DNA of 41,634 nucleotides from a virus, in IMG/VR virus record IMGVR_UViG_3300036768_000459, positions 1 through 41,634 of that record, one strand, 5' to 3'. Positions 1-41,634 of the stretch are shown in pieces. The notes under the pieces are model-generated. The model was not told the origin of the DNA and made no database searches. It worked only from the letters and a program-made list of their open reading frames with translations. How positions within the stretch are numbered: position 1 is the first letter of the stretch; every line of letters starts with the position of its first letter. The position numbers and the translations under genes were made by a program.

Positions 1-127
1 GGTCGGACTGGACGGCGTTTCATGTTCGTTGCGGTGACGTATCACTACACCACGAAGAATATAACGGTCAAGATACTGCCGTCACTTCGATGAGGTTGAT
101 TGAGCTTGCTAAGAAGTGGGCCACATG
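1..127. repeat. Terminal direct overlap, left copy
   Basis: These 127 bases are identical to 41508-41634. The large terminase frame runs through the overlap without interruption. An exact repeat of 127 bases is what a de Bruijn assembler run at k=127 leaves at the ends of a circular contig, so I read it as circularity (or circular permutation) rather than a true terminal repeat. That reading is inference. Confidence 0.93.
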
Positions 128-593
128 GCAACGAGATAGGACGGGCATTAGATGCGATCCAACAACAATACCGATCAAAGTTGACGACGATGGGATTGGC
201 GGGGCCGTGTGCGATATTCTCCGAATGCACGGTTACAACGTTATCCGAATCGTGGCATCGACAAAGGCGATTGCCCGAAAAGACTACCCGAACCGACGTA
301 GCGAATTGTGGTTCCTTCTACCCGAACGGGCACGTTTGGGAGAGCTCGACCTATCAGCACTGCGACCCGAAACACTCGAACGAATGCAGACACAAGCACT
401 TGCAGCAAAATACACGTTCAATTCACATGGTCAACGTGTGGTGACTCCGAAGGACGAGATACGCGAAGAATTGGGATGTTCACCCGACGCAATGGACGCC
501 GTAAACCTCGCATACGCCCCGACCGTTGGAGAGGGTACAGGGCCGGTAGTTGGTAACGTGAAGGGTGAAAAAGAAGTACAAATGAGATACTAA
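1..593 (+). CDS. terL: Terminase large subunit, C-terminal part (gene wraps the window ends)
   Basis: This is the 3' part of the large terminase that begins at 40466; the reading frame enters at base 3. Joined over the circular junction the protein is 544 aa. This part carries the RNase-H-like nuclease that cuts concatemeric DNA during packaging. Visible elements are the strand with C-D-V-A-R-F-G-S-D at the junction (first acidic residue), an acidic stretch D-D-D-G-I-G near base 190, and S-P-D-A-M-D-A near base 480, the usual last catalytic Asp motif of terminase nucleases. The gene ends with TAA and is followed by a strong terminator at 682-716, so the packaging transcript probably stops there. 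Confidence 0.9.
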   Translation, partial: SDWTAFHVRCGDVSLHHEEYNGQDTAVTSMRLIELAKKWATWQRDRTGIRCDPTTIPIKVDDDGIGGAVCDILRMHGYNVIRIVASTKAIARKDYPNRRSELWFLLPERARLGELDLSALRPETLERMQTQALAAKYTFNSHGQRVVTPKDEIREELGCSPDAMDAVNLAYAPTVGEGTGPVVGNVKGEKEVQMRY

Positions 594-681
594 ATAAATT
601 ACGATTGACCAACACCTAAGCCGATACTGTTTTTGTACCCGCGTCATGTCTGGGTATGCTCCTTGTGTGTTGCATGTGTGG

Positions 682-716
682 GAGAGGGTAGTAGCAATAC
701 TACCCTCTCTTTTTTT
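682..716 (+). terminator. Rho-independent terminator after terminase
   Basis: A perfect 12-bp stem (gagagggtagta at 682-693 with tactaccctctc at 698-709), GCAA loop, and a run of seven T follow terL. The 594-721 gap holds nothing else certain. A TTGACC at 605-610 has no convincing -10 at the right distance. Confidence 0.92.
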
Positions 717-745
717 GACCGGTGCCAGTTGGTTATTCTCTGGGC

Positions 746-1444
746 ATGGATTGCAATACTATTCACTGTGGCGATTGCCTCGACGTTCTAAGGACTCTTC
801 CCGATAACTCGGTTGATTCGGTAGTTACCGATCCGCCTTACGGTATTGATTACCAGTCCGCCTGGCGGACTGCGGAAAAGCGAAAACCAAAGATAGCGAA
901 CGACGAAACCCCCTTTATTTGGTGGCTATATGACGCTGCCAGGGTGATGCGTGAAGGGGCTGCGTTGGCTTGTTTTTGTGAATGGCGACACGAAGAAAAA
1001 TTCCGAATGGCTATTGAATGTGCAGGTCTGACAATCCGGTCACAATGTATCTGGGATCGTGATTGGCATGGGATGGGTGATCTTAAATCTTCATTCTCGC
1101 CGTGTCACGATATTATTTGGTTTGCGACAAAAGGCAAAGGGTTTGCGTTCCCTAAAAAACGTCCTTCGTCGGTGTTGCGTTACCGCAGGGTTTCGCCAGA
1201 TGCGTTACTTCATCCGAATGAAAAGCCAGTCGAATTACTACGCGATTTAGTGCAATCAATTACCCCCCCCAAGGGAATCGTGCTAGACCCGTTTGCCGGT
1301 TCGGGTTCTACGCTCGTTGCTGCGATGCTCGAAGGGCTAAACTTTATCGGGATTGAACGAGAGGCGGAGTATGTCGAGATTGCAAAGGCGAGGGTTGCCC
1401 ATGTGAATCGTGATACACTTGGCCTTTTCGAGGATTGCGAATAA
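746..1444 (+). CDS. DNA methyltransferase, beta class (N6-adenine or N4-cytosine)
   Basis: A 232-aa SAM-dependent amino-methyltransferase. The catalytic motif T-D-P-P-Y-G-I lies near residues 28-34 and the SAM-binding motif D-P-F-A-G-S-G-S near residue 181, an order that defines the beta class. The N-terminus (H-C-G-D-C-L-D-V-L-x-x-L-P) is typical of phage and restriction-modification enzymes. I chose ATG 746 over the in-frame GTG at 722 because family members start just before this motif and because the bases before 746 resemble those before the 19751 start. No restriction enzyme gene is adjacent, so it is an orphan, probably marking phage DNA against host restriction. The target site cannot be read from sequence. 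Its stop overlaps the next start (TAATG). Confidence 0.9.
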   Translation: MDCNTIHCGDCLDVLRTLPDNSVDSVVTDPPYGIDYQSAWRTAEKRKPKIANDETPFIWWLYDAARVMREGAALACFCEWRHEEKFRMAIECAGLTIRSQCIWDRDWHGMGDLKSSFSPCHDIIWFATKGKGFAFPKKRPSSVLRYRRVSPDALLHPNEKPVELLRDLVQSITPPKGIVLDPFAGSGSTLVAAMLEGLNFIGIEREAEYVEIAKARVAHVNRDTLGLFEDCE

Positions 1445-1737
1445 TGGAAGACCGCGACTACGGACAGGCTGACCTTAAATTTGAAAACGATACTTGGTAT
1501 AACGTGCGTTCAAGTAACGTAGGGCGTGCCAAATTCGTCGATAAATCAGGGTTTGGATTGGGCCAAATGTGGGTACAATTCAAGGACACTAACGGCGACC
1601 TGTCGAGCGTTATCTACGTTTACGATGGGATTGACGCCGAGGAGTTTAGCGACTTCCTAACGGCTCCCTCGCATGGCAAATGGATCGATAGGAATTTCCG
1701 CAAACGGAACAGGGCATTTACCAAAATCAAGGCTTAA
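1444..1737 (+). CDS. KTSC-domain small protein
   Basis: A 97-aa protein whose second half (V-Y-D-G-I-D-A-E-E-F followed by A-P-S-H-G-K-W-I-D-R-N-F) matches the KTSC domain, a small fold found alone or attached to lysyl-tRNA synthetases and phage proteins, with no settled function. The ATG at 1444 overlaps the methyltransferase stop by one base, implying translational coupling. An upstream in-frame TTG at 1435 is less likely. The 3' end overlaps the convergent minus-strand gene by 4 bp, so there is no room for a terminator between them. Confidence 0.72.
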   Translation: MEDRDYGQADLKFENDTWYNVRSSNVGRAKFVDKSGFGLGQMWVQFKDTNGDLSSVIYVYDGIDAEEFSDFLTAPSHGKWIDRNFRKRNRAFTKIKA

Positions 1738-2921
1738 TAACTTGCTGGTGTTAGTCGGGAATGGCTCAACAGATTTAACGTCACTTCCGAGGGTTTGCAC
1801 CCATTCAAGCCAATCGACGATATAGTAATGTTCCGGTTCTTCTGAGTGACCGACGTTCCCGCCTGCATATCAATATCCGCCACCGTTCCAGTACCTAACG
1901 ACTCCGAGAAAGTAGCAGAAGCCCCATTTTGCAGGATTAAACCCGTCGAGATATTGCCCCCTTGCCAATCGAGAGTAGAGGCGATCATTCTGACCGTAGC
2001 ACCCGAACCAGACCGAACCAACACCGAGGAGCCTTCCGTAGCGATCAGCGACGTTGCAGGCGAGCTACGGAAATCTGCCACCGTGCTTTCCAGTGTCGCA
2101 CTCGTTACGGTCGTTGCCGTTCCCGTTTGGATCGTGCTAGCAACCGCCGTTAGTGTGCCTATCGTTGCCGTTTGACCATCTCGACCTACCGTTAGACCGA
2201 CGTTAGAGGCTTTAATAACATGCGTTCCCGCAGGGGGTAGTACAAGATCGAGCGTTCCGGCGGTTCCGGTATCTCCCGATTGCCCTGCAAGCGTGCAGGT
2301 AGTGGCAGACGATCCACCGATCGAAAGGCGTATCCTGTCTTCGGGGTCTCCTGAGTTGGTTTCGATGTTGACCGTAGGGCATTCGGCGAGGGTAAGGTAT
2401 TGCGTGCGATATTCGGGATACCCTGCGGGGTTTTGTTTGGCCAACCCGATCAAGCCCGTAAAGCCCCTGCGAATCGTGAGAGCAACGAGGGTTAGAGAAG
2501 ACTTGTTGATATTCCAAAGGATTGATTCACTTGTCCCGTCAACAATGACCGTATCCCCGTTGCTTGGGGCCGTTCCCCCCTGCCAGTTCGCTGGATTGTC
2601 CCAATCGTTTCGGGACACGTTGGCCTGTACCGTTGCTTGTGTGACCCCTGAGCTTGTCACAGTAAACGGGGTTCCCGGTGTCGCTGCGGTGAGAGTGACC
2701 ACGTTACTTGAAACCGTTGCCACCACGTCTGAGAACTCGGCTGCATCGGCTGCCCCTATCGCTGCTGCTAAACCGGCAGCGCATTCTGCAGTTGTCGAAC
2801 CACCGGCATAGGTAACGGTGTTCCCGTTAATTGTTGCCGTTACGGTTCCTACGCTTGTCACCGTGAGGGTGACAACCTGCCTTGTATTTACTCCGCCCCC
2901 TGTCCAATAACACGTTGCCAT
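1734..2921 (-). CDS. Repetitive Thr/Ser/Gly-rich protein, possible fibre or head-surface protein
   Basis: A 395-aa protein on the minus strand, against nearly all its neighbours. It is rich in Thr, Ser, Gly, Val and Ala with beta-repeat character (T-x-T-x-T runs) and contains W-D-N-P-A-N-W, a motif seen in secreted beta-helix and autotransporter-like proteins. No signal peptide, membrane segment or enzyme motif is visible. It sits between the methyltransferase pair and the capsid protease and diverges from the protease across a 56-bp gap. Composition and location suggest a virion surface or receptor-binding protein, but that is inference. One of only two minus-strand genes I accept. Confidence 0.75.
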   Translation of the reverse strand: MATCYWTGGGVNTRQVVTLTVTSVGTVTATINGNTVTYAGGSTTAECAAGLAAAIGAADAAEFSDVVATVSSNVVTLTAATPGTPFTVTSSGVTQATVQANVSRNDWDNPANWQGGTAPSNGDTVIVDGTSESILWNINKSSLTLVALTIRRGFTGLIGLAKQNPAGYPEYRTQYLTLAECPTVNIETNSGDPEDRIRLSIGGSSATTCTLAGQSGDTGTAGTLDLVLPPAGTHVIKASNVGLTVGRDGQTATIGTLTAVASTIQTGTATTVTSATLESTVADFRSSPATSLIATEGSSVLVRSGSGATVRMIASTLDWQGGNISTGLILQNGASATFSESLGTGTVADIDMQAGTSVTQKNRNITISSIGLNGCKPSEVTLNLLSHSRLTPASY

Positions 2922-2977
2922 ATTTATTTATTCCCAAAAAAAGAATCGTGACCTAACGGTAACTCAAAAATTTAGTC
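2922..2977. promoter_or_regulatory. Divergent intergenic gap, possible late promoter region
   Basis: This 56-bp AT-rich gap separates the minus-strand repetitive protein from the capsid protease. It contains GTGACCTAACGG at 2948-2959, 30 bases before the ATG; the same GTGACCTA lies exactly 30 bases before the start at 19751. No consensus sigma-70 boxes are seen. A phage sigma factor is encoded at 38887, so unusual promoters are possible. Confidence 0.3.
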
Positions 2978-4237
2978 ATGGGAATGAAAACCTATGACGC
3001 CGTAGTAATGCCCCCTGAGTGTGCTGTGCAAGCTCAACAGGGGTCAGCCTATTTCGACCCTCAACGCATCAAGAAATTTATTGCGACTTTCAAGCGAATG
3101 AAACAGGAAGGTCACGAAATTTGCGTACCCTGGGGCCACTATCTCAACGCCACTCCCAACGAAGAAGCGTTCCTACGAAGTCGGTTCAATTCGGGATACG
3201 TCGAAGACCTATTCGAGGACTCCGAAGGGAGGCTAATCGCACGTTGCACAGTTCCCCCCGGACTCGAAGTCGATTCTAATGGCGATCTCATCGACAAAGT
3301 AAACCATACGCGAATTCGTGAGGTGTCCGCCGGTATCGGTGACTTCATCGACGGTAACGGAACCTATTGGGAAGACGCAATCCTTCACGTTGCATTGACT
3401 CCCCAACCCGTGATTCACAAACACGCCAAACTCTTACCGCCCAAACAGATAGCAACAAATTCGCTTATCACGCTCTCTCACGGAAAAGTGAGATGGGCCT
3501 CACTCTTGGGATTTCAAAAAATGGACGAACAAAACACCCTTTTCGATGACAATGATGCCGACAACCTGGACGGCATCACAGGCGACCCGAACGCCCCTGA
3601 AATGCCCCCAGAAGCTCCGCCGGAAGCAATGCCTCCTGTCAACACTGAGACAGATCAAGCGGTCGAAATGCTGGCTCAACTCGGTATCGAGTTACCCGAA
3701 GGAACAACCCCTGAGAATTTCATTTCTCAGTTGGTGGGTATCCTTGCGGGCCTTGTGGCTGCGGGTGCCAAAATCCAAGTCGAGAAAAAGGACTTGGACG
3801 AGAACGCACTGAAAACAGAATCCCCCGGCGGGATGATGTTCCTTTCCGTGCAGGGGATGACGCCACGCGAACGTGCTTGGGCCAATCGAGAAGGCAAACG
3901 CATCCGCGAACAAATCCGCACCGACTGCGATTCGTTAATCGCTCAGGGTATCCCTGCCCATATCGTCAACAAACTCAAGGCACAAGCGTCACGGGTTCAC
4001 CTTTCGATCCACCCCGAAACGCACGAACTGGGCCTCCCCGAAATAACGGAAAAACTCGACTGGCTCAAAGAGTTTGTCAAAGCTGCTGGCGAGATGGCAA
4101 CCATCAAAACAACGCTTGACCGTGCAAAGGCTCACGACGCACCCGGCCTTCCGCCTGCCAATGAGAAATCGAACGAATGGCTTGAGAAGAAATTGAAAGA
4201 CCGCTACGGGCCAGACGTGAAAGTCGGCTCGGTCTAA
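2978..4237 (+). CDS. Prohead protease fused to scaffold domain
   Basis: A 419-aa protein. The first ~150 residues resemble the Mu gpI-like head maturation protease (V-P-W-G-H-Y near residue 50; S-A-G-I-G-D-F-I followed by L-H-V-A-L-T-P-Q-P-V near 110-140, the usual histidine and beta-strand region). Residues ~185-230 are an acidic Pro-rich linker, and the rest is helical and charged, as in scaffold domains. Mu-like phages make protease and scaffold from one reading frame, and the position just upstream of decoration and capsid genes fits. The catalytic serine is not obvious by eye. ATG 2978 is used; ATG 2984 is an alternative. Confidence 0.78.
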   Translation: MGMKTYDAVVMPPECAVQAQQGSAYFDPQRIKKFIATFKRMKQEGHEICVPWGHYLNATPNEEAFLRSRFNSGYVEDLFEDSEGRLIARCTVPPGLEVDSNGDLIDKVNHTRIREVSAGIGDFIDGNGTYWEDAILHVALTPQPVIHKHAKLLPPKQIATNSLITLSHGKVRWASLLGFQKMDEQNTLFDDNDADNLDGITGDPNAPEMPPEAPPEAMPPVNTETDQAVEMLAQLGIELPEGTTPENFISQLVGILAGLVAAGAKIQVEKKDLDENALKTESPGGMMFLSVQGMTPRERAWANREGKRIREQIRTDCDSLIAQGIPAHIVNKLKAQASRVHLSIHPETHELGLPEITEKLDWLKEFVKAAGEMATIKTTLDRAKAHDAPGLPPANEKSNEWLEKKLKDRYGPDVKVGSV

Positions 4238-4293
4238 CAACAAACAACAACAAAAACAGGATTCAAACTAACCAACCTTAGAGGGTTTTATTG
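4238..4293 (+). promoter_or_regulatory. CA-rich leader of the decoration gene
   Basis: The gap is almost free of G and ends in AGAGGGTTTTATTG (4280-4293). The same 14 bases end the leader of the major capsid gene (5030-5043), and both leaders carry an ACAAACA/ACAACAAAA stretch. GAGGG is the ribosome binding site; the unstructured CA-rich lead probably supports very high translation. Confidence 0.6.
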
Positions 4294-4977
4294 ATGGGTA
4301 TTCCGCTTCACATGTCGGGCCTTAATGCGTCTCGGACGGCATCGGCTCGGCTTATCGGACGGCAGGGGCAACTCTCCTATCTCGCCGATAGCAAAATGAT
4401 TTCTTCGTTGTCCCGTGATCCGGGCAACACCGGCGACACGGGTAACCTGCGGGCCGGTATGCTGATGGGTCTGACCGCATCGGGTAAATATGCCCCTTCA
4501 ATCGTGGGGATTCTGTCATCTGCTGCGACAAGCGGCGCAACCTCGGTAACGATCTCCGCAGCACAAGCAACCGCACTCCAAACCCGTTTGGGTGGGGTGT
4601 CCGGTACGATCCGCTTTGTGGGGCCACCGACTGCGAACGGTCCGGTTGCGACCTTCACGGAAACAATTTCCGCAATCAACACTACCACCGGTGTTTTGAC
4701 TGTTTCGGGACTCAACGCCGACCTGATCGCCGGTTCGTTTGTGTGTCTCGACGATGGGAGCTACATCCCTCGGACATTCATTCCTGACGGCTACCCGATT
4801 CAGGTTGTTGACTCGACGGGTACAGCGTTCGATGTTCCTTTCCCGTTAGTTCCTACTGCGGGCATTATCGACGTTAGCCAGTTCCTCCCTGCATGGCCTT
4901 CTGACACAAGCCTTCAGGCTTGGATCAAGGCACAACTGAACACCTACGGCCAATACGTGTGGGACGACTCGTTCTAA
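4294..4977 (+). CDS. Capsid decoration-like protein
   Basis: A 227-aa protein rich in Ala, Thr, Ser and Gly between the protease-scaffold and the major capsid protein, the position of lambda gpD-like decoration proteins. The segment L-R-A-G-M-L-M-G-L near residue 50 followed by repeated beta-type T-x-S stretches resembles the N-terminal arm and barrel of head decoration proteins. It has one clear ribosome binding site, GAGGG, 8 bases before ATG 4294; the TTG just upstream is rejected. It shares its leader with the capsid gene, which implies similar high expression. The assignment relies mainly on context. Confidence 0.65.
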   Translation: MGIPLHMSGLNASRTASARLIGRQGQLSYLADSKMISSLSRDPGNTGDTGNLRAGMLMGLTASGKYAPSIVGILSSAATSGATSVTISAAQATALQTRLGGVSGTIRFVGPPTANGPVATFTETISAINTTTGVLTVSGLNADLIAGSFVCLDDGSYIPRTFIPDGYPIQVVDSTGTAFDVPFPLVPTAGIIDVSQFLPAWPSDTSLQAWIKAQLNTYGQYVWDDSF

Positions 4978-5042
4978 TCGACTGACGACAAACAGACAAC
5001 AACAAAATACCGGATCGATCAAACAAATAAGAGGGTTTTATT
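4978..5042 (+). promoter_or_regulatory. CA-rich leader of the major capsid gene
   Basis: A leader like that of the decoration gene: CA-rich and G-poor, ending in AGAGGGTTTTATTG, with GAGGG as ribosome binding site. The last three bases of this string lead into the GTG start at 5043. Confidence 0.6.
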
Positions 5043-6134
5043 GTGGCTCAAACGCTTCAACAAATGTTCGGTTACGAAACGCTTACTGCGGTCGTCCGGA
5101 CAGAAATTCCGGGGGTTCCAGACGTACTCCCCGCGCGTTTCAACGAGATCAAACAAAACGTCATCGTAGACCGTGCGAAGTTCCGGGAACTCCCCGGTAA
5201 CCGAAAAACGGCACGCCGACAAGCCTACGGTGGTCTTGCTCGTGCAAGAACCTTGTCGGACGTGGGCGAGCGAGATGTGAAGTTGATTCACACACGCGAA
5301 AAGCTGGAAATCCCTGCCCAAGTCATGCACGGGTTATTTCAACTCGAATCCTACAATCTCGACCAAGAGTTTGAGATGGTCATGGAACAAATCGAATTTT
5401 TTCGCGAATATTTCAACAACCTCCGCAAGACTCAGAAATTGCAAGCTCTGGTAAACGGGGTGAACTACTTCGACGCCGACGGGAACATCCTTCCATCGTC
5501 TGCGGGTGCAGTCGAAACGACCGACTTCTTGATCCCTGCGGGTAACAAGAACCAGTTAGACGTGTTCGGTGACGGTGCAATTATCTCAGCATCGTGGGCA
5601 ACCCCATCAACGGACATCCCGTTGCAACTCCGCAACCTGAAAAAGGCCGCTGTTGCCAAGAGTGGCTACCCGTTGAAATATTGCTTCTACGGAACCAACG
5701 TGTTGAGTTACCTCATCAATAACAACTACGTCAAGGACTATCTTGCCCGTGAAGGGAATCGCCGTGGCGAGTACCTGACCGACAACGAGATTGGCCAGTT
5801 GTTTGGGCTGACTTGGGTTCCGATTGGCGACCAGTTCTACGAGGATTCTAGCGGTACTATCCATTACATCGCAGGGGCAGACGCAGCGATTTTCACGCCG
5901 GAACCTGATAAGAAGTGGTGGCAGTTGTTCGAGGGGTCGATGTTGGTTCCGAAGACGATTGATCTTTTCCCGACTCTGGATTCTCTCAAACAGAACTCGG
6001 AACTTCTGTACGGGATGGTCGGTTACTCTCGTATCAATCACGAAACGATGCAACTCGAATCGTACACGGCTGATACGTTCTTGTACACGATCAAGAACCC
6101 GAAAGTGATCTTCCAGGCCGACGTAACTCCTTGA
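5043..6134 (+). CDS. Major capsid protein (lambda gpE-like family)
   Basis: A 363-aa protein following protease and decoration genes. Length, charged N-terminal arm (R-T-E-I-P-G-V-P-D-V-L-P near residue 20) and the central region with L-x-x-E-F-E-M-V-M-E-Q-I and Y-F-D-A-D-G-N match the phage major capsid protein E family, which uses the HK97 fold. The late segment P-D-K-K-W-W-Q-L-F-E-G-S-M followed by a Y-S-R-I-N-H-E-T-M-Q-L-E-S-Y-T-type ending is also characteristic. The start is GTG with a strong GAGGG site. It is followed by a stable RNA hairpin (6145-6188) that may protect or separate its message. Confidence 0.85.
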   Translation: MAQTLQQMFGYETLTAVVRTEIPGVPDVLPARFNEIKQNVIVDRAKFRELPGNRKTARRQAYGGLARARTLSDVGERDVKLIHTREKLEIPAQVMHGLFQLESYNLDQEFEMVMEQIEFFREYFNNLRKTQKLQALVNGVNYFDADGNILPSSAGAVETTDFLIPAGNKNQLDVFGDGAIISASWATPSTDIPLQLRNLKKAAVAKSGYPLKYCFYGTNVLSYLINNNYVKDYLAREGNRRGEYLTDNEIGQLFGLTWVPIGDQFYEDSSGTIHYIAGADAAIFTPEPDKKWWQLFEGSMLVPKTIDLFPTLDSLKQNSELLYGMVGYSRINHETMQLESYTADTFLYTIKNPKVIFQADVTP

Positions 6135-6144
6135 TGCTGGTTGA

Positions 6145-6188
6145 CCTATGGGGGTGTGATAGTCTCGCAGCTATCGCACTCCTATAGG
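6145..6188 (+). promoter_or_regulatory. 18-bp RNA hairpin after the capsid gene
   Basis: 6145-6162 pairs with 6171-6188 around the loop TCTCGCAG. Three of 18 pairs are G-U in the plus-strand transcript and would be C-A mismatches in the other strand, so the structure fits RNA from the plus strand. No T-run follows, so it is more likely an mRNA end-protecting, processing or leaky attenuation element than a full terminator. Confidence 0.7.
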
Positions 6189-6198
6189 ATTGGGTTTT

Positions 6199-6534
6199 AT
6201 GACCGAAGAAATTGACGAATTGGAAAACGCGGTTACTGACGAACAACCAAAAAAACGGGGACGGGGCCGACCTCGCAAAGAGGAATCGGAAGCAATGCTG
6301 AAAGCCAACGCCCCCGATTCTGCTTACATTGGACAATCAATCTGGTTCGTGTGGGGCCAACCGCACAAACCTGAATTTATTGCAGCAATCTTATTGAAAC
6401 ACCTGTTCGACCATACTTGGCGGGTGAAAGTGATGCCCGACCACGGACACGACTGGGTAGCGACTGCCGACTACTGCGGGGCTAACCTCGTCCCCGGTGG
6501 GTGGCTTTTCCCGAAAGAAGGACAAGAAGGGTAA
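6199..6534 (+). CDS. Small head-region protein with AT-hook-like motif
   Basis: A 111-aa protein. Residues ~20-32 are K-K-R-G-R-G-R-P-R-K, an AT-hook-like DNA-minor-groove motif, flanked by acidic stretches. The C-terminal half (S-I-W-F-V-W-G and H-D-W-V-A-T-A-D-Y-C-G) is compact and aromatic. Start ATG 6199 is preferred to TTG 6190. It lies between the capsid and head-tail connector genes, so a role in head completion or in holding DNA is plausible. I do not recognise the family. Confidence 0.65.
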   Translation: MTEEIDELENAVTDEQPKKRGRGRPRKEESEAMLKANAPDSAYIGQSIWFVWGQPHKPEFIAAILLKHLFDHTWRVKVMPDHGHDWVATADYCGANLVPGGWLFPKEGQEG

Positions 6535-6537
6535 CAC

Positions 6538-7068
6538 ATGCCTGCATCGGCTCCGACAACACTTTACACCGAACAAGACGACCTCGAAGACATCCTCTCA
6601 GATGCCGGGGTTTCCTTGCGTCTCGATGATTCCTCTGATGGGTCGGTTTCGGCTGCTGAACAATTACGCATGGACAAAGCTCTTGCGATAGGAACAACGG
6701 TAGTCAACGAATACCTACTCAAACGGTATGCGATTGCAGACCTGGCTTTGTCCTACTCGGTGCGGAATTACGCTGCGGTGTTGGCTGCCTGTTGGCTCTG
6801 TCGCAGGCGTGGGAATGGGCTACCGTTGGGCCTTGCGGAACAAGAGGCTTGGGTAATGAAACGGCTCGAAGCTCTTGCACTCGGTCAAGCTGTCCTCGAC
6901 ATCGGCACGGTATCCGATGGGTCTCCTTCGTGGTCGAATACTCGACTTGACCATAGCAAGAAGGTGGCCGTACAACGCAAACAAAAGGCGACCTCCGAAC
7001 GTTCGCCGGTCGATCACCCTGTTAAACGTGACAACAACGACTATTACCCTGAGATCGATCAACAATGA
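6538..7068 (+). CDS. Head-tail connector protein, DUF1320/Mu gp36-like
   Basis: A 176-aa protein with the pattern of Mu gp36-like adaptors: Y-T-E-Q-D-D-L near the start, then D-K-A-L-A-I-G-T-T-V-V-N-E-Y-L-L-K-R-Y-A (residues ~45-65) and a following helix with A-A-V-L-A-A-C-W-L. These helical proteins dock on the portal and form the head-tail interface. The C-terminal ~50 residues are charged and probably disordered. It starts three bases after the previous stop and overlaps the next gene by ATGA, so it belongs to a coupled structural operon. Confidence 0.72.
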   Translation: MPASAPTTLYTEQDDLEDILSDAGVSLRLDDSSDGSVSAAEQLRMDKALAIGTTVVNEYLLKRYAIADLALSYSVRNYAAVLAACWLCRRRGNGLPLGLAEQEAWVMKRLEALALGQAVLDIGTVSDGSPSWSNTRLDHSKKVAVQRKQKATSERSPVDHPVKRDNNDYYPEIDQQ

Positions 7069-7634
7069 GTGGGCCAGACGCACTATTGACCTCGCTGCTT
7101 ACCCTCATGCGGGCCTCTGCGGGTTCGGGTGGCCTTGCGATCCCTTCGGACTGGTCGGGGTTGACCTTTAAGGGGATGCCCAAGCCCAACGGAAGCCCAT
7201 TCTTCTACGGGTTACATGGTGCTTCCTCAGAATGGGCCTTTGCGTCCGATGCCGTAGATGCTCCTACGCTCGGCGTGGTCATCTCTGCCCGTTGCTCTGT
7301 GCCACCGGACACGATTGGGCCGGAATTGCTCTACAAGGCCACTACGGGGCTAATCGAGAAAGCTAATGACCTTGCAGCATGGATAGGGATAAAGCAACAC
7401 GTTTGGATGAATGCTGCCAATGCTCTTTTGCCCGACACGACAAACGGGTATATTCTCCCCGCAACGAGTGTCAGAATAAGCGATCCTGAAGAAGTCAAAC
7501 CCGATTGGTTTGGCGATGTCGAGCAAAAACGTGACCTGCAAACGCAGGTTAGAACGGCTATCTACGGGGTCAAGATCAATCTAACAATCAGCGGAATGTA
7601 CCGCCGTCAATACTTGGAAACTGCAAATGGCTAA
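7065..7634 (+). CDS. Structural protein of the head-tail or tail-completion module
   Basis: A 189-aa soluble protein with no motif that I can name. It is coupled to the connector gene by an ATGA overlap and to the next gene by an 8-bp overlap. Its position between a gp36-like adaptor and a tail-tube-like gene is where phages carry a neck, head-closure or tail-terminator protein, and the size is compatible. Function is inferred from position only. Confidence 0.6.
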   Translation: MSGPDALLTSLLTLMRASAGSGGLAIPSDWSGLTFKGMPKPNGSPFFYGLHGASSEWAFASDAVDAPTLGVVISARCSVPPDTIGPELLYKATTGLIEKANDLAAWIGIKQHVWMNAANALLPDTTNGYILPATSVRISDPEEVKPDWFGDVEQKRDLQTQVRTAIYGVKINLTISGMYRRQYLETANG

Positions 7635-7926
7635 ACTACGCATTCACTACCTTATCGAAGCCGAATCGGTTCCGGCTCCACACCACGAATCGGGGTCGAT
7701 TCCAAGCCCATTAGGGCCGATTGGAACGGGAAAGAAATACGTCTGCTGTTGCGACCCGACGATTGTTCTTTCTGACACAGAACGGGCTACGGGTGAACCC
7801 TGGGCAGTTGGTTGTATCGCATGTGCAACAACGGAACGCTTCCAAAAGGACTTGGCATTAAACCCTCATCCTCGAATGGTGGCACGGGCGTTAGAAGCTG
7901 AGGATATTACGGGGTGTTGCGGGTGA
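7627..7926 (+). CDS. Small cysteine-rich protein
   Basis: A 99-aa protein with clustered cysteines: C-C-C-D-P near residue 40, C-I-A-C near residue 60, and C-C-G at the end. The CxxC pairs suggest a small zinc-binding fold. The 3' end overlaps the next gene by 4 bases (GTGA). It is part of the coupled head-tail operon, but I do not recognise it. Confidence 0.6.
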   Translation: MAKLRIHYLIEAESVPAPHHESGSIPSPLGPIGTGKKYVCCCDPTIVLSDTERATGEPWAVGCIACATTERFQKDLALNPHPRMVARALEAEDITGCCG

Positions 7927-8159
7927 ACGAACGCAAGGAACTCTATCGGATGCTTTCCCGTTTGTCAGAAGGTCAACGGGTATTGGTTCTTCGTCGGTGT
8001 TGTCAAAAGGTCTCACAAGGGTTAAAGGAAGTCAAAGTGCTTTCTTCGTCGGGTTCGTTGGGGGAAGTGTGGGCCGATCTCATGTTATTAGTTGTTGAAC
8101 ACGGGCTACCTTTAGACTCAATCGGAATGGAATTGCAGAATGAACTCCGTCGAGGCTAA
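7923..8159 (+). CDS. Small helical protein in the tail operon
   Basis: A 78-aa basic, mainly helical protein. I chose GTG 7923 because its GTGA overlap with the previous stop matches the coupling used throughout this operon; GTG 7914 is an in-frame alternative. It contains an R-V-L-V-L-R-R-C-C segment and no recognisable domain. It lies just before the tail-tube candidate. Confidence 0.5.
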   Translation: MNERKELYRMLSRLSEGQRVLVLRRCCQKVSQGLKEVKVLSSSGSLGEVWADLMLLVVEHGLPLDSIGMELQNELRRG

Positions 8160-8162
8160 ATA

Positions 8163-8675
8163 ATGCTCGGTACATTTGTAGCGGGTCGATACAGTGCGAC
8201 CTATCAACCGCCGGGGGAATCGGCGTATTCAATCGGCATCATGGAAGAAGGGTATCAACTCCAATATCGTGCGTTAGCGTCGGTCATCAACAAATCTGAC
8301 GCCTACGGTATGACACCCATCGAAGCATTTCATCAAGGGTTTGAAGTGTTCATTGCGGGTAGTGCCCGTGAATGGATTGCAGGTGTCCATAAGATGCTCA
8401 ATCCTATCAACGGTTGGACTGGTGGAGCAGGGGGCATATTCTCCAACGGCACTATCGGCGTAGCTCACACGGATCGGGCCGGTACGCTTGTCCTTACCGC
8501 AACCGCTGGAACTCCTGCGGCGGCTTCCCCTGCATCTCTCACGGCTGCCTATGCGATGCTGGCCGAAAATTTTGACGTTTCCATGTTGTTCGGGCCTGCT
8601 GAACGGCTCATGCCCTGGCGTTTACGCATTTGGCCTTATTCTTCGTCGGGTATCAAATTCTTCACGACTACCTAA
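8163..8675 (+). CDS. Tail tube-like protein
   Basis: A 170-aa protein with no cysteine clusters or charged tails and many beta-prone stretches (S-A-T-Y-Q-P-P-G, G-V-A-H-T-D-R-A-G-T-L-V-L-T). The F-E-V-F-I-A-G segment and closing W-R-L-R-I-W-P-Y are reminiscent of major tail proteins. It lies directly before the tape measure candidate, where many siphoviruses place tail tube or tail proteins. The assignment is by position, size and composition. Confidence 0.55.
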   Translation: MLGTFVAGRYSATYQPPGESAYSIGIMEEGYQLQYRALASVINKSDAYGMTPIEAFHQGFEVFIAGSAREWIAGVHKMLNPINGWTGGAGGIFSNGTIGVAHTDRAGTLVLTATAGTPAAASPASLTAAYAMLAENFDVSMLFGPAERLMPWRLRIWPYSSSGIKFFTTT

Positions 8676-8686
8676 GAGGGGAATAA

Positions 8687-9487
8687 ATGGCGATTCCGAT
8701 CTTAGCGGCGTTTGGTCGTGCTGCCCTGTCTAGTGCTGGTCGAGGTGCGTTGGGTGGTGCTACCGGTTCGCGTACTGCTGGCTCGCTCCTATCGGGGTTT
8801 GGCGACTCATTCCAGCGGGGCTGGAATCAAGGGGCCAATCTTCTCGACGGTGCTTTACGTCGGTCTGCCGAGGTTGCCAATAACCAATTCCTACCGATGC
8901 TCCGTGACATTCTCCCCGCAGGAATGGGGAAGCTCGCAGAAAGCACGATTGCCCTCACGAATACCTTTGTTGCACGCGGGAAAGAGCTTGAACAGTATTC
9001 GGGGTTGTTGTCGGGTACAAACGCGATTAACGACGTTAAAACGATATTGGCGGACATCAAAGAAGCTCAGACGATGGAAGATTCTCTATCGCGAATCTCC
9101 CAATCGCAGAACGATATTTGGCTCAATATCAGGGAGATATTGCTACCCATAAAAGAAGCTATGGCGACACTGTTGGCTGATGGGCTAGAAACAGTTTTGA
9201 CATTCCTTGAATTTATGAAGCCATTGATGCAAAAACTGGGTGAAGCTGCGGTCATCGTCATCAAATGCGTGCCCGTGTTAGTCCCTGTTGTGGGTATTGC
9301 AATGGCAGTAGCCGACCTGATGAAGGATGTGGAAGAAAACACAAGGAAGAAAGACGAGATCAAAGATCTGCCTAAAGCAATGTTTAATCAGATGATTGAC
9401 GGGGCACTCAAAAACCTCAACCGAAATGCCCCACAAATGCCCCAGAACGATGGCGGACTTCTGAATTTACCGGCCTTCGGATTCTGA
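8687..9487 (+). CDS. Tape measure-like protein (short)
   Basis: A 266-aa protein with a Gly/Ala-rich N-terminus, a long helical middle (E-L-E-Q-Y-S-G-L-L-S-G-T-N-A, then D-I-K-E-A-Q-T, then I-R-E-I-L-L-P-I-K-E) and a hydrophobic helix around residues 190-210 (V-P-V-L-V-P-V-V-G-I-A-M-A). This layout is that of a tape measure protein, which fixes tail length and is ejected with the DNA. At roughly 1.5 angstrom per helical residue it would set a tail of only about 40 nm. The ribosome binding site GAGGGG sits 7 bases before ATG 8687. A pore-forming ejection protein is an alternative. Confidence 0.62.
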   Translation: MAIPILAAFGRAALSSAGRGALGGATGSRTAGSLLSGFGDSFQRGWNQGANLLDGALRRSAEVANNQFLPMLRDILPAGMGKLAESTIALTNTFVARGKELEQYSGLLSGTNAINDVKTILADIKEAQTMEDSLSRISQSQNDIWLNIREILLPIKEAMATLLADGLETVLTFLEFMKPLMQKLGEAAVIVIKCVPVLVPVVGIAMAVADLMKDVEENTRKKDEIKDLPKAMFNQMIDGALKNLNRNAPQMPQNDGGLLNLPAFGF

Positions 9488-9557
9488 TAATCGTCAATAT
9501 CCGCCCAAAATATCAACCTTACGTATCTATCGCAAGTCGAACAGAAAAACCGTTAGA

Positions 9558-9620
9558 TTCGTTAGTCCGAAAGTCCGGTCCGTGATTTTGCTAAGGGTCA
9601 CGGACTTCCGGACTAACGAA
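9558..9620. repeat. Long inverted repeat, copy A
   Basis: TTCGTTAGTCCG (9558-9569) pairs perfectly with 9609-9620, and the inner arms continue with one mismatch and a duplicated GTCCG. The core AGTCCGAAAGTCCGGTCC (9564-9581) is repeated exactly at 32026-32043, again inside an inverted repeat. It lies in the 9488-9698 gap before rusA. No T-run follows. The rest of the gap shows no promoter that I can support. Confidence 0.85.
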
Positions 9621-9698
9621 CTTAGCGATTATTACGGGAACGCAATAGCGAATAATGGAATGTATAAATTTTGGGAAATCTCAAAAAAGGCTAAAGTC

Positions 9699-10073
9699 AT
9701 GCTGGCTCAAATTACTCTGCCCTGTCCTCCTTCGATGAACTCGATATGGCGGGTAGGTCGTCGGGTCGGCTCGAAAAAGTCGGTCGTCTATCTGTCGGGC
9801 ATTTACAAAAACTGGCTCGAAACTATCGTTCTCGACGTTCGCAGGATGCCCAAAATTAAAGACTATCCGGTGCGTGTAGAGATCAAGGTGCAAGCAGGGA
9901 ATGACTGGCGCCGACGGGATATTGACAACCTGATTAAGCCTACCCTCGATGCTCTCGTAAGGTTTGGATGCCTCGAAGGGGACGACTCGAAACGTATCAC
10001 GTCCATTTCAATTCAGTTTGAACAAGCCAAAAGACCAAAATCAGAGATAGTCGTATCTCTTTTTGCGGTCTGA
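9699..10073 (+). CDS. rusA: RusA-family Holliday junction resolvase
   Basis: A 124-aa protein with the RusA signature R-R-D-I-D-N-L-I-K-P-T-L-D-A-L (residues ~71-85), whose aspartates bind the catalytic metal. The N-terminus L-P-C-P-P-S-M-N is also typical. RusA dimers cut four-way junctions formed during phage recombination and clear branches before packaging. I chose ATG 9699 for its AAGG site 8 bases upstream; ATG 9660 is in frame. It is unusual to find this enzyme inside the tail gene block, between the tape measure and a baseplate-like gene and directly after a cruciform-capable repeat. Confidence 0.88.
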   Translation: MLAQITLPCPPSMNSIWRVGRRVGSKKSVVYLSGIYKNWLETIVLDVRRMPKIKDYPVRVEIKVQAGNDWRRRDIDNLIKPTLDALVRFGCLEGDDSKRITSISIQFEQAKRPKSEIVVSLFAV

Positions 10074-10076
10074 TGT

Positions 10077-11903
10077 ATGCCGATTAGCTTACCTGTCGTC
10101 GGGACTGTCTCCTACAACGGTTACACGTTCGGGGCTGCTACGGAGACCGTTTCCATTCGTTGCGAATCGGTCAAGGATTCGGCCAACCGCTTCACGGTCA
10201 GAAACAAATACACGATCACTCTGCGGACGATTATTGCGGTTGCTGCTGGCTCTACGACTGATGCGACGATGCAAGCCCTACGGAAGACGCTTTACCAGAC
10301 GGGTAAGCCCTTTATCTACGAGGATAAAGGGTTTGGCGATCTGATTCTAAATGTCCCCGGTGGTACTGCTGATTGCAATTTTGGGCCAAAACCAATCGGT
10401 TACACATGGAAGCCGTACGCGGGACTTGCTGCGTGTGAATTGGAATTTACTATCGAAGTAGAAATCCCTGAATGCTCGGTTACGTTCGCGGGGCGTCCTA
10501 TCAGCGAATTGAATTTCAAGGTCGATTACAAGATAGGCAAGGATCACCTGACTACCCGCTCTTTTACGGGTCATTTGATTATTGCCAACAATCGGAACGG
10601 GTTGCAGGTTCTCGACTCACCAGACCGATACCGCGAACTCATTTACCCGAATGAACCCGTTGGATTCATTCGAGACACACGCGATTTCTCGGTTGATGAA
10701 TCCCGTACCCGTCTCGATGTGACTATCGTAGACCGTGAACTACCGGGGGTTTATGCTCCTCCGCCTGGTTGTGTTGATATTCCGCGAATCAAACACAGTT
10801 ACACTAACGCGGAACCGAGGAAATTTAATCAGCACATTGGGAAAATATCCGGCGAGTATCACATGGTAAAGGGGTTCCCTGCCGCGATGGGATACGAGCA
10901 TTTTCTGAAAGTAGTTCGCCAACGGATACATACGGTTTTCAATGCTATCCCTCCGGCAGTCAAAGGAAACAACGCGAACCCCAAAGCGGCTCCGTGTGTT
11001 GCGGTTCCCGGTGCAGATGCCGCAGACAAAGCGAAACCTATTTTCGGGGAACCTCAACCGACTACCGTTTTAATTACGGGGTACAACATTTCAGAAGATG
11101 ATGCGATGGGGGCTACCAAACTGACAATGGATATTTCCTATTTGGTACTCTCTCAACTCGGCGGGATATTCTTCAAATACGGGCTATGGGAACCTATCCC
11201 CGATGGAAATTGGCTTGCGTGGAAGGCATCGCTTGGCAAGATTGCGGGGCCGAGAGGGTTGGCACAACTCGGGTTCTCTCCTCAAGATGATTTGATAATG
11301 AACCTTTGCGAACAACCTGCAAAACAGGTCAATCTACGCGAAGCCGTGCGACGGAATAACCGCCCTTTCGATGCGGCTCTCCGCTCGGCTCTGGACCTTC
11401 CGAAGCCTACCAAAATGGGTTCGTGGCTCCACTTCAAAACAAGGGTATCGGTCAAGTCTGACGATTCACCGATTGTACATATTCCCTTATCGTTGCCAGA
11501 GCAGGCAGGCGATGCCGTGATACGCAACGCCCGTAACGCTCGCATCGAGGGGGGTAAGATTCGGGCTGACAAGATTCGCCAACAACTGCGAGACGCAAGC
11601 GACAAGGCACTAGACCCGCCCGCAAAACTGGCTCCGATTATTCAACAACCTACTTCGGCTCTGCCCTATGTGATTTTCGAGGGTGAAGCGGTGCGGGCGG
11701 GGTATCCTATCGACGCTCCGGAACTGGTTTCTCTCGGTGGCCGAAAGCTGGTTCGGGCGAATGGGCCAGACGAGTATTTTGTTCATCAAGAGGAACAGAC
11801 AGACGGGGGCGGGACTGAGTTGTACGCTGCCCAATGGCGTGTGAAATACTTCGTTTCTAACGAGATCGTAGATCAAGGAACTAACGTAAGGATGCCGACG
11901 TGA
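10077..11903 (+). CDS. Large tail or baseplate protein
   Basis: A 608-aa protein with an N-terminal ~150 residues of beta character (V-G-T-V-S-Y-N-G-Y-T-F-G and repeated T-x-T strands), a middle with many Pro/Gly turns, and a C-terminal region that is part helical and charged (G-K-I-R-A-D-K-I-R-Q-Q). No catalytic motif is visible. It follows the tape measure and RusA and precedes the chaperone pair; its size suits a distal tail or baseplate protein. It overlaps the next start by 4 bases (GTGA). Confidence 0.65.
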   Translation: MPISLPVVGTVSYNGYTFGAATETVSIRCESVKDSANRFTVRNKYTITLRTIIAVAAGSTTDATMQALRKTLYQTGKPFIYEDKGFGDLILNVPGGTADCNFGPKPIGYTWKPYAGLAACELEFTIEVEIPECSVTFAGRPISELNFKVDYKIGKDHLTTRSFTGHLIIANNRNGLQVLDSPDRYRELIYPNEPVGFIRDTRDFSVDESRTRLDVTIVDRELPGVYAPPPGCVDIPRIKHSYTNAEPRKFNQHIGKISGEYHMVKGFPAAMGYEHFLKVVRQRIHTVFNAIPPAVKGNNANPKAAPCVAVPGADAADKAKPIFGEPQPTTVLITGYNISEDDAMGATKLTMDISYLVLSQLGGIFFKYGLWEPIPDGNWLAWKASLGKIAGPRGLAQLGFSPQDDLIMNLCEQPAKQVNLREAVRRNNRPFDAALRSALDLPKPTKMGSWLHFKTRVSVKSDDSPIVHIPLSLPEQAGDAVIRNARNARIEGGKIRADKIRQQLRDASDKALDPPAKLAPIIQQPTSALPYVIFEGEAVRAGYPIDAPELVSLGGRKLVRANGPDEYFVHQEEQTDGGGTELYAAQWRVKYFVSNEIVDQGTNVRMPT

Positions 11904-12229
11904 GAATCAAAGAAAAAGGGTTTGACTTCTTGGAGATCGAAAACGCCGAAGGGGGCGTTACGACTCACAAGTTTGATATTGTGTTGTTGGCTTGTGAATT
12001 CCGCACAGCATGGCTCAAGGCAGATGACGAATACGGGACGGGTGACGCAAGGGCCAACGAAAAAACGGTGGCTCTGGTCAAGGCTCTCAATGAGATCGTG
12101 AATCGCTACGGGATTCCCGAAATGTCGGCCTACACGATCCTTGAGTTTGGCAAGCAGGTCATGGAATGGGAGGGCGAAGAAACAAAAAAGCCCGCAGAGA
12201 CCCCAACGCCATCCGCAGAGCTTGGGTAG
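11900..12229 (+). CDS. Tail assembly chaperone, short product (gpG-like)
   Basis: A 109-aa acidic, helical protein starting at GTG 11900. With the overlapping -1 frame it has the design of lambda gpG/gpGT: an upstream frame that normally terminates and a downstream frame reached by ribosomal slippage. Codons ACA-AAA-AAG at 12182-12190 contain the heptamer A-AAA-AAG, the most efficient bacterial -1 slippery site. Without slippage translation ends at 12229. Such proteins coat the tape measure and recruit tail tube subunits and are not in the virion. The location after the baseplate-like gene rather than before the tape measure is atypical. Confidence 0.75.
   Translation: MRIKEKGFDFLEIENAEGGVTTHKFDIVLLACEFRTAWLKADDEYGTGDARANEKTVALVKALNEIVNRYGIPEMSAYTILEFGKQVMEWEGEETKKPAETPTPSAELG
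12184..12190 (+). promoter_or_regulatory. -1 ribosomal frameshift site A-AAA-AAG
   Basis: The heptamer AAAAAAG is correctly phased as X-XXY-YYZ with the 11900 frame. A small hairpin (AGAGCT 12217-12222 with AGCTCT 12228-12233) lies 26 bases downstream and may or may not matter. Confidence 0.82.
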
Positions 12230-12447
12230 CTCTCAATTACGGGATAAACCCCTATTCTCTTTCCTCTGACGAGGTGTTTGAGTTAAATGCCGTCTTACCT
12301 GTGGTGCGTGCCCGTCAACTCCTGCAAGAGGGATTATCAAATCCAGAGGCGATCTACGAAGCTACGCTCATGGCAACTGGCTCGGAAGTGGCTGCGGAAA
12401 AAGCCCGTGCCGACGCAATTCAAAAACAAATGCTGACCAATTCCTAA
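12190..12447 (+). CDS. Tail assembly chaperone extension (gpT-like, made by -1 frameshift)
   Basis: After slipping at 12184-12190 the ribosome reads 85 more residues to 12447, giving a fusion of about 182 aa. The extension begins A-R-R-D-P-N-A-I-R-R-A-W and contains A-L-N-Y-G-I-N-P-Y-S-L-S, similar in style to second domains of tail chaperones. This frame has no good independent start: a GTG at 12226-12228 lacks a ribosome binding site, and an ATG at 12166 lies upstream of the slip site in the wrong context. The separate coordinates here mark only the part in the second frame. Confidence 0.72.
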   Translation, partial: ARRDPNAIRRAWVALNYGINPYSLSSDEVFELNAVLPVVRARQLLQEGLSNPEAIYEATLMATGSEVAAEKARADAIQKQMLTNS

Positions 12448-12462
12448 CGCCAAAATGCTTGC

Positions 12463-15400
12463 ATGAATGCGTTAAAACGATTTCGGCCAAAAAATCTGCC
12501 GTCAAACCTCACGGAAAACGTAGTCACTGACTACCGTGCTTCGCGGGGTTCGGGTGCGGGCAGTATGTTTGGCATTTCGTCCTATGATGGTCAGCATCTT
12601 TGGCGGTTCTATCTCGACCTCGACGCGATGCTTATTCACCCTAGCATTTTCCTGCCGTTGGCATTCGTCAAATCTCCTGTCACTGTCGGCGAAATCAAGG
12701 TGGAATCGGATAATCCGGCGGTCGTTGAATTTGCGCATAGACAATGGAACCGATTCAAGAATAACGCAATCACTCGGATTCTCGATAGTGGTTACGCCTA
12801 CGGGTGGGCAGGTTCCGAAGTCGTTTACGATGTGGTCGATGGGATGCTCCACTACGATCACATGAACTTCTTTCATTCGCGGGACGTGCGACCTCTTACC
12901 CTCAACGATCAAATAGTAGGAATCTCGGTTGTCAACGCAGGCCAGAACGGGGCCCAACTCTATTCGGCTAACGAGAATATCCCCAACAAGGGATTCTGGT
13001 ACGCACACAACCGACCGGCTGGAAGGCACTTCGGGCGGTCTCAATTACTTTCGGCTCACAAATACTGGAAACGCCTTGCAGGTGTCGATGGGGCCGAAGA
13101 GATGACGGATTTGGGGGCTTACAAATACGCGGTAGGGTTTACCGAAATCCGATTCCCTGAAGAAAAGATCAAGATCAAGAGAAACGGCGAAACGGTACAA
13201 GTCGAAGCCCGCGACCTCGCAAGGGAGATGGGGGAAAACCTCAAGGCGGGGGCGAATATCCAACTTCCTTCAACCTCAGACGAGAACGGAAAAGAGAAGT
13301 GGGCAATCAATTTCCAGACGCCGGGGTTGTCCATTTCTGACCTACTCGCACGCGAAGACGACCTACGCAAACAAATCAAGATGGGGTTAGGTGTTCCCCC
13401 CGAACTGATGGAAGCTGCCGAGACGGGTTCGGGTTTCTCTGGCCGTCTCATTCCGATGATGGCTTTCCTGATGGCTCAACAAACCCCTCTGAATGACCTC
13501 GTCGACGCCTTTGACAGGTTTATTCTGCGTCCGCTCATTCGTGCTAACTTCGGGCCGGATACGGTCTATTCCGTCGTTGCAAACGACCTGCAAGATACTT
13601 TCCGTCAGATGTTCGCCAAAGACCCGATGGGCACTAACGGGGGCCAGCAACAGGGCCAACAGCAACCTCAACCGGCACAAGCCGGGCAACCTGACCCGAT
13701 GCAGATGGGAGAGGGTGACGACGCCGAAGGGATGCCACCCGAAGCCGATTTACAGGGCATTACAGGGGCACAGCAGGCCAAACCTAACCAGAACGACGCT
13801 ATCCTCGCTGCGATGCTCGAAGCCCAACACGAAGCCACAGAACGCGGGGAACCAGACGCGGCGAAAGACGAGATCGAAGCCCTCGGCAAACTCAAGGGGG
13901 CCAACTTCTCCGCCTTGCTCGGCTGGACTCCGGCAAAATCGCAACGGGGCGGAACAAAGGCAATCGGCACGGGCAACGATTCAGGGCGGGTACTCTACGG
14001 GAAACAAGCCGAAGCAGCACTACGAGGGAAACAGACAGATGGCGTTCACGAATCGCACCGAGACCGGCAAGCAACGCGAAACGCATCGGCTGCGAAGGCT
14101 AAGGCCGTAGTCGATAAAGTCTACAATCTCGAAGAAATCAACGATCAGGATATTGCGGACTTCACAGAACACGCTCCTTCGTTGACGCTGGCAGAACTCA
14201 AACAAGCACGGGCCTACATGGCTGCCAAACTCGGAGGGGCCAAGAAGCACGCCGACATTGTTGCCAAGCTTCGAGAACACGTTGCCAAACATAACGACCT
14301 CATCAAAGGACGTGTGGCAGAACATGACGCGGTTATGAATGCTCCACCAGAGGAAGCAACACGCCAAAAACAAAATGTTGTACCGAAAGAAGCGGTTGAA
14401 CCTCAACCCGTTCAAGAGCAACCACAAGAGCAACCGCAGCAACCGGCAGAGCCGCCGAAAGAGGAGGTTACACCTGCCCCAGAAGTGAAACCATCTGGTT
14501 TTGATTGGAGTGCAATTAAAGGCCACGATGATTACAACCAAAATGTTCCTTCGATGACAGGGCAAATAGCCGTGAGTGGCTACAATGCAAACGCTATTCC
14601 TGAGTTGAAGGCAATCGGGGCTACGTTCGACCCAAAAAACAAACAATGGAATGTCCCTGCCAACGCGATTGAACAAGCAAAATCGATTGCCAAAAAACAT
14701 GGTCTAAAAACACACAATATCGTAAGTGCGGGAGATTGGCAAAGGCGGGAGTTTGTTACACGCGTAAACGCTGATAATGCTAATGATCCCGAACGACAAA
14801 AAGCATTATTGTCTATCGTTGATCGATTGGATAACGATGATTGGAACAATCTCAATGCGACACAGTTGCATGATTTACTGACTCGCGGGGGTGGTGTCTG
14901 GGGGAATGCCCATAAACCGACCGTAGAAAAGTTGCTTTCTACTGGTCTTCTGCCAGAAAAAGCTATTGCCAAGCTCTTAAAATTGCACCCCGAATTTGCC
15001 GAGAAGTACGGGGCTAAACCGCAAGAAGTTTCTGCACCAATTCCACCTACAGACACCCCAACAGAACCCACACCGACTCACACCGGAACAGTTAGCGATA
15101 GTGGAACAGGGGCATCGGGGAATGCTGCAACTGAAGGACTCGCAACCCATCGACCTGACGCAACAGTAGAACAAACGTCAGAGGGTAAGGGGGAGGAGAA
15201 GAAAGAGATAGTTGGTAGCGGTAACATGGGCGAGGTAGTCCGTGATGGCGATTATGTGTTTAAGAACACGACACGCCCAGACGGAACCAAGTCCAAAGAA
15301 GGAGAGATTTACGAGGCACTGAAAGGGGTTCCTGGTGTAGCTGAAGGTCAGCAGGAAGGTGATAAGGTCAAGGTCAAGCACTATCAAGAGGTACTCAGCA

Positions 15401-16803
15401 CCGATACCGTTCCTAATGAAAGAGACCGTAAGTCTATGGGCCACGTGGTTGGCAAGCAGGACAATATCAAACGATTGCTGTTGGCAGTCAATGCCCTGTC
15501 TGATCTGAATATGGCTTACAACGATCCTTTGCAAGTTGGTTTCGATGATAATTGGCAAGCCCACGTATTGGATTTTAGTAACGCTGGCGAGATTGATTCT
15601 GCTAACGCTCGCATGGATAACATGACTCGTTTAACTACATTCCTACGGGATTTTGGGGCCGAGGGTGCAGCAGACCATATTGAGGACACTATGGGGGCGT
15701 ACAACTACCTGTATTTCAAATCGCATAAGACCCCGGAAGAATTGAAGAAACTTGCAGCCCAATTAGTATCTGATCCAAAAAAGAAACGCTTCCAACATCT
15801 TGCCCCCATCTTGGATAAGTTAAGTGGTAAGAATATCCAATATGCTTATTACACTCGAAATCCAAGGCCAATCGATACGACAGGGCGGGATATTTTGCAG
15901 TCTGAATTAGACGAAAACGGGTTACGAATGGTATTTTCAGAACAGCCATTAGATGATGACACGATTCGCCAATACAACCTGATGCCGGTTAAACACTCCG
16001 TAAAACCTGCATCTACCCCCGTTGGCACAGCACAGAACAACTCTGATGGCTCTGCCCCAGTGAAAGATGCACCGATTGAGAAACCGAAGCCCACACCGAC
16101 TAACGCCGGAACAATTAGCGACAGTGGAGCAGGGGCATCGGGAGATGCTGCGGCTGCCGGAAGTGGACCCAATACCCCATCCATGTTTAACGAGGTCTCT
16201 TCGACCTCTGAGACCGCGGCTTCACCGGTATCCCCCTCGGCACCTGAGGCGCAGACACCTCAAGCGTCACCTTCACCCCCAGCAACCCCCAACGCATCCA
16301 CCGCAGATAGTTCCAAACCGAAGGCAGCAAAACCAAAGACGACAAAACCAAAGACGACAAAACCAAAGACGACCCCCGAACCAGAGCGGTATGCCTCACC
16401 GCTATCAAATGCACATTCGCGAGAAGAAAAACTCAAGGTATTGAAAGATTACATCGCCCAAGAAGAAGGAATAACGAGCGGCCCGCGAACCCTCACACAA
16501 GAATCGTTCACCAGACCTGATATCCCGCTGCCCATTTCGGAGGGCGAATTATCGGATTTGGGGCAGCGGATCAAGGATAAAATCGCTTCCTCTTCTTTCG
16601 GTACCCCAACGACCCAACTGTACGAGCAGTTCGGTCAGCCGCTGGGGTTGAGCAAACACGATTTCATGCGTGCATTATGGAAACTGAAACAACAAGGATC
16701 ATTACGCTTGTCACAATGGTCGGGGATGCCGGACGATATCCCAGACCCAGACCTCGTCATACCCCATAGCAGCAAGCTCATGGCTTATGTTCACGCAGAC
16801 TAG
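12463..16803 (+). CDS. Portal protein fused to multidomain extension with kinase-like and winged-helix domains
   Basis: A 1446-aa protein. Residues ~1-390 resemble DUF935/Mu gp29-like portals: helical core with A-H-R-Q-W-N-R-F, the hydrophobic D-S-G-Y-A-Y-G-W-A-G-S-E-V-V-Y, and G-L-G-V-P-P-E-L-M near 310. Beyond lie Gln/Pro linkers, a helical segment (~530-640), a small domain at 704-747 (I-G-A-T-F-D-P-K-N-K-Q-W-N-V-P) like DUF5710-type modules, and a kinase-like domain at ~915-1045: G-S-G-N-M-G-E-V at 918-925, Lys934, Y-N-D at 1019-1021, L-D-F-S at 1036-1039. The usual HxDxxxxN Asn is missing, so it may be a pseudokinase. A Lys/Pro/Thr repeat follows, then a winged-helix domain (~1379-1446). 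Portals are normally 400-700 aa. Confidence 0.8.
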   Translation: MNALKRFRPKNLPSNLTENVVTDYRASRGSGAGSMFGISSYDGQHLWRFYLDLDAMLIHPSIFLPLAFVKSPVTVGEIKVESDNPAVVEFAHRQWNRFKNNAITRILDSGYAYGWAGSEVVYDVVDGMLHYDHMNFFHSRDVRPLTLNDQIVGISVVNAGQNGAQLYSANENIPNKGFWYAHNRPAGRHFGRSQLLSAHKYWKRLAGVDGAEEMTDLGAYKYAVGFTEIRFPEEKIKIKRNGETVQVEARDLAREMGENLKAGANIQLPSTSDENGKEKWAINFQTPGLSISDLLAREDDLRKQIKMGLGVPPELMEAAETGSGFSGRLIPMMAFLMAQQTPLNDLVDAFDRFILRPLIRANFGPDTVYSVVANDLQDTFRQMFAKDPMGTNGGQQQGQQQPQPAQAGQPDPMQMGEGDDAEGMPPEADLQGITGAQQAKPNQNDAILAAMLEAQHEATERGEPDAAKDEIEALGKLKGANFSALLGWTPAKSQRGGTKAIGTGNDSGRVLYGKQAEAALRGKQTDGVHESHRDRQATRNASAAKAKAVVDKVYNLEEINDQDIADFTEHAPSLTLAELKQARAYMAAKLGGAKKHADIVAKLREHVAKHNDLIKGRVAEHDAVMNAPPEEATRQKQNVVPKEAVEPQPVQEQPQEQPQQPAEPPKEEVTPAPEVKPSGFDWSAIKGHDDYNQNVPSMTGQIAVSGYNANAIPELKAIGATFDPKNKQWNVPANAIEQAKSIAKKHGLKTHNIVSAGDWQRREFVTRVNADNANDPERQKALLSIVDRLDNDDWNNLNATQLHDLLTRGGGVWGNAHKPTVEKLLSTGLLPEKAIAKLLKLHPEFAEKYGAKPQEVSAPIPPTDTPTEPTPTHTGTVSDSGTGASGNAATEGLATHRPDATVEQTSEGKGEEKKEIVGSGNMGEVVRDGDYVFKNTTRPDGTKSKEGEIYEALKGVPGVAEGQQEGDKVKVKHYQEVLSTDTVPNERDRKSMGHVVGKQDNIKRLLLAVNALSDLNMAYNDPLQVGFDDNWQAHVLDFSNAGEIDSANARMDNMTRLTTFLRDFGAEGAADHIEDTMGAYNYLYFKSHKTPEELKKLAAQLVSDPKKKRFQHLAPILDKLSGKNIQYAYYTRNPRPIDTTGRDILQSELDENGLRMVFSEQPLDDDTIRQYNLMPVKHSVKPASTPVGTAQNNSDGSAPVKDAPIEKPKPTPTNAGTISDSGAGASGDAAAAGSGPNTPSMFNEVSSTSETAASPVSPSAPEAQTPQASPSPPATPNASTADSSKPKAAKPKTTKPKTTKPKTTPEPERYASPLSNAHSREEKLKVLKDYIAQEEGITSGPRTLTQESFTRPDIPLPISEGELSDLGQRIKDKIASSSFGTPTTQLYEQFGQPLGLSKHDFMRALWKLKQQGSLRLSQWSGMPDDIPDPDLVIPHSSKLMAYVHAD
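15067..15129 (+). repeat. Imperfect direct repeat before the kinase-like domain
   Basis: 63 bases matching 16090-16152 at 55 positions. They encode P-T-x-x-G-T-x-S-D-S-G-x-G-A-S-G-x-A-A linkers on the two sides of the kinase-like region. Confidence 0.85.
16090..16152 (+). repeat. Imperfect direct repeat after the kinase-like domain
   Basis: Second copy of the linker repeat at 15067-15129. The pair bounds about 1 kb holding the kinase-like domain and a following helical region. Confidence 0.85.
16329..16373 (+). repeat. Three perfect 15-bp tandem repeats
   Basis: The unit AAAACCAAAGACGAC occurs three times without change inside the portal fusion. It encodes K-P-K-T-T repeats, a basic flexible linker before the C-terminal winged-helix domain, and is prone to slippage. 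Confidence 0.9.
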
Positions 16804-16830
16804 CTAAATGAGACTAGATAAATGTCTGAC

Positions 16831-16842
16831 CTGATGCATCAG
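16831..16842. promoter_or_regulatory. Perfect 12-bp palindrome between portal and hub genes
   Basis: CTGATGCATCAG lies in the 52-bp gap before the 16856 start. It could be a protein-binding site; nothing else supports a function. Confidence 0.3.
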
Positions 16843-16855
16843 TTAAGTTTGTAGC

Positions 16856-18379
16856 ATGGCGTTTTATCTCAATAACATCTCGTGTATCGATCCAAAATTC
16901 TTACGCGACCAGCAACTCGAAGCGGGGCTACCCGTTCTGGAATGGTGGGGACTTGCTAACCGTTACACGAACGTTTTGGGATTCCAAGGCGGTGGCGGTC
17001 ATCTCCTTCTCACAGAAACGCAACTCGAAGGACTCGATTGGACGGCACGGCACAAACTCAAAATAGAGTGGGAAGGAAAGGGATTTACAATCGAGATACG
17101 CCTAACAGGATTCCCGAAGCGACTTGTACCGGGGGCCGGTGTCTCTCCCTATCTGGTGTCCTTCTGCGATATGCGTGGGGTGGGCCTCGGTCACAATACC
17201 CAATCGATCAACCAACGGGAGCAACCGTATTTTGAGCTTGATAGCGTCAAGACGGTCGAACAAGCCTTGACAACGCTCTGGAATCAATCGGGGGCGGGTT
17301 TTGATTGCCCTGCCCTTGACGCTGCTGTTTCTGGCCTCGAAGCGATGCCCATTCCTGTTGGCGGATCGTGTGCCGATGCAATCGATTACCTTTTGGCCTC
17401 GGTAGGGCGTGCGATCTACTACAACGTCTGGGAAAATCGCCTGCAAATCATTGATACGAACGTCTCACCAACGGATTTTAATACCGATGTTGCCCTATTA
17501 CGGAATCGCTTGTTATTCGACGGCTCCAAGTACTCTCAGGCAGAGATACAGCACGCAAAGCATGTTCGGGTTCTATTCCCAGTTTGGAAGCCTGTACAGG
17601 CTGTTGGTCGTATATCGGATAACGCTGTTTATTGTGTTGATGTGTTGGATCAAGTTCGTTCTGGTAACGATGCAAGTGTGGTTATCGTCGATAGTCTGCC
17701 GTGTCCGGTAGACCAATCGGGGAAAGTTTCAACGACGGCATCGGCTAGCCTGTTGGCACGGGCACAACGGGTAGCGGCGATGTACGCCGATGCTGCAACA
17801 AATCCTTTCGCGTGCAATCTGATTTATTCGGGAATCGTCGAAGTGTCCGATAGGGGCTGCCTCGATGCAATCTCTTATGAGTGTGCGGGTAATGGGGTAC
17901 GGACGCATTTTTTCCGCAAACCCTATCTGAATCAATACGCAAGCTACCACATCGAAAACACCTACGATACAGGCTCTTTGGTAAACGGTGCTTTTCCTGA
18001 CGTGAATTTCGTTCGCGGGAAGGCAAACCTACCGGCTAACTGGCGTGCTGCAAATGCTCGGTCGATCTTCTCGGAATTGATGCAAAGGCCGTTAGAGGAA
18101 CGCTTGTCATTCCTTCCTGTTACTGAACCGACTCGATCTGTCGTAGTGAATCGAACTTCGGCAGGGACAACGACCGTTTCGGGGCTGACGCTTGAACCCT
18201 GCAAAGAAGCCCTCTGGGACAACACCAATACCCGATTCGTGGAGGGGCGGGACTGCTACATCCTCGATGTTTCAGGGGTTACTGCTGCCCCAACGGGTGT
18301 GACTCTGCTCTATGGAGATCTCGACGGGACAAGCCCACCACAGAAACGGGGTGCGATTCTAGGAGATGTCCGAGAATGA
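16856..18379 (+). CDS. Tail hub or baseplate-like protein
   Basis: A 507-aa protein of mixed beta and helix with G-L-D-W-T-A-R-H-K-L-K-I-E-W near residue 58, a duplicate-like beta layout in its first half and C-D-M-R-G-V near 105. Such patterns occur in tail hub proteins of the gp27/gpD type, and the tail fibre gene follows directly with an ATGA overlap. I cannot identify the family surely. No signal peptide or catalytic motif is visible, and the start lacks a clear ribosome binding site. Confidence 0.6.
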   Translation: MAFYLNNISCIDPKFLRDQQLEAGLPVLEWWGLANRYTNVLGFQGGGGHLLLTETQLEGLDWTARHKLKIEWEGKGFTIEIRLTGFPKRLVPGAGVSPYLVSFCDMRGVGLGHNTQSINQREQPYFELDSVKTVEQALTTLWNQSGAGFDCPALDAAVSGLEAMPIPVGGSCADAIDYLLASVGRAIYYNVWENRLQIIDTNVSPTDFNTDVALLRNRLLFDGSKYSQAEIQHAKHVRVLFPVWKPVQAVGRISDNAVYCVDVLDQVRSGNDASVVIVDSLPCPVDQSGKVSTTASASLLARAQRVAAMYADAATNPFACNLIYSGIVEVSDRGCLDAISYECAGNGVRTHFFRKPYLNQYASYHIENTYDTGSLVNGAFPDVNFVRGKANLPANWRAANARSIFSELMQRPLEERLSFLPVTEPTRSVVVNRTSAGTTTVSGLTLEPCKEALWDNTNTRFVEGRDCYILDVSGVTAAPTGVTLLYGDLDGTSPPQKRGAILGDVRE

Positions 18380-19569
18380 ACACGAACGATAAAGCCGTTG
18401 GAACGCTGATAGGTTACTACAACGGTAAGCCCGTGTATGCTGTTAATACGGGTGGATCGATTGTTGATGTAAGCCGAACGGTAAGCGGAAAGGTGAATCT
18501 CCTTGCTCAAGATATGGGTAGGGGAATTAAGAATTTTGATGAAGCTATCACGGTTGAAACGACCCCATCGGGGCGAAAGGTTAAGATAGCCTACGGTTCT
18601 GGCAACTTAAATTTTACTGATACAGACACCGGCGGTGCGATCCTCGCAACGATCCTATCGACACTGTTTCAGACTGAATCATTTTCGCTGCAAAACAACA
18701 ATGCACTTGTTTTGCCTTTGTCGATCAACCCTGTAATCTTGCAGGCGTATTTAGTTTCTGATGTCCTTTCGTCGGGATTGAGCGGTCTACGGATTCTCGA
18801 TAATGCGGGTAATGCGATTGGTGGCTATGCCTATGGAGATGGCGGGGCCGTTATTACCCCGATGGATTTCGCGGGGTTCGGCTCCAACACAAAAACCCTG
18901 TTTGGTATTGCGGGCAAGATTCAATCCGTTGATGGGTTTATTGTGGGTGATGGTGGCTCTGCCCTCAATGGTGATTCTGGAACCGATGCACTTGGGAACG
19001 TATTTCAGGGCGGAATATGCACAACGGTAGGCAGTGGTTCTGGTGGTGGCCCTCCAACTGGCCCTGCGGGTGGCGATCTCACCGGAACCTATCCCAACCC
19101 ATCGATCGCCAATAACGCGGTCACATACAGCAAAATGCAAAATGTGACCGGCGAGCGATTACTGGGGAACCCGAACCCAACAACTGGGGCAGTCACAGAA
19201 ATCCCACTAGGCGCTGGTCTAGCATTTATGGGCGGTGCATTAGTGGCAACCGGTGGCCCGCCTCCGCCTCCGCCTCCGCCTGTACCGCCTCAGAATTTGA
19301 CGCAACGATGGATCAATTTCTCGACTAATGGGAACGGGCTGCCACCGACTATACAATCCACTAACGGATGCGGCTTGGAATTCCTAGGGCCGTTGACCTA
19401 TCGCGTTACCTATGTTGCGACTCAAGGTCCGCCAGCGGTGTTTATTACGCCGACATTTCTCGCTCGTGCGAATATCACGATCATAGGTCTAACGTTTGTA
19501 GAATTTAATATTCTTTTGAATATGCCCGGCGATCAGCCGGCTGTTTCCGTCCTCATTTTAGGGTTTTAG
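18376..19569 (+). CDS. Tail fibre protein
   Basis: A 397-aa protein. After ~215 residues of Gly/Ser-rich beta structure comes the classic fibre module G-G-D-L-T-G-T-Y-P-N-P-S-I followed by N-A-V-T-Y-S-K-M-Q-N-V and L-L-G-N, found in many phage and prophage tail fibres. A stretch of eight prolines with V-P-P (near residue 300) forms a hinge before a C-terminal beta domain of ~95 residues that is probably the receptor-binding tip. Its start overlaps the preceding gene (ATGA). It ends the structural block. Confidence 0.82.
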   Translation: MNTNDKAVGTLIGYYNGKPVYAVNTGGSIVDVSRTVSGKVNLLAQDMGRGIKNFDEAITVETTPSGRKVKIAYGSGNLNFTDTDTGGAILATILSTLFQTESFSLQNNNALVLPLSINPVILQAYLVSDVLSSGLSGLRILDNAGNAIGGYAYGDGGAVITPMDFAGFGSNTKTLFGIAGKIQSVDGFIVGDGGSALNGDSGTDALGNVFQGGICTTVGSGSGGGPPTGPAGGDLTGTYPNPSIANNAVTYSKMQNVTGERLLGNPNPTTGAVTEIPLGAGLAFMGGALVATGGPPPPPPPPVPPQNLTQRWINFSTNGNGLPPTIQSTNGCGLEFLGPLTYRVTYVATQGPPAVFITPTFLARANITIIGLTFVEFNILLNMPGDQPAVSVLILGF

Positions 19570-19750
19570 TACCGATTGACATTATCGAGGCTATGGGCTG
19601 GTGAAAAAGCAAACCCTCAAAGACTGTTGGGAATGGCTCTTTCTTCTTTCTTCTCTTCTTTTGTGCGGGTTTTTGCTCAGGTTGTCGGCACTAAACGGCA
19701 TTAGTTATTTGGGTGAATCAGTGACCTAGCAACGGGTTTATTCTCAGGTC
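19570..19750. other. Intergenic gap before the secreted-protein block
   Basis: This gap holds a pyrimidine-rich tract (19637-19662, mostly TTC repeats), GTGACCTA at 19721-19728 and GGTTTATTCTCAGGTCATG at 19735-19753, which resembles the bases before the methyltransferase start (731-748). No terminator hairpin is visible. A TTGACA at 19573-19580 lacks a matching -10 box. Confidence 0.4.
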
Positions 19751-20515
19751 ATGCGATCCGCTATCCTGCTATTGCTGCTGGTTTGTCCGTGCGTAGTGCA
19801 CGGACAAAAGCCTATTCCCGCTCTCAAGGAGTTTGACGGCGACGGAAAGCCTACGATTATCTTCGCGAAGATCACGGCGAAGCCGGGCGAGTTAATCCCG
19901 ATCAAAGCCCAAACCGATGGGCGTATTGTCGAATGGAAAGCCGTCACGCCGGGTATCTCGCTGATTCCGGGAGACTTCCTCAAAGATACCAGGGTGACTA
20001 TCGCGCTGGCCTTGAAGCCGGGGACGTACACGATTCACGCTGTCACTGCAAAAGGGGATGTGCCCTCTGCAATTACCGAAGTTCTCGTAGTCGTTGGCGA
20101 TGGGCCTGAACCTGACCCGAAACCACCTACCCCACCCGTACCACCTGACGATAATTCTCTCGGTGGCCAGATCAAGAAGTTGTATCAAGCCGACACAACC
20201 GAAGGGAAAGCAGAAACCCTCAAAAAGTTGAACGGGTTTTACAAGGCGGTTTTAGGGCATCTCAAAAACCCCTCTGTGAAGACTGTCGAGGATTTTAAGG
20301 CCGATTTTGAAGCGGCTGCAATCGAGATTCTAAGCGAACTCGACGAAACCAGTCTAATAGAGATTCGTCGGTTGATTTCGTTGAAACTGCTCGATGTGTT
20401 AGGCAAAGACCTTACTCAGAATCTTGACCCTGACATTAGGCCGAAAGCTACCAAGCTCCTCACAGAAATAACAACCGCTCTGTCTGCAATCGAAGCAACA
20501 AACAAAAAGAGGTAA
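19751..20515 (+). CDS. Secreted protein with signal peptide and Pro-rich linker
   Basis: A 254-aa protein. Residues 1-19 are a standard signal peptide (M-R-S-A-I-L-L-L-L-L-V-C-P-C-V-V-H-G-Q). Then comes a beta domain of about 100 residues (K-P-G-E-L-I-P-I-K-A and R-V-T-I-A-L-A-L-K-P-G-T-Y-T-I-H-A-V-T), like Ig-type domains, a proline-rich linker near residue 125, and a helical C-terminal half. It starts a run of genes for exported proteins and lies two bases before the papain-like protease, so they probably act together at the cell envelope. I do not know its function. Confidence 0.72.
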   Translation: MRSAILLLLLVCPCVVHGQKPIPALKEFDGDGKPTIIFAKITAKPGELIPIKAQTDGRIVEWKAVTPGISLIPGDFLKDTRVTIALALKPGTYTIHAVTAKGDVPSAITEVLVVVGDGPEPDPKPPTPPVPPDDNSLGGQIKKLYQADTTEGKAETLKKLNGFYKAVLGHLKNPSVKTVEDFKADFEAAAIEILSELDETSLIEIRRLISLKLLDVLGKDLTQNLDPDIRPKATKLLTEITTALSAIEATNKKR

Positions 20516-20517
20516 CA

Positions 20518-21813
20518 ATGGATTTCACCAAGTTCAAAGAAAAGTTAGTCAAATGGTTGGGCGATATTTTCGCACTCAATGCGCCACGATATACGGTGTA
20601 TGCAATCGGTCTTTTGACGGTGGTTCTCGCGAACTGTCGCAAGGCTCCCGACGAAAAGCCCGATCCGCTACCAATTCCACCTACCCCGATCATTCCCGAT
20701 TTCCCTGACGGTTGGTTCCCGCCAACACCGGAGGACAAGCAATCGGCTGCCAACTGTCTCGCGGTGGCTCGTTTCGCGGATACCGAAGCTAACCAATTTG
20801 AGATCATCGGCGATGGTGAGGATGCCCCTGTTTGGCGATTAGCCACCAAAGGGCGGAAAATGGTAGGGCGTGGGCCTATCCCTACCTACGATCAGGGGCA
20901 AATAGGCTCGTGTGTTGGTTGTGGTTGGGCTGCTACGATCTCGGTTGCAATCGCTGCACAAATCGCCATCGGCAAGGCTCGTAACCAAGACGCTCCGACG
21001 ATCTCGCCCGAAGTGATTTACGCTACCAGTCGGGTAGACATCGGGAAGAATCGGGTAAGAGGTTCAGACGGATCGGTCGGGGCATGGGCTGCCGAAGCTA
21101 CAGCGAAGATCGGCGTATTGGCTCAAACAAAATACGGTCAACACGACCTCACGACTTACTCTGTCCCTCGATGCAAACAATGGGGAGATAACGGCATCCC
21201 TGCCGAGTTGAAAGAGCAAGCCAAAGCAAACCTAGCCAAAAACGTGACGAAGATTTCATCGGGCGATGAAGCCCGTAAAGCCCTCGCACAGGGTTACGCG
21301 ATCGCAGTCTGTTCTAATCAAGGTTTCGGCTCCTATGGGCAGGGCGGTGCGGTTCGAGACAAAGACGGGTTTCTTGCTGCTCGCGGGAATTGGAACCACT
21401 GTATGAGTATTATCGGCTACCGTGCGGATCGACCGGGTTTTCTCATCCTCAATTCGTGGGGCGAGGGTTGGGTAACAGGGCCGAAAGGGAAGTTCGACGA
21501 CATCCCCGAAGGATCATTCTGGGCTGAGTTTGCGGTCGTTGATCGGATGCTCAAACAGGATGATTCCTATTGCGTTTCGGGTACAACTGGTTTCCCGAAG
21601 CGACGAATCCCGCGTGATGATTGGTTTGTGAATAATGACCAAAAACCGGTTGATAATTTGGCATTCCAGGGGAATCGAAGTGAAAAGAATGTTGTTGCTA
21701 TTAATCGTGATTTCGTCGGGGTGTACATACAAAAGAACGTACAACTATCACACGTTGCCTATTATCGACGAGAGACCTACGACACTCGATTCTCCACCGA
21801 AACCGTTGCCTAA
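20518..21813 (+). CDS. Membrane-anchored papain-like cysteine protease (C1A)
   Basis: A 431-aa protein. A hydrophobic segment at residues ~25-39 ending L-A-N-C may be a membrane anchor (the lipobox is poor). A Pro-rich linker leads to a papain-fold domain: Gln126 and Cys132 in Y-D-Q-G-Q-I-G-S-C, His294 in N-W-N-H-C, Asn312 in L-N-S-W-G-E-G-W. All four catalytic positions are present, so it should be active. The last ~45 residues overlap another frame encoding a lipoprotein (21680-21862) and look unlike the rest, so the original C-terminus may have been shorter. Papain-like enzymes are rare in phages but common in planctomycetes. Lysis or processing of surface protein is a fair guess. Confidence 0.85.
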   Translation: MDFTKFKEKLVKWLGDIFALNAPRYTVYAIGLLTVVLANCRKAPDEKPDPLPIPPTPIIPDFPDGWFPPTPEDKQSAANCLAVARFADTEANQFEIIGDGEDAPVWRLATKGRKMVGRGPIPTYDQGQIGSCVGCGWAATISVAIAAQIAIGKARNQDAPTISPEVIYATSRVDIGKNRVRGSDGSVGAWAAEATAKIGVLAQTKYGQHDLTTYSVPRCKQWGDNGIPAELKEQAKANLAKNVTKISSGDEARKALAQGYAIAVCSNQGFGSYGQGGAVRDKDGFLAARGNWNHCMSIIGYRADRPGFLILNSWGEGWVTGPKGKFDDIPEGSFWAEFAVVDRMLKQDDSYCVSGTTGFPKRRIPRDDWFVNNDQKPVDNLAFQGNRSEKNVVAINRDFVGVYIQKNVQLSHVAYYRRETYDTRFSTETVA

Positions 21814-21862
21814 TTTGGATCGTGAACCACCGACGCCCGTTGGGCCAATCGAAGCAAAATAG
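21680..21862 (+). CDS. Small lipoprotein overlapping the protease gene
   Basis: A 60-aa protein starting at GTG 21680 (or ATG 21689) with a good AGGGGAA site 6 bases upstream. Residues ~4-14 are a lipoprotein signal (L-L-L-L-I-V-I-S-S-G-C); the mature part is Pro-rich. It overlaps the last 134 bases of the protease gene in another frame. Short Pro-rich outer-membrane lipoproteins nested in another gene are the design of Rz1 spanins, but its partner here is not a spanin, so that role is only a possibility. Confidence 0.68.
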   Translation: MKRMLLLLIVISSGCTYKRTYNYHTLPIIDERPTTLDSPPKPLPNLDREPPTPVGPIEAK

Positions 21863-21872
21863 GTGTACTACC

Positions 21873-22436
21873 ATGAGGGATTTTTGTAAGTGCTGTTGGA
21901 TCGTTGCGTTAGTGATCGCAATCTCAATGATCGTGACCGGCTGGTTCTCGAAAGCCTACGGTGATGACGAAGAGACACGGGCAAAGGCTGCCCTCTCGCT
22001 CGCTGCGAAGTCACGGGAAAGAGAGCACGCAAAATACCTTCAAGCTGTCGCAAAAAACCCTTGTCGAACTGACTGGAACGAAGCCGAGAAGGAAGCCATC
22101 ACAACGGGCAAAGCGGTTGTTATCTGGGTGGGGATGAAGTGCTGTGATAACAAAGAATTGCGTCTGGCTCTGCCCGATGCGATCCACGTTCACCTCGACA
22201 CGATGAACGGCAACAGCAAAGCCCGTGTTGTGTTGGCTCACCCTGCCAAAACCGATAACGCTCTGTTGATTGTGGAGAAAGAGAAGATCAACACGACGAC
22301 AGGGGAGAGATTCAAGGCTGCTTACGAACGCTCGCAAGCTAAACCCGTTCCGATTCCGGCTCCGATTGTGCCGACCAGTAACCCGTGGCGTGTTGCTCTG
22401 CCTATGCCAGTGTTGGCTCCGAACTGCTCTACCTGA
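21873..22436 (+). CDS. Membrane or exported protein with Cys-rich middle
   Basis: A 187-aa protein whose residues ~8-25 form a transmembrane or uncleaved signal segment (I-V-A-L-V-I-A-I-S-M-I-V). A helical charged stretch follows, then V-V-I-W-V-G-M-K-C-C-D-N, which resembles a thioredoxin-like strand and active-site loop without the CxxC. I chose ATG 21873 because it places the hydrophobic segment at the N-terminus; GTG 21822 would extend it by 17 residues into the lipoprotein gene. Function unknown; it is part of the envelope block. Confidence 0.65.
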   Translation: MRDFCKCCWIVALVIAISMIVTGWFSKAYGDDEETRAKAALSLAAKSREREHAKYLQAVAKNPCRTDWNEAEKEAITTGKAVVIWVGMKCCDNKELRLALPDAIHVHLDTMNGNSKARVVLAHPAKTDNALLIVEKEKINTTTGERFKAAYERSQAKPVPIPAPIVPTSNPWRVALPMPVLAPNCST

Positions 22437-22447
22437 CGTTAATTTAA

Positions 22448-22638
22448 CCCCTTCTTCGGTCTGAGCCGTGCATTCTCGCAGGTTGTCCGGTTGGTGGCGT
22501 GGTTCTCGATCCTTTCGCGGGCAGTGGGACGACGTTGGCAGTGGCAAAGGAACACGGTCGGAACTGGTTCGGGATCGAGTTAAACGAAAGCTATATCACT
22601 CTGGCACAAGAAAGAATAAACAAATGCGTACCCGTCTA
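22448..22638 (+). pseudogene. Remnant of a DNA methyltransferase C-terminus
   Basis: Read in the frame of base 22448, this stretch encodes about 63 residues that include E-P-C-I-L-A-G-C-P, V-L-D-P-F-A-G-S-G-T-T (SAM motif I of beta-class methyltransferases) and N-W-F-G-I-E-L-N, ending in a stop at 22638. An in-frame stop at 22445 lies upstream, and the catalytic DPPY half is absent. It is not a copy of the 746 gene, as the sequences differ. It is a fragment left by recombination; its end overlaps the start of the subtilase. Confidence 0.85.
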
Positions 22639-23475
22639 ACCTTAACCCCTCTCGATGACCGGATTACCCCCTCTACTGTTGCCGTTCTCGACACTGGCAT
22701 CAATTTCAACCATTCAGGGTTTGCGGGTCGAATCTTCCAGAACGTGCGAGAACTGCCCGACGGCAAAGACAACGACGGAAACGGCCTTGTAGACGATCTT
22801 CGCGGGTGGGATTTCGCCAACGGTGACAATAACCCCCAAGATGAAAACGGGCACGGAACCAACGTTTCTGGGTTAGCAATCGGGGCCGGTGCAAAGGTGT
22901 TGCCTATTCAGGTGTTAGACCGTAACGCATTGGGGCGGATGGACTCGATTATCAGAGGGATACGCTACGCCGTTGACATGGGGGCTAATGTGCTTAACCT
23001 CTCTTTCGGGGGAGTATTCACCCCTTCTACGGCACTCTGGCAGGCGATGCAATACACCCAACAGAAAGGGGTTTTGGTTGTGGTTGCTGCGGGAAACTCT
23101 CGAATCAACATCGACCAAGCCAATTACTACCCGGCTGCATTCTCGCGGTATTTCCCCAATGTGATAACCGTTGCAGGGTTGGACGGTGCGGGACTCTGGG
23201 GTAACTCGAACTATGGGAACTCGGTTTCTATCGCTGCCCCTGCCAAGTCGGTGCGATCCTTCGGGTTGACCTCGTACGACTCGACCTATTCAGGGACTTC
23301 ACAAGCTGCTCCTCAAGTGGCTGCGGTTCTCGCGGGAATCTGGGCCAAGAAGCCCTTTTGGACATGGCACCAGGTCAAAACTCAGTTGTTGGGATCGGCA
23401 GACACTCAAACGCGATTGATGGGTCTTGTAGCTGGCGGGAAAGTGCTTAATTTTGCAAGGGCGTTACGGGTTTAG
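22624..23475 (+). CDS. Subtilisin-like serine protease (S8)
   Basis: A 283-aa subtilase with a complete catalytic set: Asp23 (V-L-D-T-G-I), His77 (G-H-G-T-N-V-S-G), oxyanion Asn158 (A-A-G-N-S) and Ser226 (S-G-T-S-Q-A-A-P). D-N-D-G-N-G-L-V-D-D near residue 50 is a calcium-binding-type loop typical of secreted subtilases. The N-terminus L-T-P-L-D-D-R-I-T-P-S resembles the LExLEDRxxPS motif of Gemmata-group secreted proteins. There is no classic signal peptide or long pro-domain. The start at 22624 lies inside the methyltransferase remnant, so the gene was probably acquired at this spot with a host-like N-terminus. It may attack the host envelope. Confidence 0.9.
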   Translation: MRTRLTLTPLDDRITPSTVAVLDTGINFNHSGFAGRIFQNVRELPDGKDNDGNGLVDDLRGWDFANGDNNPQDENGHGTNVSGLAIGAGAKVLPIQVLDRNALGRMDSIIRGIRYAVDMGANVLNLSFGGVFTPSTALWQAMQYTQQKGVLVVVAAGNSRINIDQANYYPAAFSRYFPNVITVAGLDGAGLWGNSNYGNSVSIAAPAKSVRSFGLTSYDSTYSGTSQAAPQVAAVLAGIWAKKPFWTWHQVKTQLLGSADTQTRLMGLVAGGKVLNFARALRV

Positions 23476-23792
23476 GTTTCGCCCTTCGCCCGTTGATGGG
23501 CAAACAACGCGTCGAGAAGGTGTAGGTAATTGATCGGGTCTCCAATCACCTCGTCGCAGACTTCCTGCGAGGGTATTTCACCCGATTGGATAATATCCAC
23601 CAGTCGGACAAAATGTTTAATCACAAAGCCAAGTAACGCCTGTTGCGGTGTGCATTTCAACATTTCCGCAGCACGAAAGAAATTGTGCAAACGGTCATCG
23701 TTCCGCATGTAGGCTTTGGCTTTCTCGCCGAGAACGTGCTTCGTTTGCTCCAATCGACGATTCAACACAATTTGAAAATCTGCATCCTTCAT
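23472..23792 (-). CDS. Small helical protein, nucleotide-modification-associated type
   Basis: A 106-aa all-helical protein on the minus strand, overlapping the subtilase end by 4 bases. It carries the spaced pattern R-N-D-D-R-L-H-N-F-F-R-A-A-E-M-L then K-H-F-V-R-L-V-D-I and D-P-I-N-Y-L-H-L-L, seen in small phage proteins related to MazG-like or nucleotide-modification-associated families. Enzyme activity is not proven for these. Its promoter probably lies in the gap 23793-23863. Confidence 0.68.
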   Translation of the reverse strand: MKDADFQIVLNRRLEQTKHVLGEKAKAYMRNDDRLHNFFRAAEMLKCTPQQALLGFVIKHFVRLVDIIQSGEIPSQEVCDEVIGDPINYLHLLDALFAHQRAKGET

Positions 23793-23863
23793 TTTTTTGC
23801 CCCTCCTTTGGGTGTGACCAATTTCTACCGCGAAAATATGGTCATCTCACTGAGGGGCCAAGC

Positions 23864-24277
23864 ATGGCAGAAACTAACGGCAAAATGACGATCTGGCGGG
23901 ACTCGGTTGCTACCGATATTGGATTCCCCTGCTATCTCGCCACCCTGCTTAATCGCATCGACGATGAAAAAGGTGGTAACTGGCCTTTCTCGAAGCCCTT
24001 CCGCTTGCGTTGGTTCCTGATTCCTGCGGTTAAATCGATGTTGCACACGAATTTCCCAGACTGGATTCAGTTTGTGCGTAATGGGTTTGGGGATGATAAA
24101 TTCACACTGAATCATTTGGTGGCGTTGGTGTTCGATTGGCTCGAACAAAATAAACATCTTTTACCCCTGAAAGGGTTGCTCTTGCCCATGCTCAGGGATT
24201 TAGCCCTTCAATTTTGCAACTCGGTTACTGTTCCTGAATCTCTTACCCGATGGGTAAATACGCACAAGCCGAATTAA
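23864..24277 (+). CDS. Hypothetical protein
   Basis: A 137-aa protein rich in Trp, Phe and Leu, starting at ATG 23864 with a TGAGGGG site 6-8 bases upstream. It has no signal peptide and no motif that I know. It diverges from the minus-strand gene at 23792. The upstream extension of this frame overlaps that gene antisense and is rejected. Confidence 0.6.
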   Translation: MAETNGKMTIWRDSVATDIGFPCYLATLLNRIDDEKGGNWPFSKPFRLRWFLIPAVKSMLHTNFPDWIQFVRNGFGDDKFTLNHLVALVFDWLEQNKHLLPLKGLLLPMLRDLALQFCNSVTVPESLTRWVNTHKPN

Positions 24278-24290
24278 GCACAAAAAAATA

Positions 24291-24321
24291 GCCGTCTAAG
24301 GTCTGGTACACCTTAGACGGC
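24291..24321 (-). terminator. Terminator acting on minus-strand transcription
   Basis: A perfect 12-bp stem (GCCGTCTAAGGT 24291-24302 with 24310-24321). The A-rich run at 24282-24290 becomes a T-run on the minus strand, so it stops leftward transcripts. Little T follows on the plus side. Confidence 0.75.
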
Positions 24322-24383
24322 TGGACAGCGAGAGACAAAAATCGGCTGACAAATGAATAATACTTGGTTATTAGGATTTTGTC

Positions 24384-25106
24384 ATGCCGATTTTTGAATG
24401 CACTCAGCCGAAAATCGAAAATAATTCACAAAAATCTAAACGTCTCCGAAAATGCGTGCATTGTGGAGAGCGTCACCCTATTGAACGCACCTATCGATTA
24501 TGCAAATTCTGTTTTTTACGGACGAAAAAACGAATAAATCTTTACGAAGAATACATTTTGGCGGATCGGCCTGTCCCGCGGAAAGCTACGACCGCATCGC
24601 CCGGCCGAGAGGAAAAGATCCGGGTAATGATCCAACGGCTACGCCGTGGCGAAGCTCTGCACCACCCAGACGATAAACGAGACCAAGAAGGGGAATCAAG
24701 CCCCTTACCCGCGATGCTTGAACGGGCCGAACCTGTTTTGCGCGCAGCCAATCAAACAGGGGTCGAACGATTCGGGCAATACTACAGGGTGAGACCATTT
24801 TACAACGGCAAAAAACGAGATCAAGGGATTATCACGAAGGACGAAAAAGAAGCGGTAGCCGTTGCCGAGGCGTTCTGGCGTCGGACGTTCGGATTATTCG
24901 CCGACCATGCCGACCAAATGAAGGAAATTGACAAGACCGACCGGCAAATTAAACGACGCCGACAGCGATTGAAGAAAAAAGAACGGTTGCAGAAAAAGAA
25001 AATGCTTGCACAAATGCCAGAGCGTACGATATTCTCGGCTCTCGATGCCGAAGAAAGGGCAGTCGAAACAATCACACAAGGAACATTATTCTATGAACCC
25101 CTATAA
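24384..25106 (+). CDS. Zinc-ribbon protein with possible DNA-binding segment and coiled coil
   Basis: A 240-aa basic protein. Residues ~24-43 contain C-V-H-C and C-K-F-C, a four-cysteine zinc ribbon. The middle (Y-Y-R-V-R-P-F-Y-N-G-K-K followed by K-D-E-K-E-A-V-A-V-A-E) resembles the three-stranded AP2/integrase-arm DNA-binding fold, and residues ~185-215 are a strongly charged coiled coil. A DNA-associated role is likely. The gene overlaps the PAPS-reductase-like gene by 14 bases, so the two are probably co-translated. Confidence 0.68.
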   Translation: MPIFECTQPKIENNSQKSKRLRKCVHCGERHPIERTYRLCKFCFLRTKKRINLYEEYILADRPVPRKATTASPGREEKIRVMIQRLRRGEALHHPDDKRDQEGESSPLPAMLERAEPVLRAANQTGVERFGQYYRVRPFYNGKKRDQGIITKDEKEAVAVAEAFWRRTFGLFADHADQMKEIDKTDRQIKRRRQRLKKKERLQKKKMLAQMPERTIFSALDAEERAVETITQGTLFYEPL

Positions 25107-25902
25107 GATCGATCCTCCGTTTGTCGTCCAGTTTTCAGGGGGTCGCACGTCTGGATTTATGCTCCGTCAGATACTCGACGCCTACAACGGGAAGCTCCCA
25201 GATAATTCGCTAATCGTGTTTTGCAACACTGGGCTGGAACACCCCGAAACCCTCAAGTTCGTTGAGCGTGTGAGCATCGAATGGGGTGTAGATATTCACT
25301 GGTTAGAGTATCGACAAAAAAAGACCTTCGAGCGTGTGAGTTATGCGACCGCGTCCCGCAACGGGGAACCGTTTGCATTGCTGATTGAAGATAAGTTGAA
25401 CTATCTACCAAATGTGATGGTGCGGTTTTGTACGGTTGAAATGAAGATCAAGACCTCCGACAGATATTGTGCGACGTTTGGCTTTCTTGAATCGGGGTAC
25501 TCAGAAGCGATCGGACTTCGTGCCGATGAACCCCAACGGGTACGAAAGATCAAAGGAAGAGATCGTGATAACGCAGCCGTTTGCCCTATCCACGATGCAG
25601 GGCATACACTCGCAGACGTTGAGAGGTTTTGGGCAGCACAACCTTTCGACTTGGGTATTCCGAGTTATCTTGGAAACTGTGTCGGGTGTTTCCTCAAAGG
25701 TCGGAACAAGCTGGCAACGATAGCCCGAGAATCCCCTGAATCATTGCAATGGTGGGCCGAGCAAGAGACGGCGAGCGGAAACCGATTCCGAAAGGATGGG
25801 CCTTCCTACGCGATGTTTCTCGCACTCGCACAACGCAAAGGGCTGTTTGATGACATGCCCGAAACTGACTATCTGGAAGTAGCTTGTCACTGTACCGATT
25901 AG
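25093..25902 (+). CDS. PAPS reductase-like adenine nucleotide alpha-hydrolase protein
   Basis: A 269-aa protein with the PP-loop S-G-G-R-T-S-G at residues 15-21, the first signature of the PAPS reductase/ATP sulphurylase family, then F-C-N-T-G-L-E-H-P-E-T (35-55), R-F-C-T-V-E-M-K and G-N-C-V-G-C-F-L-K-G (near 195), a cysteine pair that could bind an iron-sulphur cluster. Close phage relatives are usually labelled phosphoadenosine phosphosulphate reductase; their chemistry in phages is unclear. DndC, of DNA phosphorothioation, belongs to the same group, so base or backbone modification is possible. No other dnd-type gene is present. It overlaps the zinc-ribbon gene. Confidence 0.83.
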   Translation: MNPYKIDPPFVVQFSGGRTSGFMLRQILDAYNGKLPDNSLIVFCNTGLEHPETLKFVERVSIEWGVDIHWLEYRQKKTFERVSYATASRNGEPFALLIEDKLNYLPNVMVRFCTVEMKIKTSDRYCATFGFLESGYSEAIGLRADEPQRVRKIKGRDRDNAAVCPIHDAGHTLADVERFWAAQPFDLGIPSYLGNCVGCFLKGRNKLATIARESPESLQWWAEQETASGNRFRKDGPSYAMFLALAQRKGLFDDMPETDYLEVACHCTD

Positions 25903-25925
25903 GTGAGACATTGGGGAGACATCAA

Positions 25926-25945
25926 GACCAGCAAAGACCAGCAAA
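25926..25945 (+). repeat. Two tandem copies of GACCAGCAAA
   Basis: A 10-bp unit is repeated twice in the 25903-26216 gap. A 7-bp hairpin TAGGCTA-AAA-TAGCCTA (25972-25988) lies nearby. Both may be regulatory; no further evidence. Confidence 0.5.
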
Positions 25946-26057
25946 GAGCGGTTTATCTTGGCAGATGGGAGTAGGCTAAAATAGCCTAGATTCTTCGAGA
26001 AAAACAGTGATTTGCGGTGTGTTATGGGCTACTAGAAAAAAAACGCAAAAATAACTC

Positions 26058-26098
26058 GATCAAAAAGACCTTGTTTTTACGGTGTTTTTGATCTTTTT
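26058..26098 (+). terminator. AT-rich terminator upstream of the strong promoter
   Basis: GATCAAAAA (26058-26066) pairs with TTTTTGATC (26085-26093), with an inner ACC/GGT helix, followed by five T. It would end transcripts from 24384-25902. Confidence 0.6.
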
Positions 26099-26130
26099 GG
26101 AAAAATTTTGCCAAATATCTATACACTCGC

Positions 26131-26159
26131 TTGACAGTATACTCGTTTGCGAGTATATT
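26131..26159 (+). promoter_or_regulatory. Sigma-70 promoter with overlapping operator palindrome
   Basis: TTGACA (26131-26136), a 17-bp spacer and TATATT (26154-26159) form the best consensus promoter in the genome. The spacer holds TATACTCG-TTTG-CGAGTATA (26138-26157), an 8-bp inverted repeat that reaches into the -10 box, so a repressor dimer bound there would block RNA polymerase. It drives 26217 onward. The small HTH protein at 28346 is one possible repressor. Confidence 0.85.
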
Positions 26160-26216
26160 ATAGGTGTAGTCGTTGTTGACTACCACACACAAACAAACAC
26201 AAACCAGGAGAAAACC

Positions 26217-26591
26217 ATGATGAAGCAAGAGTGGGCCAACTTAATTAAGAACGCCGAAAAGAAGGGAATGCTCGATGACCTTGCCACCGTGTTGGTGGCT
26301 CGGTGCATCGAAGGCGAGCCGGAGATATCCCCGGATATCTCAGTCGAGTGGGGCTGGCGAGACGCCGGCGGGAAATGGTGGAGCAACCAGGCCCACGGTG
26401 TACGTGTCGGCGATTGGCTCTTGTGTTGGCTGGATACCCGCCCCAGTGGCGGGCAAATCGAGGCAGAAAGCCTCATCCAGTGTGATACGCCGGAAGAAGC
26501 CGCCGAGTTCTTGAAGGAACTCGTCGAAGACTGGGGGGGGCCCTGGCACGCAGTGCGTCACCAAGGGACTTATGTGAAGTCCACTTGGTAA
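26217..26591 (+). CDS. Hypothetical small acidic protein, first gene of the repressible operon
   Basis: A 124-aa acidic protein rich in Trp (W-G-W-R-D-A-G-G-K-W-W-S). It follows the consensus promoter with an AGGAG site 6 bases before ATG 26217 (a second ATG follows at 26220). Its codon use is richer in G and C at third positions than most neighbours. No known domain. Being first behind a tightly regulated promoter, and closed off by a strong terminator at 26622-26666, it forms a one-gene early or lysogeny-type transcript. Confidence 0.72.
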   Translation: MMKQEWANLIKNAEKKGMLDDLATVLVARCIEGEPEISPDISVEWGWRDAGGKWWSNQAHGVRVGDWLLCWLDTRPSGGQIEAESLIQCDTPEEAAEFLKELVEDWGGPWHAVRHQGTYVKSTW

Positions 26592-26621
26592 AACACAAAA
26601 TAAAAAAAAATGTGAGAATAG

Positions 26622-26666
26622 AATACCCACCTCGCCAGATACACCAGCGAGATGGGTATTTTTTTT
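26622..26666 (+). terminator. Rho-independent terminator
   Basis: A 14-bp stem (26622-26635 with 26647-26660, one G-U pair), 11-base loop and a run of eight T. It closes the transcript begun at 26131. Confidence 0.92.
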
Positions 26667-26686
26667 CACGCATACGGAGAACAGAC

Positions 26687-27058
26687 ATGATCGCCACTGC
26701 CATCATTATGGAATTGACCGCATCACTCGCCTTCGCATGGGGTGATGGCGACGAAGCCGATCTGATTCCTATCGCAAACTGCCTTGTCGATGCGATGTAC
26801 GAACACGGAATTGATTGCCCATCGGGGCCGGTGCTGTCTGTTGGTCACGCTCGATTCCGTGAGGGTCATTTAGTCGATCATTTTGCGTGCCTAGTCAAGC
26901 TAGGCGAGGGTGATATTCATGTCAGTTGGAAATTTGTGGGTCATCCGATGGTCGGCGGTGGCGGTGTTGCTGATCGAGATATGTTGCTGATCGACTATCG
27001 GATTGAAATCCGCTCCACAGGCCAAATAATCGCATTCCGCCATGCGTCGGAATCCTAA
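26687..27058 (+). CDS. Hypothetical protein upstream of the ribozyme
   Basis: A 123-aa protein with a hydrophobic start (I-A-T-A-I-I-M-E-L-T-A-S-L-A-F-A-W), then D-G-D-E-A-D and a beta-rich C-terminal half. ATG 26687 has a GGAGA site 7 bases upstream. The stop codon TAA at 27056-27058 overlaps the 5' strand of the hammerhead ribozyme, so self-cleavage would leave this message ending right after the reading frame. Not recognised. Confidence 0.65.
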   Translation: MIATAIIMELTASLAFAWGDGDEADLIPIANCLVDAMYEHGIDCPSGPVLSVGHARFREGHLVDHFACLVKLGEGDIHVSWKFVGHPMVGGGGVADRDMLLIDYRIEIRSTGQIIAFRHASES

Positions 27059-27107
27059 CCCACTGACGAGCCGGTGAGATTCCGGCGAAACCCTTCGGGG
27101 TCTGGGT
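27058..27107 (+). ncRNA. Type I hammerhead ribozyme
   Basis: All core positions match. CTGACGA is at 27063-27069; stem II is GCCGG 27070-27074 with CCGGC 27082-27086; GAA is at 27087-27089; stem III is ACCC 27090-27093 with GGGT 27098-27101, closed by TTCG. The cleaved C is 27102, and stem I is ACCCA 27058-27062 with TGGGT 27103-27107. The open ends are in stem I, so it is type I, and cleavage is expected between 27102 and 27103. A further hairpin (GCCAC 27116-27120 with GTGGC 27132-27136) and an AAGGA site before ATG 27149 lie downstream. Hammerheads are known from phages; this one would trim the 3' end of the 26687 message. Confidence 0.9.
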
Positions 27108-27148
27108 AATACAAAGCCACCCCCAAGAGAAGTGGCAAGGAATCATTT

Positions 27149-27366
27149 ATGGAAATTCCTGAAAAAAAATGTCATGATCCCGACCCACAAGGTGTAAACC
27201 AGCTGATCTCAGAGAATTCTTGCGAGAATTCGATCGTGATAATGGGGGATTCGCACTCGTGGCGAACCTGCTTGGCATTCGAGCCAACACTCTTTCAAAG
27301 ATGTGGGAACGAAAAAAGCTGTTACTTGCGGAACTGGACTATTTCAAGGATTTGTTAGACCATTAA
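27149..27366 (+). pseudogene. Frame-broken small HTH gene after the ribozyme
   Basis: ATG 27149 has an AAGGA site, but that frame soon becomes unlike a protein and ends at 27358. In the -1 frame, open from 27178 to 27366, 62 residues read like a small DNA-binding protein: D-L-R-E-F-L-R-E-F-D-R-D-N-G-G-F, then A-N-L-L-G-I-R-A-N-T-L-S-K-M-W. That frame has no ATG; a TTG at 27220 is possible. A frame change after 27178 would join the two. It is a disrupted regulator, a sequencing indel or, less likely, a recoded gene. Confidence 0.55.
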
Positions 27367-27401
27367 ATTGGCCCCAAAATGATAACCATGTGGAGACTGA
27401 G

Positions 27402-28298
27402 ATGATTACGACTTCTGACCCTGACGGATACCGGCTCGACTTGCAGGATGCTTTGGCAACTGGTCAAGCCGCGAACATTGTTTATGCTTATGCCCGTTGT
27501 TTGATTCATGGGAGTTCGCTCGATTCTGATCTCAAAGCCCAAGCCGAAACGCACATCCCAAACGCTTTGCCTCAAATCAAAGCTGAACTCAAAAAATGGA
27601 TCGAAACCGCCCAATCGTTAGGAGAGCGTTGGGATGATACAGATGAGATCGAGGAAGCCGATCATCTTCTCGAAGGGATGATCGAACTGCGGACTGATGC
27701 CGAAGGTTTGGAAAAAGCGATCGGGGAACCAATTCGGGAATTGGTAAACCAGTTTGATCGTGAACTGTTGGTCCACAAAGAACTATTGGAAACGCTCGAG
27801 GGAACGAACTGGTACACGAATTATTGTGAGTCGATCCCCTTAGAAATTTCGCGACAGCTTTGGTGGTTAAACCTCACCGATGAACCCAAGCCTGTCGGGG
27901 AATTATTCGACGCCGAATTTAAGGATATGGTGGCACGGGTTCAATATGCCCGAAAAATGTTCCCCACAGTCGTCGGGATGTTGGCAGCCGATGTTTCGGA
28001 CAAGGCGGATTTTCAGGTAAGGAAGCTCGTGTGGCGTTCTCCAGATCAATTAGGAGAAGCCCGCTTCAATCTCCCGCCTCAAACCACCGCAGAAGAAGAA
28101 AAAGAATTACGCCCCGTGCAAATTTTCTTCGAGAAAAAACCCAAGGCCCAGGTGCTGGTGCAACTAGGACCATACCAAGAACAGACCGATGAACGAGGTC
28201 GCATTTGGGTGACTTTGGAAAAACTTCGCCCCACATGGAACGGACGATTGTACGTTGGCACCCCTCAAATCGAATGGATATTAGAACGGGACTCATGA
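27402..28298 (+). CDS. Hypothetical mostly helical protein
   Basis: A 298-aa acidic protein with helices in the first two thirds (K-A-E-L-K-K-W-I-E-T-A-Q and D-E-I-E-E-A-D-H-L-L-E-G-M-I-E-L) and a beta-type end (A-Q-V-L-V-Q-L-G-P-Y). ATG 27402 has GGAG 6 bases upstream. No recognised domain. It is coupled to the following HTH region by an ATGA overlap at 28295, though that gene probably starts later at 28346. Confidence 0.65.
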   Translation: MITTSDPDGYRLDLQDALATGQAANIVYAYARCLIHGSSLDSDLKAQAETHIPNALPQIKAELKKWIETAQSLGERWDDTDEIEEADHLLEGMIELRTDAEGLEKAIGEPIRELVNQFDRELLVHKELLETLEGTNWYTNYCESIPLEISRQLWWLNLTDEPKPVGELFDAEFKDMVARVQYARKMFPTVVGMLAADVSDKADFQVRKLVWRSPDQLGEARFNLPPQTTAEEEKELRPVQIFFEKKPKAQVLVQLGPYQEQTDERGRIWVTLEKLRPTWNGRLYVGTPQIEWILERDS

Positions 28299-28345
28299 CA
28301 AAAAATTCGCTCAAATTCAAGCAACTCGAATTAGGAGTATCTGAC

Positions 28346-28579
28346 ATGGCCAAAAAAAAACCACCCATCGCGCTCGACCCGATCGTCGACCGAGTGGCCG
28401 ACCTGCTCGCCGCCTGCCCCCTGACAGATTACGCTATCGCCAAGCGGTCCGGCGTGAGACCGGACACCGTGAAGCGGATTCGCCTTCGACAAAATGGGGT
28501 GCGTAGCTCGATCCTCTCGCAGATTTTGCGGGGGTTGGGGTATGAGTTCGAGTTGAAGAAGGTCGACACCTGTGATTAA
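28346..28579 (+). CDS. Small helix-turn-helix regulator
   Basis: A 77-aa protein starting at ATG 28346 with TAGGAG 8 bases before it (an in-frame ATG at 28295 overlaps the previous stop). Residues ~25-60 fit a helix-turn-helix of the XRE type: L-T-D-Y-A-I-A-K-R-S-G-V-R-P-D-T-V-K-R-I, then S-I-L-S-Q-I-L-R-G-L-G-Y. It is the best candidate in this region for binding the operator at 26138-26157. A 7-bp hairpin (28570-28587) overlaps its stop codon. Confidence 0.7.
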   Translation: MAKKKPPIALDPIVDRVADLLAACPLTDYAIAKRSGVRPDTVKRIRLRQNGVRSSILSQILRGLGYEFELKKVDTCD

Positions 28580-28606
28580 GATCACAGTTCCGTGGCGTAT
28601 CAACAG

Positions 28607-28671
28607 TTTTTTTTTCTTTTTTTTCGTTTTTTTTTATTTGTTTCGTTTTTTTTATTTTTTTCGTTTTTTTT
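28607..28671 (+). repeat. 65-bp T-rich tract at the cassette border
   Basis: A nearly pure T stretch broken by CG and single A, G or C, with a TTTCGTTTTTTTTATTT-like unit recurring. It follows the hairpin at 28570-28587 and could act in termination. It marks the left side of the GC-rich AAA+/VWA/DHH cassette and may be a recombination junction. Confidence 0.8.
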
Positions 28672-28747
28672 GGCGGAAAGTGTCATTACGGTATTGTTTC
28701 GCGTTGATTATAAGTGAATCAGCAGAATCAATCGGAGGGCATCAGCG

Positions 28748-29536
28748 ATGGTCTGGACGCGCCAAGTGGAGTTCATGTTGCGGGACATGGAGCGAGAGCT
28801 TGGGCTTCGCGTTGCCCTCTTGGAGGGGGCGCCCGGATGTGGGAAGACGAGCCTGACCGCCGAAATGGCTCGGCGGCTCGGATCGAAATACATCTACGCC
28901 TTGCTCCACAGCTGGACCGACGCCGACGAATTGTTTGTCGGCGTCGACGTGGCCGCCGCCGTTGCGGGTGATGCGGCTCATGTACGCCAGCCCGGCGTAC
29001 TAGCCCAAGCCGCCGAGGCCAGCCAAAGCGGGCTGGTGGTCGTCTGTCTCGATGAAATCGACAAAGCCCCAGACCGTGTGGACGGTCTGTTGCTGGATTT
29101 CTTGCAATACGGGCGCGTGCCCGTTGCGCCAGGTCGGCAAATTCAGGCGACCCTTGACAATTTGGTCGTCATGCTGACGACCAACGGACAGCGTGAACTG
29201 TCAGAGGCGTTGCTCCGCCGGTGTCGGCGGGTTGCCATGCCCCCACTGACGCGGGAGGCAATCGTCGAAGCTCTGGCGGAGCAAGGTCTGCCCCGTTCAG
29301 TCATCGTGGCCGTGTACAAGGCGGCCATCATGGCCGCCCAAATCGAGGGGCATTCGCCCACAATCCAAGAAATTGCCAAATGCGTGCGTAGCGCGCTGTG
29401 CTGCGAGACGCACGAAGAATTCGTCTGGGCATGCCAGCAATGGCTCGCCCGTGGAGCCAAAGGGCGGGCCGCACTAACCCCCAAAGTTCTGGCGGCGGCT
29501 TGGGGGGAAACCCTTTCTCACATCAGGGGGAAGTGA
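28748..29536 (+). CDS. MoxR/CbbQ-like AAA+ ATPase
   Basis: A 262-aa ATPase with Walker A G-A-P-G-C-G-K-T-S (~27-35), Walker B V-V-C-L-D-E-I-D-K (~97-105), sensor T-T-N and the arginine-rich E-A-L-L-R-R-C-R-R (~150-160). The short single AAA domain and adjacent VWA gene match the MoxR group, whose members pair with VWA proteins to insert metals or remodel targets (CbbQ/CbbO, CobS/CobT, MoxR systems). CGGAGGG lies 8 bases before ATG 28748. The stop overlaps the next start (TGATG), so the pair is translationally coupled. Base composition is richer in GC than nearby phage genes. Confidence 0.88.
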   Translation: MVWTRQVEFMLRDMERELGLRVALLEGAPGCGKTSLTAEMARRLGSKYIYALLHSWTDADELFVGVDVAAAVAGDAAHVRQPGVLAQAAEASQSGLVVVCLDEIDKAPDRVDGLLLDFLQYGRVPVAPGRQIQATLDNLVVMLTTNGQRELSEALLRRCRRVAMPPLTREAIVEALAEQGLPRSVIVAVYKAAIMAAQIEGHSPTIQEIAKCVRSALCCETHEEFVWACQQWLARGAKGRAALTPKVLAAAWGETLSHIRGK

Positions 29537-31068
29537 TGCCACAGAGATTGCCACTCGTCTACAGGACTATTCAGTCTCTTCCTCTGGGTAGGGGCTCCGA
29601 GGAATTGAGCGACTATCCAGCCGTGGAACGCTGGGTACGCAAACAATTTTTCCGGCTCGCCGGCCATTATGTCGGCGAGCAGGGAGCCTTGCTTTTGGAT
29701 GGCCTGTCGGCCCATCTGGTGGCACAGGCCGCCCACGAAGGCCCACGATGGGCCGTCTTGATCGCTGCCCGACCGGGCAACGAGCATCAGCTCAATCTCC
29801 CCGCCGATCTGGAGCGTTCGCTCTGGGACCTTGTCTCCCACTACGGAGACCTAGAGCCGTTCCAGTGGGTGGGAGAGCGACTGCGGGAGCAGGCTTGCAA
29901 CCTGTTTTCCCGCCCCGAGGGGGAGGCGAGACCCAAGGGGACCGATGAAGTCGCCCCCGGAGATGGAAAGACCGAGGATTCGCTGCTCCACGGTGGAGAC
30001 GGCAATTCCGGCGAAGTGGACCATGCCGCCCAGACAGCGGCGCAGATGCCCCGCGAAGGGGCAGGAGGTGGATCGCAATCAGAGGATATGGCCATTGAGG
30101 CGGACGCCGCGTCCAGCAAGACGCCGCCTGTCCAGAAGATGGGGGATACCCACCCGTCCGTCGCCGGCCTTAAGACCCCGGAGGGCGAACCGGGGCTGTC
30201 ATCGGAGACATCAAGCGAATCCCAACAGCCGTGCTCTCGTACGGCCGACCCTGAGGGGACCGCTCTGACCTCTGCCGACACACATCTGAGCTTGTTGGAG
30301 GCCGCGGGGGACGGGTCGACTACCGCGGCTGAATCTGATCTGCCCAAAGGTATATTCGGCGGTATGACCGCCGATCGAGAAGAAGCAAGGCAGCAAATCG
30401 CTACCTTGCGGTCGGAAGGACGCCGACTGGTCAAAGAGCTGCGGCGTCTTATCCGGATGAGCGAATGCGGGCTGCAAGGAAACCCATCTCCGCGATTTGT
30501 GCCCCACAAGCTAGTCCGGGAAATGCTCTCATCCCGATGGGGCCTGAACAAGGCTCGCCGGGAAGAGATGGACCTACCCGTATTCGCCGTAATGGCGGAC
30601 CTCTCCGGATCGTGCTCCGCCACCTCTACCCAGACACTTGCTGCGTGCTACACCATCGCAGCGGAGATGCCCGATCGCGTCGTAGTGATCGAGCATTCCA
30701 ACGGAGACGTCGTGGATGTGGTACGTGGTGACGTTCGCACCACGCTCCCTCTAGACAAGTACGGGCACCGACAACCCGGCTGCAGACTAGACGAATGGTA
30801 CGAATGCCATGTGCACCGGCCACTAGGCGGAGTACTGTTTTTCGGTGACTGGGACGGTTCCCATCATCTCGGCCGTCTCGCGGCCCAGATGACCGAGGAA
30901 TCGGTCATCGTCTGGCTGGACAGCCACGCCAAAAAATCTGGCGTGATTTGCCGGCCAGCTAGCATCCAAAGCTGGGTTAAGGAATACGGGATTCGTTGCC
31001 GAGTGCATTACTGCACCGGTGTAGGAGACGCCGAAACCGCAGTCGCAGCACTGCGGATGTTACACTGA
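29536..31068 (+). CDS. VWA-domain protein, partner of the AAA+ ATPase
   Basis: A 510-aa protein. Residues ~1-135 form a globular N-terminus; ~140-280 are a disordered acidic and Ser/Pro-rich linker; ~280-340 a basic helical region (R-R-L-V-K-E-L-R-R-L-I-R-M); and ~350-510 a VWA fold with the MIDAS motif D-L-S-G-S-C-S near residue 355. This build is like CobT and CoxE-type partners of MoxR ATPases. The linker sits where CobT has its acidic region. It begins at ATG 29536, overlapping the ATPase stop by one base. A 39-bp gap leads to the DHH-containing gene. Confidence 0.82.
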   Translation: MPQRLPLVYRTIQSLPLGRGSEELSDYPAVERWVRKQFFRLAGHYVGEQGALLLDGLSAHLVAQAAHEGPRWAVLIAARPGNEHQLNLPADLERSLWDLVSHYGDLEPFQWVGERLREQACNLFSRPEGEARPKGTDEVAPGDGKTEDSLLHGGDGNSGEVDHAAQTAAQMPREGAGGGSQSEDMAIEADAASSKTPPVQKMGDTHPSVAGLKTPEGEPGLSSETSSESQQPCSRTADPEGTALTSADTHLSLLEAAGDGSTTAAESDLPKGIFGGMTADREEARQQIATLRSEGRRLVKELRRLIRMSECGLQGNPSPRFVPHKLVREMLSSRWGLNKARREEMDLPVFAVMADLSGSCSATSTQTLAACYTIAAEMPDRVVVIEHSNGDVVDVVRGDVRTTLPLDKYGHRQPGCRLDEWYECHVHRPLGGVLFFGDWDGSHHLGRLAAQMTEESVIVWLDSHAKKSGVICRPASIQSWVKEYGIRCRVHYCTGVGDAETAVAALRMLH

Positions 31069-31107
31069 CTATTTCGCCGTATACGGCATAACCACAGGAG
31101 TATTAAA

Positions 31108-31893
31108 ATGAAGAATCAAGTCGTCGCTCTTCTTGGGGCAAGTGATCCTGAGATGCAAGCCATCCGCGAAGTCCTATCCGTACATGGGGTTCCAGTCCAT
31201 CAGGCTATCGGACCTGATGGACGATCAGTCCATCCCGGTACGGCTTATCAGGCCACGGGCGCCAACCCCCCCCTGCCTGATGGAGCACGTGTGCTGCGCA
31301 TCGAGTGCGATGGTCCCGTCGTCCGTGGGCACGATGTGATCGTGATCGATCATCACCGGCCCGGCGACCCGGGGTATGGCCAGCCCCCTGAACAATTCTG
31401 GCTAGCTTCGTCGATCGGGCAAGTCTATAGGTGCTTGGCGGTTGCCGACGCCATTCCCCGGGAGCACGTGCTGGCCGCAGCGGCCGACCATTGTCTGGCA
31501 TACGCCTATCGGGGACGATGCCCTGACGTAGACCCAGACGAACTGATGCAATGGCGCGTAGCGTCCCGAGCTATATTCCAACGGCGCCGCATCGAGGACG
31601 TACTGGCCGAAGTAGAAGCCGCTAGGGCTATCCTACGCCAAGCCCCCCGCGATGAGACAGGAATCGCCGATCTCAGACAGCGCCCAGCGATTCCAGAGCT
31701 TCCCGAGGCCGCAGCACGCGAAGGCATCCCAGTCATGGCGCAGATGAGAGAGAGAGATGGGCGCACGAAAGTTGTGCTCCAGTGTGCCTCTCCAGAGCAA
31801 GTGCAACTGTTCATCTCCGGCGCTCTCGTGGCTGGGCTCGAAGGTGTGTACGGCGACCCCGAACGAGGATTCGCCGGTGGATACCTGTCGTAG
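31108..31893 (+). CDS. DHH-containing protein of the AAA+/VWA cassette
   Basis: A 261-aa protein with an ACAGGAG site before ATG 31108. It has I-V-I-D-H-H-R-P-G-D (Asp-His-His at 81-83) and A-A-A-D-H-C (127-128), spaced like metal-binding positions of DHH-type phosphoesterases, but other DHH motifs are not obvious. The end is conserved-looking: P-E-L-P-E-A-A-A-R-E-G-I, K-V-V-L-Q-C-A-S and Y-G-D-P-E-R-G-F-A-G-G-Y. It may be the substrate, effector or a nuclease-like enzyme served by the AAA+/VWA pair. I cannot name its family. Same GC-rich composition as the two genes before it. Confidence 0.75.
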   Translation: MKNQVVALLGASDPEMQAIREVLSVHGVPVHQAIGPDGRSVHPGTAYQATGANPPLPDGARVLRIECDGPVVRGHDVIVIDHHRPGDPGYGQPPEQFWLASSIGQVYRCLAVADAIPREHVLAAAADHCLAYAYRGRCPDVDPDELMQWRVASRAIFQRRRIEDVLAEVEAARAILRQAPRDETGIADLRQRPAIPELPEAAAREGIPVMAQMRERDGRTKVVLQCASPEQVQLFISGALVAGLEGVYGDPERGFAGGYLS

Positions 31894-32022
31894 GTTCTTC
31901 GGGCTCACCTTTCGATTCGATATAGGCGCCCACCCTCAAAGTCTAACTGTTTAACCCTGTTTAGTTATATTACCCATACAACCATAATTCTAGCTTTTTT
32001 CGTTGTCCTCATCTCAGAAAAA

Positions 32023-32079
32023 GTAAGTCCGAAAGTCCGGTCCCTTAGAGAAAAGCGGACTTCGGACTTTCGGACTTAC
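32023..32079. repeat. Long inverted repeat, copy B
   Basis: GTAAGTCCGAAAGTCCG (32023-32039) pairs perfectly with CGGACTTTCGGACTTAC (32063-32079), 17 bp around a 23-base loop that can extend the helix. Eighteen bases (32026-32043) are identical to 9564-9581. No T-run follows, so a DNA cruciform or a protein site is more likely than a terminator. Confidence 0.88.
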
Positions 32080-32282
32080 CTATATTCCGATTTTAACACC
32101 AAGACTCAAACGAACGCTATAGCAAAGGACTTTTTACAATTCTCGAAATTCTTCTTGACTTCTGGGGCTACGGCATACCAGTCTAGAGACCAGTCTGAGG
32201 ACTGACACGACAGCACGACTCCGTTATGTTTGGTGTTACCACACAGGGGGCAAAACGTGCGTACTTTTTTTAGAAAAACCTA

Positions 32283-32311
32283 TTGACTTTACTACAAAAC
32301 AATGCCAATAT
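32283..32311 (+). promoter_or_regulatory. Weak promoter for the early operon
   Basis: TTGACT (32283-32288) with a 17-bp spacer to CAATAT (32306-32311). The -10 box is poor; the position before 32370 supports it. Confidence 0.4.
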
Positions 32312-32369
32312 GTAACCCCACACAGCACAATTTAGCCAAACGAAGGCTAACCACACACAGGAGTTACAA

Positions 32370-32654
32370 ATGGGATTCATTCCCCGTTCAGACATTCGCC
32401 CCTTCCCGAAACAGACTTACACGGTCTGCCTCGTTTGCCAGACTCCAGAGGGGCCACTGTACCGGATTCTCGAAAGCAAGATCAAAACCCGCAAGCAGGC
32501 TTTTCGGTTTGCTCTCGTTTGGTCGTTGTCGTGGGATCGACGCCTAACCGGACTGCCCGAAGGGAAAAAGTCAATCATCATCAACACGGGTTCGGGTATG
32601 CGGCTCGCCCGAATCAAATGCACGAAGAAGCGGTACCCATATGAAAACAACTAA
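32370..32654 (+). CDS. Hypothetical small basic protein, first gene of the early operon
   Basis: A 94-aa basic protein with CAGGAG 6 bases before ATG 32370. It has one C-L-V-C pair near residue 20 and basic helical stretches but no recognised domain. Its end overlaps the next start by 14 bases, so it is co-translated with the HTH gene. Confidence 0.65.
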   Translation: MGFIPRSDIRPFPKQTYTVCLVCQTPEGPLYRILESKIKTRKQAFRFALVWSLSWDRRLTGLPEGKKSIIINTGSGMRLARIKCTKKRYPYENN

Positions 32655-32838
32655 ACCACAGTTAGAGCCTCTGCGAATGCTGACAGGGGCCGAAGTGTGT
32701 CAGTACCTCGGCATAAGCCCAAGCCATTTGGCCGAGCTGCGAGCAACAAAGAAAATCACCGCCTACCGGATTGGTAGGGGTTTTCAGTTCACACCGTCAG
32801 ACATTGAAAAATACTTGGAGCAACAGAAAGAGCAATGA
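32641..32838 (+). CDS. Excisionase/MerR-type helix-turn-helix protein
   Basis: A 65-aa protein with the HTH_17 pattern L-T-G-A-E-V-C-Q-Y-L-G-I-S-P-S-H-L (residues ~14-30), then I-T-A-Y-R-I-G-R-G-F-Q-F, as in excisionases and small MerR-like regulators. Such proteins bend DNA in excision or regulate early promoters. No integrase is visible in this genome, so a regulatory role is more likely. It overlaps both neighbours, including 4 bases with 32835. Confidence 0.78.
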   Translation: MKTTKPQLEPLRMLTGAEVCQYLGISPSHLAELRATKKITAYRIGRGFQFTPSDIEKYLEQQKEQ

Positions 32839-33611
32839 CTACCGCACTAGCAAACACACAGAAAGCCGAAATCTACGCCCGACTCGCAACAACTGGCGAT
32901 ACGTCCAAACTCTCGCCAGTCGAGAAAGCCCAATACTATCGCATGGCGTGCGATGTGGCAGGGTTGAATCCTGAATTCCAACCGTTCGAGTTTATTTCCT
33001 TTCAGGGGAAAGAACGATTGTACGCCACAAAGAGAGCTACCGACCAACTCCGTTTGATTCACGGCCTTTCAACGGAGATCGTATCACGCACAGAAACCGA
33101 TGGGCTACTCGAAATCGCCGTGAGGGTTTTCGACAAGTCGGGCCGTTCCGAGATCGAATACGGGATTCTCTCGATCAAAAACCTTACGGGCGATGCACGG
33201 GCCAACGCCGTCATGAAATGCCTTACCAAAGCCAAACGACGTGCTACGTTGGCGTTCTGCGGTCTGGGAATTCTCGACGAAACCGAAGTCGAGACGATTC
33301 CTAACGCGGTTGTAACCTCGACGCCTACCCCTGCAATCGCTGCACCGCAAGCGATAACTGTGCCAGTGCAGGCCGAGGAAGCCCAAGCCGAAACCCCTGC
33401 AACTCCCGAAGCCGACCCCGACGCGATATTCCGTAAGGCGGTGGAGATCGTCACGAAATACTACGTCGAACTGAATGATAGTGGGAAAGCGAACTTTGCC
33501 AAACGCCTTGTAGCTAAATTCGGAGCAAGGAGCATTGACGACCTGACCGTTCCGCAGATTGTCGAGCTTGCAACCATCATCAAAGACGCCCAAACGGGGA
33601 AAACCAAGTGA
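32835..33611 (+). CDS. Single-strand annealing-type recombination protein
   Basis: A 258-aa protein. The first ~130 residues have the pattern Y-Y-R-M-A-C-D-V-A-G-L-N-P, then P-F-E-F-I-S-F-Q-G-K-E-R-L-Y-A-T, A-T-D-Q-L-R and K-A-K-R-R-A-T-L-A-F-C-G-L-G. This matches a family of phage proteins placed near RecT/Rad52-type annealing functions. An Ala/Pro-rich linker (~155-195) leads to a small helical tail domain. With the helicase, ssDNA-binding protein and RusA it would support recombination-dependent replication. It overlaps the previous and next genes by 4 bases. Confidence 0.7.
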   Translation: MTTALANTQKAEIYARLATTGDTSKLSPVEKAQYYRMACDVAGLNPEFQPFEFISFQGKERLYATKRATDQLRLIHGLSTEIVSRTETDGLLEIAVRVFDKSGRSEIEYGILSIKNLTGDARANAVMKCLTKAKRRATLAFCGLGILDETEVETIPNAVVTSTPTPAIAAPQAITVPVQAEEAQAETPATPEADPDAIFRKAVEIVTKYYVELNDSGKANFAKRLVAKFGARSIDDLTVPQIVELATIIKDAQTGKTK

Positions 33612-35104
33612 GTGCCACCAAGACACACAAGCCCACGGCAGAACAGCAGGCGATCTACGACGAGATACGCGAAGGTAATTCGCACGTTGTTATTGAAGCC
33701 GTTGCGGGAGCGGGAAAGACTAGCACCGCCGTCAATGCCCTTGATTACGTTCCTCGCGGAATGCGGGTTGGGTTCTTTGCGTTCAATCGCAGCATACGCG
33801 ACGAAATGGCCGAGCGTTTGAAATTTGTTCCGAATGCCGAAGCCCAGACGATTCACCAATACGGACTGCGACTATGCCGTCAGGCTTATGGTTCGCATGT
33901 TGACGCCGAGAAGCTCCCGAAGCTCCTCAAAGCATTGTTTCCCACGATGAAAACGGAAATGCGGTGGGTGTTGGATGCAATCAGTTATCTGAAACGCCGA
34001 GGGGTGAAGCCCTTCGACTTAAACGATAATGAGAATGTGCTAGTGAACGTGCATGACGTTCTTTACCAGTGGGCACAAGAGACAGACTGCGAAGTGCCAG
34101 AGAACTACGCCGATTACATGGATGATATTGCGACCGTCATTGACCTGTGTGCCTCGAACGTGGGAACAGTGGACTATGACGACATGCTCTGGATTCCGCA
34201 AATCCATGAGTTGCAAGGACTGAATTACGATTTGGTCATTGTGGACGAAGCTCAAGACCTCGACGAGAGCAAACAAAACCTTGTCCTCTCGGCAGGCCCT
34301 CGAGCGGTAATATTCGGAGATCGGAACCAGAGTATCTACGCCTTCGCTGGTGCAGACTCGCAGAGTATCCCGAACCTGATTCGACGCTTGGGAAACGTGG
34401 CCGAATTGCCCCTGACCACGACGTTTCGATGCCCTCGTTCGCACGTCAGACTGGCTAACGAGTTTGTGCCAGCGATGCAAGCCCGACCGGGTGCAGCATG
34501 GGGAGAGGTGACTTATTGTACGAATGACGACGCCCTAGACCTCGAAGCGGGTGATATGTGCATCAGCCGTAGTAATGCCCCGCTAGTCAATCTCGCGTTC
34601 AAACTGATTGCCAAGCGGAAACGGGTGACGATTAGGGGTCGAAACTTCGGGGAGGGCATTATCGGGCTAATCAACCGCATGGACGCGGTGAGTATCCCCG
34701 ACCTCACAAAGAAGTTGGCGAGATACCAAGAGGAAGAGACCGCAAAGGCTCTCCTTCGAGAGGCTAAACAGAGCGTGATTGATGCTATCGAAGACCGCGT
34801 AAAATCCGTCCTCACCATCGCGGGAGGTTGTGACTCGGTGGACATGCTGAAAGATGCGATCGGCGACCTTTTCCGAGATGTGCAGTTTAACAACGCAATT
34901 ACCCTTTCCTCGATCCACCGAGCAAAAGGCTTAGAGGCCGACAGGGTGATGATTCTCGACGTGAACCGAATGCCATTGACATGGAAGGGCCAGACGGAAG
35001 AGGAACACCAACAAGAGCGAAACGTGAAATATGTTGCTCTGACCCGTGCGAAACAAACGCTGTTTCTAGCCAACGAGCGAATGCCGGAAATGGAGGGGGA
35101 GTAA
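33608..35104 (+). CDS. UvrD/Rep-like superfamily 1 DNA helicase
   Basis: A 498-aa helicase. Visible motifs are Walker A E-A-V-A-G-A-G-K-T-S-T (~28-38), motif Ia F-F-A-F-N-R-S-I, Walker B V-I-V-D-E-A-Q-D-L (~211-219), G-D-R-N-Q-S-I-Y-A-F-A-G (motif III), T-T-F-R-C-P-R-S (motif IV), S-I-H-R-A-K-G-L-E-A-D (motif V) and V-A-L-T-R-A-K (motif VI). It is complete though shorter than UvrD, with a reduced 2B domain. It starts at GTG 33608, overlapping the previous stop (GTGA). It should unwind DNA 3' to 5' in replication or recombination. Confidence 0.9.
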   Translation: MSATKTHKPTAEQQAIYDEIREGNSHVVIEAVAGAGKTSTAVNALDYVPRGMRVGFFAFNRSIRDEMAERLKFVPNAEAQTIHQYGLRLCRQAYGSHVDAEKLPKLLKALFPTMKTEMRWVLDAISYLKRRGVKPFDLNDNENVLVNVHDVLYQWAQETDCEVPENYADYMDDIATVIDLCASNVGTVDYDDMLWIPQIHELQGLNYDLVIVDEAQDLDESKQNLVLSAGPRAVIFGDRNQSIYAFAGADSQSIPNLIRRLGNVAELPLTTTFRCPRSHVRLANEFVPAMQARPGAAWGEVTYCTNDDALDLEAGDMCISRSNAPLVNLAFKLIAKRKRVTIRGRNFGEGIIGLINRMDAVSIPDLTKKLARYQEEETAKALLREAKQSVIDAIEDRVKSVLTIAGGCDSVDMLKDAIGDLFRDVQFNNAITLSSIHRAKGLEADRVMILDVNRMPLTWKGQTEEEHQQERNVKYVALTRAKQTLFLANERMPEMEGE

Positions 35105-35478
35105 TGAGATCGACACGAAATCGATTGCATAGCACAAGCCTGGTGGCCGTGCAGCGACCCGAAGGGCAAAAGGGTGTTGAGATATGCTCTTGTGTTTTGT
35201 CGTTCGGTACAACCGTGATGGATTTATCCATCTTGTTTCGGATCGACCAACGCGAACTAAAGACCAGTAAAGGAATTAAGATCGTGAAAACCCTGGTCGG
35301 ATCGGCACTAGATGCCACCCGAAAACACCGGCTAACGTCGAGTTGTAACGTACATGGCGAGCCTAAACAATCGCAATACCAATCCTGCATAAACGACATC
35401 GGCAGACGGATATTCTTGGATGATGTTTACAGAACTCTGGACTGGTCGAAAAGTGAATTGATTGGACTGAACGGGTAG
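35104..35478 (+). CDS. Hypothetical protein, end overlapping a tRNA
   Basis: A 124-aa basic frame starting at ATG 35104, overlapping the helicase stop (TAATG). It has no recognised domain, and its last 10 bases lie inside the tRNA-like gene at 35469. The coupling to the helicase favours a real gene; the overlap with the tRNA and the poor composition weigh against it. Another frame inside it encodes a short protein-like stretch (I-A-Q-A-W-W-P-C-S-D-P-K-G-K), so decay is possible. Confidence 0.45.
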   Translation: MRSTRNRLHSTSLVAVQRPEGQKGVEICSCVLSFGTTVMDLSILFRIDQRELKTSKGIKIVKTLVGSALDATRKHRLTSSCNVHGEPKQSQYQSCINDIGRRIFLDDVYRTLDWSKSELIGLNG

Positions 35479-35545
35479 CTCAGTTGGTAGAGCGGACAGG
35501 CGGTATTACCCTGTCAGTGCGTGGGTTCAACTCCCACCCCGTTCA
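35469..35545 (+). tRNA. tRNA-like gene with enlarged anticodon arm
   Basis: Acceptor GAACGGG 35469-35475 pairs with CCCGTTC 35538-35544; the D-arm is GCTC-AGTTGGTA-GAGC; the T-arm is GTGGG-TTCAACT-CCCAC (35521-35537). All are normal. The anticodon arm has 21 bases instead of 17: a 6-bp stem GACAGG/CCTGTC with a 9-base loop CGGTATTAC (35501-35509). By the U33 rule the anticodon might be ATT (Asn), but the isotype is uncertain. No CCA is encoded. Confidence 0.78.
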
Positions 35546-35570
35546 ATCGCCTAAATGAGGATTAGAGGGA

Positions 35571-35972
35571 ATGCGGTACTTTGTGACTTTTAGCTACGAT
35601 CTTGTTCGCTTATGCAATGCCCGAAGCATTGATGTTAGTGAAGGATTGTCGCTTGAAGATGCTCGAAAGTTCTTGCGAAAATTTCCCAGCGTCTGGGTGA
35701 AAGACGACGAAATGAAGAAATGGGAAGCCGCCGTTTCTCTGCTCTTACCTTCGTTGACTCAGTGCGGGTTGCACAGGTTTGAAGACGGAGAGCGAATCCC
35801 CCCGGACTCGCAAGTGCTTCAAATCCTGATGCGACCATCACACGAACTGAGTAGCTTTCACCGAGAGCGTGAGGTAATGATCGGAAACTGGGGAGTATCG
35901 TTCCGGTTAGCAAAGTGTCGTATTCCTCTGGTCTCAACACAAGCTGACTCGCCGGGGAAAGACCGGCAATAG
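35571..35972 (+). CDS. Hypothetical protein
   Basis: A 133-aa protein with AGAGGGA just before ATG 35571. It has an ordered-looking N-terminus (Y-F-V-T-F-S-Y-D-L-V-R-L-C-N) and helical middle, with no known domain. The last ~12 codons overlap the hairpin sequence GGGAAAGACCGGCAA (35955-35969), repeated at 36432-36446, so the true end may be part of an RNA element. It stands between the tRNA-like gene and a secreted protein gene. Confidence 0.55.
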   Translation: MRYFVTFSYDLVRLCNARSIDVSEGLSLEDARKFLRKFPSVWVKDDEMKKWEAAVSLLLPSLTQCGLHRFEDGERIPPDSQVLQILMRPSHELSSFHREREVMIGNWGVSFRLAKCRIPLVSTQADSPGKDRQ

Positions 35973-36027
35973 GTAGCGTGCCGAGCTACGTTGATCGGTC
36001 GAAACACATTCGTTAAGCGTGGTGACA

Positions 36028-36051
36028 GTCGGGAATGAGACCGACATTTTT
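36028..36051 (+). terminator. Probable terminator
   Basis: GTCGG (36028-36032) pairs with CCGAC (36041-36045), followed by five T at 36047-36051. The stem is short. TGACAGTCGGGA (36023-36034) recurs at 36424-36435, where the hairpin lacks a T-run. Confidence 0.5.
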
Positions 36052-36072
36052 CGCCTAAAAGGAGTTGTTTGT

Positions 36073-36351
36073 ATGAAACGGATTTTGTTAGCCCTTGTCG
36101 TCGCTGGAGCATTCGCAAGCGAATCCCAAGCGTGCTTTCTTCGGATGTTTACTTGTGGGCCTTCGCCGGTACGAGTGTTACCCCCACAGCACAAGACGAT
36201 CTACCAAGCCCCACCACCGCAGATAACGGTTGTGAATGGGAAACTGGTTCTGCCCTCGCCGGAATCGTTGGGGATAGACCCGCGACCAGTGCAACAGACA
36301 TCGGGGTATGATGTTCTTCCCCAATGTCCTAACGGGAATTGCCCACGATAA
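36073..36351 (+). CDS. Small secreted protein
   Basis: A 92-aa protein with a clear signal peptide at residues 1-20 (M-K-R-I-L-L-A-L-V-V-A-G-A-F-A, cleavage near S-Q-A). The mature part is Pro-rich with C-P-N-G-N-C near the end, like small planctomycete exported proteins. AAAAGGAG lies 8 bases before ATG 36073. Odd in the middle of early replication genes; it may be cargo affecting the host surface, for example superinfection exclusion, which is inference. Confidence 0.72.
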   Translation: MKRILLALVVAGAFASESQACFLRMFTCGPSPVRVLPPQHKTIYQAPPPQITVVNGKLVLPSPESLGIDPRPVQQTSGYDVLPQCPNGNCPR

Positions 36352-36445
36352 CAACGAAGCAGAGGGTAAGGCGTTTTGATCCCAGTTGTGGAACGTAGCG
36401 AATCAACGAAAAAGAATAAACGCTGACAGTCGGGAAAGACCGGCA

Positions 36446-36525
36446 ACACCCTCGGTCGATAGGCGACCCGAAACAAACTGCCGGAACAGATTTTTTCGTA
36501 GCGGGTTCAACTCCCGCAGGGTGTT
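36446..36525 (+). tRNA. Degenerate tRNA-like element
   Basis: Acceptor ACACCCT 36446-36452 pairs with AGGGTGT 36518-36524, and a perfect T-arm GCGGG-TTCAACT-CCCGC lies at 36501-36517. The D-arm is GTCG-ATAGG-CGAC (short loop). The anticodon stem CGAAA/TTTCG (36469-36473, 36494-36498) closes a 20-base loop holding a nested CTG/CAG helix. It is probably not a functional standard tRNA. It lies in the 36352-36563 gap. Confidence 0.55.
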
Positions 36526-36563
36526 TACGTCTCATGGTGAGACAGTTACACAGAGGTTTAAAT

Positions 36564-37154
36564 ATGTCATTATTAACAGAACAAGAAAAAGCGGAACTGA
36601 TCAAATCGGGTGTGCCTACTCGGTTTCTCGACGCCGACATTCTCGCTCTCGGGGACGAGTTTACCGGCGTCATGCCCAACACTCAACTGCCTGATGCCAA
36701 AGACCTGCCCGAAGGTGAATACATCGGGGAAATCCTCGAAACGCAGATGGACGTAGTCAAGACGACTGGCGAGCCGATCTTGAAGCTGATTATCGAAATC
36801 GTTTCAGGGCCACAAACAGGACTCCCCCACGCCGTTCAAGTTCCGCATTGGATGAGTAAGGCAGACAGTATGGCACGCCTTGCTGGTGATCTTGCTGCTC
36901 TCGGATTCCCTGCCCACACATGGACACCCAAGCACGGCAAGAACCTTGTCCTCGAAGTGACACGACTTCACGCACGCCGACAGATTAAGGGGATTCCTGT
37001 TTCGTTCAAAATCAAGATTGGCGAATCGACAAGGGGGCCACGCGGTTACGTCAACAATCTTGCACGCGTTGCCCCTGAGATCGTGCAAGCCAAGCGAGCC
37101 AAGAAACCCGCAGTAACGTCCTTTACTGCTCCTTCTGAGGATATCCCATTCTAA
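36564..37154 (+). CDS. Single-stranded DNA-binding protein, DUF669-like
   Basis: A 196-aa protein with a beta-barrel core (E-G-E-Y-I-G-E-I-L-E-T-Q, L-K-L-I-I-E-I-V-S-G) like DUF669 phage proteins, which act as ssDNA-binding proteins, and a C-terminus E-D-I-P-F, the acidic tip of SSB proteins that recruits partners. AGAGG lies 7 bases before ATG 36564. It is the first gene of a tightly overlapping replication set ending with the sigma factor. It probably coats ssDNA for the annealing protein and helicase. Confidence 0.78.
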   Translation: MSLLTEQEKAELIKSGVPTRFLDADILALGDEFTGVMPNTQLPDAKDLPEGEYIGEILETQMDVVKTTGEPILKLIIEIVSGPQTGLPHAVQVPHWMSKADSMARLAGDLAALGFPAHTWTPKHGKNLVLEVTRLHARRQIKGIPVSFKIKIGESTRGPRGYVNNLARVAPEIVQAKRAKKPAVTSFTAPSEDIPF

Positions 37155-37531
37155 TGATTATCCAACAGATAATAGACGGCAAAATCAGTTGGCTAACAGC
37201 GTCAGATGTGTTGCAGAATTTGATAGAGGCCACAGACAAGGGCGACGAGAAAGCAAAAAGTGTCGCCCGTGATTTGTGGCAAGTTTACAAAGACCAGTTT
37301 GTTAGCGATCTGGTCTTTTTTCTTCGACACGCTGCCGAGCAAAGCCGACTGGACGAGATATTCGGACAAACGGCACTAGGCAGAGCCTGTGCGGATTTGC
37401 AAACGCTCGTCAAACAACAACAAAACCAAATAAATGAACTGGCCTTAGAAATAGTCAAACTCCAAGCGAAAGGGAACAACAGTGGGTATCCTCGACGAAG
37501 CACGCAAACGACTCGCACAGCAGCAAACTAA
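37154..37531 (+). CDS. Hypothetical helical protein of the replication operon
   Basis: A 125-aa mainly helical protein with its start overlapping the previous stop and its last ~50 bases overlapping the ATPase gene. Residues ~85-105 (Q-T-L-V-K-Q-Q-Q-N-Q-I-N-E-L-A-L) suggest a coiled coil. No known domain. Its location points to an accessory role in replication. Confidence 0.6.
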   Translation: MIIQQIIDGKISWLTASDVLQNLIEATDKGDEKAKSVARDLWQVYKDQFVSDLVFFLRHAAEQSRLDEIFGQTALGRACADLQTLVKQQQNQINELALEIVKLQAKGNNSGYPRRSTQTTRTAAN

Positions 37532-38528
37532 CGATACTCCACTCAAAAACCCGGATACCAAACCTCGAACTCTCGACCATATCACCACGATAGCCGACCT
37601 GAAACAGGCCGGTGCAAAACTCGAATGGCTCTGGAAGGGTTGGATACAAAAGGGTGTCCTCTCATGTCTCGCAGCACAAGGCGGAACGGGCAAAACGCGA
37701 TTTTGTGCCGATCTTGTACGCCGTATGGCTCATCGTATCGAGTGGCCGGATAAATCCCCGCACAACCTCGACGCCGACGATGTGCGTACCTTGTGGGTTG
37801 TGGCCGACAACAACCACGCAGAACTCACCGAAATTGCGACATCGTTCGAGATCGAAGGTAACGTCTTTGTCAACAGTTGGAACGATAGCGTCGAGAACCT
37901 TTATGGCGGGGTTAATCTCGATGACGCAGGGGAAATCAAAGACCTCGAAGAACGGATCGAATTGCTCAAACCGACGATAGTCTTTATCGACACGGTTGGG
38001 AACTCGACAGACAAAAATCTTTCTCGACAGGAAGACGCAAAGGCTTACTATGCCCCGTTGCAGATTGTCGCACGAAAGTACAACGTTCCAATCGTGTGCA
38101 TTACTCACCTATCGGCATCGGGTGAAGCGTTAGGCCGACGTGTACGCGAGAAAGTGAGAACGCTCATTTATCTCTCGAAGCCCGATCCCCACCAGATGGA
38201 TCGGCGGAAATTGTGGGTTGATAAATCGAACTCAGTTCTTCCCCCTGCCCTCGGTGTTACGATGGGAGACAAGGGAAACGAGTACGATTTCAACCCGCCC
38301 GTCGAACCCGACGAATTTGGGCCACCTGCAAAGAAGACAAAACGGTCTGACGCTTGTCTCGAATGCCTTACGGTGTTTTTGGCCAATGGCCCTAAGCCTT
38401 TGACGGAGATTTACGCATTTGCACAAGAAAACAATTATGGGAAAAACACCCTCTACAAACTGCGAGACGAGGGGCATTTTGTCGAGATTGAGAAGAACGG
38501 CAAAAAATACTGGAGCCTACCCGAATGA
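37482..38528 (+). CDS. RecA-fold AAA ATPase (RepA/AAA_25-like)
   Basis: A 348-aa ATPase: Walker A A-A-Q-G-G-T-G-K-T-R-F (~64-72), Walker B P-T-I-V-F-I-D-T-V-G-N (~165-175), then I-V-C-I-T-H-L-S-A-S (sensor strand) and a basic C-terminal domain with a winged-helix-like end. This is the hexameric RepA-like helicase group used by plasmids and phages for replication. The GTG start at 37482 is within the previous gene and has a weak ribosome binding site. No separate primase is visible. Confidence 0.8.
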   Translation: MGILDEARKRLAQQQTNDTPLKNPDTKPRTLDHITTIADLKQAGAKLEWLWKGWIQKGVLSCLAAQGGTGKTRFCADLVRRMAHRIEWPDKSPHNLDADDVRTLWVVADNNHAELTEIATSFEIEGNVFVNSWNDSVENLYGGVNLDDAGEIKDLEERIELLKPTIVFIDTVGNSTDKNLSRQEDAKAYYAPLQIVARKYNVPIVCITHLSASGEALGRRVREKVRTLIYLSKPDPHQMDRRKLWVDKSNSVLPPALGVTMGDKGNEYDFNPPVEPDEFGPPAKKTKRSDACLECLTVFLANGPKPLTEIYAFAQENNYGKNTLYKLRDEGHFVEIEKNGKKYWSLPE

Positions 38529-38890
38529 CTCCATTAGGCCGGAAGATTGCAGAGGTTGCGAAACAGTGGGCCGAGGCTCGAGACGATCCAGAGAGACAAC
38601 GAGAGGAACAACGCCTAGCCCGTGAAGTGGATTCGTTAATCAAACAATATCAAGAACGATACGAGGGGAAATGCAGACCAACTCAAGAGATACTCGAAAT
38701 GACACAAAAAGATGCACATGGGTTTCACACTGATGAGAAGCCTGTGCAATCCCCTGCTGATAACTACCCGATGCTGTGCCAGTGGATTCAAGAGCAAAGA
38801 GCTATAGTTGCTCAGAAATTAGCAATGCCAGCAGAGTTATTTCAACCCGAACCGTGCCCGATTGTGGCAGAGAATCAGGAGACAGGATGA
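38525..38890 (+). CDS. Hypothetical protein
   Basis: A 121-aa charged helical protein joined to the ATPase by an ATGA overlap and to the sigma factor by a second ATGA overlap. The first half is a long charged helix (R-K-I-A-E-V-A-K-Q-W-A-E-A-R). No domain is recognised. Confidence 0.6.
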   Translation: MTPLGRKIAEVAKQWAEARDDPERQREEQRLAREVDSLIKQYQERYEGKCRPTQEILEMTQKDAHGFHTDEKPVQSPADNYPMLCQWIQEQRAIVAQKLAMPAELFQPEPCPIVAENQETG

Positions 38891-39498
38891 ACATATACAA
38901 ACGACGACGGTGCAGTATGCACAAATACACCTACGTCAAACGTGGACGCAAAGAGCATACGTTGAGAAACGATCCTGAGACGGTCGAGCGACTTTGCAAC
39001 GAGTATTACCGACTCACTTGCTATATCGCTAACAGATACAAAAATGTTCCTTTCTCGTTGCGTGACGAGATTGTTAGCGATGCTCTTTTGATCCTGACGA
39101 AGTGCGCGAGGAGTTTCGATTCGTCGAACGGAACGAGTTTCCAGCAATACCTTTCGGCGTGTCTGAGACTGAATTTACCGGACATGATGAAGCGAAGAAT
39201 ACAAAAGGAATTTGCTTCTCTCATGTGTGATGTTCAAGGCGCGGACGGCAATCGAATTTTTGCGACATCACCCGATCATACCATCGAATATGATCATCTC
39301 GAAGAGGTCTGGCACGAGGTTGTTCAAATTCGCAAGGTGTTGACCCAAAGGGAATACGATATCCTCTTGGCATACCAAAGCGATACCCTTGCGGATGTTG
39401 GGAGAAAATTTGGAATAACACGCGAACGCACGCGGCAGATAGTCGAAACTGCGATGCGAAAGGCATACCTTAGACTCAAGAGGATTAGCGAGAAATGA
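38887..39498 (+). CDS. Phage RNA polymerase sigma factor (sigma-70 family)
   Basis: A 203-aa sigma factor. Region 2: L-R-D-E-I-V-S-D-A-L-L-I-L-T-K-C with S-F-D-S-S-N-G-T-S-F-Q-Q-Y-L (~55-95), the core-binding and -10-recognising part. Region 4: L-T-Q-R-E-Y-D-I-L-L-A-Y, then D-V-G-R-K-F-G-I-T-R-E-R-T-R-Q-I-V (~155-190), a clear -35-type HTH. No region 1.1 or obvious region 3. The start is ATG 38887, overlapping the previous stop. It lies just before the terminase genes, so it probably turns on the late genes by a promoter class that the host does not use. Confidence 0.88.
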   Translation: MNIYKRRRCSMHKYTYVKRGRKEHTLRNDPETVERLCNEYYRLTCYIANRYKNVPFSLRDEIVSDALLILTKCARSFDSSNGTSFQQYLSACLRLNLPDMMKRRIQKEFASLMCDVQGADGNRIFATSPDHTIEYDHLEEVWHEVVQIRKVLTQREYDILLAYQSDTLADVGRKFGITRERTRQIVETAMRKAYLRLKRISEK

Positions 39499-39719
39499 CT
39501 AACGAAACAGATTGCTTGATATGCCCGAAGTGTAAGAAAATGTACGATCTCGCAGCCGTCAATTTGTCTTCCCCTGCGTTGTGCAAATGGGGTGGGCCAC
39601 CTGCAAGCGAGCGGACTAACCCAACACCCAAAGAATACTACAAATGGCTATTGAAGACATTCGGAAAAGACGAGGCCGAGCATTATTTGCGTCAGTACGG
39701 CATTGAAGGATTTGCTTGA
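39495..39719 (+). CDS. Small zinc-ribbon-like protein
   Basis: A 74-aa protein with C-L-I-C-P-K-C-K-K-M near residue 10 and another Cys near 30, a possible zinc-binding knuckle, followed by a helical tail. It starts with an ATGA overlap after the sigma factor. Unknown role; small zinc proteins next to a phage sigma factor may modulate RNA polymerase, which is speculation. Confidence 0.6.
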   Translation: MTNETDCLICPKCKKMYDLAAVNLSSPALCKWGGPPASERTNPTPKEYYKWLLKTFGKDEAEHYLRQYGIEGFA

Positions 39720-39756
39720 CCAACTCAACACGTTATCCTCTCACTCGAGGTGAAAA

Positions 39757-39966
39757 ATGACTCTCGATGACTTTACAAACGTGTCCGTAGGTGACTCTCT
39801 CAAATGGGTGGATAGCACCCCACCGAAATCAATCACCGTGCAGGTAGTGACCCCCGAACTTGTTTCTACCGATCTTGGCCTGTGTTGCCAAGCGGTCTAT
39901 CAGCAGGCAGGGAAAGCATACGCTGCACTGATTCCGATTCAACAACTGAAACGACCAAAGGAGTAA
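39757..39966 (+). CDS. Hypothetical small beta-rich protein
   Basis: A 69-aa protein with GAGGTG 6 bases before ATG 39757. It looks like a small barrel (D-S-L-K-W-V and I-T-V-Q-V-V-T-P-E-L-V). No known family. It lies just before the small terminase gene. Confidence 0.55.
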   Translation: MTLDDFTNVSVGDSLKWVDSTPPKSITVQVVTPELVSTDLGLCCQAVYQQAGKAYAALIPIQQLKRPKE

Positions 39967-39972
39967 ACTCCG

Positions 39973-40518
39973 GTGGACGGCCTGAACGAACGTCAGAAAC
40001 TTTTCTGCGAAGAGTACCTCGTTGACCTGAACGCAACACAGGCAGCGATAAGGGCCGGATATTCAGCAAAGACAGCGAATAAGATAGGGCCGAAATTATT
40101 GGTAAATGTTGGTATTCAAACCTACATTTCTGAGTTAAGGGCCAAGCGATCCGAGAAGACCGAAGTCACTGCAATCAGGGTTATCGAAGAATTGGCTTTA
40201 ATTGCCTTTTCAAACGTCGATGACTACCGACTCGATGCAAACGGCCATTTGGTAATGAAAGACGGGACAAGGCCGGAAAGAATGCGAGCAATCGCATCGA
40301 AACGGCACAAGGTCAAACGCATGGGTGACGACGACCCCGGCGAGTTGGTGGAATGTGACATCAAGTTATGGGATAAGAACAAAGCCCTGGACACTCTCTG
40401 TAAATACTTAGGCTTGTTGAAAGCCGAATTGCCCCCGATTGAATCACTTTTATCACGGTTGCCAAATGACGTGGCTCAAAAACTTCGCCCGCTCCTTACA
40501 GCAAATCTATCCGGCTGA
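39973..40518 (+). CDS. terS: Terminase small subunit
   Basis: A 181-aa protein with the Terminase_2 N-terminus N-E-R-Q-K-L-F-C-E-E-Y-L-V-D-L-N-A-T-Q-A-A-I-R-A-G-Y (residues ~4-30), a helix-turn-helix that binds the packaging site, a central oligomerisation region and a C-terminal part that contacts the large subunit. Starts at GTG 39973 with AAAGGAG 9 bases upstream. It overlaps terL by 53 bases. The packaging site may lie in or near this gene. Confidence 0.92.
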   Translation: MDGLNERQKLFCEEYLVDLNATQAAIRAGYSAKTANKIGPKLLVNVGIQTYISELRAKRSEKTEVTAIRVIEELALIAFSNVDDYRLDANGHLVMKDGTRPERMRAIASKRHKVKRMGDDDPGELVECDIKLWDKNKALDTLCKYLGLLKAELPPIESLLSRLPNDVAQKLRPLLTANLSG

Positions 40519-41634
40519 GGACATCCGCCGAGCGTTGGCAGATGACCCTTATGCCAAATACTATAACGACCCCGTAGGATTCGCTACCGACGTTCTCAAG
40601 GTCTATCTAACCCCTCTGCAAGCCAAAGTAGCTGAACTCTTGTTAGTGCCCCCTTATCGGGTTCTTGTGCCAAGTGCCAACGAGCAGGGTAAAACCTTCC
40701 TCGGTGCGGTCATTGCCATTTGGTGGCATCTCACCCGTAAGCCTTCAATTATCCTCACCACTGCCCCAACACGGGCACAAGTACGCGACCTTCTTTGGAA
40801 GGAAATACGCCGGTTATCCTCTGGCCTGCCCATGAAGTTCGCTGGGCCAACCTCGTTACGGGTTGAACGCTCTGCAGATGACTTTATGAAGGGTTACACC
40901 AGCCGAGATGCGACGAGCTTTCAAGGGCATCACGGGCCGAGCTTGTTATTCCTCTTTGACGAATCAACCAAGATTAGAGGGGAGTTTTTCGAGGCTACGG
41001 AAGGGATGTTTAGTCCCCCCGGTCACGCTTGGTTGGTGTTTTTGAATCCGACCGATACGACCGCCGAGGTTTACCGACAATACAAATTAGCAGGCCGGTA
41101 TAAGTCTTGGCATGTTGTGCGCATGTCTGCCTTACAACACCCGAACGTAAACGCTGAACTTGCAGGACAACCGCCGGTAGTCCAGCACGCCATGCGTATC
41201 GACAAACTGGAACGACTCATTTACCAATGGTGTCAACTCCTGCGAGATGATGAAACCCCAAAAGCAACGGATATTCACTGGCCACCCGCACACGCTGTAG
41301 AGTATTGCAAGAAGACCAACCAGAAGCCCCGATGGTTCCGACCGGGGCCGATTGCCGAAGCCCGATTGTTTGCGTTGTTTCCTTCGCAAGCCGTGAACTC
41401 GGTTTGGTCTGATGGTGATTGGCAGGCAGCAATCCGCGAGAACCTGCCCCCAATCCCATTACGGCCAGAGTGGGAGGTTGAATTCGGTTGCGACGTTGCC
41501 CGTTTCGGGTCGGACTGGACGGCGTTTCATGTTCGTTGCGGTGACGTATCACTACACCACGAAGAATATAACGGTCAAGATACTGCCGTCACTTCGATGA
41601 GGTTGATTGAGCTTGCTAAGAAGTGGGCCACATG
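40466..41634 (+). CDS. terL: Terminase large subunit, N-terminal part (continues at base 1)
   Basis: Starts at ATG 40466 inside terS. The first 60 residues carry D-P-V-G-F-A-T-D-V-L with T-P-L-Q-A-K-V, the usual lead into the ATPase. The Walker A is P-S-A-N-E-Q-G-K-T (69-77), a degenerate form with GKT kept; Walker B is L-L-F-L-F-D-E-S-T-K (161-170, with Asp165 and Glu166). L-N-P-T follows as the coupling motif. The frame then runs out of the window into the part at 1-593. It pumps DNA into the prohead and cuts it. The full protein is 544 aa. Confidence 0.93.
   Translation, partial: MTWLKNFARSLQQIYPAEDIRRALADDPYAKYYNDPVGFATDVLKVYLTPLQAKVAELLLVPPYRVLVPSANEQGKTFLGAVIAIWWHLTRKPSIILTTAPTRAQVRDLLWKEIRRLSSGLPMKFAGPTSLRVERSADDFMKGYTSRDATSFQGHHGPSLLFLFDESTKIRGEFFEATEGMFSPPGHAWLVFLNPTDTTAEVYRQYKLAGRYKSWHVVRMSALQHPNVNAELAGQPPVVQHAMRIDKLERLIYQWCQLLRDDETPKATDIHWPPAHAVEYCKKTNQKPRWFRPGPIAEARLFALFPSQAVNSVWSDGDWQAAIRENLPPIPLRPEWEVEFGCDVARFGSDWTAFHVRCGDVSLHHEEYNGQDTAVTSMRLIELAKKWAT
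41508..41634. repeat. Terminal direct overlap, right copy
   Basis: Identical to 1-127; see the left copy. In a non-redundant circular map the genome would end at 41507. Confidence 0.93.

Follow-up and report, generated by a model that had tools for sequence, protein, structure and literature searches.

What does a hammerhead ribozyme do when it begins in the stop codon of a small phage gene? The question is raised by a locus in the viral record IMGVR_UViG_3300036768_000459, analyzed here as one stretch of 41,634 nucleotides (the window), for which a type I hammerhead had been predicted in the accessory region from the sequence alone.

The hammerhead and its surroundings

Reading of the sequence confirms that positions 27058-27107 of the plus strand hold a complete type I hammerhead of 50 bases with all core bases, so that the observation as such is real. 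The coordinates, the UUCG-capped stem III and the predicted cut after C27102 are exactly those of the original prediction. All defining positions are present, namely C3 U4 G5 A6 N7 G8 A9, G12 A13 A14, A15.1, U16.1 and H17, and helices I, II and III comprise 5, 5 and 4 pairs, respectively, helix I being open and the other two closed by loops (Table 1). In helix III, two of the four pairs covary, and A15.1-U16.1 is the pair adjacent to the core. The element was also correctly placed in the accessory region and at the stop codon of the open reading frame (ORF) 26687-27058: the last A of this codon makes the outermost pair of helix I.

Table 1. Positions of the hammerhead, its parts and the neighboring features in the window.
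Feature	Position	Strand	Description
Terminator-like hairpin and T tract	26623-26667	+	ATACCCA-C-CTCGC / GCGAG-A-TGGGTAT; found by eye, loop exceeds the range of the hairpin scan
Upstream ORF	26687-27058	+	123 aa; ATG preceded by SD-like GGAG; stop codon TAA, 27056-27058
Competitor helix	27045-27087	+	10-bp pairing possible between the last ORF codons (27045-27054) and loop plus helix II (27078-27087)
Helix I, 5' strand	27058-27062	+	ACCCA; first base is last base of the stop; covaries in alignment A1
Catalytic core C3-A9	27063-27069	+	CUGACGA
Helix II	27070-27086	+	5 bp, GCCGG (27070-27074) with CCGGC (27082-27086); covaries
Loop II	27075-27081	+	7 nt, UGAGAUU
Possible 3-bp pseudoknot	27079-27110	+	AUU (27079-27081) with AAU (27108-27110); class-wide covariation, here only 3 A-U pairs
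Core G12 A13 A14	27087-27089	+	GAA
Helix III	27090-27101	+	4 bp, ACCC (27090-27093) with GGGU (27098-27101)
Helix III loop	27094-27097	+	UUCG
Predicted cleavage	between C27102 (C17) and U27103	+	Position given by the established consensus of hammerheads
Helix I, 3' strand	27103-27107	+	UGGGU; would form the new 5' end of the downstream RNA
Downstream leader	27103-27148	+	46 nt; 5-bp hairpin; SD-like AAGGA before ATG 27149
Downstream ORF	27149-27358	+	69 aa from ATG; reading frame uncertain

A motif of this quality is not expected by chance. A strict descriptor with minimum helix lengths of 4, 3 and 4 pairs, applied in all three permutations to both strands, matched once in the window and in none of 300 order-1 Markov windows; at a looser setting of 3, 2 and 3 pairs, 0.04 type I matches occurred per simulated window. 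Neither a second hammerhead nor any other ribozyme was found in the window at the settings used.

The covariance-model search for hammerhead I that had been proposed as a check was not supportive. Rfam 15 reports at gathering score only a tRNA in the window and no hammerhead. Hammerhead_1 (RF00163) gave no match to the window, and Hammerhead_3 (RF00008) scored 29 bits in a shifted alignment, under its gathering cut-off. Both families have the same catalytic core as the window element. Six further phage contigs picked for clear hammerheads, three of them with arrays, likewise fail to reach the Rfam 15 gathering score. As these clear hammerheads fail as well, the misses across the seven sources scanned (the window, L024, L035, L039, L180, L104 and L167) reflect a fault in the Rfam models. 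A covariance model built from our own alignment A1, described below, scores the window element with 70.3 bits, a value favorable by construction because the element belongs to the training set.

Neither ORF flanking the ribozyme has a family match in Pfam or PHROG, and for ORF 26687-27058 no relative was found in viral contigs either. Within 27149-27366, a frame overlapping the ATG 27149 ORF resembles a helix-turn-helix protein (LREFDRDNGGFALVANLLGIRANTLSKMWERKK) and has no ATG and no Pfam match; the two frames together suggest a possible frameshift or unusual start. Just 5' of ORF 26687-27058, the arms ATACCCA/TGGGTAT of the terminator-like hairpin resemble helix I (ACCCA/TGGGT). Little can be built on two promoter-like sites (26131-26159 and 27003-27030), as the region contains nine such sites compared with 5.5 expected (sd 2.6). 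Further upstream, 25006-25902 encodes a phosphoadenosine phosphosulfate reductase-like protein (PHROG 424) of the moron/auxiliary metabolic gene category.

Relatives in other phages

To search for relatives, the core and the UUCG-capped stem III were fixed while the remaining stem bases were left free. This pattern matched 66 IMG/VR contigs, compared with about one expected from a rough estimate of the collection size. Helices I, II and III are complementary in nearly all of them; six with a poor or broken stem (L018, L031, L032, L045, L065 and L067) were excluded from alignment A1, which combines 22 varied hammerheads, including that of the window, hand-picked after their stems had been seen to pair. 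In A1, 94.8% of cells pair; shuffling lowers this to 68% and sliding the partners to 27-46%. Both sides are changed in 77 cells, compared with 22 in shuffles, and such double changes occur at 11 of the 14 pairs. The 94.8% is partly a product of selection, and the informative parts are the count of double changes and the collapse on sliding.

Seven contigs of the hammerhead set (G005, G014, G016, G017, G018, G020 and G021) share the protein encoded at 32835-33611 of the window with 44-46% identity and span 37-41 kb, except G014 with 20 kb. Six of the seven also encode the papain-family peptidase of the window (20518-21813, about 42%), which was not seen in G016, and six the AAA_25 ATPase (37482-38528, 40-42%), which was not seen in the searched part of G021. 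In all seven, a hammerhead lies about 1 kb before the homologue of the 32835 protein, and between that gene and the peptidase where both are seen. The gene order of G017 fits only if this contig is circular, since its hammerhead and the homologue lie near opposite ends. The window shows the same gene order at a longer distance. Phages that share the peptidase, recombination and ATPase genes of the window carry a hammerhead at the syntenic place, whereas the small genes on its flanks differ from contig to contig. Lack of stem covariation in related phages had been named in advance as evidence against the element; A1 and these syntenic hammerheads both speak in its favor. That the element is a chance hit or a decayed motif without function, as its score under the Rfam gathering cut-off might be taken to mean, is hardly credible given the strict null, the covariation and the synteny, and the six clear hammerhead contigs that fail Rfam in the same way.

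Assignment to a probable planctomycete phage is moderately supported by sequence comparison. Among genome contigs, the search with the major head protein found a single relative, in a Gemmataceae genome (32% identity); it also found one close contig, which has no match to the accessory genes around the ribozyme. Among 392 Planctomycetota genomes, the hammerhead pattern gave one weak match.

Two wider scans enlarged the set to at least 232 type I hammerheads, 200 of which have an independent upstream context. Among the matches listed, the 412 flanking proteins fall into 264 clusters and are mostly unrelated; 31 clusters have members on both hammerhead sides, 23 of these including a gene between two hammerheads, and 15 clusters have homologues whose side relative to a hammerhead changes between loci. 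Contigs with multiple hammerheads carry two to five on one strand, some with one small gene between them, and a single ORF fills 22 of the 39 inter-hammerhead intervals that measure no more than 700 nt (again among the matches listed). Contigs L180, L234 and L167 each hold five type I hammerheads in about 2-2.5 kb, with one small gene in some of the intervals.

Such exchange of neighbors might suggest that the 40-odd conserved bases at gene ends are mainly a recombination seam for swapping small genes, given that the hammerhead stays while the genes around it change and that 15 clusters switch sides by locus. We consider this improbable: a DNA seam would have no need for the covariation of stems and pseudoknot, and helix I varies both between and within arrays. 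Very improbable is a second possibility, in which neighboring type I hammerheads that have helix I in common would free an RNA whose ends re-ligate to a circular message. About half of the consecutive array pairs do have a compatible helix I, but among the matches listed this is the case for 36 of 72 consecutive pairs and for 82 of 166 other pairs on the same contig, i.e., there is no enrichment. Moreover, the window has one hammerhead only, and circular or spliced products have been sought without being detected (PMC3088659).

The pseudoknot between loop II and the 3' tail depends on the length of helix I. In the class with a short helix I (4-5 bp), to which the window element belongs, at least 4 bp can form in 44% of 86 distinct hammerheads compared with 13% when tails are swapped, and at least 3 bp in 73% compared with 42% (86 distinct pairs; both among the matches listed). 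With a 6-bp helix I, the pseudoknot is rare (4%) and the tail is often CAAC among the matches listed.

Stop-codon placement and proposed message processing

The link to a stop codon was regarded as special in the original prediction. It is present in the window, and it proves to be the usual arrangement across type I phage hammerheads rather than a local curiosity. Taking as upstream ORF the longest one nearby with at least 40 aa, called mechanically and not from annotation, we found that 130 of 187 independent type I hammerheads among the matches listed have its end within -4 to +9 nt of the ribozyme 5' edge, a count that takes in stops at the core UGA; at the mirrored antisense edge, the same interval holds an ORF end in 13. 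Random positions give the same picture, yet they ignore the UGA fixed in the core. Independently of this UGA, the stop of the upstream ORF precedes the core by 4-9 nt in 84 of 198 independent cases; the UGA itself serves as stop in 38 of the 198, and the stop lies 0-3 nt before the core in eight (all among the matches listed). Stops at 3-9 nt are TAA in 48, TAG in 23 and TGA in 14 of the matches listed; as all three are used, no single triplet is fixed. On the other side of the cut, an ORF with an SD-like sequence starts within 150 nt in 132 of 181 cases among the matches listed, at a median of 27.5 nt.

Terminators, too, tend to follow stop codons, and stop proximity alone is therefore no proof of coupling to translation. 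The main text of PMC3088659 contains no mention of stop codons, and no prior report of this placement was recognized in the searched literature, which covers few subscription journals or preprints.

Our preferred reading, to which we assign a probability of about 0.7, is that the type I hammerhead acts as message punctuation and cuts polycistronic phage RNA just after a stop codon. Phage type I hammerheads would in this way probably divide long messages into single-gene pieces. In the window, RNA polymerase would transcribe the small genes of the accessory operon as one RNA, which the hammerhead would cut once, 44 nt past the upstream stop codon. The upstream message would keep its whole ORF and stop and would end just after the UUCG hairpin in a 2',3'-cyclic phosphate; because the hammerhead is of type I, nearly the whole catalytic fold, all except the 3' strand of helix I, would be left on this RNA. 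The downstream message would start with a 5'-hydroxyl and a 46-nt leader with its own ribosome-binding site. A position on the stop would give the shortest upstream 3' end without truncation of the protein, so that a small gene could be inserted in a transcript as an independent unit.

Message punctuation is favored by the complete motif, the covariation, the synteny, the stop-codon position and the single-gene units that occur in some of the arrays of other phages. Trimming of the upstream message and freeing of the downstream 5' end, as originally proposed, appears to be the best mechanism by analogy. Likewise by analogy, we infer activity, RNA end chemistry and an effect on stability or translation in the window; comparable tandem hammerheads of bacterial genomes cleave themselves in vitro, and those of one set also in E. 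coli (PMC3088659). Against punctuation counts that the compactness of phage genomes could place the element against the stop without any function. So do the single hammerhead of the window, its possible pseudoknot of three A-U pairs only, the doubtful frame of the downstream ORF and the folding energy with upstream sequence, given below.

Folding bears on a further possibility, namely that cleavage is gated by ribosomes. A ribosome terminating at UAA 27056-27058 would cover helix I and the core and permit cleavage only when the upstream gene is untranslated; alternatively, ribosomes would release the ribozyme from an upstream competitor. Each small gene and its ribozyme would then be a self-releasing unit, cut only when ribosomes allow. 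The frequent stops at -4 to +9 (130 of 187) and at the core UGA (38 of 198), both among the matches listed, are compatible with such gating, as is the 10-bp competitor helix, in which loop and helix II may be sequestered by the last codons; the same CGGAAU may pair instead with AUUCCG at 27034-27039. In the energy model, rival folds are preferred over the window hammerhead, which together with its upstream 40 nt lies 5.8 kcal/mol above the ensemble through the 10-bp competitor, which makes the element an unfavorable member of its class. However, this puts the window competitor at the 90th percentile of shuffles only. Over the 200 independent contexts, the median disturbance of the fold by the 40 nt upstream is 1.74 kcal/mol for native sequence compared with 2.52 when shuffled (p about 1e-8, among the matches listed), which fits selection for folding. 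As native upstream sequence interferes less than shuffled, competitors are no family trait, and an upstream competitor as a general switch was rejected on this opposite trend. Compactness, moreover, accounts equally well for the stop position, and we regard ribosome-gated cleavage as rather unlikely.

Relation to described hammerheads

Hammerheads were correctly stated to be known in phages: a 2011 study described those that flank small genes (PMC3088659). As these include type I forms, a clean type I element in a phage is less unusual than had been supposed; the kind is known, and the window element is a new member. With the phage and prophage hammerheads of Perreault et al. (2011; PMC3088659) it shares small-gene neighbors of inconstant identity, which characterize their clusters; the pseudoknot described there between stems I and II has a possible counterpart of three A-U pairs in the window. 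The same study proposed that long phage RNA is cut into messages of gene length. In contrast to those clusters, in which several hammerheads lie close together, the window has a single element with a weak contact and no array. The triple hammerhead around ardA of Agrobacterium tumefaciens likewise combines hammerheads with small phage-type genes; it is a tandem arrangement active in vitro and in E. coli (PMC3088659), while the window candidate is single-copy. HHphage of the haloviruses HF1/HF2 also lies a short distance upstream of a gene, with a transcript 5' end mapped at most 3 nt from the cut (PMC3088659), but it has a variant core and belongs to an archaeal virus, whereas the core in the window follows the consensus.

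A 2017 review called the function of prokaryote and phage hammerheads an open question (PMC6155905). The position rule found here (upstream stop codon, about 28 nt before the next start) recasts it as a few testable claims and offers a signal for annotation where Rfam 15, on the contigs tried, reported none; the window element ties this rule to syntenic related phages with a probable planctomycete host.

DNA similarity to the window element gave weak hits only among isolate phages, and Pelagibacter phages were found with other hammerhead sequences as queries. Hammerhead-like elements whose stem III is long occur in Pelagivirus S35C6 and in Jormungand EXVC012P, an isolate Pelagibacter phage (L242 and L243, both at 1500-1565). 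Inspection by eye places before each of them a tiny ORF (2-4 codons) that has a purine-rich sequence resembling a ribosome-binding site. In Halovirus HVTV-1 (L241, 704-738), a hammerhead-like core with a stem III of about 2 bp lies between genes.
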